A stretch of 31,441 nt of DNA, taken from a virus. The position numbers and the translations under genes were made by a program. This document shows positions 1 to 31,441 of this stretch, piece by piece; positions within the stretch are counted from its first letter, which is position 1, and each line of letters opens with the position of its first letter. The DNA lies in IMG/VR virus record IMGVR_UViG_3300021197_000639, positions 1-31,441 of that record; one strand, given 5' to 3'. The notes under the pieces are model-generated. The model did no database searches and was not told where the DNA came from. It worked only from the letters and a program-made list of their open reading frames with translations.

Positions 1-881
1 TAATCGATCACCGCCAGCCCAACGCCTCCTTTCACTCGCTCCTGGGCTAGGAAGGCACGGAAGGAGTCAAGTGTGGCCTTGTTATCATCTTTGAAGGTGA
101 TAGGCCATCCTTGCATCCTCTTGGTACTCTCTTCGAGCTTCTTGCGGTGCGCTGGTAGCAATCCTCCTTTCATCCTTGGCTTGGCAACGCCTGACTCACG
201 GGAAAGGAGTCTGCCTGCGCACTCACCCGCTGACATTTCAAGGGATGCATAACTTGCACGGAGGCCACGCTTTGCGATTTCATGGGAGAAATGTATAGCC
301 AATGCACTCTTTCCGATTCCGGGTCTTGCGGCTAAGACATAAAGCTTACCAGGTTGGAAACCTCCGCTAAGACAATAATCCAACCGGGCAAAGCCTGTGC
401 TTGTAGCGGATGACTCTCCGGAATCAATGCTTAGAAACTCAGAATGTGCTTCCTTGGCGGCAGTTCCCACTTTCACTTGTCCTTTCCCAGAGGCCAAGGC
501 TTTTGCTACTCTCATGTTAAACTCAGATGCAATCTCGGAGGATTCTTTTCCTTCATTGAGTAAATCATGAGAATGCATGATTGCCCGTTCCACATCCTTG
601 CGATTCCTGGACTCAATGATTTGGTCCACATATCTTTCCACTGATCCTCCACCATACTTTTCCGCAAGCTCTATAGCTTCATGAGAATATTGCGGGAGTT
701 CAATGGCAACATCCACCTCATTGAGTTCACCACGCTCTGCGATTAATCGAAATATCGATTGGTGCGCAGGCGAGGTGAAATCATCCGAGGTTAATCGTTC
801 AACTGCCAAGGCTGTGGATAGATTAGTATCATCCCTAAGACATGCAGATAGAACTGCCTGCTCTGAAATCGAGTAATCCAT
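1..881 (-). CDS. dnaB: Replicative DNA helicase, DnaB type (3' end beyond window)
   Basis: This is the replicative hexameric helicase that unwinds the fork and contacts primase. Translating the minus strand from the ATG at 881 gives 293 codons before the window edge. Residues 1-130 form the all-helical N-terminal domain, beginning MDYSISEQAVLSACL. The RecA-like domain has a Walker A motif, ARPGIGKS, at about 185-192, and a Walker B strand ending in VID at the edge. SLEMSAGECAGRLLS at about 213-227 is the DnaB segment after the first RecA strand. The start overlaps the stop of the upstream gene (TGATG), which indicates coupled translation with the loader-like protein. The family is about 420-470 aa, so roughly a third is missing beyond position 1. 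The family call is safe from the motifs; no intein is seen in the visible part. Confidence 0.95.
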   Translation of the reverse strand, partial: MDYSISEQAVLSACLRDDTNLSTALAVERLTSDDFTSPAHQSIFRLIAERGELNEVDVAIELPQYSHEAIELAEKYGGGSVERYVDQIIESRNRKDVERAIMHSHDLLNEGKESSEIASEFNMRVAKALASGKGQVKVGTAAKEAHSEFLSIDSGESSATSTGFARLDYCLSGGFQPGKLYVLAARPGIGKSALAIHFSHEIAKRGLRASYASLEMSAGECAGRLLSRESGVAKPRMKGGLLPAHRKKLEESTKRMQGWPITFKDDNKATLDSFRAFLAQERVKGGVGLAVID

Positions 882-1441
882 CAAAACTCTTCCTCGCCCG
901 GAAGGATGACTTCTTTCAAAGTAATATCATCGGATGATGTCTTGGAGTTTGATCTTTCCTTGATCCATCCTCTGCAAGCATTGCGGTAGGTTGCGATCCA
1001 ATCCACCTGGGTATGACCCTTGCCCTTTGCCCAATCCACGAAGATAGCAACCGCTAACTTATGATCCAATCCAAACTCCTGAGTAATCTCTCTAGGAGGA
1101 TCGAAGTCATCGGGAATCTGCGTACCCTTTTTCTTCTTAGACTCAGAAGGTTCAAGTGTCTTGGTGGAGCTATTTTCGCTATATTTAATATTAGAACAAT
1201 TCGTAGAATTGTCGCGTACACGCGAGGAAGTGTCTCCGTGAAGACACTTGGAGTAATTTGAGAGTCCGCAAATTATGAAGTGTTTTAGTCCCTCATGGTA
1301 CTTAAATGTACCCTCGTCCGTTACGAAGTCATTATCGTGCAACCATTGATTAAACCTATACAATAAATTGCCCTTTAGTGTTACAGATGTCTTCTTTTTA
1401 TCAAAGAACAGTTCTGTCTTTCTTTGTACTTGGTCTGTCAT
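881..1441 (-). CDS. DnaT-like replication protein, probable helicase loader
   Basis: This 186-aa protein directly precedes dnaB and overlaps its start. The N-terminal part (to about residue 70) looks like a small winged-helix fold, followed by a Ser/Asn-rich linker of low complexity. The C-terminal 55 residues carry a pattern seen in DnaT and phage replisome-organiser C-termini: a Pro-Asp start (IPDDFDPP), then FGLDHKLAVAIFVDWAKGKG and a W-x-ATYRNACRGWIKE end. In such proteins this segment binds ssDNA and the helicase. I chose the ATG at 1441 because AGGA sits 5 nt upstream; the frame opens 7 codons earlier only at a TTG with no ribosome site. That the protein loads the adjacent helicase is inferred from the C-terminal pattern and position. 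Confidence 0.7.
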   Translation of the reverse strand: MTDQVQRKTELFFDKKKTSVTLKGNLLYRFNQWLHDNDFVTDEGTFKYHEGLKHFIICGLSNYSKCLHGDTSSRVRDNSTNCSNIKYSENSSTKTLEPSESKKKKGTQIPDDFDPPREITQEFGLDHKLAVAIFVDWAKGKGHTQVDWIATYRNACRGWIKERSNSKTSSDDITLKEVILPGEEEF

Positions 1442-1557
1442 TATAGTCCTAATAATGTGCAAATAGCACCTATGATTATGTAGAAGAAAGCTACCCCACA
1501 GACTGCAAAAAGCAGTCCATGAAGTAGTAATCTTGCTATGTTTTTTATCCCATCCAT
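1441..1557 (-). CDS. Small membrane protein, 38 aa
   Basis: A short open frame fills the gap between the ParB-like gene and the DnaT-like gene. It begins MDGIKNIARLLLHGLL and has a continuous hydrophobic stretch over about residues 9-37 (FAVCGVAFFYIIIGAI), enough for one transmembrane helix or a hairpin, with positive residues only near the N-terminus. Its TAA overlaps the ATG of the next gene by one base (TAATG), the same junction as many real gene pairs here, and it starts 5 nt after the previous stop. No clear Shine-Dalgarno is visible. I do not recognise a family. A membrane peptide in a replication operon could tether the complex, act in exclusion, or be a small holin-like toxin; these are guesses. 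Confidence 0.55.
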   Translation of the reverse strand: MDGIKNIARLLLHGLLFAVCGVAFFYIIIGAICTLLGL

Positions 1558-1562
1558 GACAC

Positions 1563-2462
1563 TTATATTGGTCTTACTGCGGTGGGTATTTTTGGATCTG
1601 ATCCAAGCACAAATCTTGTGATCTTCTTACCCTTTATCCAATTATTCCAAGTAAGAATACCACCCCTAATAATGAAGTGTGGAGGTATCTTTATTTGATC
1701 GGACATCTGCTTAATTAAAGAGTTCCTGAAGTAAAGAATTGGATTCCCTTTGTCTAAGCCTAATCCTGTCGATAGGATTCGCATAAACTCATCCGACTTC
1801 TTGTCTTCATCAAATGAAACTACCTCTGATTCTGTTTGCCTGAGAATATAATGCAGTGAAGCAATCGGTCCCGGCTTTACCTTTAGACTCTTATAGAAAG
1901 TCTTGGCGAGAGTAGCTGATGAATCTAAGCCTGGATATTTATTAGCTACATCTTCAACCTCATGATTACTAATGATCACCCTTGCGCCCTCTCCGAGTTG
2001 ATTGTAGCCAAGAGTGCCAACCCTTTTGATCTTCTCCAGAATGCCTAAAGCAGTGTATATAACTGAAGTATTTGTATATCCTGCAATCCCTAGAACATCA
2101 GATCCGTTTCTGCGCTTACCTTGGTCTAGTGTCTTGAAGGCACTACTATCCCCTAACTCAACTACAAGCACTTCCAAAGGTATGCCTGTCTTCACACATG
2201 CGGAAAGTCTGTGCTGTCCATCTATGAGAAGATTGTCTGCGAATATGATAGGTTGTCCGTTAAGTACCCAATGCCCTTCACGCATGAACTTCGTGTATAG
2301 GTTGACGGTTGATCTACTGATAGCACGGTTCTTCTTTCTCGTATCTAGTATTTGTTCTGCCATTGCTGGATCAATGGTTCGTAGTGCTACATACAGTCCT
2401 CTACTTGGGTCATAGATGTAGTCGCTTGGTTCTAACTCTTGGTTTATTTGTGGTATTGCCAT
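1563..2462 (-). CDS. ParB-like (ParB/Srx-fold) phage protein
   Basis: This 299-aa protein carries the ParB/sulfiredoxin-like N-terminal core. The diagnostic segment is NRAISRSTVNLYTKFMREG at about 44-62, followed by NGQPIIFADN and LIDGQHRLSACVKTGIPLE at about 80-98, then FKTLDQGKRRNGSDVLGI at about 109-126. The GQHRL loop is the nucleotide/DNA-handling motif of this fold. The C-terminal half is helical and lacks the long HTH of chromosomal ParB, so it need not segregate DNA. In phages, such proteins often sit among replication and recombination genes and are annotated as ParB-like nuclease or DNA-binding proteins; the exact role is unknown. It lies 4 nt downstream of the RuvC-like gene in the same operon. 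Confidence 0.8.
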   Translation of the reverse strand: MAIPQINQELEPSDYIYDPSRGLYVALRTIDPAMAEQILDTRKKNRAISRSTVNLYTKFMREGHWVLNGQPIIFADNLLIDGQHRLSACVKTGIPLEVLVVELGDSSAFKTLDQGKRRNGSDVLGIAGYTNTSVIYTALGILEKIKRVGTLGYNQLGEGARVIISNHEVEDVANKYPGLDSSATLAKTFYKSLKVKPGPIASLHYILRQTESEVVSFDEDKKSDEFMRILSTGLGLDKGNPILYFRNSLIKQMSDQIKIPPHFIIRGGILTWNNWIKGKKITRFVLGSDPKIPTAVRPI

Positions 2463-2466
2463 AGTA

Positions 2467-2934
2467 TTATTCTTTTCCTTGGTTATTTAAATGATGCCTT
2501 AAAATTAAGATGGCATCTGCTGTTTTTAGTGTGAGTCCTTTCGTTGATGGAAAGAACTGTTTTGCGTGGTTCATAAGAACCTTCTTACGCTTGTTTGAGG
2601 TGAGGCCACCTAGTCCACCTAGTCCCTTTTGCCACTCCTGGGGGCGTACTAGTGTAAATGGAATTTTTGCCATTCTAAGCACGCCTTCCAAGAATCCGCA
2701 TGATTTACCAAGCTTAAAGCTGGTACTCGATGGAATCAGCTTGCCCGCAAATGGCGGGACCAATTCAACCACCGCCTCAATTCCTGTGACATCTGGATGC
2801 TTTAATAATTCTTCTATATGCTGAATAAACTCAAAGTCTTCATTCAACGTATGTAAGTTGATAGAATCTAATCCACCCCATGCGATTGCATAGCCTCCTG
2901 ACTTACCGGGATCTATGCCTATTGTAAGCTTCAT
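2467..2934 (-). CDS. RuvC-like Holliday junction resolvase
   Basis: This 155-aa protein has the RNase H-like fold of crossover-junction nucleases. The first strand ends in IGIDPGKSGG, giving the first metal-binding Asp at residue 8. A second acidic residue follows in AVVELVPPF (E57), and the C-terminal helix has TADAILILRHH (D140), which matches the spacing of the RuvC acidic active site. The length is near that of bacterial RuvC (about 170 aa). It probably resolves branched recombination or replication intermediates before packaging and would work with the nearby RecE-like nuclease and SSB. It overlaps the upstream 68-aa gene by 4 nt (ATGA), which indicates one transcript. Confidence 0.85.
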   Translation of the reverse strand: MKLTIGIDPGKSGGYAIAWGGLDSINLHTLNEDFEFIQHIEELLKHPDVTGIEAVVELVPPFAGKLIPSSTSFKLGKSCGFLEGVLRMAKIPFTLVRPQEWQKGLGGLGGLTSNKRKKVLMNHAKQFFPSTKGLTLKTADAILILRHHLNNQGKE

Positions 2935-3137
2935 GTGTCATCCTCCTCACCGAAGTCTTCCTCGAAGGTAATCATCAGATCAGGGTCACTCACATTATTG
3001 AGATCCTCTTTCCTCAGATGTGCCACCATTTGCTCTAGTGCAGCGTGCATGACTGTGAGCGCGCCAAAGGTATCCGCTTTTGAAAGCTTCTCGCTCGCAA
3101 AATCCAATGCTTTCTTTGTGTTGTCCAGGTAGTTCAT
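2931..3137 (-). CDS. Hypothetical 68-aa acidic protein
   Basis: This small gene is locked between the RecE-like gene and the RuvC-like gene by 4-nt overlaps on both sides, good evidence that it is translated. The first 50 residues are predicted helical (MNYLDNTKKALDFASEKL, then ALTVMHAALEQMVAHLRKE). The last 15 are strongly acidic (TFEEDFGEEDDT). I do not recognise a family. The acidic tail and position suggest an accessory or inhibitor of a DNA-processing enzyme in this operon, which is inference only. Confidence 0.75.
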   Translation of the reverse strand: MNYLDNTKKALDFASEKLSKADTFGALTVMHAALEQMVAHLRKEDLNNVSDPDLMITFEEDFGEEDDT

Positions 3138-4111
3138 GCCGCCTTTCCCTCCGAGTCCCGCCTTACTGCATTTTGAAACTCAGTAACGTCCAAGGTTCTA
3201 CGATTACCAACGGTCACAGAAACAAGCTCGTAATCTTTTATTATGCGGTAAACATAATTTCTGCTCACTCCGAAACGCTCACCTAATTGTGAGATGTTTA
3301 AGCGGTTACTTGTAATCTTAGAACCAAGATCCAACTGTTGCACTTCATCTGCATAGCTGGGCCAGATGCCACTAGATTGGCAAGCGGCCCATATTTGGCA
3401 CGCTCTTTCCATATTGCCAAACTGCTTATTTATGTCGCTCTCTTTGATAGTGTAGGCGGCAGTAGCATATGGTGCAGTCTTCTCAACCGCTAGGAAGATG
3501 AACTGCTTGGGCTTGAGTCCTAGCATTTGCAGTGCGTGCATATACCAGCACGCCTGGAAAAGGTATCCAAATTGACGCACACTTTTTGTGAATCCTTTTG
3601 GACTCGCATCCTGTGTGCTTTTTAAATCAATCACCACACCCGCGCCGGGAATAAATAAGTCAGGACGAACCTTACACTTAGCACCTTCCATCTCAAAGAA
3701 TCCCGTGCCTTCCACTACCTTATCAATGTCCGCCATGTAGTGTTTAAGGATAGGATTATCCAACGCACTTCCCGCCATTTCATTAGCAAGAAAATAATCA
3801 GCAGATGTAAGCCATTGTTTGTCCGGCTCATTCTTCTGCATCATTTCAAATGCTTCTTTGTAATGATTAGTTCTGGAGCTTTTCCCATCAATTTCTGTAG
3901 GCTTTACTGCGAACTCTTCATCCAACTTCTCAGGTTCCAATGTTGCCGTATGGAATGCACTCCCAAGAACAAGCGTAGGACTGCTTGGCTTGCGGTTATT
4001 CATTTCATACCTCACCTTTTCAGGGCATGACTGCAAGAGGGACCACGCAGTCGAGCGACCTAACTCGCTCGACCCGTGGTACTCGGCATTTGATATACCT
4101 AGCTTTAGCAT
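3134..4111 (-). CDS. RecE/exonuclease VIII-like nuclease fused to a C-terminal HTH
   Basis: This 325-aa protein has two parts. Residues about 1-255 form a PD-(D/E)XK exonuclease of the RecE/DUF3799 type. They include GSAFHTATLEPE at 50-61, the active-site PD at 150-151 (VRPDLFIPGAG), IDLKST with D162 and K164, and the QFGYLFQACWYMHAL helix at 180-194. Such enzymes resect dsDNA ends for single-strand annealing. Residues about 272-313 (ISQLGERFGVSRNYVYRIIKDY, then TLDVTEFQNAV) form a MerR/excisionase-type helix-turn-helix, which is not part of the standard enzyme. No RecT/Bet annealase is seen nearby, but an SSB gene lies just upstream. The start overlaps the RHH gene by 7 nt. The nuclease call is solid; the HTH's role is unknown. 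Confidence 0.82.
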   Translation of the reverse strand: MLKLGISNAEYHGSSELGRSTAWSLLQSCPEKVRYEMNNRKPSSPTLVLGSAFHTATLEPEKLDEEFAVKPTEIDGKSSRTNHYKEAFEMMQKNEPDKQWLTSADYFLANEMAGSALDNPILKHYMADIDKVVEGTGFFEMEGAKCKVRPDLFIPGAGVVIDLKSTQDASPKGFTKSVRQFGYLFQACWYMHALQMLGLKPKQFIFLAVEKTAPYATAAYTIKESDINKQFGNMERACQIWAACQSSGIWPSYADEVQQLDLGSKITSNRLNISQLGERFGVSRNYVYRIIKDYELVSVTVGNRRTLDVTEFQNAVRRDSEGKAA

Positions 4112-4293
4112 TGCGCCATCTCCCGTTTAATGATTTCGCGAACCCATGAGGACAGACTTTTCTGCTGTCCCTCTGTATGCTTGACTAGCTTACGCTTCAA
4201 ACTCAGTGGCATACAAATAGACAATGTCTGGTTAGGTTGTGCGGGATTCATCTTCTCGCCTTCGCAATAGTCTTTACTCTTGTACCTTGGCAT
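4105..4293 (-). CDS. Ribbon-helix-helix (CopG-like) protein
   Basis: This 62-aa protein is a likely small DNA-binding regulator. The core TLSICMPLSLKRKLVKHTEG gives the beta-strand and first helix, and SLSSWVREIIKREM the second helix, the usual ribbon-helix-helix arrangement with an N-cap before helix B. It begins at an ATG that overlaps the SSB stop (TGATG). A second ATG 14 codons in, preceded by AAGG at 7 nt, would give a 48-aa protein of standard RHH size. It could regulate the operon or the phased repeat arrays described at other loci, but nothing in the sequence proves a target. Confidence 0.72.
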   Translation of the reverse strand: MPRYKSKDYCEGEKMNPAQPNQTLSICMPLSLKRKLVKHTEGQQKSLSSWVREIIKREMAQC

Positions 4294-4862
4294 CAGAATG
4301 GGTCAGGTCCAGGATTGTCATCTTCCACCACGGGTGGAGTTTTGGGGGCAAATGGATCACCACCATCGAATAATGCTTCGAGGTTTACATCCATCTCCTT
4401 GACTGCGGCATTGATCTCGTCACCACGCTTCTTGTGCGGGCTTGGAGTCATTGCATATGTGGTGTCAAACTTCTCACCACTGCGCACAATCTTCAGATCG
4501 TAACTTCTTGGGTCACCCCAATCCTCATCCTTTGCCAAGGTAATTAACTCCTTACGAAGTCCAACCTGGGTAAGCTCAAGGATCTGCACTTTCTTCTCCT
4601 CGTAGTTCCATACGAGCATTGCCAAGAACTGCTTTGGCTTATCCTCGAAATCCATAGGTGCAGTCTCACCAATCTTCCAGCGGTAGGGCTTTCTTCCACC
4701 ATCAGCGGTAGTCCCCCAACCTTGCATACCTTGGATTACTCCGCCGTCATCGGAACTTCCTACTATGCGAAACTGATTCGCACCTTGCGTTAATTTCATA
4801 TAATTACCGCCACCACTCGAAGAGTTTTGCGGAACATCTTGGATGTTATCTAGGAATCCCAT
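4293..4862 (-). CDS. Single-stranded DNA-binding protein
   Basis: This 189-aa protein begins with a flexible Gly/Ser segment, then YMKLTQGANQFRIVGSS, the opening strand of phage ssDNA-binding OB-fold proteins. The middle has WNYEEKKVQILELTQ, and DEDWGDPRSYDLKIVRSGEKFDTTYAM, where aromatic residues would stack on ssDNA; the shared pattern is with T4 gp32-like/DUF669 proteins in phage genomes. The C-terminus is Pro-rich and acidic and ends DDNPGPDPF. An acidic tip finishing in Pro-Phe resembles E. coli SSB and T7 gp2.5 tails, which recruit partner enzymes. It is the first gene of the minus-strand recombination operon, upstream of the RHH and RecE-like genes. Its promoter should lie in 4863-4925, but no consensus boxes stand out. 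Confidence 0.82.
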   Translation of the reverse strand: MGFLDNIQDVPQNSSSGGGNYMKLTQGANQFRIVGSSDDGGVIQGMQGWGTTADGGRKPYRWKIGETAPMDFEDKPKQFLAMLVWNYEEKKVQILELTQVGLRKELITLAKDEDWGDPRSYDLKIVRSGEKFDTTYAMTPSPHKKRGDEINAAVKEMDVNLEALFDGGDPFAPKTPPVVEDDNPGPDPF

Positions 4863-4917
4863 ATTATATCTTTATGTATTTTGTTGTTGTATTGCAGGGT
4901 AGTTAAGTGTTTTTATT

Positions 4918-4932
4918 GTCCCACTATGGGAC
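4918..4932. promoter_or_regulatory. Palindrome over the start codon of the plus-strand RHH gene
   Basis: GTCCCA-CTA-TGGGAC is a perfect inverted repeat with 6-bp arms and a 3-bp centre. The ATG of the plus-strand RHH gene (4926) lies inside it. RHH repressors commonly bind short palindromes in their own promoter or leader, so this is a candidate autoregulatory operator. As RNA, the same arms would form a small hairpin hiding the start codon. The region is also the divergent spacer upstream of the SSB operon. Confidence 0.45.
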
Positions 4933-5132
4933 GAATAACCTTAACTAAGCCGATTTCTCTGCGGCTTTCACCGAGTGTCAGAGATAAAGTAAAGGCAGTT
5001 AGTGACTCTACAGGGCTGCTTCAGGCACAGGTGTTTGACCTAATACTCCAGGCAGCTTGTAAGGCGCTTGATGAGGGGGCTGAAGAAGATTCACTTCCCC
5101 TCCCAATTCACTTCCGGCTGGTAAAAAAGTAA
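4926..5132 (+). CDS. Ribbon-helix-helix protein on the opposite strand
   Basis: This 68-aa protein has an RHH-like layout: strand ITLTKPISLRLSPSVR, helix VRDKVKAVSDSTGL, helix LLQAQVFDLILQAACKAL, then an acidic linker and a basic end. It is one of only three plus-strand genes and diverges from the SSB operon, a classic position for a repressor. The ATG at 4926 is chosen; an upstream frame extension begins at TTG codons and adds a Cys-rich stretch unlike the domain. No Shine-Dalgarno is visible. The 3' end overlaps the convergent 83-aa gene by 125 nt. Codon pattern (purine-first codons such as GAT, GCA, GTT, GAC) supports it being real. Confidence 0.62.
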   Translation: MGRITLTKPISLRLSPSVRDKVKAVSDSTGLLQAQVFDLILQAACKALDEGAEEDSLPLPIHFRLVKK

Positions 5133-5259
5133 GTAACTCTTTTATCAGGTTCTCAATACCCACCTCTGTGGGTACTTCAGCCGTGATTATAATCTTGCCC
5201 GTGCCTCTGTGTTCCAAGCACAGTCCATCCATTTTTGAGGTGGTATGAATTGTAGTCAT
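5008..5259 (-). CDS. Hypothetical 83-aa protein overlapping the RHH gene antisense
   Basis: This frame starts at ATG 5259, inside a phased repeat array. Its first half has alternating strand-like and helical segments (GTGKIIITAEVPTEVGIENL, then IKELLTFLPAGSELG). Its codons are mostly purine-first, typical of translated DNA. The second half is Pro-rich (LLQPPHQAPYKLPGVLGQTP) and is exactly the part antisense to the RHH gene, so it may be a less constrained tail. I do not recognise a family. It lies between the integrase promoter region and the SSB operon and could belong to lysogeny control. It is less certain than the surrounding genes. Confidence 0.5.
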   Translation of the reverse strand: MTTIHTTSKMDGLCLEHRGTGKIIITAEVPTEVGIENLIKELLTFLPAGSELGGEVNLLQPPHQAPYKLPGVLGQTPVPEAAL

Positions 5260-5272
5260 GTGTAGTTATTTT
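5253..5272. promoter_or_regulatory. Phased decamer repeat (TAGT type), two units
   Basis: Two units, TAGTCATGTG and TAGTTATTTT, each preceded by TG, stand exactly 10 bp apart and cover the start codon of the 83-aa minus-strand gene. The arrangement closely matches 30104-30123 at the HTH gene (TAGTCTATTG, TAGTTTATGG) and is related to the TAGC arrays before portal and scaffold. A helical-turn spacing suggests cooperative protein binding on one DNA face. Confidence 0.5.
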
Positions 5273-5322
5273 TATTATGGTTTTATAACGCATTGTTTCT
5301 TGGGCAAGAAATTTAAGTCCTA

Positions 5323-6279
5323 CTAAAAGCTCCGCTGGATCGTAGGCATTCCAACATATACACGGGAGGTAATTTCCACACTGCTGTGACCAAGCGCTTT
5401 GCTCGCCACGAATGCATTGTTTCCATTCTCCCGCATCACTCTGTGTCCACAGTATTTTCGCAAACGATGAACAGGGCGATCATCCACCACCCCGCAAATT
5501 CGTCTAAGAAAAAATGGAAACTCACGGGTAATTCTGTCTTCCTGCACAGGAACGATTAAAGCATCGTTCGATGTTTTATAGGAGTTAAGAAGATCCCACC
5601 ATGAAGGATCACATGGTCTATCCTGGTATTCACCACCGCTTTTAGGGTCATGAATACGAATAAGTTTGTTTCCATCAAAGTCTTCGCGCAGATCATCAAA
5701 CCTTGCCCGCTGGATTTCACTACTGCGAAGACCCAATCCGTACGCTAATGCGTACATTAAATACATGTCCTTATCGGACTCCTTGAGTGCCTCGCACTTC
5801 GAGCGGATACTATCCAACTCTTTACGATTGGCATCAAATGGTGTGACCTGCACACCTTCTAAGGAAAGTGCAATCCAATTACTGAAATAGCTAGTGTCGA
5901 TTCCCAACTGCTTGTAACGCTTGATCCACGCCTTGGAAAAGATCGAGCGCGCTTGACGCATCTCATTGCATCCACGATGCGCTACCCAGTCATCGCAAAT
6001 CGGAATGCCTGCTCCCGTTTTACTAGCAAAACAGGTTATATCAGCACTTTCTAACTCAATGCCGTAGTGCTTTAGGATGGCCTCCATGCGCAGAATATTG
6101 TTATTTTTTGTCCGAGCGTTAGCCTGTCGCTTTGCTACGAGCGTTTGTGAGCGGTAAATTTTAAAGAGTTTATGAACGGGCTGATATTCACGCACACCTT
6201 CATATCGTATGAATACATTATCTGACATTGGGGTAACGGCTGTGTGTAAAGTATCTACGGAATCTTGTAAAGCATACAT
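5323..6279 (-). CDS. int: Tyrosine-family site-specific integrase
   Basis: This 318-aa recombinase integrates and excises the phage genome. The N-terminal half is a core-binding domain (about 40-150). The catalytic domain has the expected residues: Arg185 in GLGLRSSEIQRA, Lys213 in HDPKSGG, His271 and Arg274 in HRLRKYCGHR, His298 in ALGHSS, and the nucleophile Tyr308 in SRVYVG. All are intact, so the enzyme should be active. It starts at the ATG at 6279; a second ATG 17 codons in would also spare all motifs. The gene lies beside the tRNA-Lys fragment at 6345-6389, its probable attP core, and downstream of nested inverted repeats that may control it. No excisionase gene is obvious. Confidence 0.92.
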   Translation of the reverse strand: MYALQDSVDTLHTAVTPMSDNVFIRYEGVREYQPVHKLFKIYRSQTLVAKRQANARTKNNNILRMEAILKHYGIELESADITCFASKTGAGIPICDDWVAHRGCNEMRQARSIFSKAWIKRYKQLGIDTSYFSNWIALSLEGVQVTPFDANRKELDSIRSKCEALKESDKDMYLMYALAYGLGLRSSEIQRARFDDLREDFDGNKLIRIHDPKSGGEYQDRPCDPSWWDLLNSYKTSNDALIVPVQEDRITREFPFFLRRICGVVDDRPVHRLRKYCGHRVMRENGNNAFVASKALGHSSVEITSRVYVGMPTIQRSF

Positions 6280-6288
6280 GGCGTTTTA

Positions 6289-6335
6289 GGTTGTGATTTT
6301 ATTATTTTTAAAGTGTACTATTACACTTCACAACC
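6289..6335. promoter_or_regulatory. Nested inverted repeats between integrase and attP
   Basis: An outer pair, GGTTGTGA (6289-6296) and TCACAACC (6328-6335), encloses an inner pair, AAGTGTA (6311-6317) and TACACTT (6322-6328), with a 4-bp centre. Both pairs are perfect. They lie 10-56 bp upstream of the integrase start, between it and the tRNA core. Such sites could be repressor operators or integrase/excisionase arm sites. I see no strong -35/-10 pair here. Confidence 0.5.
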
Positions 6336-6344
6336 AACGCTAAT

Positions 6345-6390
<46 letters not shown>

Positions 6391-6439
6391 AAGTTGCCCA
6401 ATTAACAAAAAGTCAACTGCTCCTAATCATGTGAAGCAG

Positions 6440-6460
6440 AGTCAGTAAAAACGACTGACT
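6440..6460. repeat. Inverted repeat beside attP
   Basis: AGTCAGT (6440-6446) and ACTGACT (6454-6460) form a perfect 7-bp inverted repeat around a 7-nt spacer (aaaaacg), about 50 bp from the tRNA core on the side away from integrase. It may be an integrase accessory site or a weak hairpin; it has no T-tract next to it to make it a terminator. Confidence 0.4.
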
Positions 6461-6492
6461 GATACCATTGCAAGCTTTTTTTTATTTTGTGC

Positions 6493-6526
6493 AAAAAAAA
6501 GAACCGTCTCGGTTAAAAGACGGTCC
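6493..6526 (-). terminator. Rho-independent terminator after the virion gene cluster
   Basis: On the minus strand ACCGTCT and AGACGGT (6518-6524 and 6503-6509) form a 7-bp stem with an 8-nt loop, followed by CTTTTTTTT (6493-6500). It lies about 70 nt downstream of the stop of the 1076-aa gene. It would end the late virion transcript before the attP site and keep late transcription out of integrase. Confidence 0.82.
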
Positions 6527-6597
6527 TTAAAAGAAAAGAAAAGGTACTATGAAATACCTTAAGATTAAAGGCTACTTGGAGTTGTTTATTTTGTCAA

Positions 6598-9500
6598 CTA
6601 CTCAAAATTTAAGTCAGGAATGTCAGGTATGTTTGGTAACTCTAATGCCTTTTCCATCCTACGCTTTTTCGCTTTATACTCCTGTATTCTTTTCTTCCGC
6701 TTGTAGTCTGAAGCAGAACCCCAATGCTCACTGTATATTTTACCACCAAAAGGTATATTCTTTTCTACAGTCTTACCTACTTTATCAAAATCACCCTTAC
6801 CCACATTTACTCCAGTTTCTATTAACTCAGATAGTTTAGGTGGCATTATAAGATCGGTGACTGCTTGATAAGGTTCATCAGCAAACTTTCTTGTAAAGTA
6901 TCTACTAAGTCCAAACAAGGTAAGTATAGCATCTGCCCCTGCATCTAACGCATTTTCTTGTGTGGGCATTTGATCACCAAGCATTCCAGGTTTATCATCG
7001 CGATCTAGCAGGTAGTCTTTAAATAAATTATTTGTAGTCATTGCACCGCCAAAGAGAAGTGACAAGCGCACACCTTGTTTCATACCGTCTCGAATTTCGT
7101 CCGCGTTTCCGCTTCCTAACTTTCGTAATACATCTCTTCGAGTTGTCTCTAGTTGCTTGAGTCCAAAACTTTTAAGAAAGTAAAGCGGCCTCGTTGATGG
7201 GTTTTTTAGGTAGACTTCAGGATATTCCGATAGACCGATAGGCTGAGTCTTTGCGAGTTGCGAATAAAGATATGTCTTAACATTAGGATCTCCGACATCT
7301 CCCCGCTTTAGAGCGTCTAGAAACTTTTTTGTCTCAGGCCCATAATACTCTGCCATTTCTTTTGCGAACTCTTGGTACTCTTTTGACTGCTTGTTTGCAA
7401 CCTTCTTACGAGCTACACGCATAGCAGTATTAAGGTTAGACTCTTTCATCAACTCATCCATGCGTTTAAATTGCACTATTCCTAATGACTTGCGAAGAAA
7501 GTTGTTTAAGCCTTTTTGAGCTTTACCTGCCATACCACGCTGTGACTGAGCAAGTGGTTCTGCAAACTCTTGAGCTATATCATCTATGCCAATGTCAGAC
7601 ATAGTGATACCCTTCCTTTTTAAAGTTTTACCAGTTGTAGCTAGTGTATCAAATGTGCCATATCTATATGCGTTTAGCATAAATTCAGATGCTTGAGTAA
7701 TTGTAGAAATTGGATTTGCAATACTTGACAAGTAAACACCATCCCTAAACATTTGCAGACTCTTGTTTAAAGATTGCTCTCCACCATCTAGCCTCACCCC
7801 AATAAGCCTACTTATTTCTCTGGTATTTTCTTTAGACAACTTACCACGCTGTTGTAGCTTACTTAGTAATTCGGTGTACCCTTCTACATTTTTTACTTTT
7901 CCTACGAATTGGTTTTTAGCTACACGGTAAGTTACATTGTTTATGTAGTTCTGTATATTTTCCTCAAAGCCACCATAGAATTTCAAATGATCCTCCTCGA
8001 TTTTATCGATTACGCGATTCTTCATAAACCCTGGAGTTCCATCACCTGTATACTTTTGACCTTCTAAGAATTTACGAACAGCTTCTCTTTCCTCAAATTT
8101 AGTTAATTGCGTTGGGCTTTGCGGTAATGGTTGCCCTGGTGCTAATTTGTTTTTTTCCCGGAATGCAGCATCAATTGCATCATCAATCGGATCTTTTAAA
8201 TCTTTACCAATTGCCTTACGAAAACCTTCGTAGTCTTTCATTATGCGAGGAAGGTAGTCTTTGCGATATGGAATATCTATGCCATTATCCTTTGCTAATT
8301 TATGTATATCATCAAAGATAGTCTGCAACTCATCAAACTCTCTTTTCACACTAGGTAGCTTATTATTGTATCTCTTTAATACGTCATATGCTTCAGGCAT
8401 CTCGCTGTTAAGCGCGTGCCGAGTAAATTTTTTACGATCTGTAGATGACATCTTCTTGAATGAACGCAAAAAAGGCGCAGCTTTATGCATATAATTACCA
8501 GCAAGCATATTTTGATTTACCTCAAACTCATCAAGCTTGTGTGCCATCCTTGGACTTAATTCTTCAATGCGTGACTTTAGTGGTCTAATTGCTTCGTCAC
8601 TAAATATAATTGATTTCTGCATACCATAATTACCACCCTTCAACGCAAACTCCACAGGTTTTGTTATAGTCTCTACTACTTTATTAGGAAGTCTTACTGC
8701 ACCTGAATAAGCTACACCTTGGTTATTGCTTGTGACTTTCTTACTTGAAGCATCGCTTTCAATCTTTTGCGCCAACTCGACTTCACCATTGTTTTTAGAC
8801 TGCCTAGCTTGTGCTTTAGTTTGCCTAATGGATCGTACAAACGGAAGCGCCAAAGCACTATCAATCCCTGCCATTTCCAATGCACTTTTAAATCTTCCAA
8901 GGGCAAAGGAATCGTCTACATCTGATGCCAAGAAGTCGGTAACAGGATTGGAAATCATTGGGTACTGCTGAACTAGGTCAGATAGCCTAGCCTCCTGTCC
9001 GCTAAATCCTAATCCACCTGCTGCACCTGAAGCGATCACAGTTTGTTTTATCGGCCCTTTTGTTAGTGATTTAGTGATCTGCATGGTTGGCGAACCTACA
9101 GTTATAAACTGTGCTATACCTTCTGCTAAACCCGGCACGCCATCCTCATAAGGTATTTTTGCTATATTTGCATCTATCTCTTTTGCTCTATCTGCGTCAC
9201 CACCTACAGCAGATGCGACTGCACCTAAAGAACCTACTGCCCTACCTATACCTTTACCTAAAGCTACTTCTCCTTGCGAAGGTTGCTCGCCTTGAAATCT
9301 AGGGCGAACTAACTTTGTTGCAACTGTGCCTACTCCAGGCTGTTGCTGTTCCTGCATAGGTTCCTCAGCTTTTAGCCTAGCGATCTCTCTTTCTTGTGGA
9401 GACAATGGATCAGGTTTTAATTCTGGTATTTGGCGTGGTTGTGGTGGAGCAGTAATTCGCATTGGTGCAGTCTGCGTACCACCCATATCATCGTAAGATT

Positions 9501-9828
9501 GCTCGATTTTGTAGTGTGCCTTAATCTGCTCAATCTCTTCAGGAGTGGCTTCCTCTCCATTTATGCGGACATTTTTTACTCCGCTGTTAGTTAGAACTTT
9601 AATCACCGTTCCTGTAGTAGCTACTCCACCTGCAATACGCTTTGTACCTGATCTTACTAAATCTTTTCTTTGTCCGACAGTTGCCATTCTGCCTGTTACA
9701 GGATCTTTAAGTCCAAAACCACGACCCATATTAGATGTAGTTGTATTAGGTATTCCCACTAAGCCATGTTTGTTTTTATACCTACCTGCTTGAGTTGCAG
9801 TCCCTTTTATGAAGTTTGCTACACTCAT
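6598..9828 (-). CDS. Large virion protein, probable internal/ejection protein (1076 aa)
   Basis: This is the last and longest gene of the late operon. It begins MSVANFIKGTATQAGRYKNK, with a basic N-terminus, then a Pro/Gln-rich region (about 120-180) and long helical segments. A Gly/Ala-rich stretch near 255-280 (KQTVIASGAAGGLGFSG) could enter a membrane. The segment LSDLVQQYPMISNPVTDFLA at about 285-304 resembles large virion-associated proteins I recall from marine phages. The C-terminus is basic (KRKKRIQEYKAKKRRMEKAL). No lytic-transglycosylase or peptidase motif is visible. Size, final position and overlap (4 nt) with the 424-aa gene suggest one of the proteins ejected with DNA in podoviruses. 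The family assignment is weak; virion role is inferred from context. Confidence 0.65.
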   Translation of the reverse strand: MSVANFIKGTATQAGRYKNKHGLVGIPNTTTSNMGRGFGLKDPVTGRMATVGQRKDLVRSGTKRIAGGVATTGTVIKVLTNSGVKNVRINGEEATPEEIEQIKAHYKIEQSYDDMGGTQTAPMRITAPPQPRQIPELKPDPLSPQEREIARLKAEEPMQEQQQPGVGTVATKLVRPRFQGEQPSQGEVALGKGIGRAVGSLGAVASAVGGDADRAKEIDANIAKIPYEDGVPGLAEGIAQFITVGSPTMQITKSLTKGPIKQTVIASGAAGGLGFSGQEARLSDLVQQYPMISNPVTDFLASDVDDSFALGRFKSALEMAGIDSALALPFVRSIRQTKAQARQSKNNGEVELAQKIESDASSKKVTSNNQGVAYSGAVRLPNKVVETITKPVEFALKGGNYGMQKSIIFSDEAIRPLKSRIEELSPRMAHKLDEFEVNQNMLAGNYMHKAAPFLRSFKKMSSTDRKKFTRHALNSEMPEAYDVLKRYNNKLPSVKREFDELQTIFDDIHKLAKDNGIDIPYRKDYLPRIMKDYEGFRKAIGKDLKDPIDDAIDAAFREKNKLAPGQPLPQSPTQLTKFEEREAVRKFLEGQKYTGDGTPGFMKNRVIDKIEEDHLKFYGGFEENIQNYINNVTYRVAKNQFVGKVKNVEGYTELLSKLQQRGKLSKENTREISRLIGVRLDGGEQSLNKSLQMFRDGVYLSSIANPISTITQASEFMLNAYRYGTFDTLATTGKTLKRKGITMSDIGIDDIAQEFAEPLAQSQRGMAGKAQKGLNNFLRKSLGIVQFKRMDELMKESNLNTAMRVARKKVANKQSKEYQEFAKEMAEYYGPETKKFLDALKRGDVGDPNVKTYLYSQLAKTQPIGLSEYPEVYLKNPSTRPLYFLKSFGLKQLETTRRDVLRKLGSGNADEIRDGMKQGVRLSLLFGGAMTTNNLFKDYLLDRDDKPGMLGDQMPTQENALDAGADAILTLFGLSRYFTRKFADEPYQAVTDLIMPPKLSELIETGVNVGKGDFDKVGKTVEKNIPFGGKIYSEHWGSASDYKRKKRIQEYKAKKRRMEKALELPNIPDIPDLNFE

Positions 9829-11099
9829 CGAATAGTAAGGTCTAAATCAATCTGTGTTTGTAGTTTATTTCGCAACCCGTCTAGGTAGATCAATCTATTC
9901 TCAAGGTCTTGATTAAATGGAACGACAATGGTTTCACCTGAAGCAGGATCTTCTACCTCGTAGTCATTGTCCTCATTTTGCTCTCCTCTAGCTTTTGCTA
10001 GGCTGTACTGCTCTACATCTTTGGTTGTAAGTGAAGTGATTGCACTTTGTAGCAATTCAGATTTTTCTCCGAAATTCTCAGAACCTAGCTTTGTTAATTT
10101 CTTAGTCTTAGGATCTCCTTCATAAACATATCCACCAACAATTTTATAATTAGGATATCCCGGCACAGATGGAATATCTGTAAATTCTTTAGCTTTGTAT
10201 CTGTACTCAACATTGAATCCATCCTTAAATTTCTTAATATCTGCGCTCACGCCTTCCGGTAAATCTGAAGTAGATGCAAGTGCCGAGTTGCGATCAGTAA
10301 AGTCAGGAGTTCTTGCAATCTCTGTTTTCTTTTCTCCTAACTCTAATTTACCCTTCTCAATGTCTAGATCGGTTTTCTCACCCTGCTTTTTTATGTTCTC
10401 AAACTCCTCTTTCGCAGTCGCAAAATCCAAATCTTTGCTTGGGTCATAAATCAATTCCTCCAAGGGTAAGGTTCTATTTGTTATACCCGCAGAGTTACCT
10501 AATATTAATCGATCCTGTACAGAAAAATTCTCATACTCTTCTCCGTTTAGAATCCTATTCTGTAAATCTTCAAGTTGCCTCCCGTATGCAGCGTAGGTTG
10601 CTGCAACTCTTTTAGTTTCATTTTCTTTAAGTCTAGTAAGTGCTTCAGTTGCATCCCTTGCAGTTTCACTTGTAAGCACCCGCTCTTCGAGTAATTTATT
10701 ATTAAGATTCGTTGACAGTTCTTGCTGTTTGAGGAGATCAACTTCATTGATCGTTGCCATTGCACTGTCTAGTCTTTGTAAACCTTTCAATCCAAGTTCA
10801 CCGCCAGTGAGCTTTTCCATGTCAGTTGCATTCTTTTTATCAAATTCTTCATCGCCAGACATTGTCAAACGTTGCGCAATGCTTGGATCTAACTTGAGGC
10901 GATTTTCAATTTTATCAGTTAATTTGCCCTGCTTCTCCTTATTCAGCCCGTACTGCTGTATCATGCCTCCGATCTGACCTCCCATATTGGCAAACATTTG
11001 CCCTTGGGTTTGCCCTGCCCTGGCGATTAGATTAGCGGCATTAGCGGTAGAGCCTAGTGCGCTTCCGTAATTACCTGAAAAGAATGGTTTTCTTGCCAT
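9825..11099 (-). CDS. Probable internal virion protein (424 aa, coiled coil)
   Basis: This gene lies between two larger late genes, overlapping the 1076-aa gene by 4 nt and starting just after the 846-aa gene. The N-terminus is Gly/Ala/Gln-rich (FANMGGQIGGMIQQYGLN), followed by charged heptad-like helices (about 90-270; NNKLLEERVLTSETARDATE, and EFENIKKQGEKTDLDIEKGK). A more globular segment follows (about 285-345), then an acidic stretch and a final helix. Medium-sized helical proteins in this position are typically internal core or ejection proteins. No enzymatic motif is visible. Confidence 0.6.
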   Translation of the reverse strand: MARKPFFSGNYGSALGSTANAANLIARAGQTQGQMFANMGGQIGGMIQQYGLNKEKQGKLTDKIENRLKLDPSIAQRLTMSGDEEFDKKNATDMEKLTGGELGLKGLQRLDSAMATINEVDLLKQQELSTNLNNKLLEERVLTSETARDATEALTRLKENETKRVAATYAAYGRQLEDLQNRILNGEEYENFSVQDRLILGNSAGITNRTLPLEELIYDPSKDLDFATAKEEFENIKKQGEKTDLDIEKGKLELGEKKTEIARTPDFTDRNSALASTSDLPEGVSADIKKFKDGFNVEYRYKAKEFTDIPSVPGYPNYKIVGGYVYEGDPKTKKLTKLGSENFGEKSELLQSAITSLTTKDVEQYSLAKARGEQNEDNDYEVEDPASGETIVVPFNQDLENRLIYLDGLRNKLQTQIDLDLTIR

Positions 11100-11100
11100 G

Positions 11101-13641
11101 TTATTTGTCTCCTATTTTAGAATCCATCCACTTGCGGATAATTGATTTTAGGCGAGGCTTATTACTTATCCAATTGGCAAAGCGTTCGCCATATTCTGCA
11201 TATAGTTTAAAGAACCAATTAGGTGATTCTGTAAACATCCACTCACGGAATTGTAACCACGATGGATTTGTGGGTCCATAGACCTCGCGTGCTACCCAGC
11301 AAAAACCTGAGAACAATGTTGCACCTCCACTTGCTGCTTTTCCGGCACCTGACAATAACCCGCCACCTAGCGCGCCCAAGCCACCCATGATGCCTGAACT
11401 TCTGCTTGCATCTGCGGCTACATTGGCGGCATACATGTTTGCCTGGTTCGCATTCTGTTGACTGATGTAGCCAAGTCCTGCTTCAGGGTTTAAATATTGT
11501 GGACCTGAATCTAGTCCATATCCCGCTTGTCCAAATACACCTTGCCCGGCTTGCAGGCTTCCTCCTCCTCCTCGGCCTAACAGTGCTTGGAATGGATCGA
11601 GGGTATACTTGTCTTCCATCTGTGCAAGGTTACCCAACGCATTAATGTAATTACCGAGTCCTTGCTGGCGTAAGCTTTCATTTGCTCGTTCCGCATCCAT
11701 TGTAGCACCGACTCCAAATTGTGCAGCTTGTTGGGCTTGACCCTGATTGATGACATCTGCTTGTTGCTCTGACTGTGCATCGAATGCATTAGCTTGCTGA
11801 TCCATCTGTGCTTGTGCCAGGAGTTTCGCCTGATCAAGTTGTGCTTGCTGAGAGTCTTGTTGCATTCCAGCTTCTAAGCCCATTGCTCTGGACTGCTGAA
11901 GCATCTGTGCATCTGCTAATGCTTTTCTTTGATTAAGTCCTGCCTGCTCACTTTCCTGTGCCATTCCGCGAGTGATGTCTCCTTGCTGTAACCCTGCATC
12001 CTGTCCAAGCACAGATTGTGCAAAGGAGCGATTCTGCATACGGCGGTTGTTGTCCTCCTGTACGCGAGCTTCAGCTTCTGCAATTGCACCACTTTGATCA
12101 AATGTTCTTCCCATGAGCGTGGATCTCGCACGGGCGGCATCTGCGATCTGTGCTTGTTCTCGCCCGGTTAAACCTGCCCCTAGTGCTGTCTTAGCATCTC
12201 CTAGTAGTTGTGATCTTAAAGTATCTTGATTTCCCGCACCTGTTGCCAACTCTCCTGAGAATTGTGTGTTAGCAGTTAGTTGTAGAGGATCAGCTACTTG
12301 AGCCGCAGTGAAACTTGTATCCGCGTCAAGCGTTGGTGCTGCCCCTACTTTTGCGGCAGTCATGGTGGCGGGTCCACCCTCACCTCCAACATTTCCACCA
12401 AAAGTGTCAGCGGTAGGTATACTTACGGGTCCACCTGAACCTGTTTGTATCATCTCATCTACTGCGGACGCATTGCCTGCATCTACATCCGCTTGTGTGG
12501 CTTTGCGTAATCCTGTGAGGTTTTCGCGTTGTTGCTCAAGGAGTACACGGGCATCATCAAGTCCTGTAGTAGTGGCGGGTTTATATTCATCCATTACATT
12601 ACGGTAACGGTCTGATAAACGCTCAACATCAGATAAGTCAGCTTCGCGTTGGCGGGATAGGTTGCCCCGTTGAATATCTTCTGTGTACGCAGATAGTCCA
12701 AGAAAGTTACCTTCGGAATCAAATCCTGCTTTGCGGTTAGTTGGTAATCCTGTGGCGGGGTCAATCGCATTGCGACTATCTCCGAGAAGATTAATCATTC
12801 CATCACCTGAAAATGATGCAGGTATTGTTTCCGTCTGTCCTGTCTTTGACTTATCTACGATTATCTGCCCGTTTGGATCTTTGCCGTAGACGGGGGTTGC
12901 GTCTGCTGGGGGGGTGGTGACCGTGGTTTCTATTTTACCACCATCAGAAAGGTCTAATGTTTCTGCGCCAGTTTTCGTAAAGTAATTTGCAGCTCTTTGC
13001 CCACCGATTGCAATACCAGCACTATTAGCAGCTTCTGCTTCACTTACACTAGGGTACAAGCCGAAAGATACGGGATTACCTTTTGGTGTTATGCCCGCAC
13101 GAAGATATTCCTTTTGAGTTTCCAGCATTTTTGCCGTAGTCGTATTATGCGGAAAGGGCATTTTCGAGTACCCTTCTTTAATAACGCTTCCTGTTTTTGG
13201 ATCTTTAAATGTAACTTTGTATACACCAGGGCGGTCGTCTTTAATGCCTCGCAATGGTGCATTATACGGTGGTACTTCTTCAACAAATTCTATATCAGGC
13301 TTTACATTTTTAGTAGTAGTCGTAGCTTTTTTGCCACCCTCATATCCAACGACCAATCGACCTTGATCATCGTATGTACCACTAGTTGACTCTGTTCTAT
13401 TGCCCAATAAAGTCTGGCGCAAAACATCCGTATCGATCTGTGCAGTCTGCTGACGAATGGGTGCTTCAACTCCTTGAATGATGTCACCTAAATCACCACC
13501 TTCAAAGCCTGCTTCTGCGTATATGTCGGCATAGTCTCCCTGTCCAAGCAGTTGCTCCATTTGCGCTTTCATCGCGTCTGCCATGCCTTCGCCATAGCTT
13601 GGTTGCTGGGGTAAATTGTAGTTTTGACTTCCTCCGCACAT
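11101..13641 (-). CDS. Gln-rich virion protein with a C-terminal CWVAREVYG module (846 aa)
   Basis: This large late gene opens MCGGSQNYNLPQQPSYGEGM. It has a disordered Gly/Thr/Asp-rich middle and a long Ala/Gln-rich helical region (about 500-660; repeated QAQ/AQM/QQA). A Gly-rich, potentially membrane-active stretch follows near 745-775 (GIMGGLGALGGGLLSGAGKA). The last 65 residues differ sharply: aromatic and basic, starting CWVAREVYGPTNPSWLQFR and ending in KSIIRKWMDSKIGDK. I recall this tail module from the ends of varied phage virion proteins. The ensemble suits an internal or ejection protein that crosses the envelope. Nothing indicates an enzyme. The role is inferred from composition and position. 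Confidence 0.6.
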   Translation of the reverse strand: MCGGSQNYNLPQQPSYGEGMADAMKAQMEQLLGQGDYADIYAEAGFEGGDLGDIIQGVEAPIRQQTAQIDTDVLRQTLLGNRTESTSGTYDDQGRLVVGYEGGKKATTTTKNVKPDIEFVEEVPPYNAPLRGIKDDRPGVYKVTFKDPKTGSVIKEGYSKMPFPHNTTTAKMLETQKEYLRAGITPKGNPVSFGLYPSVSEAEAANSAGIAIGGQRAANYFTKTGAETLDLSDGGKIETTVTTPPADATPVYGKDPNGQIIVDKSKTGQTETIPASFSGDGMINLLGDSRNAIDPATGLPTNRKAGFDSEGNFLGLSAYTEDIQRGNLSRQREADLSDVERLSDRYRNVMDEYKPATTTGLDDARVLLEQQRENLTGLRKATQADVDAGNASAVDEMIQTGSGGPVSIPTADTFGGNVGGEGGPATMTAAKVGAAPTLDADTSFTAAQVADPLQLTANTQFSGELATGAGNQDTLRSQLLGDAKTALGAGLTGREQAQIADAARARSTLMGRTFDQSGAIAEAEARVQEDNNRRMQNRSFAQSVLGQDAGLQQGDITRGMAQESEQAGLNQRKALADAQMLQQSRAMGLEAGMQQDSQQAQLDQAKLLAQAQMDQQANAFDAQSEQQADVINQGQAQQAAQFGVGATMDAERANESLRQQGLGNYINALGNLAQMEDKYTLDPFQALLGRGGGGSLQAGQGVFGQAGYGLDSGPQYLNPEAGLGYISQQNANQANMYAANVAADASRSSGIMGGLGALGGGLLSGAGKAASGGATLFSGFCWVAREVYGPTNPSWLQFREWMFTESPNWFFKLYAEYGERFANWISNKPRLKSIIRKWMDSKIGDK

Positions 13642-13653
13642 AATTAGTTTCTC

Positions 13654-14031
13654 CTAGATTTTTGGTAAGTTTTTGTAAAAGATGTTAGTAGGCCAGACAG
13701 GTTCAAAGCCAAAGTGTTCCATATGGTTTTTATATGGACTGTGACTGTTGCAGGCTATGAATGCTTGGTTTACACCTTTTTGTGAAAGCATACTTTCCTG
13801 TATCTGATTTAATATTAAAGAGTCTTTTGCCCCTACTTTCTTACTGTGATGCCAAAGTAATACCATAGGGACTTCGCATAGATTCCAACCTCCAACAATT
13901 TCATTACCCTTCATCACTGCGTGGGTAGGAATCTTCATGTTATCATTATCTTCTTCTGCTAGTTTTGAAACCAACTGAAGAGTTTTGGGGTCGTTAATTT
14001 TTAATACTTTTGGGATGTTGCTCATATTCAT
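13654..14031 (-). CDS. GNAT-like acetyltransferase-fold protein
   Basis: This 125-aa protein resembles small GNAT-fold proteins found among tail genes of some phages. It has KIPTHAVMKGNEIVGGWNLC (strand pair), a helical middle with KDSLILNQIQESMLSQKG, and the ending HSPYKNHMEHFGFEPVWPTNIFYKNL, where the HMEHFGF turn and following strand match the last GNAT helix and strand. A clear acetyl-CoA pyrophosphate loop (Q/RxxGxG/A) is not visible, so catalysis is doubtful and a structural role is possible. It overlaps the preceding 103-aa gene by 4 nt (ATGA). Moderate confidence in the fold, low in activity. Confidence 0.5.
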   Translation of the reverse strand: MNMSNIPKVLKINDPKTLQLVSKLAEEDNDNMKIPTHAVMKGNEIVGGWNLCEVPMVLLWHHSKKVGAKDSLILNQIQESMLSQKGVNQAFIACNSHSPYKNHMEHFGFEPVWPTNIFYKNLPKI

Positions 14032-14339
14032 TCTGACATTAGATATTCGTCTGCATCTGTTGCACTGACTGCACTACCGAGGTTGATACGAACCCAATTT
14101 GTACCGTTATCCACAGCAAGGCATGGGTTTCCCCCATCACCATCACTTACATAGATAAGTCTCCCGGTTGTGCCATTGGCAGGTAAGGATGATACTGTCT
14201 TGTTCTCCAGGGTAACGGATGTTGCAGATATGGAATCAACTGTGACTGTTGGTTCACCGAGTAAATTTAAAGATGCGGCATCTGTTTCCACGCCTGTGGC
14301 AAAGGTAAAGCCTCTTGTAACTGTAGCAGTGGTAGCCAT
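14028..14339 (-). CDS. Small tail-associated beta-rich protein (103 aa)
   Basis: This protein is rich in Thr, Val, Ser and Gly and has short strands throughout (TVTVDSISATSVTLENKTVS, then GRLIYVSDGDGGNPCLAVDN and GTNWVRINLGSA). The second half resembles small fibre or capping modules that end phage tail proteins. It overlaps the nozzle-like gene by one base and the GNAT-like gene by 4 nt. The product is probably structural; I do not recognise a named family. Confidence 0.6.
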   Translation of the reverse strand: MATTATVTRGFTFATGVETDAASLNLLGEPTVTVDSISATSVTLENKTVSSLPANGTTGRLIYVSDGDGGNPCLAVDNGTNWVRINLGSAVSATDADEYLMSE

Positions 14340-15952
14340 TACGCTATGTCCCTTCTTGTGCTTGCTCCACCTGCTATCGCTTCCACACTTACATGACGGA
14401 ACTTCGGTGATCCACTAGACACATCAATCTCGACATTTGCGGCGTAACCTCTCGCGCGTCCACTGCCAAAGCGAATTAATTTCTCTTCCTTCGATCCCGT
14501 GTAATTCTCCGTGTGGACTGTGTTCGTCCGATCCGGGTCTATTGTGTTCACCTTGATCGTGAATTGATCCCCGTTGTTTACTTCGCATCCGAGTTGTCCC
14601 CGTCTCCATGATTTCACATCTATACTGCCTAATGTGAAGGAGCGGGTCTTCAGCTTGGCACTTATCGCGGTGGATGTGGTGCTTGCGTTGCCTATTGTTC
14701 CCGTGATGTCGGTGGCGGCTTCCTCGATTAAATGCCATCCTTTGTCATTGACTGCAAACAGTCTTCTTCTGGTGGGATCTGTTCCATGTAGTACAGTGAC
14801 AAAGTCATCGATTATAAAGCCGGATGGAAAACTGTCTATAGATGTCCATGAAGTATTAAGAATGTCATATATAAATATTTTATTATTATCAGTTGCAGAA
14901 CCTGTAGGTAGTGCGAGGTAGTATTTATTATCAAATACGATACCACATGCTTTCTCAGCAGATGCATAATTTACATCTAAGAATTGATCCTGGATAGGAC
15001 GGGATAAAGGGATTGCTTCACCACTTACTTTACTGATTGCGACTCCTAGTCCTTTAGCGGGGTCTAAGCCTTGCTGTAAGGTGTACACGCCATCATCCGA
15101 AAGAAAGTAGATTTGTGGTCCACTTGCTGCCACACTCTTTCGAGCTACACATCCTCGCTGACGGGTGATCTCAAATACTGCGGCTGCACTTGTGACTGCA
15201 CAGTTGTTAATCAAATGGATGCTATTGCGAAAAAATACTATTAACTGATTTTCTAAGTATTCAGTAAATCCTATTAAACGATCAGCAGTGCCTCGATTAA
15301 TTCTAAATTGTGATTCAGCAGGATAAAAATTATCAGTGTCTAAAATATCCGACATGATGACAGTGTATGCAGAATCTGATGGTTGTGGTACGATAAGTCT
15401 ATTTGCAAAGAATGTACCAAAGTTCGTGCTTGGACATTCCACTCTTCCTGCTGTGGGTGATCCGTTGTTCTTGAGCGTGAATGCTGTTGGAGTCGAGTAG
15501 TCTCCATCCCATTCCATTGGATCTTTACTTGTGCCACGAAAGAGGATCAGTTTCTCCATTGCTTGCACAAAGCTTGCATTGTCTCCACTTGCGACAGTTT
15601 GTCCACCAGGGTAAGCGATATCTATACCGCTGTTATTCTGGTCATTCCAAAGGATAACTTTATTCTTTGTAGCACAGGCTATAAATTCTGTGCCTGACAC
15701 AGGGTCGGAAAATAATGTGGATGCAAATACTTGCTCATCACCAGCATAAGTTAAAGTGACTGCTCCTGCTTTAAATTCAATTCCTTTACGCACAGAGGCA
15801 AGGTCACCATCTAAGCGCATATTCTCGGATGCTTCAACTGTACCACCCTCAAGTGTTGTGGGTTCCAAGTAGGAGTCTATTCCACTAAAACCACGATCCC
15901 CATCGGTGAGGATTGGATCATCCATTCTACCCTTTGGTTCGTAGCGTGCCAT
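14339..15952 (-). CDS. Tail nozzle/hub-like structural protein
   Basis: This 537-aa protein begins MARYEPKGRMDDPILTDGDR and is built of repeated beta blades (for example EFIACATKNKVILWND, LIVFFRNSIHLINN, KYYLALPTG, RRLFAVNDKGWHLIEE). This pattern fits beta-propeller nozzle/hub proteins of short-tailed phages (T7 gp12 or P22 gp10 roles), where it would form the tail tip below the adaptor ring. I chose the ATG at 15952 because it overlaps the stop of the 48-aa gene (TAATG). Translation from the longest frame start would add 22 residues that merely read through that small gene. Family assignment is by pattern only. Confidence 0.65.
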   Translation of the reverse strand: MARYEPKGRMDDPILTDGDRGFSGIDSYLEPTTLEGGTVEASENMRLDGDLASVRKGIEFKAGAVTLTYAGDEQVFASTLFSDPVSGTEFIACATKNKVILWNDQNNSGIDIAYPGGQTVASGDNASFVQAMEKLILFRGTSKDPMEWDGDYSTPTAFTLKNNGSPTAGRVECPSTNFGTFFANRLIVPQPSDSAYTVIMSDILDTDNFYPAESQFRINRGTADRLIGFTEYLENQLIVFFRNSIHLINNCAVTSAAAVFEITRQRGCVARKSVAASGPQIYFLSDDGVYTLQQGLDPAKGLGVAISKVSGEAIPLSRPIQDQFLDVNYASAEKACGIVFDNKYYLALPTGSATDNNKIFIYDILNTSWTSIDSFPSGFIIDDFVTVLHGTDPTRRRLFAVNDKGWHLIEEAATDITGTIGNASTTSTAISAKLKTRSFTLGSIDVKSWRRGQLGCEVNNGDQFTIKVNTIDPDRTNTVHTENYTGSKEEKLIRFGSGRARGYAANVEIDVSSGSPKFRHVSVEAIAGGASTRRDIA

Positions 15953-16098
15953 TACTTCTTTAACTCTTGATAAAGTTTTCGACCCATGTAAATGATTGTA
16001 ATAATACCTGCTATGCATCCGAAAAGACTGTCTAGCGTGGATAAGCCAAAGGTTGCCAATGTGCCTCCCATTCCAAATATGGATGTGCGGTCAATCAT
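15952..16098 (-). CDS. Small membrane protein, 48 aa (holin-like candidate)
   Basis: The frame MIDRTSIFGMGGTLATFGLS continues to LFGCIAGIITIIYMGRK and LYQELKK. It has one or two hydrophobic segments separated by a short polar turn, and a basic C-terminus. It is joined by TAATG to the 38-aa membrane gene upstream and by TAATG to the nozzle-like gene downstream, strong evidence of translation. Size, topology and proximity to a lipoprotein and another mini-membrane protein suggest a holin or antiholin in a lysis cassette. No endolysin is seen adjacent, so the lysis role is an inference. Confidence 0.68.
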   Translation of the reverse strand: MIDRTSIFGMGGTLATFGLSTLDSLFGCIAGIITIIYMGRKLYQELKK

Positions 16099-16214
16099 TA
16101 GAAAAGCCAATCTAATATTATGATAGCAACCACAAGTCCGACTAACGCGGTTATCATTTTACCTTTTTTCGACATATCTAAAAACTTGTCTTTAAGTAGT
16201 TCTAAATTCTTCAT
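16098..16214 (-). CDS. Small single-pass membrane protein, 38 aa
   Basis: The frame reads MKNLELLKDKFLDMSKKGKM, then MITALVGLVVAIIILDWLF to the stop. It has a basic amphipathic N-terminus and one C-terminal transmembrane helix. It overlaps the lipoprotein gene by 4 nt (ATGA) and the 48-aa gene by one base. It may be a pinholin-like or accessory lysis peptide, or an anchor protein; the sequence alone cannot decide. Confidence 0.68.
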   Translation of the reverse strand: MKNLELLKDKFLDMSKKGKMITALVGLVVAIIILDWLF

Positions 16215-16660
16215 TTGGGAGTGCTTGGTCTTACGGGAAATGGTGCGCGGGTTTGATGCCTTATCGCTTCCGTTTTTGAACAGTTACGAGCAGTCCTTTT
16301 TGCTATAAAAATGGGAATAGCTAAGTATCCGGCTAAAAGAACTGCGGCTCCAATTAATATATTCTTTATGTAAGAGGTGAAACTTTCAAAGCCTGTCTTA
16401 TGCTCAGCCATGCCTTTGGCAACTAAGGCAGATACATCGCCATGACTTAGTGCTTCAATGGTTTCTTCTGCTTCTACTAAAGCGTCAGCATTCTTTAACG
16501 CTTCACCCGCTAATACTCCTGCCCCTGCTCCCAAAGCGGCCGCACCAGGACCTCCTAGACTACCTATGCCGCCACCAGCAATCCCTCCAAGGGTTGGGTA
16601 GGTAGACCGAAACGAACATCCTGTCAGGCACATGAACATAAGTATTATAAAACCTCGCAT
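16211..16660 (-). CDS. Putative lipoprotein with glycine-zipper and transmembrane segment
   Basis: This 149-aa protein starts MRGFIILMFMCLTGCSFRST: a short signal peptide with an LTGC lipobox, so Cys15 would be lipidated after signal-peptidase II cleavage. Residues about 25-55 are a Gly/Ala-rich zipper (GGIAGGGIGSLGG) able to insert in membranes. A second hydrophobic helix lies near 103-125 (IKNILIGAAVLLAGYLAIPI) and is followed by a basic Pro/Arg-rich end. It leads directly into two mini-membrane genes. It may be an outer-membrane lysis factor (spanin-like) or a superinfection-exclusion lipoprotein; neither has a proving motif. Confidence 0.65.
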   Translation of the reverse strand: MRGFIILMFMCLTGCSFRSTYPTLGGIAGGGIGSLGGPGAAALGAGAGVLAGEALKNADALVEAEETIEALSHGDVSALVAKGMAEHKTGFESFTSYIKNILIGAAVLLAGYLAIPIFIAKRTARNCSKTEAIRHQTRAPFPVRPSTPK

Positions 16661-16899
16661 TAAGGACCGTCAGGACTTGTCCACTCCTCGCCTGCTAGGA
16701 TCGTAAGAATCTCGGAATGCGAGTATTGAGTTTTACCCTCTAGGAATGAAGGCGTGTCTCCCTCGAACTTTACGAAAGTTTTCGTGCCAGCAGGATCGAC
16801 ATTGTATCGCACTGTGTCGGCACTCGTTTCATTTACCTGGCTAAAGTCTACGGAAGATACTTCGTCCGCATTTATTATTACATATTTTCTATCGTTCAT
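16660..16899 (-). CDS. Hypothetical 79-aa protein
   Basis: This acidic small protein reads MNDRKYVIINADEVSSVDFS and later TRY/TVRYNVDPAGTKTFVKFEG with HSEILTILAGEEW near its end. The alternating polar-hydrophobic pattern suggests a small beta protein. Its TAA overlaps the lipoprotein ATG (TAATG). I recall similar short proteins beside fibre genes in phages but cannot name the family; it may be a tail-associated accessory. Confidence 0.62.
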   Translation of the reverse strand: MNDRKYVIINADEVSSVDFSQVNETSADTVRYNVDPAGTKTFVKFEGDTPSFLEGKTQYSHSEILTILAGEEWTSPDGP

Positions 16900-16914
16900 A
16901 TTTAGTAGTAAGGG

Positions 16915-17637
16915 TTAGCTAGGAACATCATTTTCGAAGGTTGGACTATTTACTGTTACAAGATCAAGACCACCCGCAGAACCACTATTTGTTACAGTTG
17001 TTCCACTTCCTTCTTCCATACGATACCAATGAGTAGGATCCAGAGAATCTAGGTCTCCTGCTACTCCACTATTGTAGAGTGCCGAAATATTTGAACTTAA
17101 ATCAGAAGCAAAAAATGCTACCTCATCAATATAAGAATCAGGTTCTGCGCCGAGTTTCCCATAAATCCAACCGTCAGTATCAAAAGTGTCTGTATAAGTT
17201 ACAGTTCCATAACTAGACCCATTGACAAACAGTTCGTGAAGCCCTGAACCATCGTGCGTATATGCCACATGAACCCAATCGAGAAAATCAATTGCTGATG
17301 TAACAAATGATTGCATACGATACCCCGAATTAAAAATGACGACATTCCCTTCTCCTGATGAGTTATTTATAAGCCTGAAATAATCAGATCCATTGTGGTT
17401 AAACATGCTCGTATCGTCAGTATTTAAATTGTCATTCTTGTACCAAAAACTTATGGTCCACGGGTCTGTGCTTCCTAGTGTAATTTCAGTAGAAGCGTCA
17501 GGGTGACCATGACCATCCAACGGACCACGCAAAGCTTCGTTAGTAGCATCGAACTTTAAGCTGTAGGTGTTAACAAAACCACCACCAGGTACTGCGGATA
17601 TAGCCGAGGCTCCGAAACTTGGTAATATAAAAGTCAT
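16915..17637 (-). CDS. LamG/concanavalin A-like domain protein, probable tail fibre or decoration
   Basis: This 240-aa protein is almost entirely one LamG-type jellyroll. Key signs are YSLKFDATNEALRG, a central PWTISFWYKNDNLNTDDTS, the DWVHVAYTHDGSGLHELFVN strand pair, then SYIDEVAFFASDLSSNISAL, with THWYRMEEGSGTTVTNSGS near the end. These are the usual landmarks of concanavalin A-like carbohydrate-binding domains. It follows a fibre-like gene and likely recognises host-surface glycans. The N-terminus is short and hydrophobic with a Gly-rich turn and no clear anchor domain. Confidence 0.75.
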   Translation of the reverse strand: MTFILPSFGASAISAVPGGGFVNTYSLKFDATNEALRGPLDGHGHPDASTEITLGSTDPWTISFWYKNDNLNTDDTSMFNHNGSDYFRLINNSSGEGNVVIFNSGYRMQSFVTSAIDFLDWVHVAYTHDGSGLHELFVNGSSYGTVTYTDTFDTDGWIYGKLGAEPDSYIDEVAFFASDLSSNISALYNSGVAGDLDSLDPTHWYRMEEGSGTTVTNSGSAGGLDLVTVNSPTFENDVPS

Positions 17638-17642
17638 CGGAC

Positions 17643-18251
17643 TTAGGTTACTGTATCGCCTGCTAGAACAAAGGTGTCAGCTACTACTGCACAAATGCTT
17701 GCAACTCCATGCTGTCCCGCAATTTTCGTATGCGATTGGCGATTATTTATTGTTGTTGAACTTGCTGTGAATGTTACCTGCCCCGCTCCTTTTTGTACGA
17801 CTGTGCAGTTAAAACCTACACCTAGTCCACTAGGAACAGTCAGTGTAATCGCTGACCCGTTATTAAGTACCACAACCTTGCCATTGTCTCCCGCTAAGAG
17901 CGTGTAGGCTGTTCCCGTTTGATCGTTAATTGAAGCGTCAAAGTCTTCGAGTTTGTTACCTCCTAAGTCAACCGTTCCGCTTGATACCGCAATCACATTT
18001 GTGTCGGCTGTTCCGACTGTCTTGGTGGCCGCATCTCCGAGTCCAAGGTTGGTGCGGGATGTTCCCGCATTTGCCACATCAGATAAATTGTTGCTTGCGA
18101 CTAGGTCACCCTGTGGGGCAAGAGTCATTAAATTGGTAACGGTTACCTTTTTGGTGGTCGCGGTTCCTGCAACATCATCCACGATAGGTAAAACATCAGC
18201 ACCTGCTGGAGATGCCAGATTTGAGAGTTCTGTAATTTTTTTATTAGCCAT
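17643..18251 (-). CDS. Tail fibre-like protein (202 aa)
   Basis: The protein starts MANKKITELSNLASPAGADV, followed by LPIVDDVAGTATTKKVTVTN. This opening is common in phage fibre proteins. The middle has SRTNLGLGDAATKT, another fibre signature, and the C-terminal half (about 105-200) forms a beta-rich tip with LLAGDNGKVVVLNNGSAITL and NCTVVQKGAGQVTFTASSTT. It lies just before the LamG-domain gene, so the two may form one receptor-binding assembly. Confidence 0.75.
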   Translation of the reverse strand: MANKKITELSNLASPAGADVLPIVDDVAGTATTKKVTVTNLMTLAPQGDLVASNNLSDVANAGTSRTNLGLGDAATKTVGTADTNVIAVSSGTVDLGGNKLEDFDASINDQTGTAYTLLAGDNGKVVVLNNGSAITLTVPSGLGVGFNCTVVQKGAGQVTFTASSTTINNRQSHTKIAGQHGVASICAVVADTFVLAGDTVT

Positions 18252-18255
18252 TTTA

Positions 18256-18465
18256 TTATTCTGTTAAGATTGCTTCATTTAATTCTGTTCGTAAGACTTC
18301 ATCAGTCTCGGTGGATAGGAAAGGTGGCATATCGTACTCGATGAAGTCTCCATTCTCAGTAATGATGAATCGCCCATTCTCTGTGCGCAGGACTCCGTCA
18401 GGACTAGGGACTCCACCTGATGTGAAGGGTCGCGGTGTACCTACGTTGAGATCGAGCGATAGCAC
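18256..18465 (-). CDS. Hypothetical 69-aa protein with TENG repeats
   Basis: This small gene starts 1 nt after the previous stop. It contains a short internal repeat, RTENGRFIITENGDFIE, and later VLRTELNEAILTE. Such RTE/ITENG strands occur in tail-associated beta-proteins. The function is not known; it is probably structural, judging from position between adaptor and fibre genes. Confidence 0.6.
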   Translation of the reverse strand: MLSLDLNVGTPRPFTSGGVPSPDGVLRTENGRFIITENGDFIEYDMPPFLSTETDEVLRTELNEAILTE

Positions 18466-18466
18466 T

Positions 18467-18733
18467 TTAAATGTTGTACGCTATTACTGCACCACTCGAT
18501 AAAGTGACCGCAGATATGTTTCCGTAAATTGCTGTGTTTGCAGACAAAGTGGTATTATCCTGGGATGCTGTGATATCACTCAGGTTATCCACATTGCTTG
18601 TGATGCTGTCGATAACAGTGTCCTCAGTTGCCACGATAGCAAACCATCCATTACTGTTAGTCTTGGCGGCCGTGTCATTGATGTAGATCCCACCATTGAG
18701 TCCTAAACCTCTATATTCATTTGATGATGCCAT
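18467..18733 (-). CDS. Hypothetical small head/tail protein (88 aa)
   Basis: This Thr/Asn/Ser-rich protein has the pattern GWFAIVATEDTVIDSITSN and ANTAIYGNISAVTLSSGAVI, ending in AYNI. It resembles short beta-sandwich proteins encoded among phage structural genes, where they decorate heads or connect tails. It is located between the adaptor-like gene and fibre genes, 7 nt after the former. The specific role is unknown. Confidence 0.62.
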   Translation of the reverse strand: MASSNEYRGLGLNGGIYINDTAAKTNSNGWFAIVATEDTVIDSITSNVDNLSDITASQDNTTLSANTAIYGNISAVTLSSGAVIAYNI

Positions 18734-18740
18734 AATATTT

Positions 18741-19577
18741 CTATGCTGTTGATACGGCAGTTGTGCCGTAGGTTATAAATTGTATTGGGTTTACTTGACC
18801 CTCTTGTCTTTCGAGCTTGTCCAACTCGCTTTGTAAAATTGATTCGGATTGCTGATAAATTACCTGTGCTTTGTCAGTCTGTCCCTCAGTAGATAAATAA
18901 TCACCATATGCTCCTACTGTTGCGTACTCGCTAAATATGTATGGAAAGTCAGTCGCATCACTCGCAAACTCTGGATAGGGTGCGCGGTAATATACCCACA
19001 CAGGAGATGTGGAACTGCGATCCGGCAGAATTGCTTCTCCATATACACTGTTTCCTGTGGCGTAGATGTTCTTAAATGCTTGATCACTTGTGGTCCCACT
19101 ACCATAGGGATCATTTTCTGTGACCCTAAATATCTCGGATATAGTTGTACCAAAGTCTATATAAGTGAGCAGACTTGCTGTAGCAGTTGCTCCGCTTCCA
19201 CTACCGCCTGTAAATGATATGGTAGGTGCAGATGTGAATCCTGTGCCATTGTTGGTCACCGCCACTCCGTTTACCTGTCCGTCTGAATTGATTGTGGCAG
19301 TTGCTGCTGCTGAACTTCCTCCACCACCTGTGAACACTACCGTAGGTGCAGATGTGTATCCACTTCCACCACTACCTACCTGTACACTTCTTACGCGAAC
19401 ATCAGGTATTACTTGGGATAAGCGGGATACGAAAGGCCAGCTTGTGCGATCCCAGGCTAATTTGCCAAAGCGATTAAAGCTTCGTACTGCCGCTGTGCTT
19501 TCAGCAGTAAGAAAACTGTCCACGCCAACCATACTCACTAAGTTGGTCAACATGGTGCTTACTGCTATCTGTCTCAT
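18741..19577 (-). CDS. Head-tail adaptor/tail tubular A-like protein with inserted Gly-rich repeats
   Basis: This 278-aa protein has flanks typical of a T7 gp11-like adaptor: an N-terminal helical part (MRQIAVSTMLTNLVSMVGVD, then SFNRFGKLAWDRTSWPF) and a C-terminal part with WVYYRAPYPEFA, FPYIFSEYATVGAYGDYL, EGQTDKAQVIYQQSE and ILQSELDKLERQEGQ. Between them, residues about 65-133 hold two copies of a roughly 35-aa repeat (GSGYTSAPTVVFTGGG, then GTGFTSAPTISFTGGSG), a motif known from bacterial and phage surface proteins. The repeat looks inserted into the adaptor. It overlaps the previous gene by 4 nt. It probably docks the tail to the portal. Confidence 0.72.
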   Translation of the reverse strand: MRQIAVSTMLTNLVSMVGVDSFLTAESTAAVRSFNRFGKLAWDRTSWPFVSRLSQVIPDVRVRSVQVGSGGSGYTSAPTVVFTGGGGSSAAATATINSDGQVNGVAVTNNGTGFTSAPTISFTGGSGSGATATASLLTYIDFGTTISEIFRVTENDPYGSGTTSDQAFKNIYATGNSVYGEAILPDRSSTSPVWVYYRAPYPEFASDATDFPYIFSEYATVGAYGDYLSTEGQTDKAQVIYQQSESILQSELDKLERQEGQVNPIQFITYGTTAVSTA

Positions 19578-19930
19578 GCGAAACTAGGTTTATCAAAACC
19601 TCCTTGAACGAAGGTCTTCTTTTTTAATGACTTTGCTTTGAATGCCGGATTGTCACGAAGCATCTCATTGACGAATTGCTTATCGCCCCAACATCCTGGC
19701 TTGAACTGTTCCCATCTGAAATATTCACGGGCAGGTATACTTGCCTTTAACTGTCCTAGACCGTCCACTTGATTGCCTTGTTCGTTCTCTTTCCCAACTT
19801 CAATCTCGCGCTTCTTAGCCTCGTACTTTTCAAGATCCACCTCGTAACGTAAGTGCTTCTCTAAGTTCTTCATGAATTGCGAACCATTGCCCTGGGCCTT
19901 GCTCCACTTCGGTATAAATATTTCTGACAT
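19574..19930 (-). CDS. Hypothetical 118-aa head/tail protein
   Basis: The chosen ATG (19930) gives MSEIFIPKWSKAQGNGSQFM, followed by a charged helical region (LRYEVDLEKYEAKKREIEVG) and REYFRWEQFKPGCWGDKQFV with LRDNPAFKAK. The frame is open 17 codons further, but that stretch reads through the hairpin at 19950-19978, so it is not used. The gene lies between the decoration candidate and the adaptor candidate, where small connector or completion proteins occur. I do not recognise the family. Confidence 0.65.
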   Translation of the reverse strand: MSEIFIPKWSKAQGNGSQFMKNLEKHLRYEVDLEKYEAKKREIEVGKENEQGNQVDGLGQLKASIPAREYFRWEQFKPGCWGDKQFVNEMLRDNPAFKAKSLKKKTFVQGGFDKPSFA

Positions 19931-19949
19931 TATAAATTGATGTGGAAAA

Positions 19950-19978
19950 GGGAGTGACCCGCTACGCAGATCACTCCC
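19950..19978 (-). terminator. Stem-loop downstream of the capsid/decoration genes
   Basis: GGGAGTGA (19950-19957) and TCACTCCC (19971-19978) form a perfect 8-bp stem with a 13-nt loop. On the minus strand the stem is followed by only TTTT then CC, so it is a weak or partial terminator. Its position directly after the decoration candidate would lower expression of the genes beyond the head cluster, or protect the upstream mRNA 3' end. Confidence 0.55.
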
Positions 19979-19994
19979 CAAATCCTAATTGCGA

Positions 19995-20423
19995 TTAAGC
20001 AAATTGACCGAGGTCAACGATACGTAGACCGATCACTATTTTACCAGCAGTTGCTGATGCGATGGCAGCATCTGTGACTTCTAAGATGATAGAAGTTGCG
20101 GTGCTTGTTCCACCAACGGGTTGTGATTGTCCACCTGTGAAGGCATCTCCTGTATTAAACACGGGAGCGGACATTCCGTCCACATCAAGAGCATCGATGA
20201 ACTCATCAGGATCTCCAGAGCTTGTTCCCACGTCAATGACTAGAGAGGTTGTACCTGCAAATGCTTCAGCTTCGTACACACCTGCCAACTCAACTGCACC
20301 ACCTGCGGGTATAGTTGCGATGGTCAACTGTCCAGCGTTGCCAATTGTTTGAAGGTCTTCATAGGTAGCGGTGTACACATGCGTGAAACCTCTACCTGCT
20401 TCATTGTTTGATAATTCTGACAT
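19995..20423 (-). CDS. Probable head decoration/fibre protein
   Basis: This 142-aa protein follows the major capsid protein and has AGGAG 8 nt before its ATG, one of the best ribosome sites here, which suggests high expression. It is made of strands rich in Thr, Ala and Gly: HVYTATYEDLQTIGNAGQLT, VELAGVYEAEAFAGTTSLVI, then ILEVTDAAIASATAGKIVIG and IVDLGQF. This is the profile of small capsid decoration proteins in this genomic position. No named family is claimed. Confidence 0.68.
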   Translation of the reverse strand: MSELSNNEAGRGFTHVYTATYEDLQTIGNAGQLTIATIPAGGAVELAGVYEAEAFAGTTSLVIDVGTSSGDPDEFIDALDVDGMSAPVFNTGDAFTGGQSQPVGGTSTATSIILEVTDAAIASATAGKIVIGLRIVDLGQFA

Positions 20424-20450
20424 ATCTTAATCTCCTTATGTTAAGTATTA

Positions 20451-21416
20451 TTAATTAAAATATCCGTGAGCTTTTGGAGACAAGCAAGCAAGTCCAGCTA
20501 CTACGTCTACGAAACCTCTGCGACCGCCACCTTGATTCTCAAGCTCGGTAACAGACTCAGCTTTTAAGGACATCATGGATACATACTCAGGATCGATTAA
20601 GAGTCCTGCGTCTGCGTCTACTGTGTCACTACCTGACGTCCTATTTATAAAGAGGCTAGGAGTCACGAAAACATTCCCAAAGTCACCCTCATAAATATTG
20701 ACTGATAAGGTTATTTTCTTACTCTCAGCATCTTGATTGACAACATATGTTCCGTTGGTAGCTGCAAGCTGACGTGAGAAGTTACTGATCTCTTTCTTGA
20801 GGCTTGGGCCTGCAAGTAAGGTCAACTGTCCACCAGGCATTCCGTTAGCTTCGTAGAGTTCTTGAAGAACACTATTAAAGGTAGCTTCGGTTTGTGTACC
20901 TGTGGTGTCATTAGCAACATTCTGTGCAAAGGCAGGGATGTCGGAAGGTTGTCCACCAACTCCAAGCCATTTCAGCATACCACGTGTTTTGTAAGGCGCA
21001 CCTGCTCCAGCGTCTGCTTGACGATCCTGTGCAGAACAGAATGCACTTTCAATTGAACGTTTTACGTTGCGTACGGCTTTGCTTTCCGCGTTTGCAAATT
21101 CCGATGAAATTCCTGCACTATCCACCATCTCTTGAATATCTGACACCATGAACGTATCACGAAATTTTTGTATATAATTTCCGATGCGCGCCCGGTCAGC
21201 AGATTGATTGGTGAAGCTCGAAACATCTTCTCCTTCTTCGATTCCAGAAAAATCGGGCGAGTTGAGGCGGTCAACCTGCATTTCAAAGAATGTTCCGGTT
21301 GCTTTTCCCTTTTTAATCATAGAAACGAACGGTGTCGCTTCTGGTTCTAGAACTGAAATAATCGAAGTTAAATCTTCACGATTTCCAGCAGTATTGTAAG
21401 TAGTGGCTTTAGCCAT
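20451..21416 (-). CDS. Major capsid protein (SU10/DUF5309-like)
   Basis: This 321-aa protein has the opening TYNTAGNREDLTSIISVLEP, then ATPFVSMIKKGKATGTFFEM and QVDRL, with SADRARIGNYIQKFRDTFMV and SDIQEMVDSAGISSEFANAE. These landmarks match the DUF5309/SU10-type capsid family, which has an HK97-like fold. The middle helix KAVRNVKRSIESAFCSAQ and the later LAGPSLKKEISNFS fit the same pattern. It follows the scaffold gene and has AAGGAGGA 8 nt before the ATG, a very strong ribosome site suited to the most abundant virion protein. Confidence 0.88.
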   Translation of the reverse strand: MAKATTYNTAGNREDLTSIISVLEPEATPFVSMIKKGKATGTFFEMQVDRLNSPDFSGIEEGEDVSSFTNQSADRARIGNYIQKFRDTFMVSDIQEMVDSAGISSEFANAESKAVRNVKRSIESAFCSAQDRQADAGAGAPYKTRGMLKWLGVGGQPSDIPAFAQNVANDTTGTQTEATFNSVLQELYEANGMPGGQLTLLAGPSLKKEISNFSRQLAATNGTYVVNQDAESKKITLSVNIYEGDFGNVFVTPSLFINRTSGSDTVDADAGLLIDPEYVSMMSLKAESVTELENQGGGRRGFVDVVAGLACLSPKAHGYFN

Positions 21417-21445
21417 ATCTATATCCTCCTTGTTGTTTTAAATTA

Positions 21446-22543
21446 TTATTTTACGATTGCTCGCTTTAGTTTTATGTAATTCTGGTAGTCTGCTATATTG
21501 CCTGATTTCTCAAACTTGGCATGAGCCGCCTGTAGAGCTTTCTGATGTTTACTTCCCTCGGATCTTGGTTTACTCGCACCTGCTTCAGCACTTGCGACAG
21601 GAGCAGTTGGTTTCTTTAAGACCTTGGGTTGACTTGCACTTGCTTGCCGGGCTTGTATTGCCTTGTAACCTTCCACCATAAGTCCCAATGCAAAATTACT
21701 ATTGGGTAGGTGATCGACTAAAGGTTTATACATTGGGCTTTGCTTCACCTGCATGAACATCTTGTAGTCATCACTTTCGCCATCACTTAGGAACTCGAAA
21801 GTTTGGACTGCTTGTTGGTCACTTGCTTGACGTTCCTTTATCCAGGCTTGTCGAGCAGGAGCATCTTTGCGAAGTATCTTTTTTGCATTCGCTTTGATTC
21901 TCCGAAGATCAGACTTCGTATAAGTCTTTTCCCCATCCTTGACCACAAACTCATTACCAGCGTCATCGTACTCAACTTCGTTTTCCATCCCTTCGTCTGC
22001 CCATTCAATGAGCGTGTTAAGGTTCTCAACTTCCTTGGTGAGTGCGTTGACATCTGTGACGTTATGCAGGGCATTATCCTTGAGGAATGCAGGTGCTTCG
22101 GCAGGCACGGGTGCTTGCTGAACTTGCTGCTGTAACTCTTGATTCTCAGCCAACAGTGCTTTCTTCTGTGCGGTTAGCTTTCCAAACCGCTTGATTGCAG
22201 AAGCATTTAACTGTTTAGCTAAGTTCTTAGCATCCTCCTCGGATAATGAATCCAAGTCTATTTTATATTTAGAAAGAACATCTGAAGGTTCTACGGGCGG
22301 TTCAGTTGATTCCTCATCTGATTCATCCGACTCTTCAGCAGACTGTGCCTCTGGTTCCTCTTCTTCCGCAGTTTCTTCAACGGTTTCAGGTTCCTCATCA
22401 GCAGTTTCAGTTTCCTCGGCTTGGCGGCTCTTCATCAGACTTGATGCTAGTTCTGCCATTGTGAGGTTACCTTCACTTTGCGTTAAACTATCCACAGAAT
22501 TTTCGGAGGACTCTGAGACAACCTCTTCTTGTAATGTTTCCAT
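21446..22543 (-). CDS. Capsid scaffolding protein
   Basis: This 365-aa protein is highly acidic in its first third (about 40-88, runs of Glu and Asp such as EETAEEEEPEAQSAEESDES). A coiled-coil segment follows (about 120-145, FGKLTAQKKALLAENQELQQ with QVQQAP), then helical segments and a basic C-terminus (KLKRAIVK). Acidic, helical, directly before the capsid gene: this is the profile of a scaffold that guides procapsid assembly and leaves by its basic end. Its transcription likely begins at the promoter-like array at 22560-22604, just after a terminator. No good Shine-Dalgarno is visible. Confidence 0.78.
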   Translation of the reverse strand: METLQEEVVSESSENSVDSLTQSEGNLTMAELASSLMKSRQAEETETADEEPETVEETAEEEEPEAQSAEESDESDEESTEPPVEPSDVLSKYKIDLDSLSEEDAKNLAKQLNASAIKRFGKLTAQKKALLAENQELQQQVQQAPVPAEAPAFLKDNALHNVTDVNALTKEVENLNTLIEWADEGMENEVEYDDAGNEFVVKDGEKTYTKSDLRRIKANAKKILRKDAPARQAWIKERQASDQQAVQTFEFLSDGESDDYKMFMQVKQSPMYKPLVDHLPNSNFALGLMVEGYKAIQARQASASQPKVLKKPTAPVASAEAGASKPRSEGSKHQKALQAAHAKFEKSGNIADYQNYIKLKRAIVK

Positions 22544-22559
22544 AAGAGCAAGGCATAAA

Positions 22560-22604
22560 TAGCCTAGTGTAGCAAAATGTAGCCTATTGTAGCTAGAAGG
22601 GCAA
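22560..22604 (-). promoter_or_regulatory. Promoter-like region with four phased TAGC decamers before scaffold
   Basis: On the plus strand four units, TAGCCTAGTG, TAGCAAAATG, TAGCCTATTG and TAGCTAGAAG, stand at exact 10-bp spacing (22560-22599). Read on the minus strand the same DNA has TTGCCC (22604-22599), a 17-bp spacer and TACATT (22581-22576), a sigma70-like pair. The scaffold ATG is about 30 bp farther on. The portal array has the same TTGCCC-17-TACATT frame. The repeats may be a binding site for a phage activator or repressor of late transcription. Confidence 0.6.
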
Positions 22605-22642
22605 TAAAAAAGCCCCCCGTGTTACCCCTAACACGGAGGGCT
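22605..22642 (-). terminator. Rho-independent terminator before the scaffold promoter
   Basis: AGCCCCCCGTGTTA (22611-22624) pairs with TAACACGGAGGGCT (22629-22642) in a 14-position stem with one mismatch and a CCCC/GGGG loop. On the minus strand it is followed by a T run (22610-22606). It would stop transcripts coming from the portal and small-protein genes, immediately before the promoter-like element for the scaffold-capsid unit. Confidence 0.9.
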
Positions 22643-22670
22643 AGTGGGGTGTCACACACACATCCAAAGA

Positions 22671-22907
22671 TTAAAGCTTATAGAAATTGTCTAGTTCTTC
22701 GTCTATTGCTTCAAGCTTGCCTGAAATATGAAAGTGTAAGTTTAAATTTTCAATGTTTGCTGGAGTCTGCAACGCACGAATGGTTTCTTCACGCATAGCT
22801 TCACGCAACTCAATATATCTTTTGAAGTTAGGATCGTTTTTAAGAACGGACAGCGCTCGGAATGCTTCCTCTTGATCGATCTCATGATTTGTTTTTCTTA
22901 GCTTCAT
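22671..22907 (-). CDS. Hypothetical 78-aa helical protein
   Basis: The protein reads MKLRKTNHEIDQEEAFRALS, then a helix LKNDPNFKRYIELREAMREE, and ends KLEAIDEELDNFYKL. It is strongly helical and acidic near the C-terminus. It is the last gene before the terminator at 22605-22642. I cannot assign a function; the position among portal and scaffold genes suggests a head-assembly accessory. Confidence 0.68.
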   Translation of the reverse strand: MKLRKTNHEIDQEEAFRALSVLKNDPNFKRYIELREAMREETIRALQTPANIENLNLHFHISGKLEAIDEELDNFYKL

Positions 22908-22950
22908 TTAAAGTTTTCGTAAACTATGGATAGTGTGAAAAATAAAGTGT

Positions 22951-23028
22951 CTATGATGATGTTTCGCTCGATGAAGAACATGACCAGCAATACGATCCAA
23001 TAGACTTCTCTTTGCAGATGGGACACAT
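22951..23028 (-). CDS. Microprotein with a CxxC...CxxC zinc-ribbon knuckle pair (25 aa)
   Basis: A 25-codon frame begins MCPICKEKSIGSYCWSCSSS and ends within five more residues. It has CPIC at 2-5 and CWSC at 14-17, two zinc-knuckle-like pairs spaced as in a minimal zinc ribbon. Its ATG overlaps the TAA of the 48-aa gene upstream (TAATG), so it would be translated by coupling. Such a short peptide is easily missed. It could bind a partner or nucleic acid, or be a chance frame; the two CxxC motifs make chance less likely. Confidence 0.55.
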   Translation of the reverse strand: MCPICKEKSIGSYCWSCSSSSETSS

Positions 23029-23174
23029 TACTTGCGTTTTTTCTTTGCAGTCTTGGCTGCTTTCTTAAATGCCTTGGCAGTTGGCGCGCCTTTTGATCCA
23101 GGCTTTCTCATCTTTTCACCACTACCTTTTTTTATACGCTTTCTTTTAGCGTGTATGTTTTTATATAGACTCAT
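23028..23174 (-). CDS. Small basic phage protein (48 aa, MSLYKNIHAKRKR type)
   Basis: The protein reads MSLYKNIHAKRKRIKKGSGE, then KMRKPGSKGAPTAKAFKKAA and a Lys-rich end. It is a very basic, widely distributed small phage protein type that I recall from many marine phage genomes near portal genes; no function has been assigned that I know of. It lies between the 86-aa basic gene and the CxxC microprotein. High charge suggests nucleic-acid binding, perhaps inside the head. Confidence 0.8.
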   Translation of the reverse strand: MSLYKNIHAKRKRIKKGSGEKMRKPGSKGAPTAKAFKKAAKTAKKKRK

Positions 23175-23435
23175 CTAACAGTTCCATGCTTTGCGTGACC
23201 AATAGTTGGCACTAAGTTTTGTATTCTTTCCTTTGATACCACCTGATCTCGCACAGTAGCTCTTCTTGCGCGCAGGTTGGCTTTTCTTAATACTTAAATT
23301 TGCGTCACCAAAGCGAATGGTCTTTTTCTTTCCACCCTCAGAAGCTAGGACTACAAACTTCTTCTTACCATAACCAGGCTCACCTTTGCGGATACGCCTT
23401 GGGCTATTTACTTTACTTGGTCTTCCGCTTGCCAC
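23175..23435 (-). CDS. Small basic conserved phage protein (86 aa, DUF5872-like)
   Basis: Starting at a GTG, the protein has NSPRRIRKGEPGYGKKKFVV, then a strand GGKKKTIRFGDANLSIKKSQ, and ends ARYWS-like (SANYWSRKAWNC). The 'FGD.N..IKK..P.R...' core followed by a Tyr-Trp-Ser end is a pattern of small phage proteins sometimes labelled DUF5872. Its start overlaps the 29-aa gene in another frame. It is basic and Cys-containing, so nucleic-acid binding is plausible but not shown. Confidence 0.72.
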   Translation of the reverse strand: MASGRPSKVNSPRRIRKGEPGYGKKKFVVLASEGGKKKTIRFGDANLSIKKSQPARKKSYCARSGGIKGKNTKLSANYWSRKAWNC

Positions 23436-23502
23436 ACTTCTTCTTTTTCTTCTTAGGTGGTCTACCTACCTTAGTTCCGTATGTCCCTTTTCCCATTGGC
23501 AT
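23413..23502 (-). CDS. Very small basic phage protein (29 aa, MPMGKGTYG type)
   Basis: The frame reads MPMGKGTYGTKVGRPPKKKK and nine more mostly basic residues. A strong AGGAGG site, embedded in the last codons of the portal gene, lies 8 nt before the ATG. The MPMGKGTYG-KVGRPPKKK pattern recurs in many phage genomes directly after the portal gene. No function is known to me. It overlaps the start of the 86-aa gene by 23 nt in a different frame. Confidence 0.78.
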   Translation of the reverse strand: MPMGKGTYGTKVGRPPKKKKKKCGKRKTK

Positions 23503-23506
23503 AATC

Positions 23507-25594
23507 TTATCCTCCTGTTGGTGCTGATCCTGTTTGCCCAAACTGTGTAGGGGCGGCCCCTAGTCTTCCAATCTGAGCGTTTTGTTTTTGCTGGATCTGC
23601 ATATTTCTTTGTTGCATATAATTCTGAATACGCTCCTGTAATGCCGGATCTTGTTGTACCTTTTGTGCTACATCTGGTTGCTGTAACCACTGTTGAAACA
23701 CTTGAAGTTTCATCTCATGGGCATCATTGGGTTTAACATTAGGAGGTACACCTGCATAGATTTCTGCAATGGTCTGTCTTTCTTCCTCCATTGCTTTTGC
23801 CTGTGCAGTCTCCTTGGGAAGTAAAATGCTTTCGGCTGCACCTGGCATGATCTGTCCAACTGCAATCTGTAGTAATCGCTCAGTGTCAAGCGTTCCATTC
23901 TTATCAAGCTGTGCGCCAAGTGATGCTATTGCATTTACCCGTTCGAGCATTTGCTCTGGGTCTTGAGTGGCAGCATCAAACTGCATATAAAAGTCAAAAC
24001 GATCATTGGGATTACCCTTGGAATACTTCTGCATATCCTGCATTCCTGTGACTCTAAAGTATTCCTGATCAGGACCATACTGTTGGTAAAGTGAGTACAC
24101 TTGATCAAGCACATGTTTGAGGTGGTGAAAGACTTTATCTATTACCTCCTGCTGTTTCATCTGTGCTTCCACAGGATTTACTCCAGGTGCGTTTCTACCA
24201 AAGTATCTATCTGCTTGCTCCTGTATATATCTGCGAAGTTCTACATTGGATACGGAACCTCTAGGAGTGGATGCAAATCTTACCTCGCCCGGTACGCGAT
24301 AGGGTAACCTGACTCCAGGGCCATAGCGACTTGGTGCGCGACCAAGCGGGTGTTCCAAAGGTGGTAGAGTTGCAAGTGATTGTGAATCAACCCCTGCGTC
24401 TGTTTCCACTTTCAGTACTTGTTGCAACCCTTCAATGAGTTCTGGGTATGATCTCGATGAGTAAAGTTTCTTACTTGTTTTTTCTAATGTAGTTACGACA
24501 AATGGATACTTGCCATGTGCATAATCAAGTAATTGATGTTTGGCATAAAGATCAGATATATTGGCATGGTAAATTGTACAGTAGATGCCGGGGACATTAT
24601 CCTCGTCCAATAGTCTTTGATAACAGTACACAATTCTAACAAGACTATCATCATCACTTCTAGTAAAATTATCATCCTCGCGGAGTTGGTAGATATTTTC
24701 ATCCACATCCTCTCCCTGTCCAGCCAACTCAATGGCTGCATCCACGAACTCTTCTGACCATTTTTCGGTGCTAATTTTAGACCTTAATTGCTCAGGAGTC
24801 ATCGAAACCACATGAAACATATACGGAGCTTCCTGTGGATCGATTGCATAACTAGGCCAAAACACATCCTCATCTGGGGCAAGGGCTTTGATCTTGGGTC
24901 TGCTTACCACTTGACGGGTCACAGGAACAGTGGTCTCACCATCCTTGCGCATCTCTTTGAGCATTCCCCTAGCTTTGGATTTACTAATGTTAAACTGTCC
25001 TTTAAGGGCCTCGCTTAACTCCTCATCCATGCTGCCATCCTGAATAGCTGTGGCAATCTGTGGCAGTGCCTGGGCAATCTCCTGTAAACTGATGGTCTGC
25101 TGTTGTTTTAATTCCTTATTCTCATACCAGCAGTAATGAACCATCATGCCTTTCTCAAAGAAATGATTCAGTCCAAGTTCAACTTCAGGGTAAAATTCAT
25201 CCATCTTGGAATTAATTAACCATCGTAAAAAGTTACTTACCACATTTGCACGCTCCACATCATTTGATTCTGTGGGAGTGGCTACAATGTGCGCACGTCT
25301 TATCGCATTCATGCTCATTGCAATCCGGCAGGAAATCAATTCATCGCAAAGTCTTACCTGCTGATCACTTGCACCTTCCCAGGGGAATACCTCACCTGTG
25401 GAATTTAAAGAAGCATGTTTCTTAAAATCATCTGATTGCCCTGACCAATGACAATGGCGGGTATCATAATCTCTTTGCCTGCGGTCTAACCATTCACCTA
25501 AATCGCTTTGGGTACGTTTGTACGCTTCGGCCAAGTAAGCAATGTCAGGCTCTTTTGAGACATATAGTAATTCAGGATCTGCGGCAGACTGCAT
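23507..25594 (-). CDS. Portal protein
   Basis: This 695-aa protein lies directly after the terminase gene and before the scaffold/capsid group. The N-terminal half has EAYKRTQSDLGEWLDRRQRD and a central ring-forming region (ALAPDEDVFWPSYAIDPQEA, VSMTPEQLRSKISTEKWSEE). LIEGLQQVLKVETDAGVDSQ and RVPGEVRFASTPRG follow, then the helix YIQEQADRYFGRNAPGVN. The C-terminus is Gln-rich and helical (RIQNYMQQRNMQIQQKQNAQ), probably the barrel or crown. Size and organisation fit portals of short-tailed phages. Its start lies at the end of a three-unit phased array, leaving almost no leader and no Shine-Dalgarno. Confidence 0.86.
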   Translation of the reverse strand: MQSAADPELLYVSKEPDIAYLAEAYKRTQSDLGEWLDRRQRDYDTRHCHWSGQSDDFKKHASLNSTGEVFPWEGASDQQVRLCDELISCRIAMSMNAIRRAHIVATPTESNDVERANVVSNFLRWLINSKMDEFYPEVELGLNHFFEKGMMVHYCWYENKELKQQQTISLQEIAQALPQIATAIQDGSMDEELSEALKGQFNISKSKARGMLKEMRKDGETTVPVTRQVVSRPKIKALAPDEDVFWPSYAIDPQEAPYMFHVVSMTPEQLRSKISTEKWSEEFVDAAIELAGQGEDVDENIYQLREDDNFTRSDDDSLVRIVYCYQRLLDEDNVPGIYCTIYHANISDLYAKHQLLDYAHGKYPFVVTTLEKTSKKLYSSRSYPELIEGLQQVLKVETDAGVDSQSLATLPPLEHPLGRAPSRYGPGVRLPYRVPGEVRFASTPRGSVSNVELRRYIQEQADRYFGRNAPGVNPVEAQMKQQEVIDKVFHHLKHVLDQVYSLYQQYGPDQEYFRVTGMQDMQKYSKGNPNDRFDFYMQFDAATQDPEQMLERVNAIASLGAQLDKNGTLDTERLLQIAVGQIMPGAAESILLPKETAQAKAMEEERQTIAEIYAGVPPNVKPNDAHEMKLQVFQQWLQQPDVAQKVQQDPALQERIQNYMQQRNMQIQQKQNAQIGRLGAAPTQFGQTGSAPTGG

Positions 25595-25599
25595 ATGCG

Positions 25600-25634
25600 T
25601 AGCATAATGTAGCTACTTGTAGCCATTAGGGCAA
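25600..25634 (-). promoter_or_regulatory. Promoter-like region with three phased TAGC decamers before portal
   Basis: Plus-strand units TAGCATAATG, TAGCTACTTG and TAGCCATTAG are spaced exactly 10 bp (25600-25629). On the minus strand, TTGCCC (25634-25629), a 17-bp spacer and TACATT (25611-25606) form a promoter-like pair identical in layout to the scaffold one. The portal ATG begins at 25594, only 12 bp past the -10-like box, so a transcript from here would be nearly leaderless, or the array acts mainly as a binding site. Confidence 0.58.
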
Positions 25635-25636
25635 GA

Positions 25637-27316
25637 TCAATATCCACCACCACCTGTGGCTTGGATACTTCCGCTGGTCACATATTCAGGTCCACTGACC
25701 ATGAAATATCTAATACAGTCAACCATATCCTTCCAATGCTCCTGACGGGAACTGCCTGTATATTCAAGCATTGAACTTATAAAGTTCTCACATCTATCAG
25801 ACACAAAGATTTTTGGTCTATTGGACTCTGTCATTGGTTCCGTGTCATCCCATGCCAAAGCATCATTGATCTTGGCAATGCCAGCTTCCACATCCACACC
25901 GGGAGCAGGTCGCATGACAAAGTCCAAGTTTGCCATAGTATTAATAATGTTACTCTCTCCCTCTTTCTCGCGCACTGTGGCTGCCCCCATTCGAGGGTCA
26001 ACGATTCGTTCAAAGATATCCTCTCCCTGTTCGAGATCCAAGAAGTGATCCCTATACTGTGTGTATCCCCATCCTAGTGGACGCTGTGCGGGTCCAGGTT
26101 TACCCACGCTCTTTCCCACTCCATTGACATGCGGTAATGCCCATGCTCCCATCGTACTGTCAGGGAACTCGCGGTATACATATATACTACCATCCTCTAA
26201 GACTCCGATCCATGTGGCTACCCAAGGTTTACTACCACCTGGGTCACATATAAAATACCTAGTACAGGGTACGGTAGCATCAGCAATGAAGGGGATTTTC
26301 TCATGGGGAATAACATTTGTGTCTCTTGAGAATTTAGGGAATCGCCCCTCCATTGCCTTGCTAGGAATCCCGTATAAACGGGCGAGTTTTACCTCTTGTG
26401 TTTGTTTCGAGTAGGTTCGGATCAGTTCGTTGTAATCAACAAAGGGACTCATCTCCGACCAAAAGTAATAAATTCTACAGTTAGGCCAATTTACAGATAC
26501 CTGTTCAACAGGTAATTCACGGCCCATCAGTTCACTGTATCTAGTCTCCACAGTCTCCGCACCTTTCAACAGACTATTAATCAATGGTGTCCAACCCTGC
26601 AATGTCGTAAAAGTTAACAGCACCCGTCCGTGGTAATCAACTGTCCTACCACCTACCAATGTATCGAAAATTTGTTCAGGTGCTTCTTCATCCATATGAA
26701 TACAGTGTGCTGACCATCCCTCAAATATTTGCGGATCTGCCTGATACTGCCTGTAGTTATTAAAGGATATTGTACTACCCCTCTCAGCACCTGGTGTGCA
26801 AGGTGGTAGGATTGCCTTGGCTGAGTTAAATCCATTCTTCTGTGTGTATTGCAGGGAATGACTCTCACTCTTCTTCTTTGCCCGTTTATACCTCATAGGA
26901 AGCGCCTCCCACACGTATCTTTGGCTATCACTCACGCTGCGCTCTTCTGAAACATGCAAAGAACGTATCTCTGCTTCTGGTATTGTCTGTGCTAAGTGGA
27001 CAAGCATACGGGATGCGAAGGTGGTTTTGGAACTCCTGTTCCCTCCGAGACAAATGTGGATCTTATCATTCTTCCAATTATCCATCACCCTGCGCCACCC
27101 AGGAAGAGTCCAACCCCATTGGATTGGATCTTCCTTCTCACTGCCCGGTTGATCGAGCATTAAGCGACTAAGTGTCTCAGCGCGCTCCTGTGGTAGTGCA
27201 TCAATCTGTTCTTCTGTCAGCGCACAGGCAAGCTCGCCCTTCTCATACTTTAAATCATTTATCCAAGGAATACCAAAGTGGGCATCTACCTCATCTGCGT
27301 AAGTGATCTTAGGCAT
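25637..27316 (-). CDS. terL: Terminase large subunit
   Basis: This 559-aa protein is the ATP-driven DNA packaging motor. Residues 88-100 form a Walker A-type loop (ICLGGNRSSKTTF) and 203-211 the Walker B (AHCIHMDEE). The RNase H-like nuclease domain has D358 (YFICDPGGSKPW), D440 (RIVDPRMGAA) and D533 (KDMVDCIRYF), the expected acidic triad. It lies directly before the portal gene. No small-terminase gene is clear in the window; the 30161-30679 protein is a weak candidate. The start overlaps the nuclease gene by 8 nt. Confidence 0.92.
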   Translation of the reverse strand: MPKITYADEVDAHFGIPWINDLKYEKGELACALTEEQIDALPQERAETLSRLMLDQPGSEKEDPIQWGWTLPGWRRVMDNWKNDKIHICLGGNRSSKTTFASRMLVHLAQTIPEAEIRSLHVSEERSVSDSQRYVWEALPMRYKRAKKKSESHSLQYTQKNGFNSAKAILPPCTPGAERGSTISFNNYRQYQADPQIFEGWSAHCIHMDEEAPEQIFDTLVGGRTVDYHGRVLLTFTTLQGWTPLINSLLKGAETVETRYSELMGRELPVEQVSVNWPNCRIYYFWSEMSPFVDYNELIRTYSKQTQEVKLARLYGIPSKAMEGRFPKFSRDTNVIPHEKIPFIADATVPCTRYFICDPGGSKPWVATWIGVLEDGSIYVYREFPDSTMGAWALPHVNGVGKSVGKPGPAQRPLGWGYTQYRDHFLDLEQGEDIFERIVDPRMGAATVREKEGESNIINTMANLDFVMRPAPGVDVEAGIAKINDALAWDDTEPMTESNRPKIFVSDRCENFISSMLEYTGSSRQEHWKDMVDCIRYFMVSGPEYVTSGSIQATGGGGY

Positions 27317-27776
27317 TAAACTTTCTCAGTTTATCCTGATCCAACGCATAGCCGGGACCATGTCCAAGATCTATTTCATTCTCATCCTTGATTAAATCCT
27401 CTTTCTTTGCCCATCCTTTAAAGTCTAAAGTGTTCCCATTCACCACGCACAGAACATATATATCCACATCAGGATTTACTTTCTTGGTACTTAGCAATCT
27501 CGCTTTTCTGAGATCAGATGATTTTACGTCATAACGCTTTCCACTCTTCATCTTACCATCCGCAGAACCACTCCTTGGAGTTAGTCCTAAATCAGGGAAA
27601 CAATTCATCTTCTTGGCAAATCCATACTCTGCCATAAAGCCCATAACATCCGCATCACTACCATCCTGGTCACCCATCTTGGCATCATAGACTCCGTTTC
27701 CACGGGCAATCAGACTGCGCATCCTACCTATTATCTGGCAGACTTGGATCTCATCTGGTTGAAGGGTAACAATCAT
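27309..27776 (-). CDS. PD-(D/E)XK-like nuclease, probable
   Basis: This 155-aa protein starts at ATG 27776, sharing ATGA with the preceding gene's stop. Key features are DADVMGFMAEYGFAKKMNCF (conserved helix with a Glu), a candidate active site KRYDVKSSDLRKARLL (Asp-x-Lys), and VNPDVDIYVLCVVNGNTLDF ending in GWAKKEDLI. Together these fit small PD-(D/E)XK-type phage enzymes. The frame extends 18 codons further to a GTG, but that overlaps the whole end of another gene. It could resolve branches before packaging, being placed next to the terminase. Confidence 0.68.
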   Translation of the reverse strand: MIVTLQPDEIQVCQIIGRMRSLIARGNGVYDAKMGDQDGSDADVMGFMAEYGFAKKMNCFPDLGLTPRSGSADGKMKSGKRYDVKSSDLRKARLLSTKKVNPDVDIYVLCVVNGNTLDFKGWAKKEDLIKDENEIDLGHGPGYALDQDKLRKFNA

Positions 27777-28018
27777 CCTCTTGCCTGCATCTCCAACCCT
27801 ACGATGATCGCCGTTTCGAGCGTGTCGCACGGGATTTCCTTTTCACCAATTGACCAGCCTTGCGTATCCGTTCCAATGTCTCTTGGCTTAATTCCAATGG
27901 TGGTGGACCCAGCTTTTTCAAGTCGTACTTCGGTAATTTTTGTACGGATTGTGGTATTGCTCGCCCGTAGTTTTTCCAAAAGTGCGGATTCCATCCCGGT
28001 GGTACTTTCACTTTGCAT
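27773..28018 (-). CDS. Hypothetical 81-aa protein
   Basis: This frame overlaps the previous gene by 11 nt and the following nuclease start by ATGA. It contains MESALLEKLRASNTTIRTKI, then LEKAGSTTIGIKPRDIGTDT and EIPCDTLETAIIVGLEMQAR. Its codons begin with G or A far more often than those of a competing 70-aa frame in the same DNA (27799-28011, GTG start). That supports this frame as the translated one. No family is recognised. Confidence 0.58.
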   Translation of the reverse strand: MQSESTTGMESALLEKLRASNTTIRTKITEVRLEKAGSTTIGIKPRDIGTDTQGWSIGEKEIPCDTLETAIIVGLEMQARG

Positions 28019-28217
28019 GACTCGCCTTTACCTCCATGACTTCACTCCACAGATCACAACTTCTTTTCTTTAATTCAAAACTCTCAGCCTCCAAGCCTTT
28101 GATCTGTTGCTTTAATTTCTCATTCTCCTTCTTGAGATGTAAATTCTCCTCCGATAATCGACCCACCCATTGGGGCCAACTCTCCACTTTCTTACCTGTT
28201 GGTGTGTAAATATTCAT
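28008..28217 (-). CDS. Hypothetical 69-aa coiled-coil protein
   Basis: The protein begins MNIYTPTGKKVESWPQWVGR, followed by a long charged helix with heptad Leu spacing (LSEENLHLKKENEKLKQQIK, GLEAESFELKKRSCDLWSEV). It is probably an oligomerising coiled coil. ATGA overlaps tie it to the 56-aa gene upstream. The role is unknown. Confidence 0.7.
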   Translation of the reverse strand: MNIYTPTGKKVESWPQWVGRLSEENLHLKKENEKLKQQIKGLEAESFELKKRSCDLWSEVMEVKASHAK

Positions 28218-28384
28218 TCTGGTGTAAATTCTATGATGTCCTCATCCAACCATTCCTCGATTGCTTCCACTGCACAGGCAGATAACTCTTCAACATCAAG
28301 ATCCGATTCATCAAACCATCGATTAAGGTCGGACTTAATCTCCACCTTGAACTGTTGCTTGGCCTCACTTTTTTTTGCGCTCAT
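28214..28384 (-). CDS. Small acidic protein (56 aa)
   Basis: The frame reads MSAKKSEAKQQFKVEIKSDL, then NRWFDESDLDVEELSACAVE and EEWLDEDIIEF to the stop. It is strongly acidic and helical. It shares ATGA with the coiled-coil gene downstream and overlaps the 69-aa gene upstream by 20 nt, both consistent with coupled translation. It could be a partner or inhibitor of a DNA-binding protein; no family is recognised. Confidence 0.68.
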   Translation of the reverse strand: MSAKKSEAKQQFKVEIKSDLNRWFDESDLDVEELSACAVEAIEEWLDEDIIEFTPE

Positions 28385-28574
28385 TTCTAAATATTAATTC
28401 TGTTTTAGACTTGGGTCTTTTCCTCTGAATGTCCGTGCGTGTGGTGTTGGGTGGGCAACCAGGTTCCCTTGCCCCCTCCTTCCAACGTAATTCACAGTTG
28501 GAATAAAACTCATCAAATCCACGGTTTGCATCCTCGGTAGATAATCCAATCGTGCTAAAGTATGATTTCCTCAT
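28365..28574 (-). CDS. Hypothetical 69-aa protein
   Basis: The protein begins MRKSYFSTIGLSTEDANRGF, followed by DEFYSNCELRWKEGAREPGC and a Lys/Arg-rich end. It has a mixed helical core and a very basic tail. It is the first gene after the structured intergenic element (28586-28657), whose distal edge lies about 12 nt upstream of the start. Function unknown. Confidence 0.6.
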   Translation of the reverse strand: MRKSYFSTIGLSTEDANRGFDEFYSNCELRWKEGAREPGCPPNTTRTDIQRKRPKSKTELIFRNERKKK

Positions 28575-28585
28575 TTATAAAAATA

Positions 28586-28657
28586 AGAACTGCACCTCAC
28601 CTCCGAGTGTCGAGGTTGTACACGTAGGCAAGGGCTAACCACCTGAGATACAGTTCT
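28586..28657 (-). ncRNA. 72-nt structured intergenic element, possible RNA
   Basis: AGAACTG (28586-28592) and CAGTTCT (28651-28657) are a perfect 7-bp outer helix. Inside, CTCA and TGAG pair after a 3x3 internal loop, then a hairpin, ACCT-C-CGA-GTG-TCG-AGGT, sits near the 5' (plus) side. On the minus strand the start (AGAACTG, TA, TCTCAGGTGGTTAG) recalls a tRNA acceptor and D-arm, but no T-arm or CCA follows. It lies between the methyltransferase gene and the next minus-strand gene and may be a leader, attenuator, or small RNA. Confidence 0.4.
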
Positions 28658-28662
28658 AAAAG

Positions 28663-29664
28663 TCATTTGTTCATTTCCTTCCATAAAGTCTTCCATGCTA
28701 GTTCTGCGGTTTGGGGGACAACTCCATTCCCCAAGAGCCTAAGTCTGTCCACCCTGTGCTGAGTCCCATGAGTTGCTCCACCCAATTCGGATTGAGCTTC
28801 GGTGACCCGTGGTTCTTCCCACTCGTATTGCTCTTCTCCTGGTCTTGCAGGCCATTGTGTTTCTTCGCTTCCTCCGCTAGTATCTTGCCCCCCGTTCCAG
28901 GCTTGCGACTGCCGGGGTTCCCGGCTCGCGGTGTGGGCCAATTCATCTGATTCAAGTCTCTCCCCAAGCACTTCTGATTGCTCTCCTTCGCAGTTCTCGC
29001 TCCCTCGATGTGGTCGGAGGCTTGTGGAGTTGCCCAGTTCTTGTTTTGATAAATCATTCTGGGTAAAGTCACATCTCCTATCTTGCTCGGTGAGCATCCT
29101 GGAGTGTCTTTCCAATCCCTCGATCTTGGCGTTGGGTAGTTTCGCAAGGATGAACACTCGTTTCCTTTGGTGTGGCGAGCCAACTTCTTCCGCACTGAAT
29201 ATACCCCACGCGCATCTATAACCTTCTTCTTCCAAATCGGACAGGACTCGCCATAACCCCATCGTGGTGTGTCCTGCGACATTTTCCCAAAAGCACCAAA
29301 CAGGTCTAATTGCCCTGACGTGCTTGAGGATGTATGGCCATAAGTGTCTTGGGTCTTTTTCTCCTTGTCGCTTCCCTGCTGAACTGAATGGCTGGCATGG
29401 ATATCCTCCAATGAGTCCGTGTACTTTTCCACGAAACTCTGATGCAGGGAAGGTTTTAAGATCCGTCCAGATAGGGCAGTTAGCCATGAGTTTCTGTTCA
29501 ATCTTCGCAACCAAGTTTGCTTGGACGAAGGTTTCGATCTCCACATTGCAGACTGTTCTAACATCCACGCCTGCTCGTCTAATGCCAAGTTCAAGCCCTC
29601 CGTATCCGGTACAAAAGCTGATAATGTTTTGGGTACTATCCACACAGTCTTCCCTTCCTGTCAT
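28663..29664 (-). CDS. DNA (cytosine-5) methyltransferase
   Basis: This enzyme transfers a methyl group from AdoMet to cytosine C5, probably guarding phage DNA from host nucleases or tagging its own sites. The chosen ATG (29664) has GGAG 4 nt upstream. Motif I (SFCTGYGGLELG), motif IV with the catalytic Cys (GGYPCQPFSSAGK), motif VI (ENVAG), motif VIII (QRKRVFILA) and motif X (RLRLLGNGVVPQTAELAW) are all present. The target-recognition region between VIII and X is long, polar and made of repeated short segments (LPNAKIEGLERHS, LGNSTSLRPHRGS, LAHTASREPRQS). This same DNA is open in a second frame for 315 codons. No cognate restriction gene is visible. Confidence 0.9.
   Translation of the reverse strand: MTGREDCVDSTQNIISFCTGYGGLELGIRRAGVDVRTVCNVEIETFVQANLVAKIEQKLMANCPIWTDLKTFPASEFRGKVHGLIGGYPCQPFSSAGKRQGEKDPRHLWPYILKHVRAIRPVWCFWENVAGHTTMGLWRVLSDLEEEGYRCAWGIFSAEEVGSPHQRKRVFILAKLPNAKIEGLERHSRMLTEQDRRCDFTQNDLSKQELGNSTSLRPHRGSENCEGEQSEVLGERLESDELAHTASREPRQSQAWNGGQDTSGGSEETQWPARPGEEQYEWEEPRVTEAQSELGGATHGTQHRVDRLRLLGNGVVPQTAELAWKTLWKEMNK
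28698..29645 (-). CDS. Overprinted frame within the methyltransferase gene (WPTP-repeat protein)
   Basis: A 315-codon frame, +1 relative to the methyltransferase, starts at GTG 29645 and ends at 28698, so it lies wholly inside the methyltransferase coding sequence. Its C-terminal half has three spaced copies of a WPTP-like segment: NYPTPRSRDWKD, NWATPQASDHIE and NWPTPRAGNPGS. It ends LNPNWVEQLMGLSTGWTDLG. An earlier stretch has LDLFGAFGKMSQDTPRWG. I recall these landmarks from separate phage proteins that neighbour Dcm genes. Whether this frame is translated here is unproven; constraint from the methyltransferase could create the resemblance. No clear ribosome site precedes the GTG. Confidence 0.4.
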   Translation of the reverse strand: MWIVPKTLSAFVPDTEGLNLALDEQAWMLEQSAMWRSKPSSKQTWLRRLNRNSWLTALSGRILKPSLHQSFVEKYTDSLEDIHASHSVQQGSDKEKKTQDTYGHTSSSTSGQLDLFGAFGKMSQDTPRWGYGESCPIWKKKVIDARGVYSVRKKLARHTKGNECSSLRNYPTPRSRDWKDTPGCSPSKIGDVTLPRMIYQNKNWATPQASDHIEGARTAKESNQKCLGRDLNQMNWPTPRAGNPGSRKPGTGGKILAEEAKKHNGLQDQEKSNTSGKNHGSPKLNPNWVEQLMGLSTGWTDLGSWGMELSPKPQN

Positions 29665-30100
29665 ACTCTCCGACCAAGCAATACATATCTCCATCCTCCT
29701 GCTTGACCTTCACAACACTACCCAATCCAAACTCTCCGGGCTTTGCACGGAACTTGCCATGACTACCATCACTAAATTCTATAAATCTAAGATATGGATT
29801 CTTGGGTAACATATATACCTTTGCACTCACTATACCCTCCATACTCTGGGCAATCATTCCCGCCTTGATCACTGCCCTCTCCTGCTGGGCAGTCTCAATC
29901 ATCTCATCCACTTCCCCCAACTCCTGCTCAACTAACAACTCACTCTCCAACTCCTCCAATTTAGCCACCATCTTCTTAGAGAACCTCTTCAGACTAAATG
30001 CCATCCTCGCGGTACTCGCCTTTACTCCAAGCATCTTACCAAATGCACTCTTACTTATCCCATGTGCCTCCAATATCTTTCCCGCCCTTTCCGTGTCCAT
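29636..30100 (-). CDS. HTH regulator (Xre/Cro-like)
   Basis: This 154-aa protein has an N-terminal helix-turn-helix, with AGKILEAHGISKSAFGKMLG followed by VKASTARMAFSLKRF, and a coiled-coil linker (KLEELESELLVEQELGEVDE). A C-terminal domain has PKNPYLRFIEFSDGSHGKFR and DMYCLVGEYDRKGRL. It is probably a transcription regulator of the neighbouring promoters. The chosen ATG (30100) directly follows the phased array; a TTG start 12 codons earlier would lie inside the palindrome at 30124-30137. It is divergent from the plus-strand genes and overlaps the methyltransferase start by 29 nt. Confidence 0.7.
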   Translation of the reverse strand: MDTERAGKILEAHGISKSAFGKMLGVKASTARMAFSLKRFSKKMVAKLEELESELLVEQELGEVDEMIETAQQERAVIKAGMIAQSMEGIVSAKVYMLPKNPYLRFIEFSDGSHGKFRAKPGEFGLGSVVKVKQEDGDMYCLVGEYDRKGRLCG

Positions 30101-30103
30101 GTG

Positions 30104-30123
30104 TAGTCTATTGTAGTTTATGG
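30104..30123. promoter_or_regulatory. Phased decamer repeat (TAGT type) at the HTH gene start
   Basis: Two units, TAGTCTATTG and TAGTTTATGG, each preceded by TG, are spaced 10 bp apart, just upstream of the HTH gene ATG. On the minus strand this also gives TACAAT, a possible -10 box, 15 bp from a TTGACA in the adjoining palindrome. The pattern matches 5253-5272 closely and is shared, as TAGC, with the portal and scaffold arrays. Confidence 0.52.
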
Positions 30124-30137
30124 ATTGACCTGTCAAT
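30124..30137. promoter_or_regulatory. Palindromic operator candidate between divergent genes
   Basis: ATTGAC-CT-GTCAAT is a perfect inverted repeat with 6-bp arms. It contains TTGACA on the minus strand and TTGACC on the plus strand, both -35-like, so one protein bound here could control both the HTH gene and the plus-strand genes starting at 30161. It abuts the phased array at 30104-30123. The adjacent HTH protein is the obvious candidate ligand. Confidence 0.58.
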
Positions 30138-30160
30138 ACTTTTGTGCAAAAAAATAACTT

Positions 30161-30679
30161 ATGGGTAATAAAGCCACTGTAAAAGCTCTACGCAAAGACC
30201 TTAAAAACGATATCATTGATTCAGCCGCCAAGATAGCTATGAAAAAAGCAAGTGCCGCAGAGGAAACAAGAAAACTACAGGCCAAGGCAAATGATCCAAC
30301 ACGTAAGGAAAAAGATATACAAAACTACACCAGGCACTTTCTACGCTACCGTCTAGAAATGTCAGAGCAGGAATATCTAAATGCAGTGTCCAATAAACTA
30401 TCTGCCATTGTCGGAGATAATCTAAACCTTATCCATGAAAAGCTGGATCAAATACCTCCACAGAACTTAGCCTACACTCTTTCCGTACTATTCGACAAAC
30501 TCATGACCATTAACGGCAGACCCACAAACATAACAGCATCTGCCAATGTTAAACTAGGCTCCTCAGATATGACCCCGGATAAAGTACGGTCCATCCTAAA
30601 AGGTGCAAAGAAAGCTACCCAAGCTCTGCCCAAGGAAGCTTCGAGTGAAAAAGTCATCGAAGTAACGGATGAAACGTAA
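30161..30679 (+). CDS. Hypothetical helical protein, weak small-terminase-like pattern
   Basis: This 172-aa protein starts MGNKATVKALRKDLKNDIID, with a basic helical N-terminal half. The segment LAYTLSVLFDKLMTINGRPT near residues 104-123 resembles the 'L-x-x-x-x-G-I-x-x-D-K-x-x-L-x-G-x-P-T' turn seen in some phage proteins near terminases. The C-terminal part is helical and ends in a charged tail. No HTH is obvious. It is on the plus strand, far from the usual small-terminase position directly upstream of terL, so that role is only a possibility. It overlaps the next gene by 11 nt. Confidence 0.6.
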   Translation: MGNKATVKALRKDLKNDIIDSAAKIAMKKASAAEETRKLQAKANDPTRKEKDIQNYTRHFLRYRLEMSEQEYLNAVSNKLSAIVGDNLNLIHEKLDQIPPQNLAYTLSVLFDKLMTINGRPTNITASANVKLGSSDMTPDKVRSILKGAKKATQALPKEASSEKVIEVTDET

Positions 30680-31088
30680 AGGTAACCTCTACGAACAAAT
30701 CTTCTTTACAGAAGCACTATCCCGTAACCTAGAAGTCTTCACCCCACTAGGTGACTACCTACCCCAGGACTGCCTGGTCATGAATCAGGCGGGTAAGGTA
30801 TTCAAAGTACAAATCAAAGGGACTAAGGATAAATCAAAGGACTCTAACCGTACGGGATTTGGCAGGTATATGATCACAACCTCTTCCGGGACTTCCAAGA
30901 AAGTAACCCTTGATTGTACCAAGATCGATGTCCTTGCCGCCTATATCGAAGATATTACCTCCTGGTACATCATTCCATGCCTGGAGGTGAACCAAGCACT
31001 TCGCATATCTCTTTATGGTAACAATCCCAACTCCAAGGCTAAGCATGAGAAGTACAAGGAAGCGTGGGATCTGTTTAAAAACACATAA
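30669..31088 (+). CDS. PD-(D/E)XK-type endonuclease-like protein
   Basis: This 139-aa protein follows the pattern GNLYEQIFFTEALSRNLEVF (Glu helix), TPLGDYLPQDCLVMNQAGKV (first active Asp region) and FKVQIKGTKDKS (the Q-x-K strand). This is the layout of group I intron endonuclease-like and Holliday-type PD-(D/E)XK enzymes (G-x-x-x-E, P-x-G-D, D-x-x-V, V-Q-x-K). A second half adds DVLAAYIEDITSWYIIPCLE. It is the second gene of a short plus-strand operon with a small overlap. It may cut or repair DNA, or act as an accessory restriction enzyme; the substrate is unknown. Confidence 0.72.
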   Translation: MKRKGNLYEQIFFTEALSRNLEVFTPLGDYLPQDCLVMNQAGKVFKVQIKGTKDKSKDSNRTGFGRYMITTSSGTSKKVTLDCTKIDVLAAYIEDITSWYIIPCLEVNQALRISLYGNNPNSKAKHEKYKEAWDLFKNT

Positions 31089-31441
31089 GCCACCTGTACG
31101 GGATTCTGTACACTAACAACCACCAAGAATACCAGCACCAAAATAACAAACACTTGGGGCAAAAGGGAAAACGCAGAGGGAAAACGCAGAGGGAAAAAAT
31201 TATGCGGGGTGGTTATGATAATACAGAATTAGCGCGGACGAACGCCAAGCCCCCTCCCCCCCCATGATTTGCTTTACAGGTGTAATGCAGAAGAATTAGC
31301 ATGTGATTCCAAGTCAACTGCTATGCTTTAGTACTGATTACCAACACTTTACGCAAATGAATGCCAGAGTTTGCTAGTCAAATGCTAGGTTTCATGCGGT
31401 TTCGTGGTATCAATCGCAAGTCATTTTGCTTGGTTCGCATG
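31089..31441. other. Gene-free end region
   Basis: These 353 nt hold no convincing gene on either strand. They contain a weak TGTAC...GTACA inverted repeat after the last gene, the 13-bp tandem repeat at 31165-31197, a C-rich run near 31250-31263 and a 12-mer (AAGTCAACTGCT, 31311-31322) also found beside attP. It could be a regulatory or replication region, or a strand-switch spacer. Confidence 0.5.
31165..31197. repeat. 13-bp tandem direct repeat
   Basis: GGGAAAACGCAGA occurs at 31165-31177 and 31178-31190, followed by a partial third copy, GGGAAAA (31191-31197). It lies about 80 bp after the last plus-strand gene in an otherwise gene-free region. Short iterons of this kind sometimes mark replication origins or protein-binding sites, but two and a half copies are too few to conclude. 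Confidence 0.6.

Follow-up and report, generated by a model that had tools for sequence, protein, structure and literature searches.

The question raised by this stretch of viral DNA (31,441 nucleotides at its full length, hereafter the window) is why four of its genes carry, in the region of their starts, direct repeats of one short unit, RCTACA on the minus strand (TAGC or TAGT on the plus strand), spaced by exactly 10 bp. An earlier note on the same DNA had listed these four loci, and its coordinates proved exact. The portal gene (23507..25594, minus strand, 695 aa; 80 related loci were retained from viral contigs, and one distant relative is annotated as portal protein) has a putative operator array of three units, GCTACA-AGTA-GCTACA-TTAT-GCTACG, at 25598..25623 (minus strand), with plus-strand TAGC at 25600, 25610 and 25620; this array is kept in relatives. 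A scaffold-type gene (21446..22543, minus strand, 365 aa) was recognized by its position directly upstream of the major head protein gene (20451-21416, PHROG 1328), and a family search with its product gave no match. Its putative operator array (22558..22593, minus strand) consists of three GCTACA units and a degenerate fourth, GGCTAT, at the same spacing, with TAGC at 22560, 22570, 22580 and 22590. The gene of a helix-turn-helix (HTH) regulator (29636..30100, minus strand, 154 aa) is preceded by ACTACA-ATAG-ACTACA at 30102..30117 (minus strand; TAGT at 30104 and 30114), and in an 83-aa gene (5008..5259, minus strand) ACTACA-CATG-ACTACA at 5251..5266 (minus strand; TAGT at 5253 and 5263) spans the ATG at 5259; both of these arrays also occur in relatives. 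The start codons of the portal, HTH and 83-aa genes lie within or adjoin the array and no Shine-Dalgarno sequence is seen there, as had been observed before; clear ones occur elsewhere, at the major head protein gene (AAGGAGG) and at a 142-aa gene (AAGGAG). Rfam and tRNA scans of the window gave no match.

The chance level of such arrays was estimated from 300 dinucleotide shuffles of the window. Strict [AG]CTAC pairs at 10 bp occur 7 times, as against a shuffle mean of 0.10 and a maximum of 2, and TAGC triples 3 times, as against a mean and a maximum of 0, while looser TAG[CT] pairs on the plus strand number 10 (mean 1.55, maximum 6). Thus, the strict form is not a product of chance, whereas the looser two-unit form taken alone is only moderately unusual. 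One strict pair (14922-14908, minus strand) is located within a 559-aa coding frame, away from gene starts.

In relatives the arrays were found at the same loci, and few were found in coding DNA; neither of the two outcomes that the earlier note had named as refuting its reading was thus observed. Among 36 related genomes or contigs, 65 of the 77 strict arrays fall between -80 and +20 of the portal, scaffold, HTH and 83-aa starts, counted on the gene's own strand. Over spacings from 5 to 40, 15 genomes of the family contain 44 [AG]CTAC direct repeats at 10 bp, and each other spacing accounts for 0-11. A set of 16 records selected for carrying the RHH gene considered below yielded 28 matches to the exact array pattern and 1 match to the reversed pattern used as control. 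When the best pair at each gene start was counted as an array at two mismatches or fewer, positives were obtained for the 83-aa (22/22), HTH (25/27), scaffold (25/29) and portal (21/30) genes and for none of the control starts (TerL 0/30, exonuclease 0/26, 142-aa gene 0/23); about 4.6% of random 90-bp segments were positive. Two-mismatch pairs upstream of the major head protein gene in 15 of 29 relatives fall in the last part of the scaffold gene, where the coding sequence is conserved, and were left out of the array counts. A scan of viral contigs with the triple-unit pattern yielded 64 stretches, some in this phage family and others unrelated, including some plain tandem repeats.

The arrangement of the units differs between relatives. 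The three-unit portal array is kept in G015, G014 and G028; many other relatives have one direct unit together with inverted sites, and nine show direct portal pairs only with 3 mismatches, inverted sites taking their place. In clade 2 the -35 box of portal is preceded by the pairs, which are situated at -59 to -62, and a second dyad, TGTAAGG-N7-CCTTACA, is found at portal and scaffold only. In G003 the upper units of the scaffold promoter are inverted at the same place, and G009 and similar genomes have a scaffold promoter without the array.

Both late genes have a recognizable core promoter on the minus strand, as stated earlier: TTGCCC (25634-25629), 17 bp and TACATT (25611-25606) before the portal ATG at 25594, the whole occupying 25606..25634, and TTGCCC (22604-22599), 17 bp and TACATT (22581-22576) at the scaffold gene, occupying 22576..22604. 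The consensus TTGNYN-17-TANNNT, with a background of 0.12 per kb, stands at a fixed place in 30 of 31 relatives at portal and 29 of 30 at scaffold (59/61 together), so that hexamers, 17-bp spacing and a fixed distance from the gene are those of sigma70 promoters. The portal -10 hexamer mostly ends 10-11 nt before the ATG in relatives, and transcription is predicted to start about 4-5 nt before it, which would make portal transcripts near-leaderless. A hairpin and T run resembling an intrinsic terminator can be read at about 22605-22643, just upstream of the scaffold promoter. The scaffold mRNA leader contains a small hairpin, AGGC-N7-GCCT (22551..22565, minus strand); in relatives 97% of cells are paired and 7 changed on both sides (slid controls, 0-1), and its folding energy is not better than that of shuffled sequence, the hairpin being too small.

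Of the two possibilities offered by the earlier note, a dedicated regulator or a phage-specific promoter class, the former is consistent with an element that four genes share, that is linked to promoters and that relatives retain, and the latter is ruled out by the ordinary -35 and -10 hexamers. A phage RNA polymerase was likewise rejected, on the same hexamers and because there is no polymerase among the window's gene matches. Most likely, judging from the sequence, the array is an operator laid over ordinary sigma70-like promoters of portal and scaffold. In our opinion, with a probability of roughly 60%, the RCTACA arrays serve as tandem DNA operators at which a single regulator encoded by the phage binds, most likely an Arc-like ribbon-helix-helix (RHH) protein of 68 aa encoded at 4926..5132 on the plus strand.

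Two RHH proteins had been named as candidate binders. The 62-aa RHH-like protein at 4105-4293 was rejected, being present only in G015, G022 and G030, and the protein at 4926-5132 fits best as the proposed array-binding repressor. Its gene lies between the 83-aa gene and SSB, convergent with the former, whose 3' end overlaps it antisense, and divergent from the latter; it is present in every examined record spanning int-SSB, one subclade excepted. Six of nine members of this family match PHROG 3431 ("Arc-like repressor"; best E 4.8e-5); the window's own protein taken alone gave no PHROG hit and, in Pfam, only BrnA antitoxin at 0.05. The pattern KPxSLRL-helix-TGL-helix fits the Arc/MetJ type. 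RHH proteins of this type have a short N-terminal strand followed by two helices, about 45 residues in all. An AlphaFold2 monomer has the expected helices, at 15-28 and 32-48 after an N-terminal stretch, the strand, whose pairing requires a dimer, being unformed; Arc, CopG and MazE-type antitoxins are among its top fold hits, none of them significant (E 2.9 or worse). A sequence search of solved structures with the RHH and HTH proteins gave nothing significant. The strand residues K7, S10 and R12 are invariant, as the array unit is, whereas the recognition helix of the HTH protein varies. The RHH/SSB intergenic region has pairs with 1-2 mismatches in 24 of 26 cases, some at 12-bp spacing, and these weaker units at the RHH gene's own promoter occupy DNA shared with the SSB upstream region. 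The 10-bp spacing is not one known from other RHH operators (8 for MetJ, 7 for omega, about 11 for Arc). It counts against the RHH reading, as do these weaker units, the fold hits, the nine relatives with 3-mismatch portal pairs and the array-less scaffold promoter of G009 and similar genomes.

One subclade of 7 records (G008, G035-G040) is without the RHH gene. There the HTH start has lost its array (4 mismatches in each of the two genomes, compared with 0-3 where the RHH gene is present), the upstream portal array is missing too, the exact array pattern gave 0 hits in 6 records, and the 83-aa gene was lost along with the RHH gene. The tree places this subclade inside a clade in which the portal array is retained by the other main branches, and the RHH loss is one event (100/99 support). 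The association therefore has one independent test, and for this reason we infer both the identity of the binder and the repressive sign of the regulation. L332, which is sister to the subclade and may or may not carry the RHH gene, also lacks the portal array.

Several other explanations should be weighed. It is extremely improbable that the repeats are accidental or coding-driven, with conserved -10 and start-site sequences falling 10 bp apart. Two scaffold units do coincide with the -10 (CTACATT) and the very conserved TTGCTACAC start region, and the 83-aa codons ATGACTACA provide one unit; however, the spacer units, the HTH units and the 83-aa units outside the coding frame (G001, G003, G031) are each kept independently in relatives, and the shuffles, the spacing counts, the reversed pattern and the control gene starts also disfavour chance. 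Action in RNA, as a translation start signal independent of Shine-Dalgarno or as a translational-repressor site by the AUG, would agree with the last unit usually adjoining the start codon, with the array genes being devoid of Shine-Dalgarno sequences and with accessory genes bearing ACTACAAACAGCTACAAATG at their start. This is nevertheless very unlikely: the portal spacer units and the clade-2 upstream units lie outside the transcript of the predicted promoter, and the window's scaffold units lie 15-50 nt from the AUG. The inverted G003 scaffold units and the clade-2 position upstream of -35 led us to read the arrays as DNA elements.

As for the binding protein, the arrays could be operators of the HTH protein itself, an autoregulated lysogeny regulator comparable with lambda CII. 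Lambda CII sites, TTGC-N6-TTGC, are 10-bp direct repeats at phage lysogeny promoters, and this geometry, the array at the HTH gene's own start and the presence of HTH in genomes covering the locus speak for it. Its gene starts at ATG 30100 rather than at the upstream TTG of a longer ORF, because relatives align from there, with ACTACATAAGGCTACAA-ATG, ACTACATAAGGTGACAA-ATG and ACTACGAGTGACTACRC-ATG as array and start. It has an XRE-type N-terminal domain (HTH_3, best E 4e-4 among relatives), and the AlphaFold2 model, compared by Foldseek, suggests an XRE-like HTH, a long helix and a C-terminal beta barrel, with no CII among the top hits; IF-1 homology of the C-terminus received no support from profile comparison, the likeness being in fold only. 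The array-less G008 and G036 retain the HTH gene, and the recognition helix differs by clade (GVKPITVRLAF, GVKASTARMAF, GIKANSFRMNL) while the unit is constant. Moreover, the dyad TTGACAGGTCAA between the divergent HTH and 172-aa genes (30125..30136), which includes the candidate -35 of the HTH gene, changes with HTH clade in relatives (TTGACAGGTCAA, CTTGCATTGTCAAG, TTGACATAGCAA) and suits the HTH protein better. With these helices, array-less genomes and Foldseek hits, a CII-like binder is disfavoured and HTH operators seem unlikely; CII also differs as an HTH activator straddling -35 with another unit sequence. It is rather improbable, too, that the arrays are bound by a host factor or by another phage protein (the 172-aa or 83-aa product, for instance), perhaps acting as a late-gene activator. 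The clade-2 place at -59 to -62 is activator-like and the 83-aa and RHH genes disappeared together, but an activator on the clade-1 units, which cover the core promoter, would obstruct polymerase, array-less G008 encodes the 172-aa protein, and the 83-aa product has no recognizable DNA-binding domain.

Under the preferred RHH reading, the arrays have the layout of RHH tandem operators, in which a number of short repeats lie on the same side of the helix and overlap core promoters. Adjacent units would be bound cooperatively by RHH dimers along that side. At portal and scaffold the units overlap the sigma70 spacer, the -10 and the transcription start, so that bound protein should exclude RNA polymerase and keep the virion genes off both in the lysogen and during early infection. 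The 83-aa gene transcript would run antisense into the RHH gene, and the same sites at the HTH and 83-aa genes may link lysogeny control with late genes. A fuller scheme is possible, though less likely than not. In it, one small RHH repressor would act directly, by way of phased arrays, on the two late virion promoters, on the HTH regulator and on the early post-integrase gene. Such a late switch would use no antiterminator, sigma factor or phage polymerase; portal transcription would be near-leaderless, and the late operators would be swapped or doubled between clades (array or TGTAAGG-N7-CCTTACA), portal and scaffold changing together.

Switches of this kind are known, but the wiring proposed here is new. 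P22 Arc is also a phage RHH repressor, and the RHH family of this phage matches its PHROG; Arc uses one operator with two half-sites between divergent promoters, in contrast to the direct arrays at four loci here. Dimers of the RHH repressor omega recognize short repeats lying over core promoters, which may be single or several and may point either way; the units are of 7 bp and the targets are plasmid copy-number and partition genes. Omega of pSM19035, with its heptad repeats, is cited in PMC5016525. SvtR of SIRV1, a further viral RHH repressor, controls the promoter of a structural gene as well as its own, but it is archaeal and uses imperfect inverted repeats, with a site far upstream and spreading (PMC5569661). 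F55 of SSV1, a repressor of an archaeal temperate virus that keeps lysogeny, is likewise a small RHH protein whose short sites (ATAGATAGAGT) occur in multiple copies at a number of viral promoters, its own among them; it differs in the archaeal virus and promoters, the 11-nt unit and the early-gene targets (PMC9608457, PMC5569661), whereas in this phage virion-gene promoters would be direct targets of a binding that we infer.

The family comprises 220 related viral-contig stretches, and its nearest annotated phage is C75C1 (39% portal), for which a literature search found no paper. The hosts of these temperate phages are probably marine Verrucomicrobia. If true, the proposed scheme would provide a regulatory map, consisting of regulator, sites and target genes, for an abundant, uncultured phage family linked to these bacteria, and a heterologous host would allow all three components to be tested. 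Because portal and scaffold change their operators in pairs, they offer a natural experiment in the rewiring of late genes by a phage.

All four repeat arrays reported in the earlier note were found exactly at the positions given for them, and this observation is confirmed. On the minus strand, which encodes all four genes concerned, the unit reads RCTACA with a period of 10 bp: GCTACA-GCTACA-GCTACG at the portal gene (23507-25594), three copies of GCTACA plus GGCTAT at the scaffold gene (21446-22543), and two copies of ACTACA each at the gene of the HTH regulator (29636-30100) and at an 83-aa gene (5008-5259). Strict pairs, i.e. direct repeats of [AG]CTAC 10 bp apart, occur 7 times in the window against a mean of 0.10 and a maximum of 2 in 300 dinucleotide shuffles, and 2 triples were seen against 0. 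The looser TAG[CT] form used originally is also above chance (10 seen, mean 1.55, maximum 6), but weaker than the strict one.

Relatives were obtained by a portal scan of viral contigs, in which 80 of 220 matches were kept. In 15 family genomes, 44 direct repeats of [AG]CTAC are spaced at 10 bp, against 0-11 at each of the other spacings between 5 and 40 bp. Of 77 strict arrays in 36 genomes or contigs, 65 lie between -80 and +20 relative to one of the four homologous genes and on the same strand as that gene. A pair with ≤2 mismatches was found at gene starts of the 83-aa gene (22/22), HTH (25/27), scaffold (25/29) and portal (21/30), and at none of the control starts of TerL (0/30), exonuclease (0/26) and a 142-aa gene (0/23); about 4.6% of random segments carry such a pair. 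Another 16 records, picked by the RHH gene and not by the array, gave 28 exact matches against 1 for the reversed control. Arrays were also found at accessory gene starts; for example, in the relative G031 (5636, minus strand) ACTACAAACAGCTACAAATG precedes a gene that starts with MNHILSLGAGVQSS, and in L340 (4515, plus strand) a similar array lies at the start codon of a gene that starts with MKHILSLGAGVQSS. These accessory genes (possibly PAPS-reductase-like) look as if they were acquired with the array or placed into the regulon.

The promoter pattern TTGNYN-17-TANNNT precedes portal in 30 of 31 relatives and scaffold in 29 of 30, at an almost constant distance from the gene, with a genomic background of 0.12 per kb; promoters are less distinct at the HTH and 83-aa genes. 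Since the -10 hexamer mostly ends 10-11 nt (8-14) before the portal ATG, transcription is predicted to begin some 4-5 nt ahead of this codon. The scaffold promoter is preceded by an intrinsic-terminator-like hairpin, and the scaffold mRNA leader contains a small hairpin (22551-22565, minus strand) with compensatory changes (AGGC/GCCT, AGGT/ACCT, ACGC/GCGT), 7 double changes across relatives against 0-1 in slid controls.

The window's clade has direct repeats at both late promoters, and at the portal of many relatives a single direct unit is combined with inverted sites, TTGACTACATAAGGnnnCTAATGTAGttttaTGCTACAC-ATG; in the 15 family genomes, inverted pairs at 17 bp were counted nine times. The scaffold units of one genome, G003, are inverted relative to the usual orientation. 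In the second clade of the family, the portal pair lies upstream of the -35 box, at -59 to -62, and TGTAAGG-N7-CCTTACA fills the spacer between -35 and -10 of the late promoters. This dyad, a candidate second late-gene operator of the clade, occurs exactly twice, at portal and scaffold, in each of nine genomes or contigs (G008:26957 and 30634; G009:16019 and 19200; also G012, G019, G020, L334, L340, L341 and L348). These comparisons also show that the two late promoters change in step. Because of the inverted units, the reversal in G003, the upstream pair and the spacer dyad, a DNA-binding protein is favoured over an RNA element as the reader of the arrays.

The record represents a 31.4-kb temperate phage with genes of an integrase (5323-6279, adjoining tRNA-3'-end sequence), SSB, exonuclease, resolvase, helicase, TerL, portal, scaffold, and head and tail proteins. 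The tRNA 3'-end-like sequence GGTTCGAGTCCCCGGCCCGGTACCA, directly upstream of the integrase (about 6320-6380, minus strand), is probably attP. The closest portals (73%) in a collection of 84,980 bacterial and archaeal genomes are on Verrucomicrobiota/Opitutae MAG contigs, which makes a marine Verrucomicrobium the probable host, MAG contigs being a lead rather than proof.

The candidate binder is a 68-aa RHH protein (4926-5132), whose gene is flanked by the 83-aa gene and SSB and lies on the opposite strand from the former. Of 9 members of its protein family, 6 match PHROG 3431 'Arc-like repressor' (best E 4.8e-5), and in the N-terminal strand KPxSLRL the residues K, P, S, R and L are invariant, as is the array unit. 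The 3' ends of the RHH and 83-aa genes overlap antisense (5008-5132), an arrangement repeated in relatives. Every record spanning the int-SSB stretch has the RHH gene except one subclade, G008/G035-G040, where SSB directly follows int and both the RHH and 83-aa genes are absent. In this subclade, the upstream portal pair was not found, six records gave 0 matches to the exact array pattern, and the array was missing at the HTH start, where both genomes show 4 mismatches and those with the RHH gene show 0-3. In the portal tree, G008/G035 fall within clade 2; the portal pair is retained by the other main branches of this clade, so loss of the arrays seems more likely than their never having been present. 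The joint absence counts as one event; the portal pair is also absent in the sister, L332, which may or may not carry the RHH gene.

The C-terminal beta barrel of the HTH regulator has S1/IF-1/eIF1A-type OB domains among its best fold matches (probability 1.00, E 5e-3 to 1e-2), and profile comparison with IF-1 revealed no sequence homology. The intergenic region of the divergently oriented HTH and 172-aa genes contains, at 30125-30136, a clade-variable dyad (TTGACAGGTCAA; CTTGCATTGTCAAG; TTGACATAGCAA) that is a candidate HTH operator; in the relative L175, TTGACTAGTCAA is present at portal as well.

The earlier proposal of one dedicated regulator acting through the arrays is partly supported, the regulator being better defined and most likely the RHH protein, whose binding and repressive action we infer. 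The array is best read as a tandem operator from which the RHH protein would keep polymerase off both late promoters and the HTH gene. Among known systems, the nearest in its working is F55 of SSV1, an RHH repressor that maintains lysogeny and has several copies of its short sites at a number of viral promoters (PMC9608457, PMC5569661); SvtR of SIRV1 represses a structural gene (PMC5569661). The likeness to both is in the proposed mode of action and does not imply kinship. By such a switch, the RHH protein may set the timing of lysogeny in these phages.
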